Source: Xanthomonas sacchari (GTDB lineage: Bacteria; Pseudomonadota; Gammaproteobacteria; Xanthomonadales; Xanthomonadaceae). Taken from it: a stretch of DNA of 64,000 bases. Below are positions 1 to 64,000 of this stretch, one piece after another (the stretch's first letter is position 1; each line of letters starts with the position of its first letter). Location: contig NZ_CP132343.1 in the NCBI RefSeq assembly GCF_040529065.1, positions 4,667,001-4,731,000 on the forward strand, in the 5' to 3' direction. Under the pieces are notes generated by a model. It saw only the letters and a list, made by a program, of their open reading frames with translations. It was not told the DNA's origin and did not search any database. The position numbers and the translations under genes are program-made.

Positions 1-1369
1 CCTCGACGCGGCCGAGATAGCGTTCGGCTTCGTCGTCGCCGCGGTGGCGATTGCCGAACAGCTCCACCGTGTACAGATGGCCGGGGCGGCCGACGAAGCT
101 GCCCTGCACCTGCGGCACGCCGGCGCCGCGTTCGATCGTGCGCAACTGCGGGGCGGCCTGGCCGAAGTTCGGCGCAGGCTGGCAACCGTCCGCCGCCGTG
201 GCGCCGCAGATCGTCGCGCGCTTGCGCGGGTCCGGATCGACGCCGATGCCGCGCGAACCGACGAAGGGCGCGTGCTCCAGGCCCGGCACGCCGAACACGA
301 TGGCGCCGCGCGGCTGGCCGGGCACGCAGGCGCCGCCGGCGAAACAGCGCTCGATCTTCAGGCCGTTGCCGGACAGCAGGTTGGCGCTGAACCGGTTGGC
401 TTCGCTGCGCGGCTGCGGGCGCACCGCGATGCCGATACCGTTGCCGGTCAGGCGGTTGCCCTCGATCAGGTTGTCGCGGCCGGTGACGCTGACCCCGATC
501 GAATTGCCGGCGAAGTCGTTGTCGGCGATGGTGTTGCGGTTGCCCCAGTTGATCTGCAACCCGTCGGAGTAGCGCTCGAAGCGGTTGCGCAGCACGGTGT
601 TGTCGTTGCCCCACAGGATCTCGATGCCCTGCGATGGCTCGGGATTGGCGTCGGTGGAGCGGAACACGTTGTCGGCCACCAGGTTCCAGGCCGCGCCGCG
701 GGTCAGCTCCAGGCCGTCGCCGTTGTCGAGGAAGGTATTGCGCTCGATGCGGTTGCGCACCGTGGTGGTGGCGGTGGACTGGCCGTTGCCGTCGTCGCCG
801 GTCAGCATCACCCCGGCGCCGCCGTGGTTGGCGACGATGCGGTTGTCGCGCAGCACATTGTCGCTGGCGCGGTTGAGCAGCACGCCGATGCAGAAGTTGC
901 GGATCTCCAGGCCGCTCAGTTCCACGCCCCGGGTGTCGCGCAGCAGCAGGCCCGGCAGCGTGGTGCTGCGCACGTTGGTGCCGAACTGGCCCTTCTCCGC
1001 GCCCGGGCAGGCCGCGGTGCCCTTGCCGCGGATGTAACCGGCGCCGTCGATGGCGATGTACTGGCCGTCGTGCGCCCGCGCCAGGCCCACCACCTGCAGC
1101 GGCCCCTGCAGTGCCGGCAACGGCGCGCGCGGGCGGATCACGTACGGCGGCGCGCCTACTGCGGCGATCTCGATGCGGTAACGGCCGGGCGCCTGGTTGG
1201 CGGTGGTGATCGCCCAGCGCAGCGATCCCGGGGCATCGTCGTCGGCGTAGCGGTCCACGGTGAGCACGCTGCGCTCCGGCGGCGCCGGCTCGGCCTGGTA
1301 GGCGCGCACGGCACCGGGAAGCAGGGCCGCCGCCAACAGGGCCAGGCCGCGGGAAAACGCACAGGACAT
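1..1369 (-). CDS. Secreted right-handed beta-helix (NosD-like) repeat protein, C-terminus beyond window
   Basis: Reading the minus strand from an ATG at 1367-1369 gives an open frame that runs off the left edge, so at least 456 codons are present and the C-terminus is missing. A GGAGA ribosome binding site sits 5 bases before the ATG. Residues 1-23 form a signal peptide ending in VRA. The middle consists of repeated turns with Asn, Asp and Gly (for example NTFLDNGDGLELTRG, NDFAGNSIGVSVTGRDN), the pattern of parallel beta-helix proteins with NosD/PbH1 repeats. Family members bind or cleave polysaccharides or act as surface adhesins; no catalytic residues could be assigned, so the role is open. 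Codon use is like the backbone. The protein faces away from the methyltransferase gene region at 1576. Confidence 0.8.
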   Translation of the reverse strand, partial: MSCAFSRGLALLAAALLPGAVRAYQAEPAPPERSVLTVDRYADDDAPGSLRWAITTANQAPGRYRIEIAAVGAPPYVIRPRAPLPALQGPLQVVGLARAHDGQYIAIDGAGYIRGKGTAACPGAEKGQFGTNVRSTTLPGLLLRDTRGVELSGLEIRNFCIGVLLNRASDNVLRDNRIVANHGGAGVMLTGDDGNGQSTATTTVRNRIERNTFLDNGDGLELTRGAAWNLVADNVFRSTDANPEPSQGIEILWGNDNTVLRNRFERYSDGLQINWGNRNTIADNDFAGNSIGVSVTGRDNLIEGNRLTGNGIGIAVRPQPRSEANRFSANLLSGNGLKIERCFAGGACVPGQPRGAIVFGVPGLEHAPFVGSRGIGVDPDPRKRATICGATAADGCQPAPNFGQAAPQLRTIERGAGVPQVQGSFVGRPGHLYTVELFGNRHRGDDEAERYLGRVE

Positions 1370-1482
1370 GCACCATCTCCAACAGAATCGGGACCGCACC
1401 GGCGGCGGGCGGCGCCGCGGCCGCCAGCGGCGCACGCGTCGCGCGCTGCCAGGCGCCGGGACAGCGGCAACGCTAGTTTTAT

Positions 1483-1533
1483 CGCACTGCACCATTCAAG
1501 TGCGAATATCGATTCGCGGTGCGTTTATCGCAC
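1483..1533. promoter_or_regulatory. Cluster of three short palindromes upstream of the beta-helix gene
   Basis: Three inverted repeats lie in 51 bases: CGCACT (1483-1488) with AGTGCG (1499-1504), GCGAAT (1502-1507) with ATTCGC (1512-1517), and GTGCG (1519-1523) with CGCAC (1529-1533). The block TTTATCGCAC also occurs twice as a direct repeat. The region lies about 115-165 bases upstream of the beta-helix start codon. This looks like operator half-sites, but the regulator is unknown. Confidence 0.4.
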
Positions 1534-1575
1534 AACCGGAGTCGCCGACCGCGCCGCAAGGCTAGGTGCATGGCG

Positions 1576-2181
1576 CTATGCGGCGGCGGCGGCCTTGCGC
1601 GCGATCAGCCGATGCACGCGCTTGCCGGAGGAGGCGCTGACGACCTCCTGGTCGTCGATCAGCTGCATGCCGGCACCCAGCGCCGCACGCATCCGCGTCG
1701 CATCCAGCACGGTATACAGGCGGCCATGCGCATCGCGCGGCGCGTCGTTTCCGGCCACCCGCCAGCTCAGGTACAAGGTGCCCTCCGGCATCAGCAGCTC
1801 GGCCAGCCGCTCGGCGGCGGCGGCCGCGTCCGCCTGGTCGAGATGCATCACCACCGTTTCGCACAGCACGTTGCGAAACGCGCCGGACGGGACGCCGGCC
1901 AGTGCCGGCAACGCGGCCAGTTCGAACCGCAGGCCGCGGTAGCGCCGCCGCGCCTCCTTGAGCAGCCCGGCGCTCGCATCGTAGCCGCACACCTCGAAAC
2001 CGCGCGCTGCGAGCCAGGCCGTATCGCGCCCCGCGCCGCAGCCGACGTCGGCGGTCGGCCCCGGCGCGAAATGCCGCCGGAGCAGTGCGTACATGTCCTC
2101 GGGCGCGGCCTGGTCGTGCCAGTCCTGCGCATAGCGCGCGGCTTCGGCGTCGTAGGCAGCGACGGTCGGGCGGTCCACCAT
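1576..2181 (-). CDS. Class I SAM-dependent methyltransferase
   Basis: 201 residues from the ATG at 2179-2181; a longer start at 2208 is possible but the MVDRPTV start gives the usual N-terminus. Residues about 45-60 hold the SAM-binding glycine motif DVGCGAGRD, followed by an acidic residue in GYDAS that should contact the ribose of SAM. The C-terminal half carries the beta-strand pattern of the Rossmann methyltransferase fold. No substrate-specific feature is visible, so the methyl acceptor is unknown. It is transcribed away from the gamma-carbonic anhydrase gene, with about 155 bases between the two starts, and convergent with nothing. Confidence 0.8.
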   Translation of the reverse strand: MVDRPTVAAYDAEAARYAQDWHDQAAPEDMYALLRRHFAPGPTADVGCGAGRDTAWLAARGFEVCGYDASAGLLKEARRRYRGLRFELAALPALAGVPSGAFRNVLCETVVMHLDQADAAAAAERLAELLMPEGTLYLSWRVAGNDAPRDAHGRLYTVLDATRMRAALGAGMQLIDDQEVVSASSGKRVHRLIARKAAAAA

Positions 2182-2336
2182 GGCGATTGCTCCGCAACGG
2201 CGTCGCACGACGCCCGGCGTAGCTTAGTCCTTGCGTGCGACACGCGTCGGGGGACGCGCCCGCGGCGGCCGGCCCGAGCGACCGCGTTATCATCGGCGCC
2301 CGCGTGGCCGCCGGCCGCCCACCGCCGGAGAGCGCC

Positions 2337-2888
2337 GTGTCCCCGATCCGCCCCTACCTCGACAAGACCCCGCAGTTGGGCGCGCGCGTCTATGTGGACC
2401 CCGCCTGCACCCTCATCGGCGACGTGGTGCTGGAGGACGACGTGTCGGTGTGGCCGGGCACGGTGATCCGCGGCGACGTCAATTACGTGCGCATCGGCGC
2501 GCGCAGCAACATCCAGGACGGCACCATCATCCACGTCAGCCACCACAGCCCCTACAACGCGGCCGGCTACCCGACCCTGATCGGTGCGGACGTGACCGTC
2601 GGCCACGGCACCATCATCCATGCCTGCACCATCGAGGACCTGTGCCTGATCGGTATGGGCGCGTGCATCCTCGACGGCGCCACGGTGAAGAAGTACGGCT
2701 TCGTCGGCGCAGGCGCGGTGGTCGGCCCTGGCAAGACCGTCGGCGAAGGCGAGCTGTGGCTGGGCAATCCGGCGCGAAAGGCGCGCATGCTCAGCGACAA
2801 GGAGATCGAGAGCCTGCACTACTCGGCGCAGCACTATGTGCGGCTGAAGGGTCGCTACCTGGACGCGGCCGCGGCAGCGCCGCAGTAG
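2337..2888 (+). CDS. Gamma-class carbonic anhydrase / YrdA-type hexapeptide protein
   Basis: 183 residues from a GTG at 2337-2339, chosen because a GGAG lies 8-10 bases upstream; an in-frame ATG at 2235 is less likely. The sequence is a left-handed beta-helix of hexapeptide repeats (IGDVVL, VTVGHG, LIGMGA). The zinc-ligand histidines of the family are visible in the segments around IIHVSHH, GHGTIIHAC. Family members are cytoplasmic trimeric zinc enzymes related to Cam; many bacterial YrdA proteins have weak or no carbonic anhydrase activity, so the reaction is inferred. It ends 10 bases before the stop of the convergent Lrp-type gene. Confidence 0.85.
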   Translation: MSPIRPYLDKTPQLGARVYVDPACTLIGDVVLEDDVSVWPGTVIRGDVNYVRIGARSNIQDGTIIHVSHHSPYNAAGYPTLIGADVTVGHGTIIHACTIEDLCLIGMGACILDGATVKKYGFVGAGAVVGPGKTVGEGELWLGNPARKARMLSDKEIESLHYSAQHYVRLKGRYLDAAAAAPQ

Positions 2889-2897
2889 CCCGCACCA

Positions 2898-3392
2898 CTA
2901 CTCGGCCGCCAAGGCGAGTAGGGCACGGCCGATCGGGCGCGGCGTCTCGCTGCGCAACACCACGCTGGTGGTCACCGCGCCGAAACGCGCCAGGGCATCG
3001 ATGACCGGCTCCAGCTGCGCCGGCGCGGGCACCAGCACGCGCAGCACGAAGCAGTCCTCGCCGGTGACCCGATGCACGTCCAGCACCTGCGGCATCTGCG
3101 CGAACAGCGCCAGGCACGCGCCGATCTGCGCATGCGTGGTGCGCAGGCGGACGATGGCCGAGGTCGCCAGGCCCAGCGCGCGCGGATCGACCCGGGCGGT
3201 ATAGCCGGTGATCACGCCCTGCTCCTCGAGCCGGCGCACGCGCTCGGACATCGCCGGCTGCGACAGGCCGATGCGCCGCCCCAGGGCCGCCAGGGCGATG
3301 CGGCCGTCGCACTGAAGCGCCTCCAGGATCGCGTAGTCCAGGGCATCGCCCCGCCAGGTCTTCGCCGCCACTCGCCTCGCCCCCTTCGCCAT
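2898..3392 (-). CDS. Lrp/AsnC family transcriptional regulator
   Basis: 164 residues from the ATG at 3390-3392; an ATG at 3405-3407 in the same frame would add five residues. The N-terminal third is a winged helix-turn-helix with the AsnC signature (LDYAILEALQCDGRIALAAL, then LSQPAMSERVRRLEEQGVI). The C-terminal part is the RAM ligand-binding domain (DVHRVTGEDCFVLRVLV). Such proteins sense amino acids and control their metabolism or export. The gene is divergent from the hydrolase at 3498, with 105 bases between them, so the hydrolase promoter is its likely nearest target. The effector is not readable from the sequence. Confidence 0.88.
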   Translation of the reverse strand: MAKGARRVAAKTWRGDALDYAILEALQCDGRIALAALGRRIGLSQPAMSERVRRLEEQGVITGYTARVDPRALGLATSAIVRLRTTHAQIGACLALFAQMPQVLDVHRVTGEDCFVLRVLVPAPAQLEPVIDALARFGAVTTSVVLRSETPRPIGRALLALAAE

Positions 3393-3497
3393 CCACCGTG
3401 GATTCATCGGAAAACCGTCGCTTGCGCCGATGCATCGCCATGGCGATGCCAGGCAGGCAGCGCGACACTCACGCTTTCTTCCGACGGAGCGTAGCGC

Positions 3498-4049
3498 ATG
3501 CAGGACGTGGTGATCGTGCCGGGCATCGGCGACTCGGGACCGGAGCACTGGCAAACCCTCTGGCAGCGGCACGACCCGCGCATGCGCCGGCTGCAACCGG
3601 CGTCGTTCGCGCATCCGCAACTGCACGACTGGCTGCGCGCGCTCGACCATTGCGTGCAGCACTGCGCCACGCCGCCGCTGCTGGTCGCGCACAGCCTGGG
3701 TTGCCTGCTGGTCGCGCATTGGGCCGCGCGTGCCGAACGCCTGCCGCGCGGCGCCTTCCTGGTCGCCGTGCCCGATCCGGACAGTGCCGCGTTCCCGCAT
3801 GCGCAGGCGGCCAGCTTCGCTCCGGCGCCGGCGACGCCGCTGCCGTTCCCCAGCCTGATCGTGGCCAGCAGCGACGATCCCTACGCAGCGCCGTCCTACA
3901 GCCGTCGCTGCGCGGCCGCCTGGGGCAGCGGACTGGTCGAACTCGATCGCCTGGGACATATCAACGCAGCCAGCGGCCTGGGCGCCTGGCCGCACGGCGC
4001 GCACTTGCTGGCCGCCTTCGACGCCGGCCTCGGACCGACACCGGCCTAG
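3498..4049 (+). CDS. RBBP9/YdeN-type alpha/beta hydrolase
   Basis: 183 residues. The start of the protein, VVIVPGIGDSGPEHWQ, is characteristic of the RBBP9/YdeN serine hydrolase family. The nucleophile elbow is AHSLGC (Ser near residue 67), the acidic residue lies in SSDDPY (about residue 135) and the catalytic His in LGHINAASG (about residue 155), so the Ser-Asp-His triad is complete. There is no signal peptide; it should be cytoplasmic. Family members are esterases of unknown natural substrate. The gene is divergent from the Lrp/AsnC regulator, which may control it. Confidence 0.85.
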   Translation: MQDVVIVPGIGDSGPEHWQTLWQRHDPRMRRLQPASFAHPQLHDWLRALDHCVQHCATPPLLVAHSLGCLLVAHWAARAERLPRGAFLVAVPDPDSAAFPHAQAASFAPAPATPLPFPSLIVASSDDPYAAPSYSRRCAAAWGSGLVELDRLGHINAASGLGAWPHGAHLLAAFDAGLGPTPA

Positions 4050-4190
4050 CCCGCCTGAGCGCTGCCGACGCCTCGCCGCGCGACGCCGTGGAGCGGTAAA
4101 AAAGCGCGCTCGCGACTGGCGCGCTTCCCGCGCCTGCGCGACACTATGCGTCTCTGGCGTGGGGACGCCACCGAACGAATGGAATCGCAG

Positions 4191-5102
4191 ATGCTCAAGA
4201 TCTCGCTGCGCGGCCTGCTGGCCGCTTTTTGCTGTGCGCTGTGCTTCAGCGCCGTCCCGGCGCTGGCCCAGGACAGCGGCCCGGACATGACCGCCGAGCA
4301 GTTCGTCGGCACGCTGCATTTCCGCGACGGCCACATCGAGGTCCCGCAGGCCAAGGTGCATTTCGACCTCGGCCCGGAATTCCGCTACCTGGACAAGACC
4401 GATGCGCGGCGGGTGCTGGAGAGTTACTGGGGCAACCCGCCCGACGACGACGTGCTGGGCCTGATCGTGCCGCGCCGGCCGGCGCTCGACGAGAAGGGCA
4501 GTTGGGCGGTGGTGGTCACCTATTCCGACGACGGCTACGTGTCCGACGAGGACGCCAGCAAGATCGACTACCAGGCCATGCTCAAGGACATGCAGGAGGC
4601 CACCCGCGAGGAGAACGCGCAGCGCAAGAAGGCCGGCTACGAGCAGGTCGACCTGGTCGGCTGGGCGGTGCCGCCGCGTTACGACACCGGCAGCAAGAAG
4701 CTGTACTGGGCGCGCGAGCTGGCATTCGCGGGCGAGCGCGAGCACACCCTCAACTACGACATCCGCGTGCTCGGCCGGCACGGCTACCTCAGCCTCAATG
4801 CGGTCTCGGGCATGGGCGAACTGGCGCAGGTGCGCGCGGGCATGCAGCAGTTGCTGCCGATGGCCGAGTTCGACAGCGGCGCCCGCTATGCCGACCACAA
4901 CCCGTCCACCGACAAGATCGCCAGCTACGGCCTGGCCACCCTGATCGGCGGCGGCCTGGCGGCCAAGGCCGGCCTGTTCGCCAAGCTCGGCCTGCTGCTG
5001 GCCAAGGCCTGGAAGCTGGTACTGGTCGGCCTGATGGGCCTGGTCGCCGGCGTGCGCAAGCTGTTCGGCGGACGCCAGCGCGACGGCGGCACGGTGCGCT
5101 GA
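4191..5102 (+). CDS. DUF2167 membrane-anchored protein
   Basis: 303 residues from the ATG at 4191; an ATG four codons upstream (4179) is possible. A cleavable signal peptide ends at ALAQ (about residue 23). The body matches the DUF2167 family as I know it: conserved stretches include LESYWGNPP, GLIVPR, WAVVVTYSDDGYV, ARELAFAGE and LNYDIRVLGR. A C-terminal hydrophobic segment (about residues 258-285) and a basic tail suggest anchoring in the inner membrane with the domain outside. Function is unknown in the family, although members are often stress induced. It stands alone before the RDD operon. Confidence 0.8.
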   Translation: MLKISLRGLLAAFCCALCFSAVPALAQDSGPDMTAEQFVGTLHFRDGHIEVPQAKVHFDLGPEFRYLDKTDARRVLESYWGNPPDDDVLGLIVPRRPALDEKGSWAVVVTYSDDGYVSDEDASKIDYQAMLKDMQEATREENAQRKKAGYEQVDLVGWAVPPRYDTGSKKLYWARELAFAGEREHTLNYDIRVLGRHGYLSLNAVSGMGELAQVRAGMQQLLPMAEFDSGARYADHNPSTDKIASYGLATLIGGGLAAKAGLFAKLGLLLAKAWKLVLVGLMGLVAGVRKLFGGRQRDGGTVR

Positions 5103-5274
5103 CCGGCACCGCCGTCACGCTGGGCAATTCACGCCACCCCGGCTAAAGTTCCGTGTCGGAGCAGGACGCAGTCGAGAGCAGCATGCCGCCACAGGCAGCC
5201 GGCCGAACGGAAGGACGGCCTCCCCACATCGCAGGCGTCAGTGTCCGCCGCACCATGCGGCGGCGGTAAGGGGC

Positions 5275-5952
5275 ATGCTCGATACCTATCGCGAAGTCGT
5301 CACCCCCGAAGGCGTGCCGCTGCATCTGCCGGCCGCCGGCGCGGTGCCGCGCGCACTGGCCTGGCTGATCGACCTGGCGCTGCGCTTCGCCCTGCTCGCC
5401 GCCATGGGCATGTTCCTCGGCCTGCTCGGCGGCCTCGGCCAGGGCCTGTACCTGGTGGCGATGTTCCTGGTGTTCTGGGCCTACCCGATCGTGTTGGAGG
5501 GCTGGCGCGGCCAGACCCTGGGCAAGCAGGCGCTGGGCCTGCGCGTGGTGGCGCGCAACGGCGCGCCGGTGGGGTGGATGGCCGCGATCACCCGCAACCT
5601 GCTGCGCACCGTGGACATGCTGCCGTTCGGCTACGCCGTCGGCCTGCTGGCCTGCCTGTTCGATGCCCATTCGCGGCGCCTGGGCGACTTGGTCGCCGGC
5701 ACGCTGGTGGTGCACCAACCGCCGCGCGAGGACGAGGCGTTGCCGCCGATCGCCAGCGCCCTCGCACCGCCGCGGCCGCTGCTGCCGGCCGAACAGGCGG
5801 CGCTGATCGCCTTCGCCGAGCGCGCGCCGCGGCTCACCCCGGAGCGGCAGCTGGAACTGGCCGCGCTGGCGCAGCCGCTGACCGACACGCCGGGCCAGGC
5901 CGGAGTGCTGCGCCTGTACGCGATGGCCAACTGGTTGCTGGGCCGCCGATGA
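5275..5952 (+). CDS. RDD family membrane protein
   Basis: 225 residues. The RDD domain spans about residues 20-155: an N-terminal PRALAWLIDLALR with the family Arg/Asp pattern, hydrophobic helices at about 37-60 and 60-78, the motif GQTLGKQALGLRVV and a later helix ending near LGDLVAGTLVV. The C-terminal 70 residues are soluble. RDD proteins are small inner-membrane proteins of poorly known, probably transport-related, function. This is the first gene of a six-gene operon; its TGA overlaps the ATG of the next gene (ATGA at 5949-5952), which implies coupled translation. Confidence 0.88.
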   Translation: MLDTYREVVTPEGVPLHLPAAGAVPRALAWLIDLALRFALLAAMGMFLGLLGGLGQGLYLVAMFLVFWAYPIVLEGWRGQTLGKQALGLRVVARNGAPVGWMAAITRNLLRTVDMLPFGYAVGLLACLFDAHSRRLGDLVAGTLVVHQPPREDEALPPIASALAPPRPLLPAEQAALIAFAERAPRLTPERQLELAALAQPLTDTPGQAGVLRLYAMANWLLGRR

Positions 5953-7004
5953 AACAGGAACAGTTCGTCCTCCGCCATCAGCACGAGTGGCAGGCGTTCG
6001 AGGCCTGGCTGCAGCGCAGCGGCAGCGCGCGCAAGCCGGCGCCGACCGCCACCGACACGCCCAGCGATGCCACCGCCGCGGTCGCGCCGCCGCATCCGCA
6101 GCCGCCGCCGCCGCTGGCCGACGAGGACGTGCCGGCGCGCTACCGGCGCCTGTGCCAGCAGCAGGCGCTGGCGTGCAAGCGCGGCTACAGCCCGCAGGTC
6201 ACCGCGCGCCTGCAGCACCTGATGCAACAGGGCCACACCGTCCTGTACCGGGCGCCGCGTCCGCGCTGGCGACGCGCGGCGGAATTCCTGTTCGCCGAAT
6301 TCCCGCAGGTGGTGCGCAGCCAGGCCGGCTACATGGCCGCGGCCACCGCGCTGTTCGTGGTGCCGCTGGTGACCATCTTCGTGCTGCTGCAGTTCCGTCC
6401 GGAACTGATCCACGGGCTGATGGATCCGATGCAGGTCAGCCAGATCGAGCGCATGTACGACCCGGCCGCCAGCGCGCAGAAGCTCGGCCGCGACAGCGGC
6501 ACCGATTGGCAGATGTTCGGCCACTACATCATGAACAACATCAGCATCGGCCTGCGCACCTTCGCCAGCGGCCTGCTGGCGGGACTGGGCACGGTGCTGG
6601 TGCTGCTGTTCAACGGCATCACCATCGGCGCGGTGGCCGGGCACCTGCATCAGATCGGCTATGGCGTCACCTTCTGGCGCTTCGTCGCCGGGCATGCGCC
6701 GTTCGAACTGACCGCGATCGTGATCGCCGGCGGCGCCGGCCTGCAACTGGGCCTGAAGGTGCTGGCGCCGGGACGGCGGCGACGCATCGATGCGCTGGTC
6801 GAAGGCGGCAAGATCGGCGCACGGCTGTGCCTGGGCGTGGCCGCGATGCTGCTGGTCGCCGCCTTCATCGAGGCGTTCTGGTCGTCCATCGCGACCGTGC
6901 CGGCGTGGATCAAGTACAGCGTGTCGGCGCTGCTGTGGACGCTGGTGCTGACGTGGCTGTGGCGCGGCGGTCGCGGCCGGGTGGAGGCCATCGATGCGGA
7001 TTGA
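5949..7004 (+). CDS. SpoIIM-like (DUF95) integral membrane protein
   Basis: 351 residues from the ATG at 5949, overlapping the upstream stop. The N-terminal 95 residues are soluble with a Pro/Ala-rich linker (about 35-60). About six hydrophobic helices follow, including VPLVTIFVLLQF (near residue 140) and the signature region NNISIGLRTFASGLLAGLGT with FNGITIGAV and FVAGHAPFELTAIVIAG, typical of stage II sporulation protein M relatives. In non-sporulating Gram-negative bacteria these occur with MoxR and DUF58 genes, as here. The biochemical role is unknown; an inner-membrane complex with its operon partners is inferred. Confidence 0.85.
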   Translation: MKQEQFVLRHQHEWQAFEAWLQRSGSARKPAPTATDTPSDATAAVAPPHPQPPPPLADEDVPARYRRLCQQQALACKRGYSPQVTARLQHLMQQGHTVLYRAPRPRWRRAAEFLFAEFPQVVRSQAGYMAAATALFVVPLVTIFVLLQFRPELIHGLMDPMQVSQIERMYDPAASAQKLGRDSGTDWQMFGHYIMNNISIGLRTFASGLLAGLGTVLVLLFNGITIGAVAGHLHQIGYGVTFWRFVAGHAPFELTAIVIAGGAGLQLGLKVLAPGRRRRIDALVEGGKIGARLCLGVAAMLLVAAFIEAFWSSIATVPAWIKYSVSALLWTLVLTWLWRGGRGRVEAIDAD

Positions 7005-8691
7005 GCGCCTGGACGTGGTGCTGCGCGCACGCTCGGCCTGGGAAGCGATGGAACTGGGCACTGCGCTGGTCCGGCGCCACGCCGGGGCGATCTGGAAGCC
7101 ATGGGTGCTGGTCACCCTGCCGCTGTGCGTCGTGCTCAACCTCGGCGCCTGGGCGATCGACCGGCTGTGGCTGGCGTCGCTGTTGCTGTGGTGGCTGAAG
7201 CCGGTGCTGGACCGGATCCCGCTGTTCGTGATCTCGCGCGCGGTGTTCGGCGACGTACCGCGCGTGCGCGACACCGTGCGCGCGCAGGGCGCCTGGGGCT
7301 GGCGCACGCTGCTCGGCTACCTGACCTGGCGCCGGCTGAGCCCGGCACGCAGCGTGTTCATGCCGCTGGAGTTGCTGGAAGGCGCCAGCGCCGACCAGCA
7401 GCGCGAGCGCCGCCGCACCCTGGGCGGGGCCATCTACGGCCACGCACTGCTGCTGGCCAGCGTGTGCTGGCATTTCGAGGCGATGCTGTGCGTGGCCTGC
7501 ATCGCCACGATCTTCATGTTCGTGCCCATCGACCTGCTGCCGGAGACCGCGCGCGCGGCCTGGGCGCTGATCGGCGACCAGACGCCGGCATGGGCGGACA
7601 TCGGCTTCAACGTCATCGGCTGGCTGGCGATGACCCTGATCGAACCGTTCTTCGTCGGCGCCGGCTTCGGCCTGTACCTCAACCGGCGTACCCAGCTGGA
7701 AGCCTGGGACGTGGAGATGGCGCTGCGCCGGATGGCCGCGCGCCTGCGCGGCGCCGCGCCGCTGGCGCTGCTGTGCGTGGCCCTGCTCGCCGCGCCGACC
7801 GCGGCGCTGCGTGCGCAACCGGTGGCCGACGACGCGGCAACGCAGACCGCGGCGGCGCAGGATGCGCCCGCCGAGGGCACGCGCGATGGCGATGGCGAAA
7901 CCGATACCGACGCCGACGCCGACGCCGACGCAAACGCCGAGACCGACGACAAGGCCGCGGCCGCGCCCGCCGCCGACACCCACCACCACAACGCCGCGCA
8001 TCCGGTCCCGCTGGACGAAGTGTTCGACACCGAGCCCGCCGCCGATGCGCGCTTCGCCCGCGCCGCCGACCGTGCCTACGCCGACCCGCTGCTGACCGCC
8101 AAGCGCACCATCGGCTACTGGAAGAAGCGCAATCCCGACGAACCGCCCAAGCCGGACGACAAGCAGCAAGACCTCACCCCATTCGGCAAATGGATCGAGG
8201 CCGCGGCCCAGGCCATCGCCTTCGTCGGCCGCTGGGGCATGTGGCTGCTGGCGGGGATCCTGCTGCTGGTGCTGCTGCTCACCGCCAGGCACTGGCTGCC
8301 GTGGATGCGCGGCACCGGGCGCCGCCGCGCGACGCCGCCCACGGCGCCGGAGCATGTGCCGGTGCTGGCACCGCAACCGCTGCCCGACGACGTGGCGACG
8401 GTGGCACGACGCGCCTGGCGCGAGGGTCGCCATCGCGATGCGCTGGCGCTGCTGTACCGGGCCAGCGTGGCGACGCTGTGCGAACGCGCCGACCTGGTGC
8501 TGCCGCCCAGCGCCACCGAGGCGCAGTGCCTGCGCGCCGCGCAACGCCTGCCCGACGCCGCCGACCGCGGCTTGTTCGCGCGCATGGTGCGGGTGTGGCA
8601 GCACGCCGCCTATGCCGGCCGGCTGCCGGCGGATGACGCCTTCGACACGCTGGTCGACGAGCTGCAGCGCCAGTTCCGGTGGCAGGCATGA
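6994..8691 (+). CDS. DUF4129 domain membrane protein
   Basis: 565 residues, starting inside the end of the SpoIIM-like gene (11-base overlap). Helices lie in the N-terminal third (about residues 33-70, 150-185, 205-225) and one near 415-435. An extremely Asp/Ala-rich low-complexity segment (about residues 285-320), encoded by repeated GCCGAC units, separates the two halves. The C-terminal cytoplasmic part has the DUF4129 signature (AWREGRHRDALALLYRAS, with CLRAAQRLP later). DUF4129 is found with transglutaminase, MoxR and DUF58 genes. The role is unknown; the operon suggests an envelope-associated assembly. Confidence 0.82.
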   Translation: MRIERLDVVLRARSAWEAMELGTALVRRHAGAIWKPWVLVTLPLCVVLNLGAWAIDRLWLASLLLWWLKPVLDRIPLFVISRAVFGDVPRVRDTVRAQGAWGWRTLLGYLTWRRLSPARSVFMPLELLEGASADQQRERRRTLGGAIYGHALLLASVCWHFEAMLCVACIATIFMFVPIDLLPETARAAWALIGDQTPAWADIGFNVIGWLAMTLIEPFFVGAGFGLYLNRRTQLEAWDVEMALRRMAARLRGAAPLALLCVALLAAPTAALRAQPVADDAATQTAAAQDAPAEGTRDGDGETDTDADADADANAETDDKAAAAPAADTHHHNAAHPVPLDEVFDTEPAADARFARAADRAYADPLLTAKRTIGYWKKRNPDEPPKPDDKQQDLTPFGKWIEAAAQAIAFVGRWGMWLLAGILLLVLLLTARHWLPWMRGTGRRRATPPTAPEHVPVLAPQPLPDDVATVARRAWREGRHRDALALLYRASVATLCERADLVLPPSATEAQCLRAAQRLPDAADRGLFARMVRVWQHAAYAGRLPADDAFDTLVDELQRQFRWQA

Positions 8692-9875
8692 ACAGCGGCA
8701 CGCGCAATGCGCTGATCTTCCTGGTCGGCCTGCTGTTGGTCAGCGTCGGCGCGGCCTGGTTCTTCGGCCGCTACGAACGCGCCGAGCGAGAGATCGTGCT
8801 GCCGCCGCGCGGCGAGGCCGCCTACAACCCGCTGTACGCACTGCGCCAAACCCTGCGCGCCGACGGCGTGCGCGCCGAGTCGCGGCAACGCCTGGACCTG
8901 GCGGCGATGCGCCTGCGCCCGCACGACAGCGTGGTGTTGTACGGCGACCCGCGCATGCTCGGCAAGGCCGATGGCGACGCGTTGCTGGACTGGGTGGAGC
9001 ATGGCGGGCATCTGGTGCTGCGCACGCCCACCGTCGAGGTCAAGCGCGGCGACGTGCCGATCCTGGAAGCACTGGACATCACCGTCGAGGCAAGCAGCCC
9101 GGACAACTGCCTGATGATGGCGGTGCCCGGCGCGGCGCCGCAAAAATTCTTCTGCGACGGTCGCCGCTTCCACATCGATCCGGACACACCCGACAACTGG
9201 TGGAGCGGCGAGGACGACGACTTCGTGTTTGCGCGCGTGCCCTACGGCGACGGCAGCGTGGACGTGTTGTCGGAACTGGATTTCCTCGAGAACCAGGACA
9301 ACCGGCTCGGCAGGATGTTCGAGGGTTCGCCGATGGAGAACGACCCGATGCTGCGCAGCGGCGGGTTGCGCGAGGCCGGCAACCGCCTGCTGGCGCGGCA
9401 GGTGCTGGGGCCGAACTACGGCCAGGGCACCATCCACCTGATCTATTCGGCCGAACTGCCGTCGCTGTGGCGCACCCTGTTCACCCGCGGCTGGCCGGCC
9501 TGGTTGCCGGCGCTGCTGATCCTGCTGGCCTGGCTGTGGTCGCGCATGCAGCGCTTCGGGCCGCTGCGCGCAGCGCCGGCCGAGGATCGCCGCTCGCTGC
9601 TGGAGCACGTGCGTGCCAGCGGCGAACACCTGCTGCGCTTCGGCCGCGCCGACCTGCTGCACGCGGCGGTGCGCGAGGCGTTCCTGGCGCGGCTGCGCCG
9701 GCGCGCACCGCTCGCCGCCGCCCTGGAGGGCCCGGCCCAGGCCGCCGCCATCGCCGAGCGCCTGCAACTGCCGGTGGCGCAGGTCGAACAGGCGCTGCAG
9801 CCGCCGCCGCCCAATCAACCCGCCGCCTTGCGCGAGCGCATCCGCCTCCTCGTCCAGATGAGAAACCAGTTATGA
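8688..9875 (+). CDS. DUF4350 domain protein
   Basis: 395 residues from the ATG at 8688, overlapping the previous stop by four bases. One N-terminal transmembrane helix (about residues 6-26) precedes a periplasmic domain with the DUF4350 pattern: YNPLYALRQTLRADG, DSVVLYGDPR, LLDWVEHGGHLVLRTP. A second helix lies at about residues 268-290 (LPALLILLAWLWSRM), and the cytoplasmic C-terminus is helical. DUF4350 is a ThuA/GATase-like fold in MoxR operons, of unknown activity. The position between the DUF4129 gene and moxR is the usual one for this cluster. Confidence 0.82.
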   Translation: MNSGTRNALIFLVGLLLVSVGAAWFFGRYERAEREIVLPPRGEAAYNPLYALRQTLRADGVRAESRQRLDLAAMRLRPHDSVVLYGDPRMLGKADGDALLDWVEHGGHLVLRTPTVEVKRGDVPILEALDITVEASSPDNCLMMAVPGAAPQKFFCDGRRFHIDPDTPDNWWSGEDDDFVFARVPYGDGSVDVLSELDFLENQDNRLGRMFEGSPMENDPMLRSGGLREAGNRLLARQVLGPNYGQGTIHLIYSAELPSLWRTLFTRGWPAWLPALLILLAWLWSRMQRFGPLRAAPAEDRRSLLEHVRASGEHLLRFGRADLLHAAVREAFLARLRRRAPLAAALEGPAQAAAIAERLQLPVAQVEQALQPPPPNQPAALRERIRLLVQMRNQL

Positions 9876-10864
9876 CCACCGCCCCCTCCGACGCCGTCGC
9901 GCCGCTCGCCGGCCCTGCCCTGATCGAACGCGCCGAGGCGATCCGCGCCGCGGTCGGCCATGCCTTCATCGGCCAGCCGGAGGTGCTGGAGCAGATCCTG
10001 ATCGCGCTGCTGGCCGGCGGCCACGTGCTGATCGAGGGCGTGCCCGGCCTCGGCAAGACCCTGCTGGTGCGCGCGCTGGCGCAGGCGCTGGAACTGAACT
10101 ACGCACGCGTGCAGTTCACCCCGGACCTGATGCCCAGCGACGTCAGCGGCCATGCCGTATACGACCCCAAGACCGAGAGCTTCAAGATCCGCCGCGGCCC
10201 GGTGTTCACCCACCTGCTGCTGGCCGACGAGATCAACCGCGCCCCGGCCAAGACCCAGTCGGCGCTGCTGGAAGTGATGCAGGAAGGCCAGGTCACCATC
10301 GAAGGCACGGCCTTCCCGCTGGCGCCGCCGTTCCTGGCCCTGGCCACGCAGAACCCGGTGGAGCAGGAAGGCACCTATCCGTTGCCGGAAGCGCAGCTGG
10401 ACCGCTTCCTGCTGAAGATCCTGATCGACTACCCGCAACTGGAGGACGAGGCGCGCATGGTCGCCGCGGTCACCAGCGGCCGCAGCGCCGGCGACTTCGA
10501 CCTGTCGCAGGTGCCGCGCGTGCTCGGCGCCGAGGACGTGGTGGCGATGCAGGCCGGCACTGCCGCCATCGCCGTCGACCCGCAGGTGATCGACTACGCC
10601 GTGCGCATCGTCGCCGCCACTCGCCGCTGGCCGGGCATTGCGCTCGGCGCCGGCCCGCGCGGCAGCATCGCCCTGGTCCGCGCGGCCCGCGCGCAGGCGG
10701 TGCTGTCCGGCCGCGACTTCGTCATCCCCGACGACATCCGCGACGTGGCCAAGCCGGCCCTACGCCACCGCATCGCCCTGGCCCCGGAACTGCAGATCGA
10801 AGGCCAGAGCGCCGACGACGCCCTCAGCGCGCTGCTGGCCAAGGTGGAGGCGCCAAGGAAATGA
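9872..10864 (+). CDS. MoxR-type AAA+ ATPase
   Basis: 330 residues; the ATG at 9872 overlaps the DUF4350 stop. Walker A is GVPGLGKTLLVRAL (about residues 52-65), Walker B is LLADEINRAPAKTQ (about 116-129), and sensor 1 lies in ALATQNPVEQEGTYPLPEAQ. The C-terminal lid has the MoxR pattern DDIRDVAKPALRHR. MoxR ATPases act as chaperones for the assembly of metalloprotein or envelope complexes, usually with a von Willebrand-type or DUF58 partner encoded next door, as is the case here. ATPase activity is near certain from the intact motifs; the client is unknown. Confidence 0.93.
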   Translation: MTTAPSDAVAPLAGPALIERAEAIRAAVGHAFIGQPEVLEQILIALLAGGHVLIEGVPGLGKTLLVRALAQALELNYARVQFTPDLMPSDVSGHAVYDPKTESFKIRRGPVFTHLLLADEINRAPAKTQSALLEVMQEGQVTIEGTAFPLAPPFLALATQNPVEQEGTYPLPEAQLDRFLLKILIDYPQLEDEARMVAAVTSGRSAGDFDLSQVPRVLGAEDVVAMQAGTAAIAVDPQVIDYAVRIVAATRRWPGIALGAGPRGSIALVRAARAQAVLSGRDFVIPDDIRDVAKPALRHRIALAPELQIEGQSADDALSALLAKVEAPRK

Positions 10865-10865
10865 G

Positions 10866-11020
10866 CCGGGAGTCGGGAATGGGGAATGGGGAATGGGAAA
10901 AGCCGGGGTTCCCGGCGTTGCCCGCAATTCCCGATTGCAGTGAGCTGACGAACGCAGCGACCCGTCGCGCTGCAGCCCTGCCGCTTTTCCCATTCCCCAT
11001 TCCCCATTCCCCACTCCCGG
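10866..11020. repeat. Palindromic intra-operon element with 38-bp arms
   Basis: The left arm 10866-10903 and right arm 10983-11020 are inverted copies differing at one position out of 38. Each arm contains three units of GGGAATG. The 79-base centre has no open frame of note. The element starts two bases after the moxR stop codon and ends ten bases before the DUF58 start, so it fills the only gap in an otherwise overlapping operon. A half-element of the same family lies at 53944-53980. A MITE or BIME-like origin is likely. Confidence 0.75.
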
Positions 11021-11030
11021 CCCCCAAGCG

Positions 11031-12329
11031 ATGAGACCCGCCCCGCTCCTGCTGGCCTTGCTCGCGCTGTGGGCGCTGTGCGGCCTGGCCGTGGCACTGG
11101 GCTGGCTGCCGCTGTGGAGCTGGCAGGCGGTCGCGGCGGGCATCGCGCTGGCCGCCGCGCTGGATGCTTGGCGGCTGTGGCGGCGGCCGACGCCGCAGGT
11201 GCGCCGCGAGCTGCCCGAAGCGCTGCCGCTAGGCGTGCAGCGCGAGGTGGTGCTGCACCTGGACAGCGCGCAGCGCCAGCGCGTGGACCTGTTCGACCTG
11301 GTGCCCAGCGGCTGGGAACTGCAAAGCCTGCCGCAACGCATGACCCTGCCCGCCGCGCATCAGACCCAGGTGCGCTACCAACTGCGCCCGACCGCGCGCG
11401 GTCGCTTCGTCTTCGACGGCACCCACCTGCGCCTGCATGCGCCCTGGCGCCTGTGGCGGCAGCAACGCCTGGCCGGGCCGGCGCAGACGGTGCGCGTGTA
11501 CCCGAACTTCGCGCCGCTGACCCGCTTCGCCCTGTTCAGCGCCGAACAGGCCTCGCGCCTGGTCGGCGCGCACCTGAAGCGGCGCCGCGGCGAAGGCACC
11601 GACTTCCACCAGATGCGCGAGTACCGGGTCGGCGACAGCCTGCGCCAGATCGACTGGAAGGCCACCTCGCGCGCGCGCAAGCTGATCTCGCGCGAGTACC
11701 AGGACGAGAAGAACCAGCAGTTGCTGATGCTGATCGACACCGGGCGGCGCATGCTGGCCAGCGAATCCGGTCTGTCGCACTTCGACCATGTGCTCAACGC
11801 GGCGCTGGTGGTGTCGTACCTGGCGCTGCGCCAGGGCGATGCGGTGGGCATGATGGCCAGCGGCGGCGACGCGCGCTGGGTGGCGCCGCAGCGCGGCATG
11901 GCCACGGTCGACGTGCTGCTGCGCGCCAGCTACGACCTGCAGCCGCAGCCGGTGGCCACCGACTACCTGGCCGCGGCCACCGAACTGTCGCTGCGCCAGC
12001 GCCGCCGCGCGCTGGTGATGCTGGTCAGCAACGTGCGCGACGAGGACATCGAAGACCTGCTGGCCGCGGTGCGCCTGCTGCAGCGCCGCCACCTGGTATG
12101 CGTGGCCAGCCTGCGCGAGCGCGAACTGGACCAGGCGCTGAGCGAGGAGGTCCACGACCTGCCGCAGGCGGTGCAGGCCGGCGCGGTGGCGCGCTACCTG
12201 CAGCAACGCAGCGCCGCGCACGAGGCGCTGCGCAGCCACGGGGTGATGGTGCTCGACGTCACCGGCGAGGAACTGCCCGCCGCCCTGATCGAGCGCTACC
12301 TGGCGGTGAAGCGCGACGGCTTGCTGTAG
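11031..12329 (+). CDS. DUF58 domain protein, partner of MoxR
   Basis: 432 residues. Two hydrophobic helices at the N-terminus (about residues 4-22 and 24-42) anchor a cytoplasmic region. The DUF58 signature lies near residues 185-230 (RRGEGTDFHQMREYRVGDS, then RQIDWKATSRARKL). A von Willebrand factor A-like domain follows, with LLMLIDTGRRM carrying the DxG-type metal-site start. It is the last gene of the six-gene operon, separated from moxR by the palindromic element. MoxR-DUF58 pairs are thought to form an ATPase-adaptor system; the target is not known. Confidence 0.88.
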   Translation: MRPAPLLLALLALWALCGLAVALGWLPLWSWQAVAAGIALAAALDAWRLWRRPTPQVRRELPEALPLGVQREVVLHLDSAQRQRVDLFDLVPSGWELQSLPQRMTLPAAHQTQVRYQLRPTARGRFVFDGTHLRLHAPWRLWRQQRLAGPAQTVRVYPNFAPLTRFALFSAEQASRLVGAHLKRRRGEGTDFHQMREYRVGDSLRQIDWKATSRARKLISREYQDEKNQQLLMLIDTGRRMLASESGLSHFDHVLNAALVVSYLALRQGDAVGMMASGGDARWVAPQRGMATVDVLLRASYDLQPQPVATDYLAAATELSLRQRRRALVMLVSNVRDEDIEDLLAAVRLLQRRHLVCVASLRERELDQALSEEVHDLPQAVQAGAVARYLQQRSAAHEALRSHGVMVLDVTGEELPAALIERYLAVKRDGLL

Positions 12330-12372
12330 CGCGACGCTGCGGCCCGTGGCGTCGCTGCCGATCCCCTTTGCA

Positions 12373-12537
12373 CGGGATGCCGCTTACGGTTGGCGGGAAT
12401 GAGCGCCATCTCCGGCGCACAGACGCCTGCTCGGTGCGCAGGCTGTAATGGCGAAGCCGCAGCCGGCCACGGATCTGATCCAACAGCACGGTGGCCAGGT
12501 AAGCAGTGAGGCCTGCATCGTCCCAGGTTTCACTCAT
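12373..12537 (-). pseudogene. intI: Integron integrase (intI) N-terminal remnant, upstream copy
   Basis: From an ATG at 12535-12537 the minus strand encodes the N-terminus of an integron-type tyrosine recombinase, including DQIRGRLRLRHYSLRTEQAS. A +/-1 frameshift follows, after which the frame continues as MALIPANRKRHP, matching the RFILANGKRHP-like region of IntI proteins. Only about 55 residues are left; the SAM-like core-binding remainder and the whole catalytic domain (R-H-R-Y) are absent. The remnant ends shortly after the DUF58 stop. It faces away from the cassette, as in a complete integron. Homologous to the remnant at 19497-19732. Confidence 0.8.
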
Positions 12538-12698
12538 GCGCCTGCTCAATCGTCGGATAACGCAACCAGCATCAAGGCCAGAGCTCCGCGGTGCCATCCG
12601 GCAAGTCATTGGTTGCGGAGTAGGAGTTCCTTCTTCTCAGATCTCCAGCCTTGGTCGATACTGGGCGCAACACCGCTCACGCGGTCCAAGAGTTAGTA
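12538..12698 (+). other. attI: attI-like region of the upstream integron remnant
   Basis: This stretch between the intI remnant and the cassette aligns along its length with 19733-19898, the attI region of the main integron. Shared blocks include GGCAAGTCATTG, a stretch around CTGGCG/CTTGG, and GCGGTCCAA followed by AGTTAG. The insertion core GTTAGTA at 12692-12698 departs from GTTAGGC. It should be inactive or weak. Confidence 0.65.
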
Positions 12699-12710
12699 GG
12701 GCCTCAGGTG

Positions 12711-13022
12711 ATGAGCGACAAATCCCTACCCATTGTTCTAATAGAACTCGCTGTCACGGCGGTCGCCGTCGCTGGGATCTTCTTTGCGCTGAACGTTGGC
12801 CAGGTACCCAACTGCTCTTCCATCGAGAGGCAGGCAATTTTTATGTGGATTCTTCCGGTCTCCGTCACCTTGGGGACTGGCTGCGTTACTGAGCTCCTGA
12901 TCGGAATGCGCGAGGATTCGGGCTTGAGCAAGGCCATTAGCGCTCTATGTGCATTTTCCTTGGCGCTTCTCTGGGTGATCTACAAATGGAAGCTCAACGC
13001 AATTTCAACGCTTGCGTGCTGA
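12711..13022 (+). CDS. Small membrane protein of a solitary integron cassette
   Basis: 103 residues from the ATG at 12711, about 12 bases after the attI-like core. Three hydrophobic segments are visible (about residues 8-27, 43-62 and 75-93), so it should be an inner-membrane protein. I do not recognise the family. The gene stops one base before a degenerate attC site, which is the usual packing of an integron cassette. Base composition is lower in GC than the flanking DUF58 gene. It is the only cassette in this remnant. Confidence 0.65.
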   Translation: MSDKSLPIVLIELAVTAVAVAGIFFALNVGQVPNCSSIERQAIFMWILPVSVTLGTGCVTELLIGMREDSGLSKAISALCAFSLALLWVIYKWKLNAISTLAC

Positions 13023-13023
13023 A

Positions 13024-13083
13024 GCCTAGCGATGCATTCAAGCCGAAGTCGCTTTACGGCGCGGCTTAGCTCAGGCGTCAAGG
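13024..13083 (+). repeat. attC: Degenerate attC site of the solitary cassette
   Basis: The 60-base site has the xanthomonad attC layout seen at 20-26 kb, with GATGCATTCAAGCCGA, a short palindromic centre and GGCTTAGCTCAGGCG. The outer cores are mutated: GCCTAGC in place of GCCTAAC, and GTCAAGG in place of GTTAGGC. Both changes hit bases needed for recombination, so it is probably frozen. Confidence 0.75.
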
Positions 13084-13084
13084 C

Positions 13085-13120
13085 TCCTCCAGCGGATACA
13101 GCTTGAACAGCGCGCCGATC
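13085..13120 (-). repeat. 36-base copy of an internal part of the GspS-like gene; 13121-13415 otherwise empty
   Basis: Bases 13085-13120 are identical to 14552-14587, inside the glutathionylspermidine-synthase-like gene. The copy begins right after the degenerate attC and stops being recognisable after about 13130. The rest up to 13415 holds no gene that I can support; short minus-strand frames there have no plausible homology or ribosome binding site. Confidence 0.7.
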
Positions 13121-13415
13121 GCGGTGTCGGCAGCGGAGCGACCACGTCGGCGATTTGCAGAAGCACGGCGTCCTTCGTCTTACTGGTCATGGTGAGTGCG
13201 CGACGGACACAGCACTGACGCCGAGGCACACACCAGGCATTCCGAGCGCGCCCCCCGCCTCCGCGTTCTGGTGCCCATCGCATCACCTCCGGCAGTCCAA
13301 CGCTCCAACCAACACCGCGCCGTCGTTTCCGTAAAGCGCGGCCATTGCGCAGGATCGATTGCATCCACGCCCTGCGCTCAAATGGCGGCTGCAACACCTC
13401 GCACTTCACGACCGC

Positions 13416-14090
13416 TCACGTCGCGGCAGGCACCGGCGGCAACTGCGCACTGGCCTGCTGCAGACGCTGCAAGGTCCGCAGCATCAGCGGCCGATGCCGT
13501 GCCAGCTTCATCCACGCCGGCAACCGCGCCACCATCGAGCGTCCGAACAGGCCACGGCGTTCGCGCAGCGTCGCCGCCACGTAGTCCTGCAACTCCTGCA
13601 GATGGCGCGGGTTGTAGGCCCAAAGCACGCCGGCGCGGGTCGGCGCGACCAGCGCCAGCGGCATGCCGAAATGCGGATCGTGGGGCGAGCCGTCGCGCAT
13701 GCGATACGCGGTGACGGCCACTGCGCTGCTTTTCCCACACTGCGCGCAACGCCCGGACAAGGTCGCGGGCGCCGGGGTTGCGCCGGTCGACGTCGCACGG
13801 ACCCGCACCCATTTGTGTCCGCAATGGCCGCAGGCGCGATGGCCTTCCAGTTGCACCGCGCCCACCCAGTCGTCGGCGTCGCTATCCAGCCCCGCGGCGC
13901 ACTGCCCGCAACGGAAGCGTGCCTGCCAGCGATAGGGCTCCCACTGCGCCAGTACCCAGCCCGGCGCACCGCAGCGATGGCAGCGCACAGCCACCTGGTC
14001 CGCATAGGCGGCCAAGGGCGTTCCGTCGTTGCGATGCCGACGCGGCGCATCAGGCGACGTCGCGTCGGCGCGCGACACAGACTCACGCAT
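13416..14090 (-). CDS. Zinc-ribbon protein encoded with a GspS-like ligase
   Basis: 224 residues from the ATG at 14088-14090, which overlaps the TGA of the upstream ligase gene by eight bases, so translation is probably coupled. The N-terminal half has four CxxC pairs (CHRCGAPG, CGQC, CGHCGHKW, CAQCGKSS) at about residues 36-115, suggesting two zinc ribbons. The C-terminal half has a conserved-looking helical region (AYNPRHLQELQDYVAATLRE). I do not recognise a named family. The context suggests work with the ligase and YgiB upstream. Confidence 0.7.
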   Translation of the reverse strand: MRESVSRADATSPDAPRRHRNDGTPLAAYADQVAVRCHRCGAPGWVLAQWEPYRWQARFRCGQCAAGLDSDADDWVGAVQLEGHRACGHCGHKWVRVRATSTGATPAPATLSGRCAQCGKSSAVAVTAYRMRDGSPHDPHFGMPLALVAPTRAGVLWAYNPRHLQELQDYVAATLRERRGLFGRSMVARLPAWMKLARHRPLMLRTLQRLQQASAQLPPVPAAT

Positions 14091-15264
14091 ACAGCACGCC
14101 CGGCCGCGCGTCCTCGACGATGGCGTGCGGCAGGAACCGCGCGCTGTCGCGGGTGATCGGGCCATCGTCCTCGCGGATGCCGATGCCGCAGGCGCGGTCG
14201 CCGACGATCCAGCTGCCGACCATCGGGTAGCGGCCCTCGAACGCCGGCAGCGGATGCGCTTGCTGGCGGATGTAGGGTCCGGCATAGGGGCCGTCGCTCT
14301 CCAGCACCCGGCCATCGTCCAGGTGCAGCACGATGTTGGCGCCCTCGCGCGAATGCAGCGGCTTGCGCACCCAACCCGGCGGCAATGCGCTGCCGTCGTC
14401 GAACGCAGCCGGCAGCAGGTTCGGGTGGCCGCGATGGCGCTCCCACAGCAGCGGCAGGATGCCCTTGTTGCTGAGCAGCGCCTTCCACGGCGGCTCCAGC
14501 AGGCGCAGGCCCGAGCCCGGCAGGGCCTGGCCGAAGCGCTCGGCGAACATGTCCTCCAGCGGATACAGCTTGAACAGCGCGCCGATCACCGTGTCGTCCA
14601 GGTCGGTATAGCGGCCGTCGCTGGACAGGCCGATGTCCTCGATGGCGATCAGCTCGCCGCCGACGCCGGCCTGCATTGCGCAGTCGCGCAGGTAGGCGAT
14701 CGTGCCCTGGTCCTCCTCCGAATCGCGCACAGCGGCGAAGTACAGCGGCGGCGGCAATCCGCCGGCGAGCGCGGCGAAGCGCTCCAGCAAGGCTTCGTGG
14801 ATGGAGTTGAACTGGTCGGCGTCGTCCGGCAATCGGCCCTGCGCGCGCTGGTCCTCCAGCCACTGCCACTGGAAGAACGCCGACTCGAACAGCGAGGTCG
14901 GCGTGTCGTAGTTCAGTTCGTACAGCTTGGCCGGGCCGCGGCCGTCGTAGGCCAGGTCCAGGCGTCCGTACAGATGCGGCTCGCGGCGCCGCCAGCTGTC
15001 GGCGATCCAGTCGCGGAACGCCGGCGGGATCGCCAGCCGCTGCATCAGCGCCTCGCTGGCGACGATCTCATCGAGCAGGCCCATCGCCATCGCGTGCAGT
15101 TCGGCGCTGGGATCCTCCAAATCGCGCTCGATCTGGCGCAGGCTGAACGCGTAGTAGGCACGCTCGTCCCAGTAGCGCTGGCCGTCGATGGTGTGGAAGC
15201 GGAAACCGTACTCCGCGGCCTGGGCGCGCCAGTCGCCGCGCTCGACGATCGCGATGCGTTTCAT
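14083..15264 (-). CDS. Glutathionylspermidine-synthase-like ATP-grasp ligase (YgiC/YjfC type)
   Basis: 393 residues from the ATG at 15262-15264. The sequence follows the YgiC/YjfC family: WDERAYYAFS near residue 31, KLYELNYDTPTSLFE near 112 (ATP-grasp acidic motif), GLRLLEPPWKALLSNKG, and the C-terminal AHPLPAFEGRYPMVGSWIVG. YgiC lacks the amidase half of E. coli Gss and is thought to be a peptide-type ligase; its substrate is unproven. The gene follows ygiB-like 15299-15862 by 34 bases and overlaps the zinc-ribbon gene downstream, so the three form an operon. A 36-base fragment of it is repeated at 13085. Confidence 0.85.
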   Translation of the reverse strand: MKRIAIVERGDWRAQAAEYGFRFHTIDGQRYWDERAYYAFSLRQIERDLEDPSAELHAMAMGLLDEIVASEALMQRLAIPPAFRDWIADSWRRREPHLYGRLDLAYDGRGPAKLYELNYDTPTSLFESAFFQWQWLEDQRAQGRLPDDADQFNSIHEALLERFAALAGGLPPPLYFAAVRDSEEDQGTIAYLRDCAMQAGVGGELIAIEDIGLSSDGRYTDLDDTVIGALFKLYPLEDMFAERFGQALPGSGLRLLEPPWKALLSNKGILPLLWERHRGHPNLLPAAFDDGSALPPGWVRKPLHSREGANIVLHLDDGRVLESDGPYAGPYIRQQAHPLPAFEGRYPMVGSWIVGDRACGIGIREDDGPITRDSARFLPHAIVEDARPGVLYA

Positions 15265-15298
15265 GCGGGGTCTCGTGCGATGAGGGAAAAAGCCGGAC

Positions 15299-15862
15299 TC
15301 AGCTGCCGAAGCCGCGCCCACCGGCGGATTCGCCGAAACCGCCGCGGCTGACGGTGACCGCCCGGTTCGGCGTGGCGCCGATATGGGTCATGGTCTGGTT
15401 GCCGCGCAGCATCGTGCCGCTGGCAGCCGCACCGGCACCGCCGGCGCCGCCGGAATAGGAGGCCGGCCGCTGCCACTGGTTCTGCCGGTCCTGGTAGGCG
15501 GGAGCCGCATTGAACCCGGCGGCGCGGTTGTTGTTGAGCATCTGCGACAGGAAGAAGCCGGTCATCATCGGCCCGATGAAGGAATGGCCGTGGCTGTCGC
15601 GCTGCTCCACGCAGCGATCTTGCGCATAGTCCTGCGCGCATTGCTCGCGGCTGGCGTACTTGGGCCCCTGTTCCGCCGCCTGCTTCTGCGCCTGCGCGAA
15701 GGCCTCGCGGCAGGTGGCGATGTCGTGGGTCTGCGCCACGCAGGCATCCACCGAGGTGTAGAGACCTTCCTGGGCCTTGGCTTCCGGCTCGCGCCCGCAG
15801 GCGGTGAACAGCAATGGTGCCGCGCTCATCAGCAACAACGCGGTCGTCTTTGACCTTTTCAT
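15299..15862 (-). CDS. DUF1190 (YgiB-like) lipoprotein
   Basis: 187 residues. The N-terminus is a lipoprotein signal peptide with a lipobox ending in FTAC (Cys at about residue 22). The DUF1190 region has spaced cysteines (VDACVAQTHDIATCREAF, REQCAQDYAQDRCVE) that probably pair as disulfides. The C-terminal third is Gly/Ala/Asn-rich, with GFFLSQMLNNN as in YgiB. In E. coli ygiB lies directly before ygiC, which is the arrangement here. Lipid anchoring in the envelope is expected; the role is unknown. Confidence 0.83.
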   Translation of the reverse strand: MKRSKTTALLLMSAAPLLFTACGREPEAKAQEGLYTSVDACVAQTHDIATCREAFAQAQKQAAEQGPKYASREQCAQDYAQDRCVEQRDSHGHSFIGPMMTGFFLSQMLNNNRAAGFNAAPAYQDRQNQWQRPASYSGGAGGAGAAASGTMLRGNQTMTHIGATPNRAVTVSRGGFGESAGGRGFGS

Positions 15863-15964
15863 GGCAACGTCTTCCTGAGTCCAGGCACGATGATGCCCGG
15901 TTCCGCCGGCCGCGGAAACCCGCGGCCGGCGGTTGGACGTCGCTGCTGACGCAGTCGCGACGCG

Positions 15965-17332
15965 TCAGCTCGTCGGCGGCGGCGGCACGTAGCTGGACAG
16001 GCGCGCGTCGAAATACGGCTGTACCGCGGCGATGTTGGACTTGACCTGGATGTCCATGCCGACGTCGCGGCTCATGCCCAGCACGTCGTTGTCCGGCCAG
16101 CCAGGCCCGAAGCACCACTGCGTGCTGGGGATGTTGTTGGCCTGCAGGTGCGCGAGCATGCGCTTGGTCGCCAATTCCGCGCTGGCGTTGCCGGCCGGAT
16201 AGCCGTGCTCGCCGAGAAAGCCGCGCTTGCCTCTGTGTCCCAGCCAGTCGATGAACGGCTTGACCATCTCGATGCCGGTGTCCGGCGCAACGTTTTCATT
16301 GGGATTGGCCCAGGCGCCGCCTCCGCGGCCCTCGTTATCCAGATAGTTGTGCGCCTCGTAGACGATGCGGTCGTACGGGTCGGGGATCGTGTCCAGGTTG
16401 TTCGACGCCTCTTTCCACCGGCGGGCGCTGGCGTATTCGTTGCCGCAGACGAACACGTAATGCGACCGGTCGAAATCGAAGATGCGCGCCGCGGTGGCGG
16501 TGGCGGTGCGCAGCCAGTGGTCGGCCATCACCAGCTTGCTGCCGTCGGCGTTGTACTCCGGCCCCTCGTAGGGCTCGTTCATCAGGCCCCAGCCGAAGAT
16601 CGCCGGATGCGAGCGGAAGCGCTGCACGATGCGGCTCCACAGATCGGGCAGGCCGGCGGCGTTGTACAACGTGCAGCCCGGCGTGCCGATCACGCGGTAC
16701 TCGTAGAGCTTGAGCAGGTTGTCGGCCGGGTCGAAGTAGGCCAGGTACAGGAAATTGCCCTTGCGGTAGGTGCCGTTCCACACCGTTTGGTCGGCGGGGT
16801 CGGTGACCGCGCGGCCATCCGGCCCGATCAACTGGCCGGAGCCATCGCGCCGGTAACCGGACTTGCTCGCGACCTTGATCGGCAGGCGCATGTAGTCGTG
16901 CAGCTCCAGGATCGCCACCTTGCCGCGCAGCGCGAGCCGGTCCAGCACTTTCTCGACCTGGTCGCAGTACGTGGCGTTGAGCGGCATGCCCTGGCCGGTG
17001 CTGAAGCGTGCGGCGGTGGTGGGCAGCCGGAACAGCGGGCAGGCGCCAGCGGCGACGATGTGCTGGTCGCGGATGTCGCGGTAGTGCCGGTCGATGACGG
17101 CGTTGTCGACGAAGTTGTTGGACGCCAGCCCGGACAGATTGAGGCCGGCGAACGGCAGCGTGCCCGCGGCGCGGGCCTGGCCGCCGAGGCCCCACAGCGC
17201 GGCGCCGGCGGCGATGCCGACACCGGCGCGCAGCACGCTGCGGCGGCCCGGATCGGCCGGGGTGGAAACAAGGGACGGGGTGGGGGAGGAAACAGCGGAA
17301 GACGACGAACGCACATGCCGAAGCATGGACAC
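15965..17332 (-). CDS. Tat-exported GH5-type cellulase/endoglycosidase
   Basis: 455 residues. A twin-arginine signal (GRRSVLRAGVGIAAGAAL, about residues 29-46) directs export of a folded enzyme. The catalytic domain has the GH5 arrangement: AILELHDYM near residue 140, the acid/base Glu in GLMNEPYEG (about 250), YEAHNYLD (about 325), and the nucleophile Glu in RGFLGEHGYP (about 375). The domain is full length. A GH5 enzyme in a plant-associated genus is probably a beta-1,4-glucanase or mannanase; the exact substrate is not readable. An alternative ATG lies two codons later. It is divergent from ilvD. Confidence 0.88.
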   Translation of the reverse strand: MSMLRHVRSSSSAVSSPTPSLVSTPADPGRRSVLRAGVGIAAGAALWGLGGQARAAGTLPFAGLNLSGLASNNFVDNAVIDRHYRDIRDQHIVAAGACPLFRLPTTAARFSTGQGMPLNATYCDQVEKVLDRLALRGKVAILELHDYMRLPIKVASKSGYRRDGSGQLIGPDGRAVTDPADQTVWNGTYRKGNFLYLAYFDPADNLLKLYEYRVIGTPGCTLYNAAGLPDLWSRIVQRFRSHPAIFGWGLMNEPYEGPEYNADGSKLVMADHWLRTATATAARIFDFDRSHYVFVCGNEYASARRWKEASNNLDTIPDPYDRIVYEAHNYLDNEGRGGGAWANPNENVAPDTGIEMVKPFIDWLGHRGKRGFLGEHGYPAGNASAELATKRMLAHLQANNIPSTQWCFGPGWPDNDVLGMSRDVGMDIQVKSNIAAVQPYFDARLSSYVPPPPTS

Positions 17333-17570
17333 CTCCTGTGGTCATGATGGGCGAGCCGGGCCTACGCCCCCTGACGCACCGGCCACCGCAGTCTGCCAAG
17401 CGTGTTCGGGCAGGTCTGCGAACCGCTTCTCACTCCTGGCCGGCGCGCGGTGGCGCCAGCGTGCGTGCTAACGTGGTCGGCCCACCGGTGGGCGTCCACG
17501 ACGGTTGCAGCAGCAACGATCCGATCGCGCCACCATCGCCAGCCTCCCCGCCCGCTCGTTCGCTGCTCCC

Positions 17571-19409
17571 ATGCCCGACTATCGCTCCAAGACCTCCACC
17601 CACGGCCGCAACATGGCCGGCGCCCGCGCCCTGTGGCGCGCCACCGGCATGCAGGACGCCGACTTCCACAAGCCGATCATCGCCATCGCCAATTCCTTCA
17701 CCCAGTTCGTGCCCGGCCACGTGCACCTGAAGGATCTCGGGCAACTGGTCGCGCGCGAGATCGAGCGCGTCGGCGGCGTGGCCAAGGAGTTCGAAACCAT
17801 CGCCGTGGACGACGGCATCGCCATGGGCCACGACGGCATGCTGTACTCGCTGCCCAGCCGCGAGATCATCGCCGACTCTGTGGAGTACATGGTCAACGCG
17901 CACTGCGCCGATGCGCTGGTGTGCATCTCCAACTGCGACAAGATCACCCCCGGCATGCTGATGGCCGCCCTGCGCCTCAACATCCCCACCGTGTTCGTCT
18001 CCGGCGGGCCGATGGAAGCCGGCAAGACCAAGCTCGCCGACCACAACCTGGACCTGATCGACGCGATGGTGATCGCCGCCGATCCCACCGCCTCCGACGA
18101 GAAGGTCGCCGCGTTCGAGCGCAGCGCCTGCCCCACCTGCGGCTCCTGCTCGGGCATGTTCACCGCCAACTCGATGAACTGCCTGACCGAAGCGCTGGGC
18201 CTGGCCCTGCCCGGCAACGGCACCGTGGTCGCCACCCATGCCGACCGCGAGCAACTGTTCCTCAAGGCCGGCCGCACCGCGGTGGAACTGTGCCACCGCT
18301 GGTACGGCGCCGAAGACCCGCGCGCGCTGCCGCGCGGCATCGCCACCTTCGAAGCGTTCGAGAACGCGATGACCCTGGACATCGCGATGGGCGGCTCCAC
18401 CAACACCATCCTGCACCTGCTCGCCGCCGCGCAGGAAGCCGAGGTGCCGTTCACCCTGCGCGACATCGACCGCCTGTCCAAGCGCGTGCCGCAGCTGTGC
18501 AAGGTGGCGCCGAACACGCAGAAGTACCACATCGAGGACGTGCACCGCGCCGGCGGCATCGTCGCCATCCTCGGCGAACTGGCGCGCGGCGGCCTGCTGC
18601 ACACCGACCAGGCCACGGTGCACAGCCGCAGCCTGGCCGACGCCATCGCGCAGTGGGACATCACCCAGAGCGACGACCCCGCGGTGCAGACCTTCTACCA
18701 GGCCGGGCCGGCCGGCATTCCCACCCAGGTCGCCTTCAGCCAGGCCACGCGCTGGCCGAGCCTGGACGCCGACCGCGCCAGCGGCTGCATCCGCGACGTC
18801 GCCCACGCCTACTCGCAGGAGGGCGGGCTGGCGGTGCTGTACGGCAACATCGCCGAGGACGGCTGCGTGGTGAAGACCGCCGGCGTGGACGAATCCATCC
18901 ACGTGTTCGAGGGCAACGCCAAGGTGTTCGAAAGCCAGGACGCCGCGGTCAAGGGCATCCTCGCCGACGACGTGAAAGCCGGCGACGTCGTGGTGATCCG
19001 CTACGAAGGCCCCAAGGGCGGCCCCGGCATGCAGGAAATGCTGTACCCGACCTCGTACCTGAAGTCCAAGGGCCTGGGCAAGCAATGCGCCCTGCTCACC
19101 GACGGCCGCTTCTCCGGCGGCACCTCCGGCCTGTCGATCGGCCACGCCTCGCCGGAAGCGGCGGCGGGCGGCGCCATCGGCCTGGTCCGCGACGGCGACC
19201 GCATCCGCATCGACATCCCCCAGCGCAGCATCGACCTGCTGGTCTCCGACGCGGAACTGGCCACGCGCCGCGCCGAACAGGACGCGCGCGGCTGGAAGCC
19301 GGCTGAGCCGCGCCCGCGCAAGGTGAGCACTGCATTGAAAGCCTATGCGTTGCTGGCGACCAGTGCGGACAAGGGGGCGGTGCGGAACAAGGCGATGCTG
19401 GACGGGTGA
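17571..19409 (+). CDS. ilvD: Dihydroxy-acid dehydratase
   Basis: 612 residues from the ATG at 17571, the usual length of IlvD. It dehydrates 2,3-dihydroxy-isovalerate and 2,3-dihydroxy-3-methylvalerate in valine, leucine and isoleucine synthesis in the cytoplasm. The iron-sulfur cluster cysteines are present in [10 protein letters not shown] and [18 protein letters not shown], and [11 protein letters not shown] and [12 protein letters not shown] are conserved family motifs. It is intact. The integron remnant starts about 90 bases after the stop, the known site of integrons in xanthomonads. A hairpin at 19418 probably ends its transcript. Confidence 0.97.
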
Positions 19410-19417
19410 GGCGTTGT

Positions 19418-19449
19418 CATGGGGACCGTGGAGTTCCACGGCCCCCATG
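19418..19449. terminator. Hairpin directly after ilvD
   Basis: CATGGGG pairs with CCCCATG and CCGTGGA pairs with TCCACGG around a two-base centre, giving about 14 base pairs nine bases after the ilvD stop. There is no T-run, so it may be a weak or Rho-assisted terminator. Confidence 0.5.
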
Positions 19450-19467
19450 GCGTTCCGGCATTGCACT

Positions 19468-19492
19468 GTGGGAGGGACTTCAGTCCCGACGC
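19468..19492 (+). repeat. REP-type repeat, GGGACTTCAGTCCC core
   Basis: The 25-base unit beginning GTGGGAGGGACTTC and ending AGTCCCGACGC has a palindromic GGGACTTCAGTCCC core. The same 25 bases occur at 50136-50160. It lies between ilvD and the intI remnant. Confidence 0.75.
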
Positions 19493-19496
19493 GGGA

Positions 19497-19732
19497 TCAC
19501 AAACGCCCAAGGCTATGCTGCTTTTCTGGACACATGCGGAGGACGTGCGCGGCCTGCCCCATCCGCGCTGAATGCCGTTCACCATTGACCAGGATGAAGC
19601 GCCCCATCCAGCCAACAGACATTTGCTCGGTACGCAGGCTGTCATGCCGAAGTCGCAACCGGCCCGCACCTGCTCCAGCAACCTCGGCGGTTGATGCGCC
19701 ATTACACCTTCATCGTCACGGGTGTAACTCAT
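19497..19732 (-). pseudogene. intI: Integron integrase (intI) N-terminal remnant next to ilvD
   Basis: From an ATG at 19730-19732 the minus strand reads into LLEQVRA; one missing base then shifts the frame, and the other frame continues RLRHDSLRTEQMSVGWMGRF and ILVNGERH, an unmistakable IntI N-terminus. It ends at a TGA at 19497-19499 after about 78 codons. The rest of the core-binding domain and the whole catalytic domain are gone, replaced by the REP repeat and ilvD. The orientation, opposite to the cassettes, is that of a normal integron. Broken intI genes are common in Xanthomonas. Confidence 0.85.
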
Positions 19733-19898
19733 ACGCCAGCTCGAACATCGGATAACGTAGCCAGCATTGGCACACGGAGCCGCGGCCACCATCAGGCAAG
19801 TCATTGATGCAGGGTGGGAATTTCCCGCTTTGCAGACGTCTGGCGTTGGTGGATACTTGGCGCATCACCGCTTTTGGGCGGTCCAATAGTAGTTAGGC
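19733..19898 (+). other. attI: attI region of the main integron
   Basis: The stretch lies between the intI remnant and the first cassette and ends in an intact core GTTAGGC at 19892-19898, where the first cassette joins. It aligns with 12538-12698. The cassette promoter Pc would be expected in or near the intI remnant, but I cannot point to clear -35/-10 boxes. Confidence 0.7.
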
Positions 19899-19947
19899 TC
19901 ATCAATCGAGCGCATTGCTGACCGCTTCAAATCCAATCATCAACACC

Positions 19948-20283
19948 ATGAGTGCCAGCGACTTCGACCTAACACTGCAAGAGCTGCATCAAAAATCGGT
20001 GCAGCGCCTAATTGCGGCTGAGACATACGATGCAGAAGCCTTCAATCAACTGAAGAGCTATTTGTTCGAGAAATCGAGCGCCATCAAACAGGAGCATGTT
20101 GTCTCCAAGCAGGTTTTATCTGTCATCTTGGATGCAGCTCGCATCATCGAAAGTCGGGCTGAATACATGCCCACGGTGCGAGAGCAGCTACCACTCGCAA
20201 ACGACTTTCACATGCTTCTTGGGCTGATAGCAATTGGTGAAGCTTGGGGCGATAGAACGCCTGGCGTTCCCCGTGTTCGGTAG
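19948..20283 (+). CDS. Integron cassette 1 protein, unknown family
   Basis: 111 residues from the ATG at 19948-19950; a TTG at 19915 in the same frame would add eleven. The product is helical and soluble, with a coiled-coil-like stretch (about residues 10-60) and no signal peptide. I do not recognise it. As the first cassette after attI it is the most recently inserted in a classical array and the best placed for expression from an integron promoter. About 97 bases separate its stop from the attC, an unusually long gap within a cassette. Confidence 0.65.
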   Translation: MSASDFDLTLQELHQKSVQRLIAAETYDAEAFNQLKSYLFEKSSAIKQEHVVSKQVLSVILDAARIIESRAEYMPTVREQLPLANDFHMLLGLIAIGEAWGDRTPGVPRVR

Positions 20284-20379
20284 GCCAGTCAATGACCTCC
20301 GGTGCTATCTCAATTCCTGTTCCGTCGCCTGCTAGTGCAGGCCTGGTGGTACTAGCCAGGCCTTCCACTACACGCCCCA

Positions 20380-20449
20380 GCCTAACTGGTTGTTCAACAG
20401 GACGTCTACCAGCTTCGCTGGCAGTCGCCTGTTAACGCGGGCGTTGAGC
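20380..20449 (+). repeat. attC: attC site of cassette 1 (70 bp)
   Basis: Outer cores GCCTAAC (20380-20386) and GTTGAGC (20443-20449) enclose an imperfect palindrome around CCAGCTTCGCTGG. The centre differs from the common type further along the array, so this cassette has a different attC lineage. Confidence 0.8.
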
Positions 20450-20458
20450 ATCACAAGT

Positions 20459-20905
20459 ATGAGCTACACGCTGCAGGCAGTGATCGCAAAATCGGGAGTG
20501 CTTCCCGATTCTTTACCGTTCGAGTTGGAACGGGTCCAGCTCCAAAGTGGCTTCGAGCTCGTTCCGCTCACATCAAATATTCGAGATGTCCATGGGATTG
20601 CCTTCTGTCCACTGACTGATGAAGGAGACGAAGAGCTTCCACTGTCACTCCTGAAACTTTGCGAGCCTTTGAGTGCAGGCGGAGAAGTTGCCTACATAGA
20701 AGCAGAGATTTTTGGTGGAGCGGGAATGCAAGCTCACGCAATTTTCGCTCATGGCAAAGCAATCGGGTCGCCAGTAGTCGCTCAATCCGCCATCAACACT
20801 GCTCTTGTTAGGCTGGGCGCAGAGCGAGGAGAAGCCACGGACGAATTCGAATCGATCGGTCTAGGTTTGAACCGAGATACAGATCAATGGGTGCCGAGAA
20901 CATGA
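20459..20905 (+). CDS. Integron cassette 2 protein, unknown family
   Basis: 148 residues from the ATG at 20459, nine bases after the cassette boundary; an upstream in-frame start at 20390 lies inside the previous attC and is rejected. The product is soluble, with no signal peptide, and mixed alpha/beta (VPLTSNIRDVHGIAFCP, EVAYIEAEIFGGAGMQAHAI). The region resembles immunity-type or orphan cassette proteins in size only; I do not recognise a family. Confidence 0.7.
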   Translation: MSYTLQAVIAKSGVLPDSLPFELERVQLQSGFELVPLTSNIRDVHGIAFCPLTDEGDEELPLSLLKLCEPLSAGGEVAYIEAEIFGGAGMQAHAIFAHGKAIGSPVVAQSAINTALVRLGAERGEATDEFESIGLGLNRDTDQWVPRT

Positions 20906-20906
20906 C

Positions 20907-20963
20907 GCCCAACCAATCGTTCCATCGGACCGGTCCGGCGGCTGCTGAACTCAAACGTTAGGT
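20907..20963 (+). repeat. attC: attC site of cassette 2 (57 bp)
   Basis: Outer cores GCCCAAC (20907-20913) and GTTAGGT (20957-20963) flank a palindrome centred on CGGACCGGTCCG. The first core has C for T at one position. The site starts one base after the stop codon. Confidence 0.8.
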
Positions 20964-20966
20964 GCC

Positions 20967-21407
20967 ATGTCCAAGCTCCTCTCAATCCTGCTATCGACAG
21001 TTCTGCTCGGTGGATACTCCGCCGCTGCATGCAGTTCTTCACTGGACCTGTATGGTGCTTTCTTCAAGGCCGGCCATCCCATCAAGGGCGAGACGATCGA
21101 CGAGGCTGTTACTGGGGCAGACCAAATTGCCAACTTGAATCGCTCTGTCGAGCTAATCAAGCGCTACCCGGACGTCAGGTTCGAGATTGCGGGCCATACG
21201 GATCAGTATGAGTGTTCCGGGCAAGAGTGCCGCTATCTCGCCCAACGTCGAGCGCTTCTCCTATACAGGTTCCTGCTAGCCGCTGGCGTAGATCCGCTTT
21301 GTGTCATTGCTCTAACCGAGTACGGGACCACTCGCCCGATCGCTGGCAAACGGGAGGAGAACTCGCTCAATCAGCGCGCCGAGCTAAACGTTGACATTGA
21401 GCCGTAA
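20967..21407 (+). CDS. Integron cassette 3: exported OmpA-like peptidoglycan-binding protein
   Basis: 146 residues. Residues 1-21 form a signal peptide with a possible lipobox ending AAAC, so it may be a lipoprotein. The C-terminal two thirds match the OmpA/MotB-like fold: RYPDVRFEIAGHTDQ, then RYLAQRRALLLYRFLLAAGV, and a final NSLNQRAELNVD in place of the usual N-x-R-R-V ending. The Asp and Arg expected to hold diaminopimelate (near GHTD and NQRAE) are there. OmpA-like domains tie outer-membrane or periplasmic proteins to the cell wall. An envelope protein on a mobile cassette is notable. Confidence 0.75.
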   Translation: MSKLLSILLSTVLLGGYSAAACSSSLDLYGAFFKAGHPIKGETIDEAVTGADQIANLNRSVELIKRYPDVRFEIAGHTDQYECSGQECRYLAQRRALLLYRFLLAAGVDPLCVIALTEYGTTRPIAGKREENSLNQRAELNVDIEP

Positions 21408-21423
21408 AGTGCTCCAGCATGAC

Positions 21424-21483
21424 ACCTAACAATTCATTCAAGCCGATGCCGCTTCGCGGCGCGGCTTAATTCAGGCGTTAGGC
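21424..21483 (+). repeat. attC: attC site of cassette 3 (60 bp)
   Basis: This is the common type of the array: ACCTAAC at the left, then AATTCATTCAAGCCGA, a GCCGCTTCGCGGC centre, GGCTTAATTCAGGC and GTTAGGC at 21477-21483. All core bases are intact. Confidence 0.9.
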
Positions 21484-21492
21484 ATAAACGTA

Positions 21493-21774
21493 ATGTCTGT
21501 CGAAATCGCCGAGTTCCGGCAAATGCTGGAGGCGGGGCAGCGCTACCTGGGCGGCACTTGCTCCATTCAAGAGCTCAACGGCAGCGTCAACCAGTGCCGC
21601 GACGCGGCTCGGTTCTGGGGCGGTCATCCAGCGCTGGCGCAAGTCGTGGACGATTGGTCCCAAGTTGTTGACCGGCGCTGGAACGAATGTGGGCATTCGC
21701 CAGATCCACTCACCGAACAACAGTTCAAGTCCTGGCTGGGCCAGCAGCTCACACTGCTTTCGGCACATGCCTAA
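21493..21774 (+). CDS. Integron cassette 4 protein, unknown family
   Basis: 93 residues from the ATG at 21493, ten bases after the boundary. The stop TAA is part of the next attC core (GCCTAAC), the tight packing typical of cassettes. The product is small, soluble and helical with conserved-looking Trp and Cys positions (ARFWGGHPALAQVVDDW, KSWLGQQL). I do not recognise it; the size fits an immunity or adaptor protein but nothing shows this. Confidence 0.7.
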   Translation: MSVEIAEFRQMLEAGQRYLGGTCSIQELNGSVNQCRDAARFWGGHPALAQVVDDWSQVVDRRWNECGHSPDPLTEQQFKSWLGQQLTLLSAHA

Positions 21775-21828
21775 CATCTCGTTCAACGCGGACGCACTAA
21801 CGTGCGCCGCTTAACTCCAGCGTTAGGG
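21769..21828 (+). repeat. attC: attC site of cassette 4 (60 bp)
   Basis: Outer cores GCCTAAC (21769-21775) and GTTAGGG (21822-21828). The centre is a diverged palindrome (GCGCACGTTAGTGCG on one strand). It overlaps the end of the cassette 4 gene. Confidence 0.85.
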
Positions 21829-21830
21829 CC

Positions 21831-22265
21831 ATGCAAGAGGTTTATCGCTACAGCTATCTTTGGAATGGAACACAACTGGGTTGGACGCTGATGCGCGTCA
21901 ACCGACAGTCCATGTCACTTTGCATTATATTTTCTGAGCAAGGTCCAACTGTTGCGGAACTGAAAGCTGTAAGAGAAGTAGTGCCCTCATACAAAGGCCT
22001 AACCTCCTCCGAAGTTCTTCGGGCGCTGCGCGGCACATCGAAACTTAATGTCGATTTCCCGGACTCACAAACAGGTCGGCGCATCGCCTTGATATGCCGC
22101 CAGCATGGCCTAGTGATAGAAGAGTACGCTCAAGACCAAAGCGGCTTCCTACTTTTCAATGAGCTCACAAAAATGGCGCTAGTAATTGAGGATGAAGTGG
22201 TGGGAGAAGCCGTAAAGGATGAAGCACTCCGGAGAGGTGTTCCGGTGAGGCACATAGAAGCATGA
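21831..22265 (+). CDS. Integron cassette 5 protein with possible L7/L12-like domain
   Basis: 144 residues from the ATG two bases after the cassette boundary. The stretch at about residues 40-100 (ELKAVREVVPSYKGLTSSEV, then RRIALICRQHGLVIE) has the spacing of the ribosomal protein L7/L12 C-terminal fold: a VR-V helix, a loop, an LxALRG segment, and a final G-x-V-I-E strand. This is an impression from the pattern, not a search result. The protein has no signal peptide. Such domains occur in other uncharacterised small proteins. Confidence 0.65.
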   Translation: MQEVYRYSYLWNGTQLGWTLMRVNRQSMSLCIIFSEQGPTVAELKAVREVVPSYKGLTSSEVLRALRGTSKLNVDFPDSQTGRRIALICRQHGLVIEEYAQDQSGFLLFNELTKMALVIEDEVVGEAVKDEALRRGVPVRHIEA

Positions 22266-22298
22266 AACAAAACCCCAAAACCGTGCCTACGTTCCACG

Positions 22299-22392
22299 AC
22301 CTAACCGTTTGGTCAAGCCGACGCCTACAAGCTTCGCTCGCAGGTGCCCTCCGCACTTCGTGCTCCGGCACGGTTTATCGCGGGCGTTAGAG
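22299..22392 (+). repeat. attC: attC site of cassette 5 (94 bp, long type)
   Basis: Outer cores ACCTAAC (22299-22305) and GTTAGAG (22386-22392) enclose a longer variable part with two stem-like units. It is the longest attC in the array, another lineage. Confidence 0.8.
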
Positions 22393-22395
22393 CCG

Positions 22396-22677
22396 ATGAT
22401 CAAGTCCGCAGCCATTGTCAGATTCGCGACGTTGCTTCTGGCTTTAGCCTCATGGTTGGTCGCTATCCTATTCTTGATAGCTGCACTACATGCCGACGCA
22501 ACCGTTCCTCCTGGCCAAGTTAACGAGTCCATGCTCGGATACGTGATATCTTTGGTTCTTGCACTGACAGGCTTGGCTCTACTTGGCGTTTCCCGCATCC
22601 ACCACAAGGATCGTCCTGCATCATCCGCGGATGCACAGGACCCGAGCAACGGGTATGAGTATAGGAATGGGCTATAA
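22396..22677 (+). CDS. Integron cassette 6: small membrane protein
   Basis: 93 residues from the ATG at 22396, three bases after the boundary; an upstream in-frame start falls in the preceding attC. Two transmembrane helices are clear (about residues 8-32 and 47-66) with a short loop between and a polar C-terminal tail. I do not recognise the family. The TAA stop overlaps the attC core. Confidence 0.7.
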   Translation: MIKSAAIVRFATLLLALASWLVAILFLIAALHADATVPPGQVNESMLGYVISLVLALTGLALLGVSRIHHKDRPASSADAQDPSNGYEYRNGL

Positions 22678-22731
22678 CAATTCATTCAAGCCGAACCCGC
22701 TTCGCGGGCCGGCTTAATTCTGGTGTTAGGT
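22672..22731 (+). repeat. attC: attC site of cassette 6 (60 bp)
   Basis: Common type with outer cores CTATAAC (22672-22678) and GTTAGGT (22725-22731), and a CCCGCTTCGCGGG centre. The left core has A in place of C at the third base. Confidence 0.85.
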
Positions 22732-22737
22732 GCGCCC

Positions 22738-23496
22738 ATGCACTCTCGCTCTCTTGCCTCAGTTCTGATGCTTCTCGCGCTGTCTTCCTGTGCGCAAGAG
22801 ACACCCCCTATCGAAGATCGGAAGGAAAAGATCAAGGTCATGGAATCCAACGCAACAGGGGCATCGCTCGAGCGGAGAACACGTTCAGTCGCCCGACTCA
22901 AATCGGAAGGGGTGCCATTCATTGAACATCTTCCGGCAATTGAGGATGTCCGTGATGTCAAACGCAGGACCAAAGAGGAAATTGCGTGGCGAGCAATGGC
23001 CCTACTAGTCGTGGCCGTTAAAGGTGAAGGCCTAGAGCAGCCTATTGTCGACAAGATCGTCAAAGACTATGGTCTCGATGGACACTTAACGCCCAACGAG
23101 GCGGCCTTCGTTCAGCAGCAATCTCCTAATACCCATGACCGAATCCAGTTTGCTTGGCGGTATGAGGCTGCATGGACTCTGCTGTGGTCGCTTGGCTACG
23201 TCGAGGCCTTGGGGAAGCCCACCGAAATCTGCGACGTCCCACGCGCTGTGAAGTTCCTACACGAACGCACTTCCTCACAGTTTATTTCTGATTCCAAGCT
23301 ACGGACCATAGAAGAGATCCTGGATGAGGCGGATCTAATCTATCGCTATCACTGGGCGGTAGTTGATGCCAGGATAAACGGCAAGCAAGCCCCAGCATCT
23401 CTAGAGCCGGGAGTAACCATGGAGAGGCACCATGCCCTCAACTGGCTCATTGGATATATGGATCAAGAGTGGGATGACATCTCGACAGACACCTAA
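22738..23496 (+). CDS. Integron cassette 7: DUF4272 lipoprotein
   Basis: 252 residues from the ATG at 22738; a GTG at 22723 lies inside the attC. The N-terminus is a lipoprotein signal with lipobox LSSC (Cys about residue 23). From about residue 45 it follows the DUF4272 family: RRTRSVARLKSEGVPFIEHL, RTKEEIAWRAMALLVV, FAWRYEAAWTLLWSLGYV, LDEADLIYRYHWAVVDAR and ERHHALNWLIGY. DUF4272 proteins are usually cytoplasmic, so an export signal is unusual. The function is unknown. The stop overlaps the next attC. Confidence 0.82.
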   Translation: MHSRSLASVLMLLALSSCAQETPPIEDRKEKIKVMESNATGASLERRTRSVARLKSEGVPFIEHLPAIEDVRDVKRRTKEEIAWRAMALLVVAVKGEGLEQPIVDKIVKDYGLDGHLTPNEAAFVQQQSPNTHDRIQFAWRYEAAWTLLWSLGYVEALGKPTEICDVPRAVKFLHERTSSQFISDSKLRTIEEILDEADLIYRYHWAVVDARINGKQAPASLEPGVTMERHHALNWLIGYMDQEWDDISTDT

Positions 23497-23546
23497 CAAT
23501 TCATTCAAGCCGACGCCTTTGGCGCGGCTTAACTCAGGTGTTAGGC
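23491..23546 (+). repeat. attC: attC site of cassette 7 (56 bp)
   Basis: Common type with a shortened centre (GCCTTTGGC). Outer cores ACCTAAC (23491-23497) and GTTAGGC (23540-23546). Confidence 0.88.
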
Positions 23547-23562
23547 TCTCCATACTCCACCC

Positions 23563-24231
23563 ATGAAGAAGATCATCACCTCAACGCTCGCGGCGCTCGG
23601 CAGAGCATCGTCCGCGCAGGCGGATCCAGTGCAAACCATCGACGCGAAGTCGATTCGGTTTTCGATGCCAACCGTCGCAGCCGATCAGATCGACTTCGTG
23701 ATCCCGACCAAAGAGTCGTTCGAAGGGGCGCCACAGTTTCACGAAGACGAATGGCGGCAGTTGGAGTTCTTTCCGGTCGCGCGCCTTCAAGAGATCAAGC
23801 GGCGATTGGCTGAATACAAGTCCTTTGAGCTGGGCCATCGCACTCAATACGGGTGGACGGAAATCTACGCGAGGCGCTTAGCGCCATCCGAGGTGGTAGC
23901 GGGCGATGATGCGGTTGCTCAAGTCGGCAGGGTAGTTGGTGCCAAACTCGCCCCCTCACCTATCCTCACCACCGCGTCGCGTCCACTTGGGCAAGTCAAG
24001 GGCGGCTTCACGCTAACAATCGGTGGGGGAGTCTTTCTCTACGGGATTGCCAGCCAAGGTGAGGTTGTCGCGCTCGGCGCCATGGTGGAGCGCGGCGGAG
24101 AGGATCTCAAACTGACCCACGCATTTGCTCAACTGAACAAGACGTACAAGCTCATCCTGGTGGACTGGCGCTCTCAGCTGGTGCTCGTGTCGCTTGCGCT
24201 GTCCGGGGATGTAGATGTCTGGCGCCCATGA
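23563..24231 (+). CDS. Integron cassette 8 protein, possibly exported
   Basis: 222 residues from the ATG at 23563. The first 20 residues look like a weak signal peptide (basic start, then a short hydrophobic stretch ending SAQAD). The rest is mixed alpha/beta, with a Tyr/Trp-rich segment (HRTQYGWTEIYARRL) and a Gly-rich strand region (GGFTLTIGGGVFLYGI). I do not recognise it. Its attC starts directly after the stop. Confidence 0.68.
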   Translation: MKKIITSTLAALGRASSAQADPVQTIDAKSIRFSMPTVAADQIDFVIPTKESFEGAPQFHEDEWRQLEFFPVARLQEIKRRLAEYKSFELGHRTQYGWTEIYARRLAPSEVVAGDDAVAQVGRVVGAKLAPSPILTTASRPLGQVKGGFTLTIGGGVFLYGIASQGEVVALGAMVERGGEDLKLTHAFAQLNKTYKLILVDWRSQLVLVSLALSGDVDVWRP

Positions 24232-24309
24232 GCCTAACCCCTCCATCAAGCGAACGTCTTTGAGCTGCCTGCGCCAGCCCAAAGCCGCCGCTCATGTCGA
24301 ACGTTAGGC
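24232..24309 (+). repeat. attC: attC site of cassette 8 (78 bp)
   Basis: Outer cores GCCTAAC (24232-24238) and GTTAGGC (24303-24309) are intact; the interior differs from the common type, so this cassette probably came from another integron pool. Confidence 0.82.
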
Positions 24310-24319
24310 CGCTTATCCA

Positions 24320-24934
24320 ATGACCTGGTACGCAGACGAAATCATCCTTCGCGCTAGCGACGCGGCCTTGAAGGCGATCAGTGCCTCATCGCACTTGGCG
24401 CCCTTTGCGTACCACATCCAGTCACTCGACGGACATGAATGGTATCGGCAGGAACAGCTTCATGCGCTCCCCGATGGCGGGCTATTAATGATACGCCCCG
24501 TATGTGGCAGGTCGTCCCACGGCGTTGACTGGCACGGGGTGGCGGCACTTGACTGGGCTGAGCTGCCATTTGATTCAATTGCTGAAGTACTGTTGGACAC
24601 AAGCGTAACGCAGCAGCTTTCTGAGTACCAGGACGAAGAGTCTATGCCGCCATTGCAGTTGCGCAAGGCGATCGCAAGTCTAGCAGCTCATTTGAAACAA
24701 CCAGTCCTCTATTACAGCTGTGGCATGTGGGGCGGAAGCATCGACTATGAATATTCCCTTGTGTACGAGCCAATGGAATCAGTCGTTCTCACAAGATCAA
24801 GCCTTCAGTCTGACGGTCTGGGTACAGAGGACTCGCTCCGCACCGGCTTGGCAAAAATTGGCCTGAATCTGCCAACCACATACTTTGCCCCGCACACAAG
24901 GAGCTATCCATGGCAGCTGCACAAGCTCCGGTGA
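24320..24934 (+). CDS. Integron cassette 9 protein, unknown family
   Basis: 204 residues from the ATG ten bases after the boundary. No signal peptide or membrane helix. Several aromatic-rich segments (YHIQSLDGHEWYRQEQ, LYYSCGMWGGSIDYEYSLVY) and a C-terminal TYFAPHTRSYPW suggest a compact soluble domain. I do not recognise the family. The stop lies five bases before the attC. Confidence 0.68.
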   Translation: MTWYADEIILRASDAALKAISASSHLAPFAYHIQSLDGHEWYRQEQLHALPDGGLLMIRPVCGRSSHGVDWHGVAALDWAELPFDSIAEVLLDTSVTQQLSEYQDEESMPPLQLRKAIASLAAHLKQPVLYYSCGMWGGSIDYEYSLVYEPMESVVLTRSSLQSDGLGTEDSLRTGLAKIGLNLPTTYFAPHTRSYPWQLHKLR

Positions 24935-24938
24935 CGTG

Positions 24939-24998
24939 GCCTAACAGTTCATCCAAGCCGACGCCACTTCGCGGCGTAGCTTAACTCAGGTGTTAGAT
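24939..24998 (+). repeat. attC: attC site of cassette 9 (60 bp)
   Basis: Common type. Outer cores GCCTAAC (24939-24945) and GTTAGAT (24992-24998), centre GCCACTTCGCGGC with one unpaired position. Confidence 0.87.
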
Positions 24999-25035
24999 AC
25001 AAAACTCACTCCTAGGCATACAAGACAACTACAAC

Positions 25036-25404
25036 ATGGATGATTCAGAAGAGTACCCAAGCCGCGAAGAATTCCTAGATTTACTGTGGAGCGAAATCAT
25101 CAATTCGCCAATGCAGGAAGTCTGGATCGACAATACAATCAATGCATCGCAGCAGCAGCCCGATGGTCCATTCGGGGACGTCGGCCCTGTCCTGGAACGA
25201 TTGCTTTCTTTGGGAGCATCGAGGCGTGACCTGTCCCTCATCTATCGTATGGCTTCCTATGAGGCCGTGTTCGACACGCTCTATAAGATGGTGGATCCAG
25301 GGATCAAACCAGATGACGCAGCCATGCTGTTTGAGGACCTGCTTGGGTCGGACCCATCCGGTTTGGATGCCGGGCCTGGTTCGGCGCCGGAGAAGAACGC
25401 CTAA
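25036..25404 (+). CDS. Integron cassette 10 protein, acidic, unknown family
   Basis: 122 residues from the ATG at 25036, 37 bases after the boundary. The product is acidic (MDDSEEYPSREEFLDLLW at the start, many Asp later) and helical, with no signal peptide. I do not recognise it. The TAA stop is part of a GCCTAAC core, but the following attC is broken. Confidence 0.68.
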   Translation: MDDSEEYPSREEFLDLLWSEIINSPMQEVWIDNTINASQQQPDGPFGDVGPVLERLLSLGASRRDLSLIYRMASYEAVFDTLYKMVDPGIKPDDAAMLFEDLLGSDPSGLDAGPGSAPEKNA

Positions 25405-25450
25405 CAATCGATGCAAGTCTCCCGAGCCACTCGCTGCGACGGGCTAAGGC
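25399..25450 (+). repeat. attC: Defective attC site of cassette 10
   Basis: The left core GCCTAAC (25399-25405) is intact, but no GTTRRRY right core follows; the best candidate is GCTAAGGC at 25443-25450 after a diverged centre. Without a usable right core, cassettes 10 and 11 should move only as one unit. Confidence 0.55.
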
Positions 25451-25484
25451 TTGCCCTCTGACAAGACGCCGGGCGCCGCAGCAG

Positions 25485-25826
25485 ATGTCTGCAGTCGATC
25501 AATTTGTCGGTGACGTTCGGCAGTTGCTGGACTTGCTCACAGATGTAGAAGTGTTGAGAAGCCGCGTTTCTGGAGATACTGCAATCTTTGAGATTGTGAG
25601 AAATGTGTCCTTTGAGCCCGATAGCAGTTCCGATGAATCTGTGCTCTTCGGCTTAGCTGCCTGGAATATAGCGGCCGATACTCGAGGATTCGACACAGTT
25701 CAGCATGGCTACTTGCATTTGCTGGCCATCCATCTCGCCTGGCATCTTCATGCTATCGGCGCGATCCCCGCGCAGGTGGCAAATGAGCTCCTGGACACGT
25801 GGCATGGTGGTCGGATTGGCGCCTAA
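25485..25826 (+). CDS. Integron cassette 11 protein, unknown family
   Basis: 113 residues from the ATG at 25485. The product is soluble and helical with His-rich segments (HGYLHLLAIHLAWHLHAIG, about residues 74-92), no signal peptide. I do not recognise it. The stop overlaps the following attC core. Because the attC of cassette 10 is defective, this gene is probably linked to the previous one. Confidence 0.66.
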   Translation: MSAVDQFVGDVRQLLDLLTDVEVLRSRVSGDTAIFEIVRNVSFEPDSSSDESVLFGLAAWNIAADTRGFDTVQHGYLHLLAIHLAWHLHAIGAIPAQVANELLDTWHGGRIGA

Positions 25827-25880
25827 CAAGCTGTTCAAGCCGGCGCCGCTTTGCGACGCGGCTTAACTCAGGTGTTAGGC
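25821..25880 (+). repeat. attC: attC site of cassette 11 (60 bp)
   Basis: Common type. Outer cores GCCTAAC (25821-25827) and GTTAGGC (25874-25880), centre GCCGCTTTGCGAC with two mismatches. Confidence 0.88.
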
Positions 25881-26160
25881 GGCAGTGCTGTACGTGCGGC
25901 GCGGCTTCCACCTTCGGCAACAGCGCTGGCGCCTCACGGTTGGCTCCGGCGCGCAGTCCTCAAGTCTCCAGTCATCGGATCGCCCCCCCCTGCTTCGTCG
26001 TCTGGCGTCGTTGCCCCGCTGCGCTCATTACCTTGAGCTTCGGTCACATCCAGCAGCCAGCGCCTCGGGTGAGCCCCAAGGCTACGATCTATGGCATGCT
26101 CGGCGCTCGGCGGCAGTGCTGGGGAGCACGGTCCATGCCTTACCACCGCCTGGCAGCGCC
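25881..26160 (+). other. Integron cassette 12: no convincing gene
   Basis: The 280 bases between two attC sites carry overlapping open frames on both strands (for example 25885-26166 on plus and 25934-26227 on minus), but none has a ribosome binding site, a recognisable family or normal composition. It may be a non-coding cassette, carry a promoter, or encode an RNA. Its GC content is higher than that of the neighbouring cassettes. Confidence 0.55.
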
Positions 26161-26220
26161 GTTTAACCATTCGTTCAAGCCGACGCCGCTTCGCAACGCG
26201 GCGCAACTCAGGCATTAGCA
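26161..26220 (+). repeat. attC: attC site of cassette 12 (60 bp)
   Basis: Common type with altered outer cores GTTTAAC (26161-26167) and ATTAGCA (26214-26220). The right core has lost the G of the cleavage point, so it is probably a poor substrate. Confidence 0.75.
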
Positions 26221-26244
26221 CACACAACAGCGAGAAGGGGCTCG

Positions 26245-26829
26245 ATGGAAATGACGATCAGAGACGCGCAGTGGGACATGCGTCGCGGCTACTTGAGCGG
26301 GAGTACTGGGATCGTGGCCTCGGCGACGGCGTGGGCAGTCGCCACTGCTTTTACGGCGTTGGTCTCGCCGGAGCGCGCTATCTGGGCGCTGCTTATTGGC
26401 GGCATGTTGATCTACCCGGTCAGCGTGCTGCTGTGCAAGCTTCTTGGAGCCTCTGGCGCGCACAGTAAAGGCAATCCGCTCGGTCAACTTGCGGGAGCGA
26501 GCACGTTCTGGCTCATCTTCAGCTTGCCGCTCGCGTACGGGCTGGGCCTCCGTCAGCCAGCTTGGTTCTTCTTGGGCATGTTGCTCGTCATCGGGGGCCG
26601 CTATCTGGTGTTTGCATCTGTCTATGGCATGAGGCTCTACTGGGTGCTGGGTCTGGCGCTCGCTGCGAGCGCAATTGTCTTGGCGTTGTGTCGCGCGCCC
26701 GCGGTCTTCGTTGTTGCTGTGGGGGCGGCCATCGAGTTCTCCTTTGGCGCCGTAGCCTTCGCGCAGCATGGAAAGTGGGTGCGCGCCAACAATGTTCTCG
26801 ACCCGACGCCGCTTCGCAGCGCGGCTTGA
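26245..26829 (+). CDS. Integron cassette 13: DUF7010-like membrane protein
   Basis: 194 residues from the ATG at 26245. About six transmembrane helices follow a short polar N-terminus (TIRDAQWDMRRGYLSGSTG) that I associate with the DUF7010 family, whose members are frequent in integron cassettes. Hydrophobic segments lie at about residues 20-40, 45-63, 80-97, 105-122, 127-145 and 150-170. The last residues are read into the degenerate attC (DPTPLRSAA is encoded by attC sequence). The role is unknown. Confidence 0.75.
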   Translation: MEMTIRDAQWDMRRGYLSGSTGIVASATAWAVATAFTALVSPERAIWALLIGGMLIYPVSVLLCKLLGASGAHSKGNPLGQLAGASTFWLIFSLPLAYGLGLRQPAWFFLGMLLVIGGRYLVFASVYGMRLYWVLGLALAASAIVLALCRAPAVFVVAVGAAIEFSFGAVAFAQHGKWVRANNVLDPTPLRSAA

Positions 26830-26842
26830 TCCGATGTCAGGC
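26784..26842 (+). repeat. attC: Degenerate attC site of cassette 13
   Basis: The interior keeps the common centre GCCGCTTCGCAGC and GCGGCTT, but the left core is CGCCAAC and the right core GTCAGGC (26836-26842). The gene upstream has extended into it, another sign that it is no longer used. Confidence 0.65.
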
Positions 26843-26885
26843 CTCACTGATCCCACCATACACCCCACTTGACCCAGTCTTCGAC

Positions 26886-27341
26886 ATGAGATTCCAACGT
26901 CTATTGTTTGTTGTCGTGCTGTACCTGATGGCCGCTTCGACATTCGTTGTGTTTGTCAGCAACGTAGTGCCTTGGTTCCAGTACCGCCTGTCGTCTGCAC
27001 CCGCGAGGCTATTCCTCTTGCCCCAACCCGTAGGCGACAGCCCGCAAGATGAAATAAGAGCGGCCTCAGATCAGCGAAAGTACGGCCATGCGGTACTTCT
27101 GAAACTTGAGTCTGGTGAGACCCTTAGTTCCCACGCGCACCTAAAGTCCGATCAGTACAAGCAGGCGTCTTCAGATCAGGGGCTTCCGGTTCTGTATCGC
27201 AAAGATGGGCTAAACAACGTTCAAGTCATTGGCAACCTCCAAGAGCTGGAGTCTCCTTGGGTATGGCTAGCCCTCTGTATCGTCCTCTCGATCGTTGCAC
27301 CCTACGCGGGACGACTACGGGCGAGGGAGATGGCCAGTTGA
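26886..27341 (+). CDS. Last integron-associated gene: two-helix membrane protein (DUF3592-like layout)
   Basis: 151 residues from the ATG at 26886, 43 bases after the degenerate attC. One helix near the N-terminus (about 8-28) and one near the C-terminus (about 122-142) flank an extracytoplasmic domain with strands around GHAVLLKLESGETLSS and LPVLYRKDGLNNVQV. This layout resembles DUF3592 proteins, but the match is only by pattern. No attC is visible after it, so it is either the last cassette with a lost site or the first backbone gene. Confidence 0.6.
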   Translation: MRFQRLLFVVVLYLMAASTFVVFVSNVVPWFQYRLSSAPARLFLLPQPVGDSPQDEIRAASDQRKYGHAVLLKLESGETLSSHAHLKSDQYKQASSDQGLPVLYRKDGLNNVQVIGNLQELESPWVWLALCIVLSIVAPYAGRLRAREMAS

Positions 27342-27363
27342 GTTCATGCCAGCACGAAATTGA

Positions 27364-27576
27364 ATCACGCCGAGATTAGTCCACCCTTTCAGGCGTTCAT
27401 CCCCGCTTAGCTGGGCAGTCAAGCGGACCGACTTGGAGCTATCTGCCGACTTCACCTACATAGTCGCCTACAATCTGCCCATCGCATTTCCCAGCCGCAA
27501 AAGTCCGGTCGAGGTAACTGCGATTGATTCGGAAGGCGTGTCGGTTGTCCAGCGCGTTGCGGAGGATAGGCGCTGA
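27364..27576 (+). pseudogene. Possible C-terminal gene fragment
   Basis: The frame is open from 27364 to a TGA at 27574-27576 and reads as plausible protein (DLELSADFTYIVAYNLPIAF) but has no start codon and no ribosome binding site. It may be the tail of a gene whose front was lost at the end of the integron. The evidence is weak. Confidence 0.3.
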
Positions 27577-27611
27577 CCTCCGCTTTCACCACACACCTCG
27601 CACATGCCCCC

Positions 27612-27986
27612 ATGAACTGGAAAGCGATCCTTGCCTACACCGCGCTGCTGTTTCTTTTCCAGTGCGGCACTGGCTTTGCCAGCGGGTTCTTCGACCCTCT
27701 TGGATGGATCGATGCCTGGAACGTCCTCTCGTTCCTGCTATGCGCTGCGCTGTTCGCACACATGACGCAACGCGTGACGCAGCACCATCTGGCGCATGCC
27801 TGCCTCATTCTTGCCATCTACGCCGTCATTGCCGACCTGCTCGCGGCGCTGTTGCCGCCAGACACGACTGGCGAACCGACGCTGTTTGTCATTCTCGAAT
27901 GGGTGCAATTGCTCGCTTCCGCCGGCGTCGGCTTGCTCGTTGGCTGGCTGTTCCTGCGCAGGCCCGAGCAACGCCAGCTATTGTAG
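27612..27986 (+). CDS. Small integral membrane protein
   Basis: 124 residues from the ATG at 27612. Four hydrophobic helices are visible (about residues 5-25, 35-50, 60-82 and 90-114), joined by short loops; a His/Gln-rich loop lies between the second and third. No family is recognised. The tail is basic (RRPEQRQ), probably cytoplasmic. Composition is nearer the backbone than the cassettes. Confidence 0.65.
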   Translation: MNWKAILAYTALLFLFQCGTGFASGFFDPLGWIDAWNVLSFLLCAALFAHMTQRVTQHHLAHACLILAIYAVIADLLAALLPPDTTGEPTLFVILEWVQLLASAGVGLLVGWLFLRRPEQRQLL

Positions 27987-28027
27987 GTATACGCGTCCAA
28001 AAGCCACTCGACGGCGGGTGAGTGCTC

Positions 28028-28567
28028 ATGTTCAAGATCGCCCACTATCTTGGAAAAGGGATAGCGCTCCTTCTCTTGGCAATGCTCCTGGCATTGATCG
28101 CCTACGATGTGCTCGCCGTCCGCCCACATCTGGCTCGGATTCGCGATCTGCTCGCCCAAGCCAATCCAGAAGATGCTTCTCCTCCCGAAGCGATCCGCAG
28201 GCTGATCGACGCGAATGTGGACTCGCCTTCTTCGCAGGCGGCCCGCCTGATGACATCCCGCGTTTCATCGGATCTGACGCAAGGGGAATCGCAGATACGC
28301 GAAGCGCTTTGGCGCATGCTATTGCCGATGCATTTCGACAAGTCGCAAATGTACGGTATCTACTGCAGCCTTTCTTACAATGGCGTGGATCACGGGCTGA
28401 GCAACTTTGCCAATCGAGAGTTCGGCAAGCCACTTGGCCAACTCTCAGCGATGCAGGCGGCGACCACCGTTGCAGTCACCCATGCCCCTACACTCTACTT
28501 GAGAGACCGCAACAGGCTGGCCCAGCGCGCTCGGACACTACTGGTGAGGTCCCAGAAGCCGCGTTAG
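28028..28567 (+). CDS. GT51-like transglycosylase remnant without the catalytic front
   Basis: 179 residues from the ATG at 28028; a GTG two codons earlier is possible. One N-terminal transmembrane helix (about residues 10-28). The C-terminal half resembles the end of GT51 peptidoglycan transglycosylase domains: SQMYGIYCSLSYNGVDHGLS aligns with the ELYLNxIYFGxGxxG region, then REFGKPLGQLSAMQAATTVA and a final region like the family's NPxRAxxRRxxVL. The motif block with the catalytic Glu (EDxxFxxHxG) and the GGSTITQQ segment are missing or unrecognisable, so it cannot be a normal glycosyltransferase. It may be a decayed gene or a regulator that kept the fold. Confidence 0.65.
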   Translation: MFKIAHYLGKGIALLLLAMLLALIAYDVLAVRPHLARIRDLLAQANPEDASPPEAIRRLIDANVDSPSSQAARLMTSRVSSDLTQGESQIREALWRMLLPMHFDKSQMYGIYCSLSYNGVDHGLSNFANREFGKPLGQLSAMQAATTVAVTHAPTLYLRDRNRLAQRARTLLVRSQKPR

Positions 28568-28658
28568 CCCTCCACGCATGCCACAGGAAGGCGACGCCAT
28601 CGGTTACCCGCGCCGACAGCCCTCTGACAGGATCCTTTCCCACAGGATTGACACACGA

Positions 28659-29195
28659 ATGAAGAAGACCCTGGCGTGCCTTGCAGTGACAGCGACTTTG
28701 ACGAGCCTGCCGCTCGCAGCACCGGCGTCTGAGCCGGTGTCATCCATCACCCGAGCAACACTGCAGGAGTCCGAGAACGAGTACCAACACAGCCCGCTTT
28801 GCGGCAAGGACGAGCTCACCCTGTGGACGTGCCAGACGCGCAGGCGGGTGTTCTCGCTATGCTCGTCGAAGGCGGTCAATCGGACCTCCGGCTACCTGCA
28901 GTACCGGGCGTCGGAGGGCGGCAAGTTGGTGCTGCAGTACCCCGCGCAGAAGAAGCCGCCGACGGGGCTTTTCACCTACAACACGTTCCCCAACGGCAAC
29001 GCATCGATCGAGTTCAGCAACGGCGGCTACCGGTACAGCCTGTTCGATCCACTCCGATCCGCCTCGTCCATCTCCGTCTCTGGACCTGGAGCGTCGGACA
29101 AGACCACGCAGATCGCCTGCGGCCCGAACCAGACCCTGCAGCTCAACTACACGATGCGGCTGATGTACGACGCAGGCGTGTGGGTCGATCCCTGA
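28659..29195 (+). CDS. Secreted protein of unknown function
   Basis: 178 residues from the ATG at 28659. A signal peptide (about residues 1-23, ending in PAS) precedes a domain with three to four cysteines (SPLCGKDELTLWTCQTRRR, VFSLCSSKA and IACGPN), suggesting disulfides and a periplasmic or secreted location. The middle is strand-rich with repeated aromatic and Gly positions (GLFTYNTFPNGNASIEFSNG). I do not recognise a named family, although similar small exported proteins occur in other Gram-negative bacteria. Stands alone. Confidence 0.7.
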   Translation: MKKTLACLAVTATLTSLPLAAPASEPVSSITRATLQESENEYQHSPLCGKDELTLWTCQTRRRVFSLCSSKAVNRTSGYLQYRASEGGKLVLQYPAQKKPPTGLFTYNTFPNGNASIEFSNGGYRYSLFDPLRSASSISVSGPGASDKTTQIACGPNQTLQLNYTMRLMYDAGVWVDP

Positions 29196-29412
29196 ATGCG
29201 CTGAAACGGGTCGCGGCGTCGGCGTCCCGCTCCTCCCGACCGGCCGCCGACCGAATACGATGACGGTAGCAGTCGACGCAATCTGCGCTTGCTACACTTG
29301 GCGCGACGGCCCTGCTCCCGCGAGCGACCAAGTCGACCGCCATGCCAAAGCCGCCACACATTACTTGTTTTTCCTGCAACCTCTTTCTCCTTCATCGACT
29401 ATCGGTGCCATC

Positions 29413-29652
29413 ATGAAACAGGCCATCGCGCTTCTGCTGCTCGCCTTCGCCTCCTCGTCCGCTTTCGCGGCCGGCAGATCATGCGAGGAGTTGAAGGCCG
29501 AGCTCACCGCGAAACTCGATGCCCACGGGGTCAAGGACTACACGCTGGAGATCGTCGACAACGCCGATATCAAGGCGGACCGCAAGGTCATTGGCAGTTG
29601 CGCGGCGGGGAGCAGGAAGATCGTCTACAGCAAGAACAAGCCGTCGACGTAA
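29413..29652 (+). CDS. DUF1161 periplasmic protein
   Basis: 79 residues from the ATG at 29413, with a signal peptide ending AFAA (about residue 20). The mature part matches DUF1161: CEELKAELTAKLDAHGVKDY, then KVIGSCAAGSRKIVY, including the two cysteines that probably form a disulfide. Such proteins are small periplasmic proteins of unknown role in gamma- and beta-proteobacteria. An upstream in-frame start at 29260 is not needed because the signal peptide begins at this ATG. Confidence 0.85.
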   Translation: MKQAIALLLLAFASSSAFAAGRSCEELKAELTAKLDAHGVKDYTLEIVDNADIKADRKVIGSCAAGSRKIVYSKNKPST

Positions 29653-29725
29653 TCGACAGGGGTTGTTACGTCATGCATGCAACGTGGACGCGAGGCATTG
29701 TCGTCGCGCGGAGAAGGAGCATGTC

Positions 29726-30028
29726 ATGCAGGTAGTGGATCACGCACCTCATGCCTGGTTCCTCCTGCGCGACGGCGACACGCTGCTGCTCGACGTCAAC
29801 TGCAGCCATGGGCCCGTCGGTTACGCGTGGGTCATGGCGCTGACTGCCCAGGAAGTTGCGCAGTACCGCGCGCTCGGGCGTGATTTCATCGCGCAGCTCG
29901 CCGAGCGCGTGCAGTCTACCGCGCCGGGGGTATTGGGCAATCGGTCGCCGTATCTGGTTCGCAAAGCAGATGCCGAGACTCGCCAGCGCGTCACCCTGGC
30001 CATCAAGGCCTGGAACCAGAGCAACTGA
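29726..30028 (+). CDS. Orphan small protein with a decayed second copy nearby
   Basis: 100 residues from the ATG at 29726; a longer upstream frame has no plausible start. The protein is soluble with mixed strand and helix (HAWFLLRDGDTLLLDVNCSH, then LTAQEVAQYRALGRDFIAQL). I do not recognise the family. The C-terminal half of the gene is present again, damaged, at 31195-31345, with NRSPYLVRK and the region before it still readable. It lies 73 bases after the DUF1161 gene. Confidence 0.65.
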   Translation: MQVVDHAPHAWFLLRDGDTLLLDVNCSHGPVGYAWVMALTAQEVAQYRALGRDFIAQLAERVQSTAPGVLGNRSPYLVRKADAETRQRVTLAIKAWNQSN

Positions 30029-30268
30029 TTGTCCTGGGTGTTCTGCCTGGAAATCAACGCGCGTGGCCGATCGCGCCAACTGCAATGCGCAAGCAACAAC
30101 TGGCAATCGGCTGATGTCCCTGACCGGCATCGTGCCGGCTGATTCGGCACGCCGCCTCGTCACCGTCTTGCGACAGTGCGAGATCGCGCCGATCCTCGGA
30201 CTGTAGTAGGTTCGTCGCGTACGGGTCGATGGGCAGACCTGCCGACCCGAAAACAGGTACCGCTTGCC

Positions 30269-30592
30269 ATGCGTGTATTTCTGGACGACGAGCGAGACAC
30301 ACCCGATGGATGGACAAGGGCTTATTGGCCGGATGACGTCATCGCGCTGCTCCAGACCGGGGAGGTAGAGGAACTCAGCCTGGACCACGATCTCGGTGAC
30401 GATGCGCGCGGTACAGGCTACGACGTGGTGCTCTGGATCGAGGAGGCGGTCGCGCTTCGGTCCTTCGTCCCGCCGAGGATACACGTCCATTCTGCAAACA
30501 CTTCGGCGGGGGATAAGATGCGTCGTGGCATCGAGGCGATCAAGCGGATGGCGGCGGAGCGTAGGCACGTGGCTCCATCGCGATGCGACTGA
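30269..30592 (+). CDS. Cyclic-phosphate processing receiver domain protein
   Basis: 107 residues from the ATG at 30269. It begins MRVFLDDERDTPDGW and continues with LSLDHDLGDDARGTGYDVVL and PPRIHVHSAN, the pattern of the small receiver-like domain (cPPRD) that I associate with processing of cyclic nucleotide phosphate ends and with RNA-repair or defence neighbourhoods. The acidic cluster (DDE and the later DHDLGD) mimics a CheY-type metal site. There is no histidine kinase nearby. Its own partners are not obvious here; the activity is inferred from the family. Confidence 0.75.
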   Translation: MRVFLDDERDTPDGWTRAYWPDDVIALLQTGEVEELSLDHDLGDDARGTGYDVVLWIEEAVALRSFVPPRIHVHSANTSAGDKMRRGIEAIKRMAAERRHVAPSRCD

Positions 30593-30683
30593 CATGCGAC
30601 TGGTCGCCTGCGCAATGCGCGGTGCACTTCGCACATGCCGACTTTTCATGCCACATCTCCGTTTTTCAGCAGCGACTGCAACC

Positions 30684-30980
30684 ATGACAAAGAATCCGGA
30701 AGCCCAACGTCGCAAAGCCCTCCGCAAGGCGGCAGAGCATGAGCAGCGTCTGCATGAAGAAGCCACTCTTCCCCTCCCCAAGGAAACGCTCTGGGCCTTG
30801 TTCGATTACTTGAATGAAGCGCTCGCCGATGGCTGCGATCACTCCTTGCGGCTGACCACGCAGTTTCTCGCATCCCGCGATGTCGCTCCGGAGCCGGTCA
30901 TCCCCTGGCTTGGTACGTACGGCGGCTTCTGCGATTGCGAAGTGCTTTTCAATGTCGAGGAGCGCTGGGGCAAGGAGTGA
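30684..30980 (+). CDS. DUF2695 domain protein
   Basis: 98 residues from the ATG at 30684. The N-terminal 30 residues are charged and helical (NPEAQRRKALRKAAEHEQR). The rest matches DUF2695: LWALFDYLNEALADGCDHSL, then FLASRDVAPEPVIPWLGTYG and CDCEVLFNVEERW. The conserved Cys in the CDH and CDCEV motifs could bind metal. Function unknown; family members are small cytoplasmic proteins. The nearest upstream gene is 92 bases away. Confidence 0.82.
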   Translation: MTKNPEAQRRKALRKAAEHEQRLHEEATLPLPKETLWALFDYLNEALADGCDHSLRLTTQFLASRDVAPEPVIPWLGTYGGFCDCEVLFNVEERWGKE

Positions 30981-31016
30981 GAGTGGACGTGATCTCCCGT
31001 ACGGCCTGACAAACAC

Positions 31017-31116
31017 CTTGGCGGCATCTTCTTCAAGGCACAGCACCCGGCTACGCTGCAGCCCTGGTACCAGGGTCATCTCGGCGCCGACGACGTGTAA
31101 GCCCGGGGCGACACCG
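31017..31116 (+). pseudogene. Decayed fragment of a VOC (glyoxalase-like) gene
   Basis: About 100 bases align with 33042-33145, the N-terminal part of the VOC gene at 33027 (the shared run begins TTGGCGGCATCTTCTTC and continues through CTGGTACCAG). The copy has no start, several substitutions and a stop. This is a dead duplicate; the rest of the gene is absent. Confidence 0.72.
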
Positions 31117-31194
31117 CCTGTCAACTGTCGACATGGCCGCGCCTGCTACGAGTCGACCATGGTAGTAGAAGAGTAGGGAGCCGCTCACCATCGC

Positions 31195-31345
31195 GTGCGC
31201 GGGCGCGCTTTCATCGCGCCGCTCGCCGATGAGGTGCAGTGGACCGCCCGGAGTGCGCGCAATAGTCGGTCGCCCTATCTCAGACGCAACGTCGCTCGGG
31301 AAACCGGTCAGCGCGCCACCTAGGCCATTCAAGGGCCTGCGTGAG
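31195..31345 (+). pseudogene. Decayed partial copy of the gene at 29726-30028
   Basis: About 150 bases align with the C-terminal half of the gene at 29726 (TTTCATCGCG, then CGGTCGCCCTATCT, and a diverged end). The frame is broken by a TAG near 31321-31330 and it has no start. Together with the VOC fragment just before it, it marks 30981-31514 (no intact gene) as a scrap region. Confidence 0.68.
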
Positions 31346-31514
31346 GGGGACTGACCGCCAGGCTCACCGCCTGGGGGCCGAAGGCAAGGCGCCACACGTG
31401 TTGCTCCCTTGTACATGACAGTCAAGCCACTGGCTGGCCGCCAGCCATACGCACCACGCGGTATCGCATGCCGTTTCGCTCTGGCATGATCCACCCAGGA
31501 CGGGGATCCAGGAC

Positions 31515-32135
31515 ATGAAAGTGGTCATGAAAACGCGAGTCGCCGTGCTCATCGGCATGATGGGCATGATTGTCACAGCCGCCGCCGGCGATGTCCGTGC
31601 CGAAGAAAATGAAGCTGCTGCGCCGTACCGGGCGTTTCTGGATGTCTATGCCGGCAAGGACGGACCGCCCATCAACGTCAGCCACGAGGCCGAGGCCATC
31701 AATGCCGAACAACTGGAGGCGTTGAAGGGATGTACCGACGGTAAGTCCACATGGAGTGCGACCACGCCCATCGCCGATCTCGGCCCGGTGATCGGCGAAC
31801 TGCCATACGTGCGCCTGGTCGATCCAAAGCGCTGGACACCGCAGGACCCCGGGGAGCTGATAGGCCAGGGACATCCCGTGGATCAGGCAGTGGAACAAGG
31901 CATGGCCGCAGGATTGATGACGCTGACAGCCGTGACCTTCGATGCCAGCCACCAGACGGCGGCGTTCGCCTACTCCTTCCACTGTGGAATGCTGTGCGGG
32001 AATGGCGGCATCGTAGTGCTCACCAAGAAGGGGGACGACTGGGACGTCAGCGACAAGCGATGCGGCATGTGGATGTCGAAGCTGGATGCTCCCTCGAAGG
32101 CGCCCAAGCAGATGGCAATGCCGCTCGCCAGCTGA
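31515..32135 (+). CDS. Secreted protein of unknown function
   Basis: 206 residues from the ATG at 31515; a second ATG four codons later may be the true start. Signal peptide of about 29 residues ending RAE. The C-terminal part (FAYSFHCGMLCGNGGIVVLT, then KGDDWDVSDKRCGMWMS) shows a strand-rich motif with three cysteines that I have seen in many small exported proteins, likely with a disulfide. The function is unknown. Its left neighbour region is the pseudogene scrap at 31.0-31.35 kb. Confidence 0.72.
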   Translation: MKVVMKTRVAVLIGMMGMIVTAAAGDVRAEENEAAAPYRAFLDVYAGKDGPPINVSHEAEAINAEQLEALKGCTDGKSTWSATTPIADLGPVIGELPYVRLVDPKRWTPQDPGELIGQGHPVDQAVEQGMAAGLMTLTAVTFDASHQTAAFAYSFHCGMLCGNGGIVVLTKKGDDWDVSDKRCGMWMSKLDAPSKAPKQMAMPLAS

Positions 32136-32181
32136 CGGCGTGATTCGGCGAAACTTGAATCACCTTTGACACGGTAGTCCT

Positions 32182-32574
32182 ATGCATCCTGAAGATCCCT
32201 ACGCAGCGCCGACATCTGCATTGACGCATTCCAATGCCGCGTCTGCGCCGCTAAAAACGGACAGAACCCTTCAGAAGATTCTCACCGCATTACTGATCTA
32301 CCCTGCTCTCGACATAGGATTGCCAGCCGTTCTCTCTTTTCTTTCAGGCCGACGACCACCTGTTGTAGTTCTCATGTGACCCATAGCTGCTGCACTTCTC
32401 GCATGCTCTGTCTTCATGATCTGGAGAGTCCGGAGCAAGCTATTGCTTGTAGCGCTGGTTCCTATGCTGTTCGCGATCGGATTCACCTCGGAATTGCCAG
32501 CACTCTCCCTGATGATCAGTTTTGTACTGACGTTGATCCTTTTCTTTAGGTTGCCCCAAAATAGCCAAAATTGA
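32182..32574 (+). pseudogene. Membrane protein gene interrupted by an in-frame TGA
   Basis: The frame starts at the ATG at 32182 (MHPEDPYAAPTSALTHS) with a first hydrophobic stretch, meets TGA at 32377-32379, then stays open without interruption to a TGA at 32572-32574, coding two to three more hydrophobic helices (AALLACSVFMIWRVR, ALVPMLFAIGF, LMISFVLTLILFF). A full-length protein would have 130 residues. A single nonsense mutation explains it; sequencing error is possible. The N-terminus resembles that of small DxPYAAPTS-type membrane proteins. Confidence 0.7.
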
Positions 32575-32655
32575 ATCCTTCGGGGCTTCGCGCCCTGACG
32601 TCATTCGGTTCGGCTGTTTCGAGTGAAATATTTCTCTTGGTAGGGAACGGCGTAC

Positions 32656-33030
32656 ATGATTGCGCTGACGCTGCCCAACGAAATGAAACGCATGCACGTC
32701 GACATCACCCACCACGTGGACGCCAGCGAGCCGGACGACGAAGACGGCTACTACTACGCCTACACTCTCTACCGCTTCAGCGACGGCCGCGATCGACTAC
32801 TGGCGCGCAGCTACGACGACGAGGCGGATCAGGCGCATTTCCTGAATATCGAAGTCGATGGGCACGCGCGGACGATGACCGATACGGACCTGCGGCATCC
32901 CCTGCTCTTGGCCGCCGCCGCGTACCTGGGCGAGGCCGGCAAGCGTAGACTGCGCTGGCTGAGCGGCCGCGGCGACGGGTACGAGCCGCTGCCCGGCCAG
33001 CCCACCATCGGACCAGCGGAGGCTCCATGA
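32656..33030 (+). CDS. Orphan soluble protein, translationally coupled to a VOC gene
   Basis: 124 residues from the ATG at 32656. It is acidic in the middle (DASEPDDEDGYYYAYTLYRF, then SYDDEADQAHFL) with no signal peptide. I do not recognise the family. The stop codon overlaps the ATG of the VOC gene (ATGA at 33027-33030), which implies coexpression and perhaps a shared role. Confidence 0.68.
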   Translation: MIALTLPNEMKRMHVDITHHVDASEPDDEDGYYYAYTLYRFSDGRDRLLARSYDDEADQAHFLNIEVDGHARTMTDTDLRHPLLLAAAAYLGEAGKRRLRWLSGRGDGYEPLPGQPTIGPAEAP

Positions 33031-33416
33031 AACGCGTCACCGGGATTGGCGGCATCTTCTTCAAGGCACAGGATCCGGCCGCGCTGCAGGCCTGGTACCA
33101 GCGGCATCTCGGCATCGACGTACAGGCCTGGGGCGGCACCGCCTTCGCCTGGAACGACGGCAGCGGCGCACCGGTGACCGGCTCCACTGTCTGGTCGATC
33201 GGCGCGGCGACGCAGGAGCCGCACTTCGCCCCCGGCACGGCGCCCTTCATGATCAATTACCGGGTGCACGATCTGCACGCCTTGGTCGCGGCGCTGCGCG
33301 AGGAAGGCTGCCACGTGCTGGACCGCATCGACGAATCCGAATACGGCGCCTTCGCCTGGGTCATCGACCCGGAAGGCAACAAGGTGGAACTCTGGCAGCC
33401 GCCCGCCGGGCAGTAG
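33027..33416 (+). CDS. VOC (glyoxalase/bleomycin-resistance-like) superfamily protein
   Basis: 129 residues, overlapping the previous gene by four bases. It has the two beta-alpha-beta-beta-beta modules of VOC proteins: GIGGIFFKAQDPAALQAWYQ and LGIDVQ at the start, then APFMINYRVHDLHALVAAL and the closing AFAWVIDPEGNKVELWQP. The final Glu, and His/Glu positions along the fold, could form a metal site. Substrate unknown; such proteins act in detoxification or as dioxygenases. A dead partial copy lies at 31017-31116. Confidence 0.85.
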   Translation: MKRVTGIGGIFFKAQDPAALQAWYQRHLGIDVQAWGGTAFAWNDGSGAPVTGSTVWSIGAATQEPHFAPGTAPFMINYRVHDLHALVAALREEGCHVLDRIDESEYGAFAWVIDPEGNKVELWQPPAGQ

Positions 33417-33624
33417 CGCCCGGCGCCGGCCGTCAGCCGTTGCCGCTTGAGCCCGCCCAACGCGCAGCAAGATCCGCTACACCTGCGGGCGTGCTCCGGC
33501 GTCGCCTACAGTCACCGACCGGGGGCTGTGCACCGCCGACAGGCGGCGCACGATCTTCGCCCGCCCTGCACCGCCCTGCCACTACTGTCCGCGCTCATTG
33601 TCCTGATCGGGATCCGCGCCACCG

Positions 33625-34689
33625 ATGAATGCCTCCGTCCCCGGTTCCCCTTCGCCCCTGCGCGCGTTCACGGCGCGGGTCCTGGTCGTCATGGCGCTGG
33701 GCGCGCTGGCGCTGCTGGCCTGGCAGTTGTCGGAGCTGCTGCTGATCGTGTTCGGCGCGGTGGTGGTGGGCGTGCTGCTGCACGGGCTGGCCACGCTGTT
33801 GCGCAAGTGGTTGCCGCTGCCGGAGTGGGCGGCGCTGGCGCTGGTGATCCTGGTGCTGGTGCTGGCGCTGTCGGCGATCGTGCTGCTGTTCGGCGCCGAG
33901 GTCGCCGCGCAGATCGACACCTTCCGCGCCACCCTGCCGGCGGCCTGGAACAAGTTCCATGCCTGGCTGCAGTCCGGCCCGCTGGGGCCGCAGATCGAGC
34001 GCATCCCCGACCAGTTGCGCGACGGCGCTTCGACCCTGGCCACGCATGCCGGCGCCATCGTGCTGTCGGCCGGTGGCGGCGTCACCGATGCGGTGCTGAT
34101 GATGGTCGGCGGGCTGTACCTGGCCGCGCAGCCGCGGCTGTATCGGCATGGCCTGCTGCACCTGCTGCCGCGCGACCGCCGCGGCGTCGCCGACGAGGCG
34201 CTGACCGCCAGCGGCCAGGCGCTGCGCGCGTGGCTGACCGGTCAGTTGCTGGCGATGGCGGTGATCGGCACCCTGACCGGCATCGGCCTGTGGCTGCTGG
34301 GCGTGCCGGTGGCACTGGGCATCGGCCTGCTGACCGCGCTGCTGGACTTCATCCCCATCGTCGGCCCGATCGTGGCGGCGGTGCCGGCGATCCTGCTGGG
34401 CTTCACGGTCAGCCCGCAGGTGGCGCTGGGCGCGCTGTTGCTGTTCGTGGTGCTGCAGCAGTTGGAGGGCCACATCCTGCAGCCGCTGATCCAGGCGCGC
34501 GCGGTGGATCTGCCCCCGGCGCTGCTGCTGTTCTCGCTGTTCGGCATCGGCGTGCTGTTCGGGCCGATGGGCGTGGTGCTGGCGGCGCCGCTCACCGTGG
34601 TGCTCTACGTGCTGGTCAAGCGCTTGTACGTGCAACACGCGCTGGGCGATGCCGAAGGCGCGGATGGAGCGGGAAAGCCCGCCGCCTGA
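33625..34689 (+). CDS. AI-2E family (PerM-like) membrane transporter
   Basis: 354 residues. About seven to eight membrane helices: two or three near residues 15-80 and the rest from about 150 to 330. A soluble segment (about 85-150) links them. Family motifs are visible around FIPIVGPIVAAVPAILLGF (about residues 245-265) and LEGHILQPLIQARAVDLPP (about 280-300), with FGPMGVVLAAPL near the end. The family exports small molecules, or ions in the related antiporters; the autoinducer-2 substrate of the name is not safe to assume. Starts at the ATG at 33625. Confidence 0.88.
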   Translation: MNASVPGSPSPLRAFTARVLVVMALGALALLAWQLSELLLIVFGAVVVGVLLHGLATLLRKWLPLPEWAALALVILVLVLALSAIVLLFGAEVAAQIDTFRATLPAAWNKFHAWLQSGPLGPQIERIPDQLRDGASTLATHAGAIVLSAGGGVTDAVLMMVGGLYLAAQPRLYRHGLLHLLPRDRRGVADEALTASGQALRAWLTGQLLAMAVIGTLTGIGLWLLGVPVALGIGLLTALLDFIPIVGPIVAAVPAILLGFTVSPQVALGALLLFVVLQQLEGHILQPLIQARAVDLPPALLLFSLFGIGVLFGPMGVVLAAPLTVVLYVLVKRLYVQHALGDAEGADGAGKPAA

Positions 34690-34726
34690 GCTCCAGGACG
34701 ATCGGCCCCGTTTTCCGCACGCGACG

Positions 34727-35017
34727 ATGCCCACCGACCCGCAGGACCTGCAACGCGATCTGGCCGAGACCTTGCACGGTGCCGCCGCGTACAACGACAA
34801 GGGCTATGCCTGGCTCGGACACCATGCCCGGCAGATCGCCGACATGCAGCACCGGTTCCAGACGCATCTGACAGAACTGGTCGCGCGCCTGGGCGAAGCG
34901 CGGCTGGGCCCGGCGCTGAGCACCGCCATCGCCAGCGGCGCGGCCGCGCGCGACGGCTCGGGCGACTATGTGGTGCTGTGCGAGCAGATATTCGGCCGCG
35001 CGCGGGTGCGCCGCTGA
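34727..35017 (+). CDS. Small soluble protein of unknown function
   Basis: 96 residues from the ATG at 34727; an upstream in-frame start at 34649 overlaps the transporter gene and is less likely. The protein is helical with repeated His and Gln (LHGAAAYNDKGYAWLGHHAR, QIADMQHRFQTHLTE). No family is recognised. It lies 38 bases after the AI-2E-type gene and may be cotranscribed. Confidence 0.6.
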   Translation: MPTDPQDLQRDLAETLHGAAAYNDKGYAWLGHHARQIADMQHRFQTHLTELVARLGEARLGPALSTAIASGAAARDGSGDYVVLCEQIFGRARVRR

Positions 35018-35180
35018 GGTCGCACACTGGCACCGCGTGCCGCAGCGTCATCGGTCATCCGAGAAACGCGGCCTGCGATACGGCCGCTGAACGTCGGCCC
35101 CGGAGTGGGACCGCCTCGCTTTGACTTGTCATTCACGCGGCCCACACTGGCGGGTGCCTTTTCCCTCGCCCGATGACCCC

Positions 35181-36893
35181 GTGAAGAAGCCGCCCCAGGA
35201 TCCTGCGTCCACCCCGCCCGCCGACACCGACACCACCCCCGAAAACCCGCAACGCCGACGCCTGCTCGGCGGCCTGGCGCTGGCCGGCAGCGCCCTGGCG
35301 CTCGGCGGCCCCGCCGAGGCCCAGGCCGAAACCGCCAAGCGCGCGCCAGCGCGTGCGCTGTCGGCGACGGAACTGGATCGGCAACTGCGGCAGAAGATCG
35401 AGCATGTGGTGGTGATCTACGCCGAGAACCGCAGCTTCAACAACCTGTTCCCGGAGTTCCCCGGGCTGCAGCAGCCGCTGTCCAAGGTGACGCCGGCGCA
35501 AGCGCGGCAGGTGGACCGCGACGGCAGCGTGCTCGATATCCTGCCGCCGATCTGGGGCGGGCTGGCGCCGGACGAACAGGTGGTGGCGCACCGCCGCTAC
35601 AAGATCGGCGAGGACGCGATCGGGCCGCTGCCCAACGCGCCGTTCGCGCTGCGCACGCCCGACGGCCAGTTGCTGCCGCACGGCATCGTGACCCGCGACC
35701 TGGTGCATCGCTTCTACGAGAACCAGATGCAGATCAATGGCGGCCGCAACGACGGCTTCGCCGCATGGAGCGACGCCGGTGGCCTGGTGATGGGCCACTA
35801 CGCCGATGCGCCGGCCACGCTACGGCTGTGGAGCCTGGCCCGCGAGTACACGCTGTGCGACAACTTCTTCATGGGTGCGTTCGGCGGCTCGTTCCTCAAC
35901 CACCAGTACCTGATCGCCGCGCAGCCGCCGTACTACCCCAAGGCCGACAGCAGCCCGGGGCGGACGCAGATCAGCGTGCTGGCCAGCGACCGCCCGGACG
36001 AGATCCGTCTGGCGGTGCAGGACGATTCGCCGGGCACCGCGCTCAACGGCCGGCCGCGCTTCGTGCGCAACGGCGCGCTGACCCCGGATTTCTGGGCGAT
36101 CAACACCCTGAGCCCGCCGTTCCAGCCCAGCACCAGCCAGGATCCGGCGCGCCCGGACTACGCCGACCCGAACAGCCCCAACACGCTGCCGGCGCAGACC
36201 CACCGCCATATCGGCGATGCGCTCGACGCCAAGGGCGTGGACTGGGCCTGGTACGCCGGTGGCTGGGCGCTGGCGGTGCAGGGCAAGGGCGACACCGGCG
36301 ATACCAGCGAGTTCCCGGGCAGCCCCAACTTCCAGATCCACCACCAGCCGTTCAACTACTTCGCCAACCTCGCTCCGGGCACGCCGGCACGGGCGCGGCG
36401 CCTGCGCGACGGCGGCCTGGGCGACAGCGCCCCGCAGAACCGCTTCCTCGCCGACGTGCAGGCCGGCACGCTGCCGCCGGTGACGTTCTACAAGCCGCAG
36501 GGCAACCTCAACATGCACGCTGGCTATTCCGACGTGGCCGCCGGCGATCGCCACATCGCGATGGTGGTGGAGGCGCTGCGCACCAGCCCGCTGTGGGAGA
36601 AGACCGTCGTGTTCATCACCTTCGACGAGAACGGCGGCTGGTGGGATCACGTGGCGCCGCCCAAGGCCGACCGCTGGGGTCCGGGTTCGCGCATCCCGGC
36701 GCTGGTGGTGTCGCCGCACGCCAGGCGCGGCCACGTCGACCACAGCGTCTACGACACCGGCTCGATCCTGCGCTTCATCACCCGCCGCTTCGACCTGGAG
36801 CCGTTGCCGGGCCTGGTCGAGCGCGAGCGCGCGATGCACGCCGCCAGCGGCATGGTGCCGGGCGACCTCACCGCCGCGCTGGATCTGGGTTAG
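35181..36893 (+). CDS. Tat-exported phosphoesterase (AcpA / phospholipase C superfamily)
   Basis: 570 residues from a GTG at 35181, chosen because it places a twin-arginine signal (RRRLLGGLALAGSALALGG, about residues 28-46) at the N-terminus; no ATG fits. The catalytic core starts HVVVIYAENRSFNNLFPEFP (metal site and Ser/Thr-type nucleophile region), with FFMGAFGGSFLNHQYLIAA, then DVAAGDRHIAMVV and VFITFDENGGWWDHV carrying the conserved Asp, Glu and His ligands. It belongs to the phosphoesterase family with acid phosphatases AcpA and phospholipases C. The likely substrates are phosphomonoesters or phospholipids; which one is not settled. Periplasmic or secreted. Confidence 0.88.
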   Translation: MKKPPQDPASTPPADTDTTPENPQRRRLLGGLALAGSALALGGPAEAQAETAKRAPARALSATELDRQLRQKIEHVVVIYAENRSFNNLFPEFPGLQQPLSKVTPAQARQVDRDGSVLDILPPIWGGLAPDEQVVAHRRYKIGEDAIGPLPNAPFALRTPDGQLLPHGIVTRDLVHRFYENQMQINGGRNDGFAAWSDAGGLVMGHYADAPATLRLWSLAREYTLCDNFFMGAFGGSFLNHQYLIAAQPPYYPKADSSPGRTQISVLASDRPDEIRLAVQDDSPGTALNGRPRFVRNGALTPDFWAINTLSPPFQPSTSQDPARPDYADPNSPNTLPAQTHRHIGDALDAKGVDWAWYAGGWALAVQGKGDTGDTSEFPGSPNFQIHHQPFNYFANLAPGTPARARRLRDGGLGDSAPQNRFLADVQAGTLPPVTFYKPQGNLNMHAGYSDVAAGDRHIAMVVEALRTSPLWEKTVVFITFDENGGWWDHVAPPKADRWGPGSRIPALVVSPHARRGHVDHSVYDTGSILRFITRRFDLEPLPGLVERERAMHAASGMVPGDLTAALDLG

Positions 36894-36910
36894 ACCGGCG
36901 CGCGTTGCGC

Positions 36911-36936
36911 AGGGCGCGGCGGACTGCCGCCGCCCT
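36911..36936. terminator. Hairpin between two converging genes
   Basis: AGGGCGCGGCGG pairs with CCGCCGCCCT around an ACTG centre with one bulged base. It lies 18 bases after the phosphoesterase stop and 25 bases before the stop of the convergent transporter gene, so it may serve both strands. No T-run. Confidence 0.5.
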
Positions 36937-36960
36937 GTCCTGCCTCACGCAGTGCCGCGC

Positions 36961-38268
36961 TCAGGCGGCGTGGAAGGTGCCGGCGCCGCGTTGGCGGCGG
37001 AACAGCAGCCAGGTGCAGACCAGACCGATCAGCGCCGCCAGCGACAGCCACAGCGCCGGCGCCGCGCGGCTATGCGTGGTGTGGATCAGCCAGGTGGACA
37101 CCGCCGGGGTGAAGCCGCCCATCGTGGCGGTGGCCAGGCTGTAGGCCAGCGAGAAGCCGGTGGTGCGCACCTCGGCAGGCATCACCTCGGTCAGCGCCAC
37201 CACCATCGCGCCGTTGTAGGCGCCGTACAGCAGCGACAGCCACTCGCCGACCAGCAGCAGCCGACCGAACGAGGGCGCGTCGACCAGCCACTGCAGCGCC
37301 GGCCACACCGTCAGCAGCATCGCCACGCTGGCGAACACCAGCAGCGGCTTGCGGCCGATGCGGTCGCTCAGCGCGCCCATCACCGGCAGCCACACGAAGT
37401 TGGACAGGCCGATGCAGCCGGTCACCACCAGGCTGTCCAGCTCGCTCAGGTGCAGCTCGGCACGGCCGTAGGTCGGCATGTAGGCGGTGATCAGGTAGAA
37501 CGACACGGTAGTCATCATCACCATGCCCACGCCGGCCAGGATCAAGCCGACATTGGCGCGCAGCGAGCGGGCGATGCCGGCCAGGTCCGGCGCCTGGCGC
37601 GCGGCGAACTCCGGGGTTTCCTGCAGCGAGCGGCGGATCAGGAAGATCAGCGGCACGATCAGGCTGCCGATGGCGAACGGCACGCGCCAGCCCCAGCTGT
37701 CCATCACGCTGTCGGACAGCAGCGCATGCAGGGCGACGCCGAGCGCAGCGGCGAACACCACCGCCACCTGCTGGCTGGCCGACTGCCAGGCCACGTAGAA
37801 GCCCCGCCGGCCCGGCGTGGCGATCTCGGCCAGATACACCGACACGCCGCCCAGCTCGGCGCCGGCGGAAAAGCCCTGCAGCAGGCGGCCAAGCAGCACC
37901 AGCACCGGCGCCAGCACGCCGATGGTGCCGTAGCCGGGGACGAAGGCGATCAGCAGCACGCCCGCCGACATCAGCCCCAGGGTCAGGATCAGGCCCTTGC
38001 GGCGGCCGTGCCGGTCAATATAACCGCCCAGCACCAGCGCGCCGATCGGCCGCATCAGGAAACCGGCGCCGAACGTGGCCAGCGACAGCATCAGCGAGGC
38101 GAACGCGCTTTTCGCCGGGAAGAACGCATGGCCGATGGCCGTGGCATAGAAGCCATAGACCATGAAGTCGTACATCTCGAGGAAGTTGCCGGTGACCACA
38201 CGGAACACGGCGGCGGCACCGTGCGGCGCGGCATCGGCGGTGGCTGGGGTTGGTGCGGGAGCGGTCAT
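36961..38268 (-). CDS. MHS-family MFS transporter (citrate/tricarballylate-type)
   Basis: 435 residues from the ATG at 38266-38268; a longer frame upstream has a poor basic N-terminus. About 12 helices. The metabolite:H+ symporter family signature follows the first helix ([19 protein letters not shown]), then [20 protein letters not shown] (loop 2-3 with the DRxGRR motif) and [20 protein letters not shown]. The second loop repeat is [14 protein letters not shown]. These features place it with citrate, tricarballylate, proline/betaine or alpha-ketoglutarate proton symporters; citrate-like acids are the most likely cargo. It converges with the phosphoesterase. Confidence 0.88.
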
Positions 38269-38641
38269 CGGTCGAAGTCTGCTGGAGAAGAAACGGCGCC
38301 GCCTTGCGATGCGATACGACAGCGTGGGCAGCGCGCGTGGCAACGGTACAACACGACGCGTGCGCATGCCGCCATGGAGCAGCGCGCCGCTACGTGCGGG
38401 TTAATGCATGGCGATCCGAGGGCGCGGCTCCTGGACACTCGCTGTTGCAACGCCGGGATGCACTGCGACGCGCCGGCGATGCGCGCAGATGCCGGTGCAG
38501 GCGTTGATCCAACTTGCACATCCGCGCACGATGCCTGGCGCGGCCAGCTCCGCCGAATCTGGCGCGCACGCGCATGTCGACCACACCGCCACTCCCGAAT
38601 CGGTAGGCTGCACGCTGGTCATGCCCCAGGAAGCACCCCCG
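38269..38641. other. Intergenic stretch with no supported gene
   Basis: The 373 bases between the transporter start and the YfcE start hold only open frames of typical GC-rich antisense kind. No repeat, hairpin or strong promoter was recognised. Confidence 0.5.
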
Positions 38642-39109
38642 ATGCGTCCCGTTCGACCGCTGCATCTCGGCGTGATCGCCGACACCCATGGCCTGCTGCG
38701 GCCCGAGGCACTGGAGGCGCTGCGCGGCTGTGCCGCCATCGTGCATGCCGGCGACATCGGCAAAGCGGACGTGCTGGAGGCGCTGCGGGCACTGGCACCG
38801 CTGCACGCGATCCGCGGCAACATCGATACCGCGCCGTGGGCGCAGGCACTGCCCGAGACCCTGGACCTGGACATCGACGGCGTGCGCCTGCACGTGCGCC
38901 ACGACCTGAAGACACTGGACCACGTCGCCGACGGTGTGGACGTGGTGATCAGCGGCCACTCGCACATGCCGTCGCTGCAGACCCGCGACGGGGTGCTCTA
39001 TCTCAATCCCGGCAGCGCCGGGCCGCGCCGCTTCCGCCTGCCGATCAGCGTCGGGCATCTGTACCTGACATCAGACGGCCCGCGCGGCGAATTGCAGACC
39101 CTGGGCTAG
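38642..39109 (+). CDS. YfcE/MJ0936-type metallophosphoesterase
   Basis: 155 residues from the ATG at 38642, with AGGAAG 9 bases before it; an ATG at 38621 is less likely. The calcineurin-like motifs are in order: GVIADTHG (about residue 12), VHAGDIG (about 34), AIRGNID (about 56), and SGHSHMP (about 108), with LNPGSAG near the end. This is the two-metal phosphodiesterase core of the YfcE/MJ0936 family, acting on phosphodiester substrates of unknown identity in the cytoplasm. Confidence 0.9.
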   Translation: MRPVRPLHLGVIADTHGLLRPEALEALRGCAAIVHAGDIGKADVLEALRALAPLHAIRGNIDTAPWAQALPETLDLDIDGVRLHVRHDLKTLDHVADGVDVVISGHSHMPSLQTRDGVLYLNPGSAGPRRFRLPISVGHLYLTSDGPRGELQTLG

Positions 39110-39247
39110 CGCGCGCACCAGCGCCCCCCGCTCGCGGCGGGCAGGCGACGAACGCGCGCGATCTTCGCTACAGTGGGCGCGGGGAGGCGTGCGGCCAGCG
39201 GATGGGCGTGGCGGCGCCAGGATGCGACAGCGCGAAGGGGAGCAAGC

Positions 39248-39670
39248 ATGCGCAAGGGATGGAACGTGTTCGGCAAGGTCGGCCTCGGCCGCATGACCAA
39301 GGACGAGTACCAGGCCAATCTCAACGGCCTGAACATGTTCTTCGGTGCCGTCCTGGGCCTGGTGCTCACCGGCACCGAACGCCTCAACGCCTGGCAGTTC
39401 GGTGTGGTCCTGGGCGTGCTCGCCAGCCTGGTCACCTCGATCCTGTTCATTTCCAGCAGCCGGCACCGGGTGGCGTACGCGATCTACACCCTGCTGATGG
39501 TGCTGGCGCTGCCGAAGGTGATCGACGTGATGCTCAAGGGCCAGGCACTGCTGCCGGACAAGGTGCAGCCGACGCTGATCGTGTGGACCATGATGACCAT
39601 CATGGTGGAGTTCTGGGGCCGCGAACGTGACCAAGACGAGGCGACCGCCGCCTCCGATCCATCCCGTTGA
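39248..39670 (+). CDS. Membrane protein with charged ends, unknown family
   Basis: 140 residues from the ATG at 39248, preceded by GGGGAGCAAGC. Hydrophobic helices lie at about residues 31-45, 52-70, 77-95 and 108-120; N- and C-termini are charged. I do not recognise it. It lies after the phosphodiesterase in the same direction, with 138 bases between them. Confidence 0.65.
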   Translation: MRKGWNVFGKVGLGRMTKDEYQANLNGLNMFFGAVLGLVLTGTERLNAWQFGVVLGVLASLVTSILFISSSRHRVAYAIYTLLMVLALPKVIDVMLKGQALLPDKVQPTLIVWTMMTIMVEFWGRERDQDEATAASDPSR

Positions 39671-39785
39671 GCGCCGTCGAGCAACACCTCCAGCGCATCG
39701 CCCGATCTTCCCGATCCGGATGCGTCTCTTACACACCCACCATGTCGAACCGGCTGCTGGCCGATCGAATCGGATGCCATGTGCC

Positions 39786-40262
39786 ATGAAAGCATGTAGA
39801 CCCTGGACCGTTGCGCTTGCGTTGTGCCTGCTGACGAGCTCCTGCGCCACCATCACCGCGCCGCTCTACACGTATCGGCCACGTCCCGTCCTGGACCACG
39901 CGATCGATGCCAGATTCGACTTTCAAGGCAGGTGGGAAGGCATGCTCGACGGATTCGACGCGCCGCATTACGTGGATAGCGCAGGCTTCCCCATGCGTTT
40001 TCGCTTCGTGGTTTCGCGCTGGCACGTGCGCGTGTACAACCTGGTCAGGGGAACGTGGCAGGAAATGAAGCCCGGGCAGTTCCGCATGCGCAATTCCGGC
40101 CCGCATGCGCTCATCTACAGCACCACCTCCGGACGCGATGAGGACGGCGTCTGGGTCGAGTCGTCGTCGTTCACGCTTGCGCGGACCTCCAATGACGAGA
40201 TGATCGTCTACTGGCAGCGCACGGTGAACAATCTCGACGTTCCCCCGACCGATCAGTGGTAA
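39786..40262 (+). CDS. Lipoprotein of unknown function
   Basis: 158 residues from the ATG at 39786; an ATG three codons earlier is possible. Lipoprotein signal with lipobox LTSSC (Cys about residue 20). The mature domain has strand pattern and many aromatic residues (DARFDFQGRWEGMLDGFDAP, YNLVRGTWQEM, IVYWQRTVNN). No family is recognised. Expected in the periplasm, anchored to a membrane. Confidence 0.7.
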   Translation: MKACRPWTVALALCLLTSSCATITAPLYTYRPRPVLDHAIDARFDFQGRWEGMLDGFDAPHYVDSAGFPMRFRFVVSRWHVRVYNLVRGTWQEMKPGQFRMRNSGPHALIYSTTSGRDEDGVWVESSSFTLARTSNDEMIVYWQRTVNNLDVPPTDQW

Positions 40263-40409
40263 CAATTCGCCTGGGGCTACAGCGGCACCATGCAGCGTGT
40301 GGTCGCCAGCGACTGACATCCGCAAGCACGACAACGCTGCCGGCATGGCCGCGGCGATCGTCGGAACATGGAAGCGACGCGTTCCTGCAGTCCGCTCCCG
40401 CGCCGCCTC

Positions 40410-41981
40410 TCACCAGTCCGTCGGCGCGTAGTCCTTGAGGAACTGGCCCCACACGTGCTCGCCGGTGTTGAAGCCGTGGATGATCGGATCGACGATGCGC
40501 GCGGCGCCGTCGACGATGTCCAGCGGCGGATGGAAGCGCTCTTCCTGCACCTTGCGCGCGGCGATCTCGGCCGGATCCTCGTCAGTGACCCAGCCGGTGT
40601 CCACGCTGTTCATGTGGATGCCGTCGTTCTGGTAATCGGCCGCCGAGGTGCGGGTCATCATGTTCAACGCGGCCTTGGCCATGTTGGTGTGCGGATGCCG
40701 GGTGGTTTTGAAGTTGCGGTAGAACTGCCCCTCCATCGCCGACACGTTGACGATGTGCTTGTCGCGCTCGGGCGTGCGCAGCATCAGCGGCTTGAGCCGC
40801 GCGTTGAGGACGAACGGCGCGACCGCGTTGACCAGTTGCGTCTCCAGCAGCTCCACCGAGGACACTTCGTCCAGCAGCAGGCGCCAGGAGTTGCGCCCGC
40901 GCAGGTCCACCTGCTGCAGGTCCTGGTCCAGCCGTCCTTCCGGGAACAGGTGCTGCTGGGCGAGCAGGTCGTCGGCCAGCAGCGGCACCTGCGACAGTTC
41001 CGCGGCGCGCAGCAGACCGTCGGCACCGGCGCGTCCATTGCCGGCTCCGGCCGGCAGCGTGTTGCCGCCGGCCGGCAGCAGGTCGGGGCCGCGCAGGCCT
41101 TCGTACTGGCCCACCAGCCGGCGCACGTGCTCGGGCAGCTCGTGCAGCGCGGCAGTTTCGCCGGCCAGCATGTGCGCGTAGAACTGCGGCGGCCGGCGCA
41201 CGGTCTGGCAGGCGTTGTTGACGATGAAATCCAGGCGCGTGCGGGTCGCCAGCAGCTCGCTGCAGAACGCCTCGACGCTGGGCGTGTGGCGCAGATCCAG
41301 CCCGTACACCTGCAGGCGATGGCCCCACTCGGCGAAATCCGGCTCCTGCGCGTAGCGCGCGGCCGAGTCGCGCGGGAAGCGTGTGGTCACGATCAGCTCG
41401 GCGCCGGCGCGCAGCAGCTTGAGCCCGGCCTGGTAGCCGATCTTGACCCGGCCGCCGGTGAGCAGCGCCACGCGCCCGCGCAGGTCCGCGGTCTCGGTGC
41501 GCTTGACGTAGTTCAACTCGGCGCAGGGCGGGCACATCTGGTCGTAGAAGTGGTGCAGCTCGGTGTACTTCTGCTTGCACACGTAGCAGTGGCGCAGCTC
41601 GGGCGAGTGCGCCGCCGGCTCGGCCGCCGCGGCCTGCGCGTGGATCAGCGCTTCGGGCGTGTGCGGCGGGAAATAGTTGGGCGTGCTGAATACCGGCTTG
41701 CGCCGCAGCGCGCGAATGCCGGTCTGCGCCAGCAGTTCCTCGGCCTTGCGCACCTTCTCCTGGTGGCGCTCGCGCGCCTGTTCCTTGAGCAGCTTGCGCC
41801 GCGCCTTGGGCTCGGGGTTGAAGACCTGGGCAACCACCTGCAGCAGGCGCACGCGCTCGGCCTCCGGCAGGGTATCGAGCACGCGCCGGTCGGCGGCGAT
41901 GGCCTCGAGCAGGTCTAGGGCAATGCGCAGGCGCTCGGCCAGGGGCAGGTCGTCGGGCGAAACAGGGGCAGTGGCGTTCAA
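40410..41981 (-). CDS. SDR-family oxidoreductase with an internal zinc ribbon
   Basis: 523 residues from a TTG at 41979-41981, the first codon before the coherent protein NATAPVSPDDLPL; longer frames upstream are of shadow type. The N-terminal 130 residues are helical (ERLRIALDLLEAIAADRR, then KLLKEQARERHQEKVRKAEE). A zinc ribbon (CYVCKQKYTELHHFYDQMCP, CAEL) lies near residues 135-160. The C-terminal 350 residues are a short-chain dehydrogenase: RVALLTGGRVKIGYQAGLK (NAD(P)-binding, altered glycine motif), FIVNNACQTV, VNVSAMEGQFY and YQNDGIHMNSVDTGWV. The usual YxxxK pair is weak; HTNMAKAAL carries the lysine. Substrate unknown. Confidence 0.75.
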   Translation of the reverse strand: MNATAPVSPDDLPLAERLRIALDLLEAIAADRRVLDTLPEAERVRLLQVVAQVFNPEPKARRKLLKEQARERHQEKVRKAEELLAQTGIRALRRKPVFSTPNYFPPHTPEALIHAQAAAAEPAAHSPELRHCYVCKQKYTELHHFYDQMCPPCAELNYVKRTETADLRGRVALLTGGRVKIGYQAGLKLLRAGAELIVTTRFPRDSAARYAQEPDFAEWGHRLQVYGLDLRHTPSVEAFCSELLATRTRLDFIVNNACQTVRRPPQFYAHMLAGETAALHELPEHVRRLVGQYEGLRGPDLLPAGGNTLPAGAGNGRAGADGLLRAAELSQVPLLADDLLAQQHLFPEGRLDQDLQQVDLRGRNSWRLLLDEVSSVELLETQLVNAVAPFVLNARLKPLMLRTPERDKHIVNVSAMEGQFYRNFKTTRHPHTNMAKAALNMMTRTSAADYQNDGIHMNSVDTGWVTDEDPAEIAARKVQEERFHPPLDIVDGAARIVDPIIHGFNTGEHVWGQFLKDYAPTDW

Positions 41982-42214
41982 GACAGATCCGGGATGGGCG
42001 ACGGCGAGCCGCGGCAGAGCGCCGGCACGACGCCGACAGGGCAGCACGCGGCCCTGATGCGCCACCGCCCGCCGAAGCGGGAACGGCAGCGGCACGGGCC
42101 GCGGCGGGCCGGAGGAACCGGCCACCCGGGCATTTTCGCCGATCCGCGGCCTGCGATCCACGCGCGCTGCGATCGCCGTGCCCGACACCCGCCCCGGAGA
42201 CAGGCCGGGACCGC

Positions 42215-42772
42215 TCAGCGTGCCGGTGCGGTCGCGAACTCGCCGCGCTGCAGCTTGGCCACGTCGTTGCCCTGCGCATCCTTGGCCTGCAGGTCGGCGC
42301 CCTTGGCGGCGAGTTCCTTCAGCACCTCGGTGCGCTGGAACAGGGCCGCGTACATCGCTGCGGTCTGCCCGGCGTTGTTGCGCTGGTCCGGTGCGCAATC
42401 GGCCTGCATCAGCCGCTTGGCGATGCTCAGCTCGCCCTTGAAGATCGCGCCCATCAGCGCGGTGTTGCCGCGCTTGTCCTGCGCGCAGGGGTCGGCACCG
42501 GCGCGCAGCAACTGTTCCACCGTCGCCTGCTGGCCGTGATAGGCGGCCAGGATCAGCGCGGTGTAGCCCTTGTCGTCGCGGGTATCGAGGTCGTAATGGG
42601 CACGGATAAACTCGGCCAGCATGTCCTGGCGGCCCTGCCGCGCGGCATCGAAGAAATAGGTGCGCAACTGCGCCTGCACCGCGGCCGGATCGGGCGCCGC
42701 AGGCGCGGCCGGTGCAGCGACCGCCGTGGCGCTGACCGCGAGGCCAAGAAGGAAGAGAACAACACGATGCAT
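42215..42772 (-). CDS. Exported ankyrin-repeat protein next to KatB
   Basis: 185 residues from the ATG at 42770-42772. Signal peptide ending VAA (about 21). Four ankyrin repeats follow: DKGYTALILAAYHGQQATVE, DKRGNTALMGAIFKGELSI, and NNAGQTAAMYAALFQRTEV with a partial fourth. It lies 64 bases after the katB stop, in the same direction. In Pseudomonas and Xanthomonas an ankyrin protein (AnkB) is encoded with KatB and is thought to help catalase in the periplasm, perhaps as a scaffold. Confidence 0.83.
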   Translation of the reverse strand: MHRVVLFLLGLAVSATAVAAPAAPAAPDPAAVQAQLRTYFFDAARQGRQDMLAEFIRAHYDLDTRDDKGYTALILAAYHGQQATVEQLLRAGADPCAQDKRGNTALMGAIFKGELSIAKRLMQADCAPDQRNNAGQTAAMYAALFQRTEVLKELAAKGADLQAKDAQGNDVAKLQRGEFATAPAR

Positions 42773-42836
42773 AAGGAGTCTCCGCAAGAAAGTGCGCGGC
42801 GCGGCGATGCCGCCGCCGGGCCGCGCGTGGGACGTA

Positions 42837-44360
42837 TCAATCCTGCAGCTGCGCGGCCAGTTGCTTGACCCGCGCCAGGTCGCCCTTGGCCACCCGCGCC
42901 ACGCCGCTGCCGTAGGCCGGGTCGGCCTTGTACAGGAACGAGAGCATGATGTGCTTGCTCGCGTCGTCGGTGCCGGCCAGCGATTCGCCGAAGCTCTGGA
43001 TCAGGTCCTGCTGCTCCTTCTTGCTGTAGCTGCGGAACAGCTCGCCGGCCTGCTTGAAGTTCTGCTCGCGCGCGATCCTGGCCTGCTGGGTGGTGCCGGA
43101 CAGCGGCAACTGGCTGTAGCGCGCGTTCGGATCCTGCGGACGCGGGCTGAGCCGGCTCGGCTCGTAGTTCACGCCGCTGCTGGTGCTGCCGGCGTTCATC
43201 GCGCCGTCCTGGTTGCCATTGTTCACTGCCACGCGCGGCCGGTTCACCGGCAGGCTCAGGCCGTTGGTGCCGACGCGGTACAGCTGGGTGTCGGCGTAGG
43301 AGAAGATGCGTCCCTGCAGCAGGCGGTCTTCCGACGGCTCGATGCCCGGCACCAGGTTGGCCGGCGCCATCGCCACCTGCTCGGTCTCCTGGAAGAAGTT
43401 GTCCACGTTCCTGTTCAGCACCATCTGCCCGATCTTGCGCTCGGGCACGCCCGGCCAGATCTTGGTGGCATCCAGCGGATCGAAGTCGAACTTGGCCAGG
43501 TCCTCGGGCGCGAGCACCTGGATGTACAGGTCCCACTTCGGATAGTCGCCGCGCTTGATCGCGCCGACCAGGTCGTTGGTCAGGTGGCTGTAGTCCTTGC
43601 CCTGCACCGCCACCACCTGCTGCGGATCCAGGTTCTTGATGCCCTGCAGGCTCTTCCAGTGGAACTTGACGTAGTGCACCTGGCCCTGCGCGTTGACCAG
43701 CTTGTAGGCATGCACGCCGTTGCCGTCCATGAAGCGGTAGCCGGCCGGCGTGCCTTCGTTGGAGTACAGCAGGGTCAGGGTGCGGGTCGCCTCGGGCACG
43801 TGCGAGAAGAAATCGAAGCGGCGCGCATCGTCGTCGAGGTTGGTGCGCGGGTCCGGCTTGAACGCATGCACCATGTCCGGGAACTTGATCGCGTCGCGGA
43901 TGAAGAAGGTGGGGAAGTTGTTGCCCACCAGGTCCCAGTTGCCTTCGCTGGTGTAGAACTTGGTGGCGAAGCCGTGCGGATCGCGCAGCGTCTCCGGCGA
44001 ATGGTTGCCGTGCACCACCGAGGAGAAGCGCACGAACACCGGCGTGGTCGTGCCCGGCGCGAATACCTTGGCCTTGCTCAGTTCGGAGATGTCGGCGGTG
44101 GCGGTGAACTCGCCATGCACACCGGTGCCGCGCGCGTGCACCACGCGCTCGGGAATGCGCTCGCGGTCGAAACGCTGCAGCTTCTGGATCAGTTGCACGT
44201 CCTGCAGCAGCGTCGGGCCGTTGGGCCCGGCGGTCTGCGAGTTCTGGTTGTCGCCCACCGGCGCACCGTTGTCGCGGGTGAGCGTGGACTGTGCGGCACT
44301 GGCCGACAGGATCAGGGAAGGCGACAACAGGACAAGCAACAACAGGGATCCAGGGCGCAT
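42837..44360 (-). CDS. katB: Periplasmic heme catalase KatB
   Basis: 507 residues from the ATG at 44358-44360. A signal peptide (about residues 1-23, LLLLVLLSPSLILSASAA) directs it to the periplasm. The catalase small-subunit (clade 3) pattern is clear: RVVHARGTGVHGEF with the distal His, FVRFSSVVHGNHSPETLRDP, DLVGNNFPTFFIRD with the catalytic Asn, and RIFSYADTQLYRVGTN with the proximal heme-ligand Tyr. It decomposes hydrogen peroxide. An ankyrin gene follows in the same operon. No OxyR site was found upstream; a long hairpin lies at 44502-44549. Confidence 0.95.
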   Translation of the reverse strand: MRPGSLLLLVLLSPSLILSASAAQSTLTRDNGAPVGDNQNSQTAGPNGPTLLQDVQLIQKLQRFDRERIPERVVHARGTGVHGEFTATADISELSKAKVFAPGTTTPVFVRFSSVVHGNHSPETLRDPHGFATKFYTSEGNWDLVGNNFPTFFIRDAIKFPDMVHAFKPDPRTNLDDDARRFDFFSHVPEATRTLTLLYSNEGTPAGYRFMDGNGVHAYKLVNAQGQVHYVKFHWKSLQGIKNLDPQQVVAVQGKDYSHLTNDLVGAIKRGDYPKWDLYIQVLAPEDLAKFDFDPLDATKIWPGVPERKIGQMVLNRNVDNFFQETEQVAMAPANLVPGIEPSEDRLLQGRIFSYADTQLYRVGTNGLSLPVNRPRVAVNNGNQDGAMNAGSTSSGVNYEPSRLSPRPQDPNARYSQLPLSGTTQQARIAREQNFKQAGELFRSYSKKEQQDLIQSFGESLAGTDDASKHIMLSFLYKADPAYGSGVARVAKGDLARVKQLAAQLQD

Positions 44361-44665
44361 GGCGTCGGCTCGCGTGAAGGGAGCTGCAGCATGGCGGCAG
44401 TCCGGCGCGCAGAACATTCGTTCCTTGCGATCGATGCCATCGACGCGGCCAATCGCGTCCGCGCACTGTGATCGCGACCATTGGTAGAGCGCGCAATCCG
44501 TTGCAGCTGCAGCGTCGTCGCAGCGTCACTCGACGACGATGCAGCTGCAGATCGACCGCAAAATGTAGACGCGCGCGCGTGCCATCAGCAGCGGCGATGC
44601 CTGGCGATGCGGCCGCAAGCGCACCGCGGCGCGATGCACCCCGCGTATCGCCGTGATGGCGGACG
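44361..44665. other. Intergenic stretch upstream of katB; contains one long hairpin, no gene
   Basis: No coding frame is supported in these 305 bases. The katB promoter should lie here. The notable feature is the hairpin listed separately. Confidence 0.5.
44502..44549. terminator. Long hairpin upstream of katB
   Basis: TGCAGCTGCA followed by CGTCGTCG (44502-44520) pairs with CGACGACG and TGCAGCTGCA (44531-44549): 18 of 19 positions, loop of ten bases. It may terminate the upstream minus-strand gene (stop at 44666) or regulate katB. No T-run is seen. Confidence 0.55.
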
Positions 44666-45163
44666 CTAGCGCTTGGCGCTCAGCGCGCGGCTGCGATCGG
44701 CGAACAGTGCCTGATCGGCTTGGCTATAGGCGGCGCGCTGCACGGCCGCATCGATGCCGCGCTGGAAGTCGGCGCGAAAGCCAGGCTCGTTGATGCGCTG
44801 GGCGATCAGGAACACTGCGTGCGCCGTCTCGGCGCCGACCGCCTGCGTATCGGGAAAGCCCTGGCGCCGGATCAGATCGGTCAGGCGCTCCTGGCTTTGC
44901 TTCTGCGCCATGCGCACCTCGCGTGCATACGCGCGCAGCGAGACGGTGTCGTGCTGCAGCCGCTGCGGCGAGTAGTCCCGCTTGAGATCGGCGCGTGCCT
45001 GCGCGTCGTCGCTGATCAACTGCAGCAGTTGCGTGCGATAGGCCGGATTGGCCGGCGCTGCCGCGGCAGCGTCATCTGTCGGTGCACCGATCGGACCCGC
45101 CGCGGCGATGCTGGTCAGCACGCACAACGCCGCTCCGAACGCCCAGCGTGTGGCGATTCGCAT
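44666..45163 (-). CDS. Exported protein, possibly DUF6624
   Basis: 165 residues from the ATG at 45161-45163. Signal peptide ending AAA (about residue 22). The mature part has a helical pattern with LLQLISDDAQARADLKR, RMAQKQSQERLTDLIRRQGF and GAETAHAVFLIAQRINEPGF, the last resembling the end of DUF6624 proteins (G-x-x-A-x-x-A-W/F-L-I-x-Q). Assignment is by pattern only. Periplasmic location is expected. It lies upstream of katB in the same direction. Confidence 0.6.
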   Translation of the reverse strand: MRIATRWAFGAALCVLTSIAAAGPIGAPTDDAAAAAPANPAYRTQLLQLISDDAQARADLKRDYSPQRLQHDTVSLRAYAREVRMAQKQSQERLTDLIRRQGFPDTQAVGAETAHAVFLIAQRINEPGFRADFQRGIDAAVQRAAYSQADQALFADRSRALSAKR

Positions 45164-45287
45164 GATGATGTTCCCCCTGTCGCCCGCGATACTAGACCAG
45201 TGCGCGCGGCCTGTCCGCGTGCTTACGGGTTCCCACGCATGCGATGCCGGCTTGGCGCACGGCGTCACATCGGCAGCCCAACGGACG

Positions 45288-47426
45288 TCACATCCGCTGG
45301 CCGATCACCCGCTTGAACGGCGGCAACGCATCGATGATGCGCTTGCCGTAGCGCTTGGTCAGCAGCCGCGAATCGAGAATGATCACGCGGCCGTGGTCGT
45401 CGGCGGTGCGGATCAGGCGGCCGGCGAACTGGGTCAGGGTGCGCAGCGCGTGCGGCACCGCGATCAGGTTGAAGGCGTTGAGACCGCGGCTCTCGAACCA
45501 TTCGCCGAGCGTGGCGGTCTGCGGATCGGTCGGCACCGCGAACGGCACCTGGGTGATGACCACCGTGGTGCAGGCCTCGCCCGGCAGGTCCAGGCCCTCG
45601 CCGAAGGAATTGAGGCCGAACAGCACCGAGCCTTCGCCGGCGGCGATGCGGCGCATGTGCTCGCCGATCATTTGCGACTTGGAGCCCTCGCCCTGCACCA
45701 GCACGCGGTTGCGCTGCGCGATCGGCAGCAGGTCGGCCACCTTGAGCATCTTCCAGCGCGAGGTGAACAGCACGATCGAGCCCTTGCCCCAGTCCAGTTC
45801 GCGCACCAGGTAGCGCGCCACTTCGCGTGGATGGCCCTCGCGGTCGTCCGGCGCCACCGGGAACGCCGGCACGATCAGCTCGGCCTGGTTGGGCAGGTCG
45901 AACGGCGAGGACAGCGACACCATCTCCGCATGCGCGGGCAGGCCGTTGTCGATCGCCAGCGCCTGGAAATCGCCGCCGCCGGTGAGCGTGGCCGAGGTCA
46001 GCACCGCCGCGTCCACCTCGCTCCACAGCAGCGAGCGCAGCACCTGCGCGGCCGACACCGGCGAGCAATGGCAGATCAGATCGGCATCGCGCGAGGCGGT
46101 GATCCAGCGCGCCATCGGCGGCTGCCCGTCCTGGTCCTCGCGGCGCCAGCCCAGCCACAGCGCGTACTGCTGCTCGACCATCTCCAGGGCCATGCCCAGG
46201 TTGCGCTGCAGGCGCTCCTTGGCCGCGTCCTCCTGCTTGGACTTGGCCGCCATCTGGTGCGCGGCCTGCACCCAGTTCAGCAGCGCCCCGGTGTCCTGCG
46301 CCTGCGCATCGATCAGCGGCTTCCAGTCCTCGGGCAGGCGGCCATTGGGCGCGCGCCACATCGGTTCGTCCTGGCCCGGCTCCGGCACCCACACCCGTTC
46401 GATCTCGGCGCGGAATGCCTTCAGGCCCTTGGCCACCCGCGCGGCGAGTTCGACCGCCTCGTTGGGCAACTGATTGCCGATGCGGTCCTTGTCGGCGAGC
46501 CGGTAGGCGGCGCCGACCAGCGCCTGCAGGCGGCCGGTGCGCCGCGCCATCTCGTCCAGCGGCAGGTTCGCCGCGCCCTGGTCGATGGCCACGCCGGCGA
46601 TGTGGTGGCCTTCGTCGAGCACCAGCAGCATGTCCGACGGCGGCGCGATCAGCGGCTGGCCGTTGTCGCTGTCGCCCAGCGACAGCGCCGACAGCAGCAG
46701 GGCATGGTTGGTGACCACGATCTGCGCGTCGCGCACCTCGCTGCGCGCCTTCAGCACCGGACACTGCACTGCGAACGAACAGCGCCGCCCGGCGCAGCCG
46801 GCCGCATTGGTGGTGATGCGCGCGCGCAGCGACGGCGGCACCGGCTCCGGCGCAGCATCCAGATCGCCGTTCCAGGTCCGGTCGGCGTAGGCCTTGGCCA
46901 GCGCCCGCGCCTGCTCGGCCTCGGCCGGACTCAGCGGGCGGTCGTACAGCGGCGCCTCGTCCTCGAACATGCTGTCCTGCGCGGCCTCGCCATGCAGCTC
47001 GGCGACGTTGCGCGTGCACAGGTAACGGGTGCGGCCCTTGGCCAGCGCCACGGTGGCCTCCAGCCCGGTGGCCTTGAGGAAGGCCGGGATGTCGCGCTCG
47101 ACCAGCTGCGACTGCAACGCCACCGTGCCGGTGCTGATCACCAGCTTCTTCTTGCTGGCCAGGGCGATCGGCACGCCGGCGGTCAGATAGCCCAGGCTCT
47201 TGCCGACGCCGGTGGGCGCCTCGGCCACGCCCACCCCGCCGGAGGTGCCCAGCGCGCGCGAGACCACGCCGATCATCTGGCTCTGCGCACGGCGCACGCG
47301 GAAGCCCGGCGTATTGGCCTGCAGCTTGGCGTAGGCATCGCGGATCGCCAGCTTGACCGGTTCGGTGAGCTGGCGCGGGGACGGGCCGGACGCGGGCGGC
47401 GTCGACGGCGAAGCGGAATCGGTCAT
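45288..47426 (-). CDS. dinG: ATP-dependent DNA helicase DinG
   Basis: 712 residues from the ATG at 47424-47426. Superfamily 2 XPD/DinG helicase: Walker A in AEAPTGVGKSLGYLTA (about residue 65), the iron-sulfur cysteines (one in RYLCTRN, three in AAGCAGRRCSFAVQC, about residues 130-225), the DEGH box in LLVLDEGHHIAG, and motif VI in QFAGRLIRTADDHGRV near the end. DinG unwinds DNA and R-loops during replication stress and repair. The length is as expected. It is a single gene with its own promoter presumably before 47427. Confidence 0.92.
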   Translation of the reverse strand: MTDSASPSTPPASGPSPRQLTEPVKLAIRDAYAKLQANTPGFRVRRAQSQMIGVVSRALGTSGGVGVAEAPTGVGKSLGYLTAGVPIALASKKKLVISTGTVALQSQLVERDIPAFLKATGLEATVALAKGRTRYLCTRNVAELHGEAAQDSMFEDEAPLYDRPLSPAEAEQARALAKAYADRTWNGDLDAAPEPVPPSLRARITTNAAGCAGRRCSFAVQCPVLKARSEVRDAQIVVTNHALLLSALSLGDSDNGQPLIAPPSDMLLVLDEGHHIAGVAIDQGAANLPLDEMARRTGRLQALVGAAYRLADKDRIGNQLPNEAVELAARVAKGLKAFRAEIERVWVPEPGQDEPMWRAPNGRLPEDWKPLIDAQAQDTGALLNWVQAAHQMAAKSKQEDAAKERLQRNLGMALEMVEQQYALWLGWRREDQDGQPPMARWITASRDADLICHCSPVSAAQVLRSLLWSEVDAAVLTSATLTGGGDFQALAIDNGLPAHAEMVSLSSPFDLPNQAELIVPAFPVAPDDREGHPREVARYLVRELDWGKGSIVLFTSRWKMLKVADLLPIAQRNRVLVQGEGSKSQMIGEHMRRIAAGEGSVLFGLNSFGEGLDLPGEACTTVVITQVPFAVPTDPQTATLGEWFESRGLNAFNLIAVPHALRTLTQFAGRLIRTADDHGRVIILDSRLLTKRYGKRIIDALPPFKRVIGQRM

Positions 47427-47493
47427 CCCGGCATTTTCTCACGTCCCGTCGCAGGGACTGAAACGCGGGAACCGAACAGTACTGCGCGCCGCG

Positions 47494-47859
47494 TTATGGC
47501 AGCGGCGGCGCGGCCTTGCGCGGCAGCGCCAGCCACAGCGCGCGCAGCAGCAACGCCAGGCCGGCCACGTACAGCGCATCGTCCAGCAGATGCACCAGCG
47601 CGGAAGCGTCCGGATGGACACCGCGGAACTGCGGGGACAGCAGCGCCACCGAGCCCAGCACCGCGTTCAACAGCCGCGGCAGGATCGCGTCCATCAGCAA
47701 CACCGTCAGCCCGAGCCGGGCCAGGGTGCGCGCGCGGCCCGGCGCCAGCCGCGGGAGCAGCAGCAGGGCGATCAGCGGCAGCAACAGGCGCGCCAGCAGG
47801 CCGAGCGCGCCGGTCAGCACGCTCGTGTCCAGAAGCGGGTGCAGCCCCGTTGCCAGCAT
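47494..47859 (-). CDS. Small membrane protein
   Basis: 121 residues from the ATG at 47857-47859. Three to four hydrophobic helices rich in Leu and Ala (about residues 15-40, 45-60, 62-75, 95-112). No family recognised. It lies 30 bases after the next minus-strand membrane gene (47890-48216) and probably shares a transcript with it. Confidence 0.65.
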   Translation of the reverse strand: MLATGLHPLLDTSVLTGALGLLARLLLPLIALLLLPRLAPGRARTLARLGLTVLLMDAILPRLLNAVLGSVALLSPQFRGVHPDASALVHLLDDALYVAGLALLLRALWLALPRKAAPPLP

Positions 47860-47889
47860 CGCGCCCTCCCTCGAATCCGGTGTCGTCGG

Positions 47890-48216
47890 TCAGTGCGGCG
47901 CCGCCACGCGCGGCGGCAGGGCGAAGCGCAGCGCCAGGACCACCAGCAGCACGCCCACCGTCAACATCAGGCTGAGGACCGCGCGCAGCACGCCCAGCCA
48001 CATGGTGAACTGGGACAGGCTGGCGCCACGCGACATCAGCCACATCGGCAACATCGACAGCGCCGTGCCCAGCAGCATCACCACCAGCATGAGGCTCAAC
48101 CCGCACAGGCCCAGCGTCCGTGGGCGGCCGGGGCGCCGCGTGGCCAGCAGCGCCATGCCCACCACGTACACCACCACGACCGGCAGTTGGAACAGCAGGG
48201 TCGTCAACATTTGCAT
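47890..48216 (-). CDS. Small membrane protein
   Basis: 108 residues from the ATG at 48214-48216; a longer frame begins further upstream but overlaps aroE. Three helices: about residues 7-25, 35-55 and 75-100. The loop LATRRPGRPRTLG is basic and cytoplasmic. I do not recognise the family. It lies 49 bases after aroE in the same direction, probably in its operon. Confidence 0.65.
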   Translation of the reverse strand: MQMLTTLLFQLPVVVVYVVGMALLATRRPGRPRTLGLCGLSLMLVVMLLGTALSMLPMWLMSRGASLSQFTMWLGVLRAVLSLMLTVGVLLVVLALRFALPPRVAAPH

Positions 48217-48265
48217 CGCAAGTCCAGTGTCCACGCAGTCGTTCCTCTCGATGAAGACGCAGGCG

Positions 48266-49114
48266 TCAGTCGGCGCTGACCAGGACCGCATCGCGCTCGC
48301 GCAGCGCGGCATACACCGGATCGGTGTCCGGGCGCACGCCATGCCATGCCTCGAAGCTCTCGGCCGCCTGTTCCACCAGCATGCCCAGGCCGTCCACGGT
48401 GTCGCGGCAGTGCGCCGCGCGCGCCCAGGCCAGGAACGCGATCGCCACCTCGCCGTAGTTCAGGTCCACCGCCAGGGTCATGCTGTTGATCAGCGACAGC
48501 GGCAACGTGAAGCTGGCGGCCGGATCGCGGCCGATGGTGGTGGCGTTGACGATCAGTTCGAAATCGCCCAGCTCGCGCAGGTCTTCCCAGTAGCGCGAGA
48601 TCGCGCGGGCCGGCTCGCCCAGCGCATCGACCAGCGCATCGGCGCGTTCCGGCGCCCGGTTGACCACCACCAGTTGCTGCACGCCGGCCTCCAGCAGCGC
48701 CGGCGCCACGCCGCGCGCGGCGCCGCCGGCGCCCAGCAGCAGCGCGCGGCGGCCGCGCAGGTCCAGGCCGTTGCGGTCGGTCAGGTCGCGCACCAGGCCG
48801 GCGCCGTCGGTGTTGTCGCCGTGCCACTGGCCATCGCGGTAGCTGAGCGTGTTGACCGCACCGGCCGACTGCGCGCGTGCGCTGTGCACCACGCTGAGCG
48901 CGAACGCGGCTTCCTTCAGCGGCAGGGTCACGTTGGCGCCGACACCGCCGTCGGCGGCGAAGGCGGCCAGCGCCGCGGCGAACCCGTCGGCCTGGACGTC
49001 GATCGCCTCGTATTGCAGGGCGATGCCGGTCTGCTTGGCGAAGGCGGCGTGGATGCGCGGCGACAGCGAATGGGCGACGGGATGGCCGAACACGGCAAAA
49101 CGGGAGTTGGGCAT
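48266..49114 (-). CDS. aroE: Shikimate dehydrogenase
   Basis: 282 residues from the ATG at 49112-49114. It reduces 3-dehydroshikimate to shikimate with NADPH in aromatic amino acid synthesis. The substrate-binding start is [20 protein letters not shown], the catalytic Lys lies in [11 protein letters not shown] (about residue 66), the Asp in [11 protein letters not shown], and the NADP-binding glycine motif is [20 protein letters not shown], then [10 protein letters not shown]. Full length and intact. Two membrane genes follow in the same direction. Confidence 0.95.
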
Positions 49115-49154
49115 GGAGCGCTCGTTGGTTGTTTTAGACTGGCGGCGACATTCC

Positions 49155-50057
49155 ATGGAATCCCTCATGCGGACCCCTGCCCTGCCGCTCGTGCTGGCCG
49201 CGAGTTTACTCTGCGCGCCGTGTGCGTTCGCGCTTTCCGAATTCGGCATCGAGGGCATGGGCGTGGTGTCCACCGCTGCCGATGAGACCCGCGCCAGCGT
49301 GTCTGCAGACGGCCAGCGCATCGTCTGGGCCAGTCCCGACCGCGCCGGCGGCCCCGGCGGCGGCGACCTCTGGCAGGCGCTGCTGCGCGACGGCCGCTGG
49401 AGCGACCCGCAGCCGCTGCCGGCACCGCTCAACTCGCCGAACCTGGACAGCGACCCGTTCTTCAGCGCCGACGGACACTGGCTGTACTTCGCCTCCGATC
49501 GTCCCGGCGGCCACGGCGGCAGCGACCTGTACCGCGCGCCGGTGCTGGCCGATGGCGGCTACGGTGCGCCGCAGAACCTGGGCGCGGCGGTGAATTCGCC
49601 GGGCAACGAGCGTGCGCCGGCCCTGTCGCTGGACGGCACGCGGCTGCTGTTCGCCAGCGACGGCCATGGCGGCGCAGGCGGCCTGGACCTGTTCGTGGCG
49701 CGCCTGCAGGGTCAGACCTTCACCGCACCGCAGGCGCTGGCCGGGGTCAACAGCGCCGACGACGAGACCGACGCCGCTTGGCTGGGCGACGGCCGCGCGC
49801 TGCTGTTCGCGCGTGCGCACGGCAGTGCGAGCAGCCAGGTGCTGCTGGCGCAATGCGCCGGCGGCCGCTACGCGGACCCGCAGCCGCTGGCGCTGTCGTT
49901 CAACAGTCGCGACGGCCACACCGCCGGCGCGGTGCTGGATGCGTCCAAGCCCAGCGAACTGTTGCTGTCCGGCAGCGCCCGCGCGCCCAGAGCCGGCAAG
50001 CGCGACCTGTACCGGATCAAGGCGCCGACCGCCACCGGTAGCGGCGACTGCAGGTAA
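49155..50057 (+). CDS. Exported PD40 (TolB-like beta-propeller) protein
   Basis: 300 residues from the ATG at 49155 (MESLMRT); an ATG four codons later is possible. Signal peptide ending AFA (about residue 26). The body is a series of WD40-like PD40 blades with repeated SxDGxxxxFxSDxxGGxGGxDLY pattern: [40 protein letters not shown] and two more. Such proteins are periplasmic or secreted and bind partners rather than catalyse reactions. It is divergent from aroE. Confidence 0.85.
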
Positions 50058-50135
50058 GCGGGTTGCGCGACGGCTCAAGGTAGATGCCGGTCTGCTGCCG
50101 CGCCGACACACAACAAGCGGGACCAGAAGGCCTTT

Positions 50136-50160
50136 GTGGGAGGGACTTCAGTCCCGACGC
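50136..50160 (+). repeat. REP-type repeat, identical to 19468-19492
   Basis: The 25-base unit GTGGGAGGGACTTC to AGTCCCGACGC is identical to the one between ilvD and the intI remnant. Confidence 0.8.
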
Positions 50161-50316
50161 ATGGCACTCGGACGCATCGACGGGTCGCTTGCCGCGACCG
50201 AAGTGCTCCTCTAACGACTCGCTCTACCGCAGGGCAGCGGGACACGTCGTCATCCTGCGGCAGTGGTTCTCTTCCCCTTGCGGGAACGGCCGAGACAGCA
50301 TCCCATCTAGCGCCTG

Positions 50317-50340
50317 GTCGCGGCTGAAGCCGCTCCTACA
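50317..50340 (-). repeat. REP-type repeat, GGAGCGGCTTCAGCCGC family
   Basis: On the minus strand it reads TGTAGGAGCGGCTTCAGCC then GCGAC; the same family occurs as a pair at 56031-56119. Confidence 0.75.
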
Positions 50341-50468
50341 CGCGTGCATTCCGCCTGGATCAGAGGATCCCTAATGGCTGCCACCGTCCTCTGCCCCTCA
50401 CCATGTGCGCAGCGACGATCAGGGCAGGCACGCAAGGCCCTGGATCGCGCTGCGATCGGCGCAGCGCC

Positions 50469-52979
50469 TCAGTACACGTCGCGCCGGTAGCGCCCCTCGG
50501 CGCTGAGCGCATCCAGCGCGTCCTCGCCCAGGATCTCGCGCAGTGCCGCATCCACGTCGCGCGCCATGCCGGCGAGGCTGCCGCAGACGTACACGGTGGC
50601 GCCGCGCGCGACCCAGTCGCGGACCGCGTCGGCGGATTCGCACAGCCCGTCCTGCACGTAGCGCTTGTGCGCCTGGTCGCGCGAGAACAGCAGATCGAGG
50701 CGCTGCAGATGGCCGGCGGCCTGCCACGCCTGCAGTTCGTCGCCGAACAGCGCATCGTGCGCGGCGTTGCGCTCGCCGAACAGCAACCAGTGCCCCTGCA
50801 CGCCGGCCTGCTCGGCCTCGCGCAGCAGGCTGCGCAGACCGGCGATGCCGGTGCCGTTGCCGATCAGCAGCATCGGCGCATCGCCATGCCGGCGGAACCC
50901 CGGGTTGGCGCGCACCTGTGCGCGCAATACCGCGCCCAGCGGTGCGTGCTGGCACAGCCAGCCGGCGCCGAGCCCGGGGCTGCCGTCGTCGCGCAGGGTC
51001 AGGCGCACGACCAGCTGCAGCAGGCCGTCGGTCGGCACCGAGGCGATCGAGTATTCGCGCAACGGCAGATTCGGCAGCGCATCCACCCAGGCCTGCAGGT
51101 CGTCGTCGCCCGGCGCCGGCGGCGTCAGCGCGCGCGATGCCAGCGCCTGCCACAGCGGCTGACGCACACCATCGGCCTGCACCGTCTGTTCGGCATCCAG
51201 CGCCTGCGTGGCAAGCCAGGTGCGGACCGCATCGGCGGCGTGGCAGGGCTGCACTTCCAGGATGTCGCCGGCATGCCAGTGCGCCTGCGGCGGCGGCACC
51301 AGATCGATGCGCCACACCGGCGCGCCGGCACTGCCGGGATTGAGCAGGACGCGGCCGGCCAAGCGCCAGTCCAGCGGTTCCGGCGCCTGCAGCACCGGCG
51401 CCGACGCCGCCACGCCGGTGAGCGCGGACAGTTGCCATTGCCACTGCGCCAGCGCCTGCGGATCGGCATTGTCCACTTCCAGTGGCGGGAACAGCGCCTG
51501 CGCGCCCTGCGCCTCCAGCCAGCGCTGCACCTCGCGAGAGAAGCCGCAGAACTGCGGATACTGCCGGTCGCCCAGGCCGAGCATCGCGTAGCGCAGCTCC
51601 GGCAAGGCCTGCGCCTGGCGCAGCACACGTCGGACGAAACCGCGCGCCGCGTCCGGCGGTTCGCCGTCGCCGAAGGTGCTGACCACGAACAGCACGCGCT
51701 GGGCGCCGCGCAGGTGCGCCAGCTCCAGCTGCGCCAGCGAACGCACCTCCACCGCCAGGCCGGCGGCCTGCAGGTGCGCGGCGGTCTGCCAGGCCAGGCG
51801 CTCGGCCAGGCCGCTCTGGCTGGCGAAGCCCACCAGCCAGGCGCCGGCGGCATCGCCGACCAATCCCGGCAGCGCGCGCCGCGCCGCGCGCAAGGCGCGC
51901 TTCTTGCGTCGGCGATCCAGGTACAGCATCCAGCCGGTGACGAAGAACAGCGACATGCACAGGCTCGCCAGCAGCATCGCCACGCGCCCGGGCAGGCCGA
52001 AGAAGCTGCCGCTGTGCAGCGCGAACATGCTGGTCAGCAGGCGCCGGCCCAGCGGTTGCTGCCGATACTCCAGGTGGCGCAGGACGCGGCCGCTGGCCGG
52101 ATCGACCTCCACGCTGTCGTAGGCACGGTCGTGCGCCGGATCGGGCGGCAGGTAGCGGGCCACGATCGGCTGGCCGCTGCGACCGGGCAGACGCAGGTCC
52201 AGGTAAGCGCGCTGCGCCGCCGGCACGGTCGCCAGAGCCGCCTGCAGCCGCGCGTAGTCCACTGCGGGTGGTTTGCCGCCGCGACCGCCCTCTTTCTCCT
52301 TGGGCGCGGCATCGCCGCCGAGCATCGCCACCAGCCCCTGCCGGTACCAGTCGTAGGACCAGTACAGCCCGGTCGCGGCGATCAGCAGGTACACCAGCAG
52401 GCACCAGGTGCCGATCACCGAGTGCAGGCTCCACAGGAAGCTGCGTCCCTGCCGGTTCCACTCCACCGCCCACCAGGCGCGCCAACTCCACCAGCGCCGC
52501 GGCCAGCGCAGATACAGGCCGGACAGGCAGAAAAAGATCAGCACGAAGGCGCAAGCCCCGGTGACCGCCTTGCCGCGCTCGCCGGCGGCCAGGCGCCGGT
52601 GCAGGTCTTCGACGAAGGAGAAGAAGCCGTCCAGGCGCGGCGCCGGCAGCACCGCGCCGGTGTAGGGATCGAAATACAGGCGGCCGCCGTCGCGGCCCGG
52701 CAGGCGCACCGCGGACGGGCGCGTGCCGGTGGGATCGATCAACAGGCGGTTGCTGCGGTGCGCGCCGTCCAGGTCCAGGCGCCGCGCCAGCTCGGCCAGC
52801 GGCAAGGGCTGCTCGCCGGCGGCATGGCGGGCGGCGATGGCCGCCAGCGGCGGATTGGCCAGGCGCACGATCTCGTCCTCGAAGGCGAGCGTGGCCCCGC
52901 TCAGCCCCATCACCGACAGCGCCAGACCGGCGCTGATGCCGAGCAGCCAATGCAACTGGAACAACAGCGACTTGATCAC
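50469..52979 (-). CDS. PepSY-TM / flavodoxin / ferredoxin-NADP reductase fusion, probable siderophore-iron reductase
   Basis: 836 residues from a GTG at 52977-52979. Residues 1-370 are a PepSY-associated membrane part: helices at about 8-32, 140-160, 185-210 and 345-368, with paired His residues (HWLLG, EDLHRR, LHSVIGTW and ALHSGSFF) that could ligate heme. A flavodoxin domain follows (about 375-510: GFASQSGLAERLA, VVSTFGDGEPPDAARGF), then a sulfite-reductase-type FAD/NADPH domain (about 560-836: REYSIASVP, LLIGNGTGIAGLRSLL). Electrons would run NADPH-FAD-FMN-heme to the periplasm, to reduce ferric siderophores. A Fur-box candidate lies 37-55 bases upstream of the start. Confidence 0.87.
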   Translation of the reverse strand: MIKSLLFQLHWLLGISAGLALSVMGLSGATLAFEDEIVRLANPPLAAIAARHAAGEQPLPLAELARRLDLDGAHRSNRLLIDPTGTRPSAVRLPGRDGGRLYFDPYTGAVLPAPRLDGFFSFVEDLHRRLAAGERGKAVTGACAFVLIFFCLSGLYLRWPRRWWSWRAWWAVEWNRQGRSFLWSLHSVIGTWCLLVYLLIAATGLYWSYDWYRQGLVAMLGGDAAPKEKEGGRGGKPPAVDYARLQAALATVPAAQRAYLDLRLPGRSGQPIVARYLPPDPAHDRAYDSVEVDPASGRVLRHLEYRQQPLGRRLLTSMFALHSGSFFGLPGRVAMLLASLCMSLFFVTGWMLYLDRRRKKRALRAARRALPGLVGDAAGAWLVGFASQSGLAERLAWQTAAHLQAAGLAVEVRSLAQLELAHLRGAQRVLFVVSTFGDGEPPDAARGFVRRVLRQAQALPELRYAMLGLGDRQYPQFCGFSREVQRWLEAQGAQALFPPLEVDNADPQALAQWQWQLSALTGVAASAPVLQAPEPLDWRLAGRVLLNPGSAGAPVWRIDLVPPPQAHWHAGDILEVQPCHAADAVRTWLATQALDAEQTVQADGVRQPLWQALASRALTPPAPGDDDLQAWVDALPNLPLREYSIASVPTDGLLQLVVRLTLRDDGSPGLGAGWLCQHAPLGAVLRAQVRANPGFRRHGDAPMLLIGNGTGIAGLRSLLREAEQAGVQGHWLLFGERNAAHDALFGDELQAWQAAGHLQRLDLLFSRDQAHKRYVQDGLCESADAVRDWVARGATVYVCGSLAGMARDVDAALREILGEDALDALSAEGRYRRDVY

Positions 52980-53015
52980 GGCGGCGCGGTGCGGGACGGG
53001 GGGCGGTCGCGCATT

Positions 53016-53034
53016 GTAAATGAGAACGCTTATC
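53016..53034 (-). promoter_or_regulatory. Fur-box candidate upstream of the PepSY-flavoreductase gene
   Basis: On the minus strand GATAAGCGTTCTCATTTAC matches the 19-base Fur consensus GATAATGATAATCATTATC at 13 positions. It lies 37-55 bases before the GTG start, consistent with iron repression of the promoter. Confidence 0.55.
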
Positions 53035-53183
53035 GCATGCGATTGCTCCGTCGCCGCGCGGCGTCTACCGCCAAGCGTGACCCGCGACGCAGTTGCCATT
53101 GGCAGCACATCCAGCGGTCACCTGACGGACATCGAACGTGGCCAGTTTCTTCACCTCCATCGACCACCCCCGAGGTTCCTGCA

Positions 53184-53939
53184 ATGTCCGTCTCCCTGCG
53201 CGGTTGTCTTGCCCTGCTTGCGCTGTTCGCCGCCCAGGCGGCCAGCGCCGCCACCAGCTGCCCCACGCTCTATGCCGGCGGCAAGGCGCCGACGCTCGAT
53301 GCGTCGATCACCAGCCGCACCACCGAGGTCTGCCATACCGAATACGTGCTGATGGCCTCGGGCGTGACCAAGGGTCCGCTGTACTCGGCCGAGCACATCA
53401 CCGACCAGCAGGTCGCCGGCGCCGAATCGATCGGCCGCGTCGGCTCCTTCCACGACGAGACCGGCATCCCCGCCGCCGACCGCTCGCACACCTCGGACTA
53501 CACCAACTCCGGCTACGACCGCGGCCACATGACCCCGGCCGGCGACGCCTCGACCACCAATTCGGAGAAGGAAACCTTCTCGATGGCCAACGTGGTCCCG
53601 CAGGACCACAAGCTCAACACCGGCGAGTGGGCGCGGATCGAGGAGCAGGTGCGCCAGCTGGCCAAGCAGCGCGGCGAGGTCTACGTGGTCACCGGCCCGG
53701 CCTTCGACAGCGGCACGCGCAGCAGCATCGGCGCCGACAACGTGCAGGTCCCGGACTACGTGTGGAAGGCGGTGTACGAGCCGGGTAACGGCGCGGCCGC
53801 CTATATGTGCGTCAACGACAGCACCATCAACTGCGACGTGGTGTCGATCAACGACGTCATCACCATGTCCGGCGTGGATCCGTTCCCGTCGATCAGCGCC
53901 AGCATGAAGGCCAATCCGATCGCGCTGACGTTGCCGTAA
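53184..53939 (+). CDS. Secreted DNA/RNA non-specific endonuclease
   Basis: 251 residues from the ATG at 53184. Signal peptide ending SAA (about 23). The family active-site motif is YDRGHMTPAGD (catalytic His, near residue 117), with the metal-binding Asn in the following MANVVPQDHKLN. This is the beta-beta-alpha-metal nuclease of the NucA/Serratia type, here of the size of bacterial secreted nucleases. It should degrade extracellular DNA and RNA for nutrient gain or biofilm change. It is divergent from the iron reductase. Confidence 0.92.
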   Translation: MSVSLRGCLALLALFAAQAASAATSCPTLYAGGKAPTLDASITSRTTEVCHTEYVLMASGVTKGPLYSAEHITDQQVAGAESIGRVGSFHDETGIPAADRSHTSDYTNSGYDRGHMTPAGDASTTNSEKETFSMANVVPQDHKLNTGEWARIEEQVRQLAKQRGEVYVVTGPAFDSGTRSSIGADNVQVPDYVWKAVYEPGNGAAAYMCVNDSTINCDVVSINDVITMSGVDPFPSISASMKANPIALTLP

Positions 53940-53943
53940 GGCA

Positions 53944-53980
53944 GGGATTCGGGAGTGGGGATTCGGGATTGGTAAAAGCG
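53944..53980. repeat. Half-element related to the palindromic repeat at 10866-11020
   Basis: The stretch starts GGATTCGGGAGTGGGG and ends GATTGGTAAAAGCG, like one arm of the element at 10866 (units of GGGATTCG instead of GGGAATGG). It lies just after the endonuclease gene. No matching second arm was found. Confidence 0.5.
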
Positions 53981-54003
53981 TCCTGACATCCCTGCCGGGT
54001 TGG

Positions 54004-54039
54004 GGCGGCCGGCGGCGCGGTGTGCGCCGGCCGGCCGCC
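54004..54039. terminator. Strong GC hairpin between converging genes
   Basis: GGCGGCCGGCGGCGC (54004-54018) pairs with GCGCCGGCCGGCCGCC (54024-54039) around GGTGT, with one bulge. It separates the endonuclease (plus) and the LysR gene (minus) and can serve both. Confidence 0.65.
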
Positions 54040-54057
54040 GTCGCAGGCGCGCCCACC

Positions 54058-54945
54058 TCAGGCGGTGTGCGCGGCCATCGCCTCGACCAGCGCGGCGAAC
54101 ACCGCGCTGCAGGCGGCGCTGCCGCGCACGTCCTGGTGCATCACGATCCAGCTCTCCAGGCCCACGCGCACCTGCTGCGGCAGCACCGGCACCAGCGTCG
54201 GCGTGCGTCGCGCCAGCGCGACCTGGCAGAAGCCGATGCCGCAGCCGGCACGCAACAGCGCCAGTTGCGCCAGGTCGCTGTCGGCGCGCAACGCGAACGC
54301 CTCGCGCCGCCATGCCGGCAAGGCACTGCGCGCCGCGCGCAGGAACGGCGTCTCCGCATCGAAGCCGATCAGCGCGTGCTGCGGCAGGTCCTCCAACGCC
54401 TGCGGCAGACCGTGCCGGTCCACATAGTCCTGGTGCGCGAACAGCGCCACCGCCACCTCGCCGACATGACGCGCGACCAGTACGTCCTGCGTGGGACGGG
54501 TCATGCGTACCGCCACGTCGGCCTCGCGATGCAGCAGGTCCTGCACCCGGTTGCTCAGCACCAGTTCCAGCCGCAGCTGCGGATGCGCGCGACGCAGGGC
54601 CGCCAGCACCGGCGGTAGCAGTTCCGCACCGATCACCTCGCTGGCGGCGATGCGCACCGTGCCGCGTACCGCATCGCCGTGGCGGCCCGCCGCGCGCTGC
54701 AGCGATGCGGCCAGGCTGCCCATCGCCTGTGCATGCCCGCGCAAGGCCAGCGCGGCATCGGTGGGCAGCAGGCCGGTCTGCGAACGCACGAACAGCGGCA
54801 CCGCCAGCGCCTGTTCCAGCGCCGCCACGTGACGACCGACGGTGGGCTGGGTCAGCCCCAGCGCGCGTGCCGCCGCCGACAGCGACCCCTCCTCCAGCAC
54901 CGCCAGGAAGGACCGGTAGAGTTCCCAGCCGATCGCGTTGTCCAT
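54058..54945 (-). CDS. LysR family transcriptional regulator
   Basis: 295 residues from the ATG at 54943-54945. The N-terminal helix-turn-helix is FLAVLEEGSLSAAARALGL (about residues 12-30) with TQPTVGRHVAALEQAL. The C-terminal effector domain has the GTVRIAASEVIGAELLPPVL start and RMTRPTQDVLVARHVGEVAV. The likely target is the divergent epimerase gene at 55037, 91 bases away. An ATACA-GAAA-TGTAT palindrome overlaps the start codon, suggesting autoregulation. The effector is unknown. Confidence 0.9.
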   Translation of the reverse strand: MDNAIGWELYRSFLAVLEEGSLSAAARALGLTQPTVGRHVAALEQALAVPLFVRSQTGLLPTDAALALRGHAQAMGSLAASLQRAAGRHGDAVRGTVRIAASEVIGAELLPPVLAALRRAHPQLRLELVLSNRVQDLLHREADVAVRMTRPTQDVLVARHVGEVAVALFAHQDYVDRHGLPQALEDLPQHALIGFDAETPFLRAARSALPAWRREAFALRADSDLAQLALLRAGCGIGFCQVALARRTPTLVPVLPQQVRVGLESWIVMHQDVRGSAACSAVFAALVEAMAAHTA

Positions 54946-54957
54946 ACAGAAATGTAT
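54944..54957. promoter_or_regulatory. Palindrome overlapping the LysR start codon
   Basis: ATACA (54944-54948), GAAA, TGTAT (54953-54957): a perfect inverted repeat of five bases with a four-base centre, overlapping the ATG of the LysR gene and lying between it and the divergent epimerase gene. It fits a LysR-type autoregulatory site. Confidence 0.5.
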
Positions 54958-55036
54958 AGCCGGTCCGCAGTATTCGCCAATTTTCTTCAGCGGCACCGGC
55001 ACCGACACTGAGCGCCGACCCCAACGGAGCGCTGTC

Positions 55037-56026
55037 ATGTCCTCTTCTTCTTCCACGGCCCTGGTGCTGGGTGCCAGCGGCGGTATCGGCGGCGAACTGG
55101 CGCGGCAGTTGCGCGACGCCGGCTGGCAGGTGCGCGCCCTGCAGCGCGGCCTCGCCCACCCCAGCGCGGAGCGCGACGGCATCCACTGGCTTCGCGGCGA
55201 TGCGCTGCAACGGGCGGACGTGCTGCAGGCGGCCCGGGGCTGCGCGGTGATCGTGCATGCGGTGAACCCGCCCGGTTACCGGCGCTGGTCGGAGCTGGTG
55301 CTGCCGATGATCGACAACACCGTGGCCGCAGCGATCGCCGAGCGCGCCACCGTGATCCTGCCGGGCACCGTCTACAACTACGGGCCGGACGCCTACCCGG
55401 CGCCGGACGAAGACGCGCCGCAGGCCCCGGTCACGCGCAAGGGCGCGATCCGGGTGGAACTGGAGCGCCGCCTGCAGGCCGCGACAGCGCAAGGCGCACG
55501 GGCGATCGTGGTGCGCGCCGGCGACTTCTTCGGCCCGCGCGTGGGCAACAGCTGGTTCGCGCAGGGGCTGGTGCGGCCCGGGCGACCGGTGGCGACGGTG
55601 ACCTTGCCGGGCGATCCGGGCGTTGGCCACCAGTGGGCCTATGTGCCGGATGTGGCGCGGACCATGCTGGCGCTGCTGCAGCAGCGCGCACGCCTGCCAG
55701 CCTTCGCCCGCCTGCACATGGACGGGCACTGGGACGCCGACGGCACGCAGATGGCCGCGGCGATCGCGCGGGTCGCGCAGCGCCACGGCCTGGCACCGCC
55801 ACGCACGCGCCGTTTCCCGTGGCCGCTGCTGACCCTGGCCATGCCGTTCTGGCCGCTGGCGCGCGAACTGCACGAGATGCGCCCGCTGTGGCGGCACCCG
55901 CTGCGCATGCGCAACGCGCGGCTGTTGGAACTGCTGGGCGAAGAACCGCACACACCGCTGGATGTGGCGGTGGAGGCGACGCTGCAGGGTCTGGGCTGTC
56001 TGCCGGCGACCGCCCGATCGGCCTGA
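55037..56026 (+). CDS. NAD-dependent epimerase/dehydratase family protein
   Basis: 329 residues from the ATG at 55037. Extended SDR Rossmann fold: VLGASGGIGGELARQL at the N-terminus, then WLRGDALQ, and HAVNPPGYRRWSELV. YNYGPDA stands near the usual tyrosine of the extended SDR active site, though the YxxxK pair is not clear, so it may be an atypical member. RAGDFFGPRVGNSWFAQGLV and HQWAYVPDVARTML are family motifs. It is likely controlled by the divergent LysR gene. Substrate unknown. Confidence 0.85.
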   Translation: MSSSSSTALVLGASGGIGGELARQLRDAGWQVRALQRGLAHPSAERDGIHWLRGDALQRADVLQAARGCAVIVHAVNPPGYRRWSELVLPMIDNTVAAAIAERATVILPGTVYNYGPDAYPAPDEDAPQAPVTRKGAIRVELERRLQAATAQGARAIVVRAGDFFGPRVGNSWFAQGLVRPGRPVATVTLPGDPGVGHQWAYVPDVARTMLALLQQRARLPAFARLHMDGHWDADGTQMAAAIARVAQRHGLAPPRTRRFPWPLLTLAMPFWPLARELHEMRPLWRHPLRMRNARLLELLGEEPHTPLDVAVEATLQGLGCLPATARSA

Positions 56027-56030
56027 CGCG

Positions 56031-56119
56031 CGTAGGAGCGGCTTCAACCGCGACCGGGCTTTCCCATTGAAGCGCGATCGCGGCTGATCCCGAAAAGGGG
56101 ACAAGAGCCGCTCCTACAG
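56031..56119. repeat. Pair of inverted REP repeats (BIME-like)
   Basis: The left unit (GTAGGAGCGGCTTCAACCGC) and the right unit (GAGCCGCTCCTAC, with GCGATCGCGGCTGATCCCG before it) form an inverted pair separated by about 50 bases, between two converging genes. It probably ends both transcripts. Confidence 0.75.
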
Positions 56120-56177
56120 CACGCCGACCATCGTTATCGGGCGTTTGCTACACCCGCTTGCGCAGACAGACGCCGGC

Positions 56178-57704
<1,527 letters not shown>

Positions 57705-57800
57705 TCACGGCGGCCCTGCCAGGGTGCGACAGCGGTGGGTTCGGCACGATTCACCCGGCCCGCCTATGATCGCGTGAGATCCGAAGACGGGGGCAAGGCC

Positions 57801-58277
57801 ATGAAGATCCGACCGTTGTTGCCGCTGGCGCTGCTGCTGAGCCTGGCCGGCTGCGCCAGTTCCTCGAAGGTGATGGTCGGCGCGGCACGGCCGCCGATCG
57901 ACCCGGCGCTGGTGCAGATCTACTCCGCGCCGCCGCCGGGGGCGGTGGATATCGCCCAGCTGGAAGCCTCCAGCGCGGCCGGCTTCGGCACCCAGGGCCA
58001 GACCGACGCAGCGGTGGACCGGCTCAAGCGCGACGCGGCCAAGCTCGGCGCCAACGGCGTGGTGCTGATGGGCGTGGGCTCGCAGCGCTCCGGCGGCGGC
58101 CTGTCGGTCGGCGCGGGCAGCTACGGCGGCCATGTCGGCGGCGGCCTGGGCATCGGCATCCCCACCACGCAGAAGCGCGCCGCCGGCATGGCGATCTGGG
58201 TGCCGCCGGGGGCGCCGGCGCCGGCCGCCCCGCAGCCTGTCCCGCCCCCCGGAGCCGCACCGCCCCGGGAACCCTGA
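57801..58277 (+). CDS. Lipoprotein with Gly- and Pro-rich C-terminus
   Basis: 158 residues from the ATG at 57801. Lipoprotein signal with lipobox LAGC (Cys about residue 18). A short domain follows (ARPPIDPALVQIYSAPPPGA, then DAAVDRLKRDAAKLGANGVV), a pattern seen in many proteobacterial envelope lipoproteins with a YbjQ/DUF4156-like fold. A Gly-rich stretch (GGGLSVGAGSYGGHVGGGLG) and a Pro-rich tail close it. The role is unknown. Confidence 0.75.
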   Translation: MKIRPLLPLALLLSLAGCASSSKVMVGAARPPIDPALVQIYSAPPPGAVDIAQLEASSAAGFGTQGQTDAAVDRLKRDAAKLGANGVVLMGVGSQRSGGGLSVGAGSYGGHVGGGLGIGIPTTQKRAAGMAIWVPPGAPAPAAPQPVPPPGAAPPREP

Positions 58278-58544
58278 CGGCGCCTGCCACCACGGCGATC
58301 GATTGGTGCCTGAGCGTGTCCGCGTCCGCCGAGCGCAAGGCCAGCGTCGGTGCTGGACGCCGCAGGCGCCGCCGCTTGCGATGTTTCGCACCCCAAAACC
58401 CCTGGTAAGCTACTGGTGGGCTACCATATTTTTCCGGCTGCGCTGTCGGCGCAATGCGTCTGGCGCGCCGGATGAGGAAGATTGCACTGCCAAATGGTCA
58501 GCCTGGGTATTCGGTGGACACCATCATTGACAGAAGGAATCGTT

Positions 58545-58898
58545 ATGAAACGCTGGATATGGATATTGGTCGCCGCTGCCGGGCTGCAGACCAGCGCGAT
58601 CGCATCGACGCCGCACCAGACGCTGGTCTGCCGCATGGACGACCCGTTCCTGTTCTGTTCCAAGGGCTGCGACATTCCTGACTACAACTGGAAGCCGGTG
58701 GACCCCATCTCGGGAACCTGGGCGCCGGTGTCGCCGTATTGCCCCTATCCAACACCGGTCTCGACGCATCACTGCGTTGGATGGACGACGACCGCGATCG
58801 CAGCGCTTGCTCAATACCAGAGCATCTGTCCTGGTGCATTGAAGCAAGGACAGTGGAAGGGAACAAAGCCCCCGGAACTGGTTCCCTTCAAACACTAG
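58545..58898 (+). CDS. Small secreted cysteine-rich protein
   Basis: 117 residues from the ATG at 58545, preceded by AGAAGGAA. Signal peptide ending AIAS (about residue 21). The mature part has six cysteines (LVCRMDDPFLFCSKGCDIPD, YCPYP, HHCVGW, SICPGA), so it should be disulfide-bonded and periplasmic or secreted. I do not recognise the family. It is convergent with the DUF885 gene. Confidence 0.72.
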   Translation: MKRWIWILVAAAGLQTSAIASTPHQTLVCRMDDPFLFCSKGCDIPDYNWKPVDPISGTWAPVSPYCPYPTPVSTHHCVGWTTTAIAALAQYQSICPGALKQGQWKGTKPPELVPFKH

Positions 58899-58973
58899 CG
58901 TTCGTTCGGGCGCACAACGGATCAGGCTGGAAGGCGACGCACACAGACGGTGCGTCGCTCCAAATGCAAAGGA

Positions 58974-60791
58974 TCAGGGCGCCGCGCTGCCACGCGTGTT
59001 GGCGATGAACTGGGTCTCCACAGCCTCCTGTAATTGGTCCGGGGGCAGCAACCCCTGATCCAGCAGGAAGTTATTGAACTTCAGCCGGTCGAACCTGGCG
59101 CCCAGCGCCAGTTCGGTGCGCATGCGCAGTTCCAGGATGCGGCTGTAGCCGTAGAAGTAGCTGCCGGCCTGGCCGGGCGCGCGCACCATGTAGCGGTCCA
59201 GCTCCTGCCGCGCCATCGCCGGCGACAGGCCGACGTCGTTCTCCAGCACCAGGCGCGCACGCTCGCGGTCGATCAGGCCGAGGTTGAGCATCGGGTCGAG
59301 CATGGCCCGCGCCGCGCGCAGCAGGCGGAACTGCAGGGCGATCAACTGCCCGTCCAGCGGCTCGTACGGCACCATCTCGGCCTCGGCGTACAGCGCCCAG
59401 CCTTCGACGTTGACCGAATTGAACGCGAACAGGCTGCGCGCCAGCGACACGCCGCGCTCGACCATGGCGGTGAACTGCAGTTCGTGGCCCGGCCGGCCCT
59501 CGTGCGCGCTCAACGTCCACGCCGCCGCGCCGAAGTTGAAATCGTCGTAGTGCTCGCCCTTGCCGGCGCTGTCCGGATTGCCCAGCGGCAGCACGAAGGT
59601 GCCCTGCTCGCCGGTGTTGCCGACCAGCGGCGCCGGGCGGAAATGCGGTGCCGGTTGCGCGGCGCTTTCCGCCGGCGAGCCCAGGCGCATCTGCATCGGC
59701 CGCTGCGGCACGTCGACGATGCGCTGCTGGCGGATGATCGGATCGATGCGGTCGATGACGCTGCGGTAGTGCGCCTCGAGCTTGTCGTCGGGGATGGTAT
59801 CGCGCTTGAGCGCGCGCAGCACGGTGCGGTAGTCGCGGGCATCGTCGCCGCGCAGGCCCTTGGCCGCGGCCACCAGCGGCGCCAGTTGCTGCATCGCCGC
59901 GCGGGTTTCCATGAATTCCAGCTGCGCGCGCTGCATCAGCACCTGCGGGGCGATGTCGATACCGACCTGCTTGAGCTGGAACGCATACAGCTCGGGCGGC
60001 AGGCGCGCATCCTCGCGTGCCTGCGGCAACACCACCGTACGCGTCCAGGTGGCGTAGTCCTGGAACTGCTTGTCCATCGCCGCCAGCGCCGCCTCCGCGC
60101 CGGTGATCTTGTACTCGGCGAACAGCGAACGAATGCCCTTGGCGTAGGTGTCGACGTTGCTCAAGGCCTGCTCGACCTCGCGCTTGGTCGGCTGCAGGAG
60201 GTTGCCGTCGGCGCGCTTCTCTTCGTAGCGTTGCCGCGCCAGTTGCAGGGTCGAGGCGCTGCCCGGCGCCAGGCCGACGTAACGCTGCAACCGCAGCAGC
60301 GCCTTGGCGCGGCGCGCCGCCGGTACCTGCTCGGACAACAGGTTGTTGATGCCGCCGAACACATGCTGCGGCGCGTCGGTCCATGGCAGCAGAAAGCGCT
60401 CGTTGAGCGTGCTGCCCTCGATGGACTGGTCGGCGGCATGGATCAGGATCGCCAGGTCCTGGCGCACGTTGGGATCGCGCTCCACCTGCAGTTTTTCCTG
60501 CAGCGTGCGGCGCGCGGCGCTGGTGGCCTCACGGAAGCGCCGCGCGTTGTCGGGACCGAAATCGGAGACCTGGTCGTCGAAACCCGGCACGCCGAAGAAG
60601 CTCACCTCCTCGGCCTGGAACGGCGCCTGCGCCTGCAGCAGGATCTGCGCGAAGGCATTGCTGCGCTCCACCCAAGCGGGCGCGTGCGTGGCCGACGCGG
60701 CAGCCGGTGCGGTCGGAGCCGCCAACGCAGGAAACGGCGAAGGTGCCGCCAGCGCCAGGGTCAGGGCGATGGCGAGGACACGTGGCTTCAT
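58974..60791 (-). CDS. Exported DUF885 family protein
   Basis: 605 residues from the ATG at 60789-60791; an upstream in-frame ATG adds 14 residues without improving the signal peptide. Signal peptide ending ALA (about 25). The DUF885 domain spans most of the protein; the metallopeptidase-like motif AHEGRPGHELQFTAM (His-Glu-Gly-x-Pro-Gly-His) lies near residue 435, with EGWALYAEAEM (zinc-ligand Glu region) about 45 residues later. This resembles M32-type metallocarboxypeptidase sites. Related exported proteins may be peptidases. Substrate unknown. Confidence 0.85.
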   Translation of the reverse strand: MKPRVLAIALTLALAAPSPFPALAAPTAPAAASATHAPAWVERSNAFAQILLQAQAPFQAEEVSFFGVPGFDDQVSDFGPDNARRFREATSAARRTLQEKLQVERDPNVRQDLAILIHAADQSIEGSTLNERFLLPWTDAPQHVFGGINNLLSEQVPAARRAKALLRLQRYVGLAPGSASTLQLARQRYEEKRADGNLLQPTKREVEQALSNVDTYAKGIRSLFAEYKITGAEAALAAMDKQFQDYATWTRTVVLPQAREDARLPPELYAFQLKQVGIDIAPQVLMQRAQLEFMETRAAMQQLAPLVAAAKGLRGDDARDYRTVLRALKRDTIPDDKLEAHYRSVIDRIDPIIRQQRIVDVPQRPMQMRLGSPAESAAQPAPHFRPAPLVGNTGEQGTFVLPLGNPDSAGKGEHYDDFNFGAAAWTLSAHEGRPGHELQFTAMVERGVSLARSLFAFNSVNVEGWALYAEAEMVPYEPLDGQLIALQFRLLRAARAMLDPMLNLGLIDRERARLVLENDVGLSPAMARQELDRYMVRAPGQAGSYFYGYSRILELRMRTELALGARFDRLKFNNFLLDQGLLPPDQLQEAVETQFIANTRGSAAP

Positions 60792-61007
60792 GGCGCAGCT
60801 CCGACAGAACGATGCAGGGACCGTACGCGGCATTGCCGGATCGGCAATCTGCCGGAGGTCATGGCCGCCACCGCGCGGCGATGCAGCATGCGGCGGCGGT
60901 GACGCCGCAGCGTGGCTGCATCAATGCAGACTCGCGGCGATACGCCATCGCGTGCCCGTGGATGCTGTCGACCGCACACGATGTGCGCGGCCAACCGCTT
61001 GCCCCCG

Positions 61008-61592
61008 CTATTGCGTGGCGTCGGCCTCGGCAGGCGAGGCGCTGTGCACGTCCGCCGCAGGCACCGGCGGCGCCTCGACCGCCATCCCGTCCGCCTCCCC
61101 GTCGTCGTCACTGTCGGCGTCCTGCCCGAGCGCATCGAGCAGCGGGATCGCTTCACCCGCATCCGGCAAGACCTGCAAGGTGGTGTAGTGCCACTCACCC
61201 GCATGGCGCTCGGCTTCGATGTACAGGGTGCCGTTGGCGCGCGTGCCGTGCAACGACACGCTCAGCTCGGCATTGCCACTGCCGCCACCGCTGCTGTTGA
61301 AGCTGCCGCTGGGCATGATGCCGTCCTTGATCGGCGCGCCCAGCGCGGCCGCCACGCGCGGATCGCGTTGCGCGGCCATCACGCCGACCCGGTACGGCTC
61401 GGAGGACTTGGTGACGCGCGCGATGCCGAGCACGAACATCGCGATCGACGCCAGCAGCAGGGCGCCGAGCACCAGCACGATCAGCGGCACCGCCCATTTC
61501 CAGTGCCGCGCCCACCAGCCGCGCTTGGCCGGCGGCTGCGCCGTCGCGGAGGTGGAATCGGGCGTCCCGGGCAGCGGCGGCGGACTCGACAT
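61008..61592 (-). CDS. Coa1/Tim21-like membrane protein
   Basis: 194 residues from the ATG at 61590-61592. A short basic N-terminus (AKRGWWARHWKWAVPLIVLV) precedes one transmembrane helix (about residues 34-57). The domain behind it (SEPYRVGVMAAQRDPRVAAA, LGAPIKDG, GTLYIEAERHAGEWHYTTLQ) fits the Coa1/Tim21-type family that includes cytochrome oxidase assembly factor 1 relatives. The C-terminus is acidic and disordered. A role in oxidase assembly is inferred from the family only. Confidence 0.72.
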   Translation of the reverse strand: MSSPPPLPGTPDSTSATAQPPAKRGWWARHWKWAVPLIVLVLGALLLASIAMFVLGIARVTKSSEPYRVGVMAAQRDPRVAAALGAPIKDGIMPSGSFNSSGGGSGNAELSVSLHGTRANGTLYIEAERHAGEWHYTTLQVLPDAGEAIPLLDALGQDADSDDDGEADGMAVEAPPVPAADVHSASPAEADATQ

Positions 61593-61644
61593 GGCGTCAC
61601 TCCTTGTCATGCGGAAGCGGAGAGAGGGAAGCGCGGCGGTGCGC

Positions 61645-64000
<2,356 letters not shown>

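Follow-up and report, generated by a model that had tools for sequence, protein, structure and literature searches.

The window analysed here, a stretch of 64,000 nt from the Xanthomonas sacchari genome G000 (4.96 Mb, one contig), carries an orphan integron head at the 3' end of a DUF58 gene, in addition to the integron at ilvD. The head at DUF58 is real, it is a single old head that is frozen in the window genome, and it is part of an arrangement that recurs in the genus. On our overall reading, to which we assign a probability of roughly 70%, an orphan head consisting of a promoter-like pair, attI, about 85 intI codons, a cassette, and an attC was fixed at DUF58 via an ancient duplication and deletion, was once served in trans, and is now frozen.

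Structure and decay of the head at the DUF58 gene

The original prediction had placed a second, decayed integron start 7 kb upstream of the usual one, and comparison of the window with itself bears this out, as the stretch 12353-12700 aligns to 19548-19897 at the ilvD site with 69.4% identity over 353 columns (E 1.9e-46). The likeness is also above chance in the non-coding part, where the attI portion alone (12555-12700 versus 19750-19897) is 71% identical (E 1e-15). The upstream open reading frame, proposed to be an N-terminal remnant of intI, is indeed related to IntI: with the intact IntI of a relative (L119:9664-10752) as tblastn query, residues 1-64 were found in frame at 12609-12418 with 77% identity, and the DNA homology to intI extends to about position 12353, there in a different frame. 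The single cassette gene and the mutated attC that had been predicted after the DUF58 gene were recovered as well. The parts of the head are the following:

11031..12329, + strand: DUF58 gene, whose 3' end borders the second head (Pfam PF01882, E 1e-28)
12353..12609, - strand: intI 5' remnant (about codons 1-85) that converges with DUF58, its reading frame disrupted past about codon 64
12529..12702, + strand: attI region of the DUF58-site head (attI model E 2.4e-36 in its own genome)
12634..12662, + strand: promoter-like pair TTCTCA-17-GATACT inside attI, a possible array promoter (Pc), with 8 of 12 consensus bases
12696..12702, + strand: attI crossover, by alignment GTAGGGC in the window and GTTAGGC in the relatives G007 and G013
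12711..13022, + strand: single cassette gene, 103 aa, with hydrophobic stretches by eye and no family match
13019..13078, + strand: degenerate attC (attC profile E 3.6e-12), with R'' GCCTAGC at 13024-13030 and R' GTCAAGGC at 13077-13084
13085..13129, + strand: 45-nt fragment of a glutathionylspermidine synthase (GSP) gene at the right edge, 95.6% identical to 14552-14596 and also present in G007

Measured against a complete integron, the DUF58-site head has an attI beside intI sequence, with the crossover changed in the window, and one cassette with a degenerate attC; a functional intI gene is absent, as about codons 1-85 are all that is left and their frame is broken. A CALIN comprises at least two attC sites without intI nearby, and the window has one attC at this site. 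Here, we propose the grouping of orphan attI-headed arrays, in which an attI with an intI 5' remnant heads attC cassettes away from a complete intI; the six DUF58 heads, the secF heads, and others described below belong to it.

The integron at ilvD, which had been taken for the main one, is the other integron of the window, with the refinement that its intI is a 5' remnant too and that it encodes no integrase:

19548..19804, - strand: intI remnant at the ilvD site, lacking an internal stretch between about codons 88 and 340 in a comparison by eye with G003, G009, and G010
19724..19898, + strand: attI at the ilvD site, with the crossover GTTAGGC at 19892-19898 and a promoter-like pair at 19829-19857 (attI model E 1.1e-43)

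IntI residues 48-85 were located at 19664-19551 by tblastn (74% identity), and a possible short 3' scar of the gene can be made out by eye. The internal deletion (about codon 88-340) is common by eye to the window, G007, G009, and G010, in which the ilvD locus is without integrase. A search of the window genome for a full intI (E <= 0.001) yielded none, but only remnants and further matches that we take for XerC and XerD from their position and identity. In the ilvD array, the first cassette-like genes (19898-21418) are parted by sequence that looks attC-like by eye, and the attC profile reported nothing in this array before 21418.

The attI crossover reads GTTAGGC at the ilvD site of the window and in the DUF58 copies of G002, G008, G007, and G013, GCTAGGC in that of G018, and GTAGGGC in that of the window. 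The attC sites of the arrays mostly contain CCTAAC and GTTAG, in place of which the DUF58-site attC has the R'' and R' sequences listed above, and its R' change is common to two close relatives. The GTT of the crossover is required for integron recombination. Thus, with attI crossover and attC both changed, the cassette of the window is probably locked at both ends, and the changed crossover, the broken attC, and the negative search for an IntI together leave the DUF58-site array frozen in the window. Three species carry an intact copy of the cassette gene, and comparing them in pairs gives uncorrected dN/dS values of 0.08, 0.15, and 0.08, from 11-13 synonymous and 3-5 nonsynonymous differences. 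Since it has stayed intact at a low dN/dS, the gene is probably in use and apparently kept by selection. Its 103-aa product has no match in Pfam or NCBIfam and none among plasmids.

Distribution, age, and origin of the DUF58-site head

The same structure was sought after DUF58 in other xanthomonads. The DUF58 gene was found in 18 of the 20 group-1 genomes (E <= 1e-60), and a head adjoins it in six of them, namely G000, G007, G013, G002, G008, and G018; no head was seen beside DUF58 in the other 12, in which about 4 kb or more were inspected. In G005, a fragment of intI covering residues 146-226 lies past ilvD, at a distance of about 2.5 kb. By eye and by alignment, the junction between DUF58 and intI is alike in all six genomes, leading from about 13 nt past the DUF58 stop to about intI codon 85. 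The DUF58-site arrays hold four cassettes each in G002 and G008 and three in G018. In a complete same-site comparison, where cassettes counted as shared if the match covered no fewer than 150 nt and 60% of the shorter one, these three arrays have no cassette in common, and G000, G007, and G013 share one at 95-96% identity. None of the six genomes has an uninterrupted IntI; that of G002 contains an internal stop and that of G008 a frame break, and the others have remnants only.

For a tree of the intI 5' end and attI, 60 rows were taken from the 70 attI hits described in the next section, omitting ten that were short or partial. The six DUF58-site heads form a single clade (support 100/100), which is nested with the ilvD heads of G002, G003, G004, and G014, eight group-2 ilvD heads, and one other head; the ilvD head of the window falls into a different group. 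Constraining the ilvD heads of G000 and G007 to group with the three DUF58 heads of the window type cost 89 log units and was rejected by the AU test (p 1.2e-6). Thus, the two heads of the window are not recent copies of each other, and the DUF58-site head is an old locus. The duplication offered in the original prediction fails as a recent copying of the window's own ilvD head, which the tree and the AU test rule out, and stands only as an ancient event, for which DUF58 3' ends beyond the array speak.

One such end follows about 44 nt after the attC in G013 (282 nt aligned, 90% identical to the genome's own DUF58), and next to it lies sequence that is 87% like the post-DUF58 stretch of G009, a headless genome. 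In G008, a second DUF58 3' end of 60 nt is preceded by pieces of the GSP gene, and in G000 and G007 the 45-nt GSP piece comes after the attC. Judged from the sequences, this suggests the remains of an ancient tandem duplication of a DUF58-GSP-ilvD-integron block that later collapsed. Direct DUF58 repeats would also permit clean loss, as G009 suggests. Most likely, the head has a single origin in an ancestor of these group-1 xanthomonads, where a tandem duplication of the DUF58-ilvD-integron block would have been followed by deletion of most of the first block copy, from about 13 nt past the DUF58 stop to about intI codon 85. An active IntI encoded at ilvD could have served the DUF58 attI in trans, and cassettes may thereby have come and gone in the second array. 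The window's lineage would have seen the GTT of the attC disappear and the last IntI decay; with a mutation of the attI crossover, specific to the window itself, a single cassette gene would have become locked in, and it is apparently under selection. We infer this duplication-deletion route and the order of the losses; the GSP pieces show no single clean event, as the fragments at the right edge in G000, G007, and G008 are unexplained by one simple tandem duplication. Furthermore, with 12 of the 18 DUF58-bearing genomes lacking an adjoining head, many losses or a transfer by homologous recombination would be required.

It could also be that a separate integron was acquired from outside and inserted at DUF58, whereby most of its intI was lost afterwards and no duplication took place. 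This would fit with the DUF58 heads clustering with heads other than the window's ilvD head, and some intI transfer between groups is inferred in the portions of PMC12444791 available to us. Such an insertion would, however, have landed 7 kb from the usual integron and in the same orientation, the DUF58 heads nest within Xanthomonas heads, and DUF58 3' ends on both flanks in two relatives are better explained by local duplication than by random insertion. We therefore regard an outside acquisition as unlikely and prefer the local duplication and deletion. A relocation of the head as a cassette via a site inside intI was considered, since several heads end at about codon 85, but is not favoured, others ending at about codons 53, 67, 75-76, and 123-125. 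No attC-like left border of the heads was seen by eye.

Orphan heads elsewhere in the genus and possible signs of their use

The attI model was built from 17 attI regions, among them both attI sites of the window, which it recovered genome-wide with the E values given above. With a threshold of E <= 0.01, 15 of the 20 group-1 genomes were positive, eight of them with two or more hits, as were 27 of the 35 group-2 genomes, 15 of them with two or more. Sorted by neighbouring genes, the 70 hits comprise 32 at ilvD, 17 at the 3' end of secF, six at DUF58, five in a GTPase region, and ten in smaller groups, several of the latter being weak hits of only about 30 nt. The GTPase region has flanks in common with two loci that hold a GTPase gene with a 50S ribosome-binding GTPase domain (Pfam), presumably that of EngB; the identity of SecD and SecF was confirmed by Pfam. 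As most orphan heads had been found by the attI model, a second survey of the DUF58 and secF loci started from the adjoining genes. In this second survey, secF was present in 34 of the 35 group-2 genomes, and a head trace follows it in 21 of the 34. These traces consist of the 17 attI hits, 16 with an intI 5' piece and one with attI only (L223), and of intI 5' pieces in G121, G122, G132, and G133; the aligned attI ends before the crossover in G121 and G133, and no attI was found at the secF traces of G122 and G132. Among the 13 secF genomes without a trace, coverage reaches a contig end after 0.3 kb in G120 and after 1.2 kb in G136. The AU test rejected a common origin of the 16 secF heads included in the tree (p 2.6e-59), so that these heads would have at least two origins, or have undergone gene conversion. 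Some genomes with a secF head have an uninterrupted IntI, e.g., G143 and G146.

Several further loci were observed in the survey. In G008, six cassettes follow a third attI (L112:4331-4504), which retains an intI 5' remnant and lies about 14 kb from the ilvD-side attI. Orphan attI-headed arrays of 13 and ten cassettes lie at L127:5710-11510 in G002 and at L128:6420-10998 in G018, and the L128 region holds the GTPase gene. At L238:3469-4647, G125 has an almost complete intI (residues 3-361) that is accompanied by attI and nine cassettes, with no ilvD in the 9 kb inspected; the genome also keeps an ilvD-side attI-like stretch (L239). In G139, two places, C1:28455-29349 and C1:5155264-5156158, each carry intI pieces that cover the same residues, 55-353, and lack the first 54. 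A frame of 1078 aa at the presumed "lamG" locus had no Pfam match, and the lamG label is thus unconfirmed.

A pair resembling TTGACA-17-TATAAT and mostly ending in GATACT lies about 69 nt before the crossover in 55 of the 60 heads (at least 7 of 12 bases), compared to 2.1 expected in shuffled rows. It is present in 27 of 29 heads outside ilvD and in all six at DUF58. A sigma-70 scan of the window alone with a stricter cut-off (9/12) revealed no promoter, and it is the position of the pair across the heads that suggests a promoter activity. Sequence conservation was compared between the last 30 nt of attI and the intI part 181-300 nt from the crossover, a stretch common to the heads, several secF heads ending before 301-420 nt. 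The last 30 nt are on average 90% identical among the 16 secF heads, versus 65-70% in the intI part, and 85% versus 69-79% among 18 group-2 ilvD heads (the aberrant rows G145 and G125 excluded). The DUF58 heads show no such contrast (81% versus 82-85%, with 74-86% across the intI part), partly because the window's own attI core has decayed.

Among the matches listed, four orphan heads have a first cassette that, beginning at the crossover, can be aligned along its whole length with an interior cassette of another array. The first secF cassette of G126 is 96.5% identical to an interior cassette of the ilvD array of the group-1 genome G014, that of G142 is 93% identical to one in the third array of G008, and that of G137 is 83% identical to one in the window's ilvD array; the first cassette of the G002 head in the GTPase region is 90% identical to one in the G014 ilvD array. 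The ilvD genes of G014 and of the two group-2 genomes compared, G081 and G146, are 88-89% identical, well below the 96.5% of the cassette. Both attI-proximal cassettes of the secF array in G126 (L245) are 96-98% identical to group-1 cassettes among the matches listed. Likewise among the matches listed, interior cassettes of the GTPase region in G002 are 95-99% identical to cassettes of its own ilvD array, which exchange between attC sites could yield without attI. Since the first cassettes of a few orphan heads match distant arrays from the crossover on, these attI sites probably recruited cassettes in trans. These matches come from other orphan sites, and for the attI at DUF58 itself recruitment would follow from the differing cassettes there; with no uninterrupted IntI in the six DUF58-head genomes, present activity is not seen.

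It might be that the head never worked after its relocation and is dead debris, kept by chance, with the cassette carried along. The window, with its changed crossover and attC and no IntI found, would look the same in this case, none of the six DUF58-head genomes has an uninterrupted IntI today, and conservation of the attI core at DUF58 does not exceed that of the flanking sequence. What makes debris an improbable explanation is that the crossover is still GTTAGGC in G002 and G008 and GCTAGGC in G018, each of these arrays having cassettes entirely its own, that four other orphan heads begin with a cassette matching a distant one over its full length from the crossover, and that the end of attI at secF is better conserved than the shared intI part. 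The split of an ancestral array by rearrangement, also put forward in the original prediction, whereby an inversion or insertion divided one integron into two parts, would account for attC sites of the same kind in both parts, but is highly improbable as each part has its own intI 5' end and attI, which belong to different lineages.

A wider view may tentatively be put forward, which we hold to be possible rather than probable. Xanthomonas integrons might be polycentric, with one integrase having served several promoter-attI platforms at ilvD, DUF58, secF, the GTPase-gene region, and other loci, and many CALINs might be orphan attI arrays recruiting in trans. The 5' end of intI would be lost last because it borders promoter and attI. 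If this were true, each cell would have several first positions and hence several slots that are expressed. Cassette clusters without an integrase are commonly taken as decay or stray insertions; if many clusters in Xanthomonas begin with attI and a promoter, they would be extra loading docks, present or past, which integron counts based on intI, or on attI models of other classes, would miss. Two questions thereby become testable, namely whether one IntI loads several attI sites in one chromosome and whether the retained intI 5' piece marks a minimal working platform. Orphan starts at fixed places may also change the reading of gene-cassette clusters in related plant-associated bacteria.

Relation to known integron systems

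A study in PNAS from 2005 reportedly dealt with Xanthomonas integrons. An integron at the DUF58 site, which the original prediction knew of no description for, was not described in any paper among the literature matches listed, nor was an orphan or repeated attI in Xanthomonas. According to the available portions of Colombi et al. (2025; PMC12444791), ilvD is the site of intI throughout the Xanthomonas genomes, two species excepted, and about half of the genomes have CALINs off ilvD, including sites beside secF and lamG. These portions of the main text contain no mention of DUF58, duplication, or sacchari and place no attI at the off-ilvD arrays. With head traces after secF in 21 of 34 genomes, many of the secF-adjacent arrays that are listed there as CALINs probably possess an attI.

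The delta-attI-type cassettes described in the accessible part of PMC12901181 resemble the DUF58 head in that attI-derived sequence occurs at unusual places of cassette arrays; unlike the DUF58 head, they are reported for mobile resistance integrons, and we regard the likeness as a lead only. A CALIN with its own attI is known from the Shewanella prophage M16-3, where, as far as the available text of PMC9892861 goes, an integron and a second attI-headed array share one replicon. The DUF58 head differs from it in being chromosomal, in belonging to loci that recur across the genus, and in retaining an intI 5' remnant. With CALINs in general, the DUF58-site array has in common that its cassettes lack a neighbouring integrase and that it lies off ilvD, like the CALINs at secF and lamG, whereas a promoter-like pair and an intI 5' remnant accompany the attI at its start, and the window, with one attC at this site, falls below the usual two. 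Also close is the ilvD-adjacent chromosomal integron of Xanthomonas as presented in the available portions of PMC12444791, which has the same intI, attI, and attC families in the same genus and is the other integron of the window; the head described here differs from it by its position at DUF58, by having the 5' end of intI only, and by a lineage unlike that of the window's ilvD copy. The orphan heads are a variant within the known integron system and not a separate kind of system.
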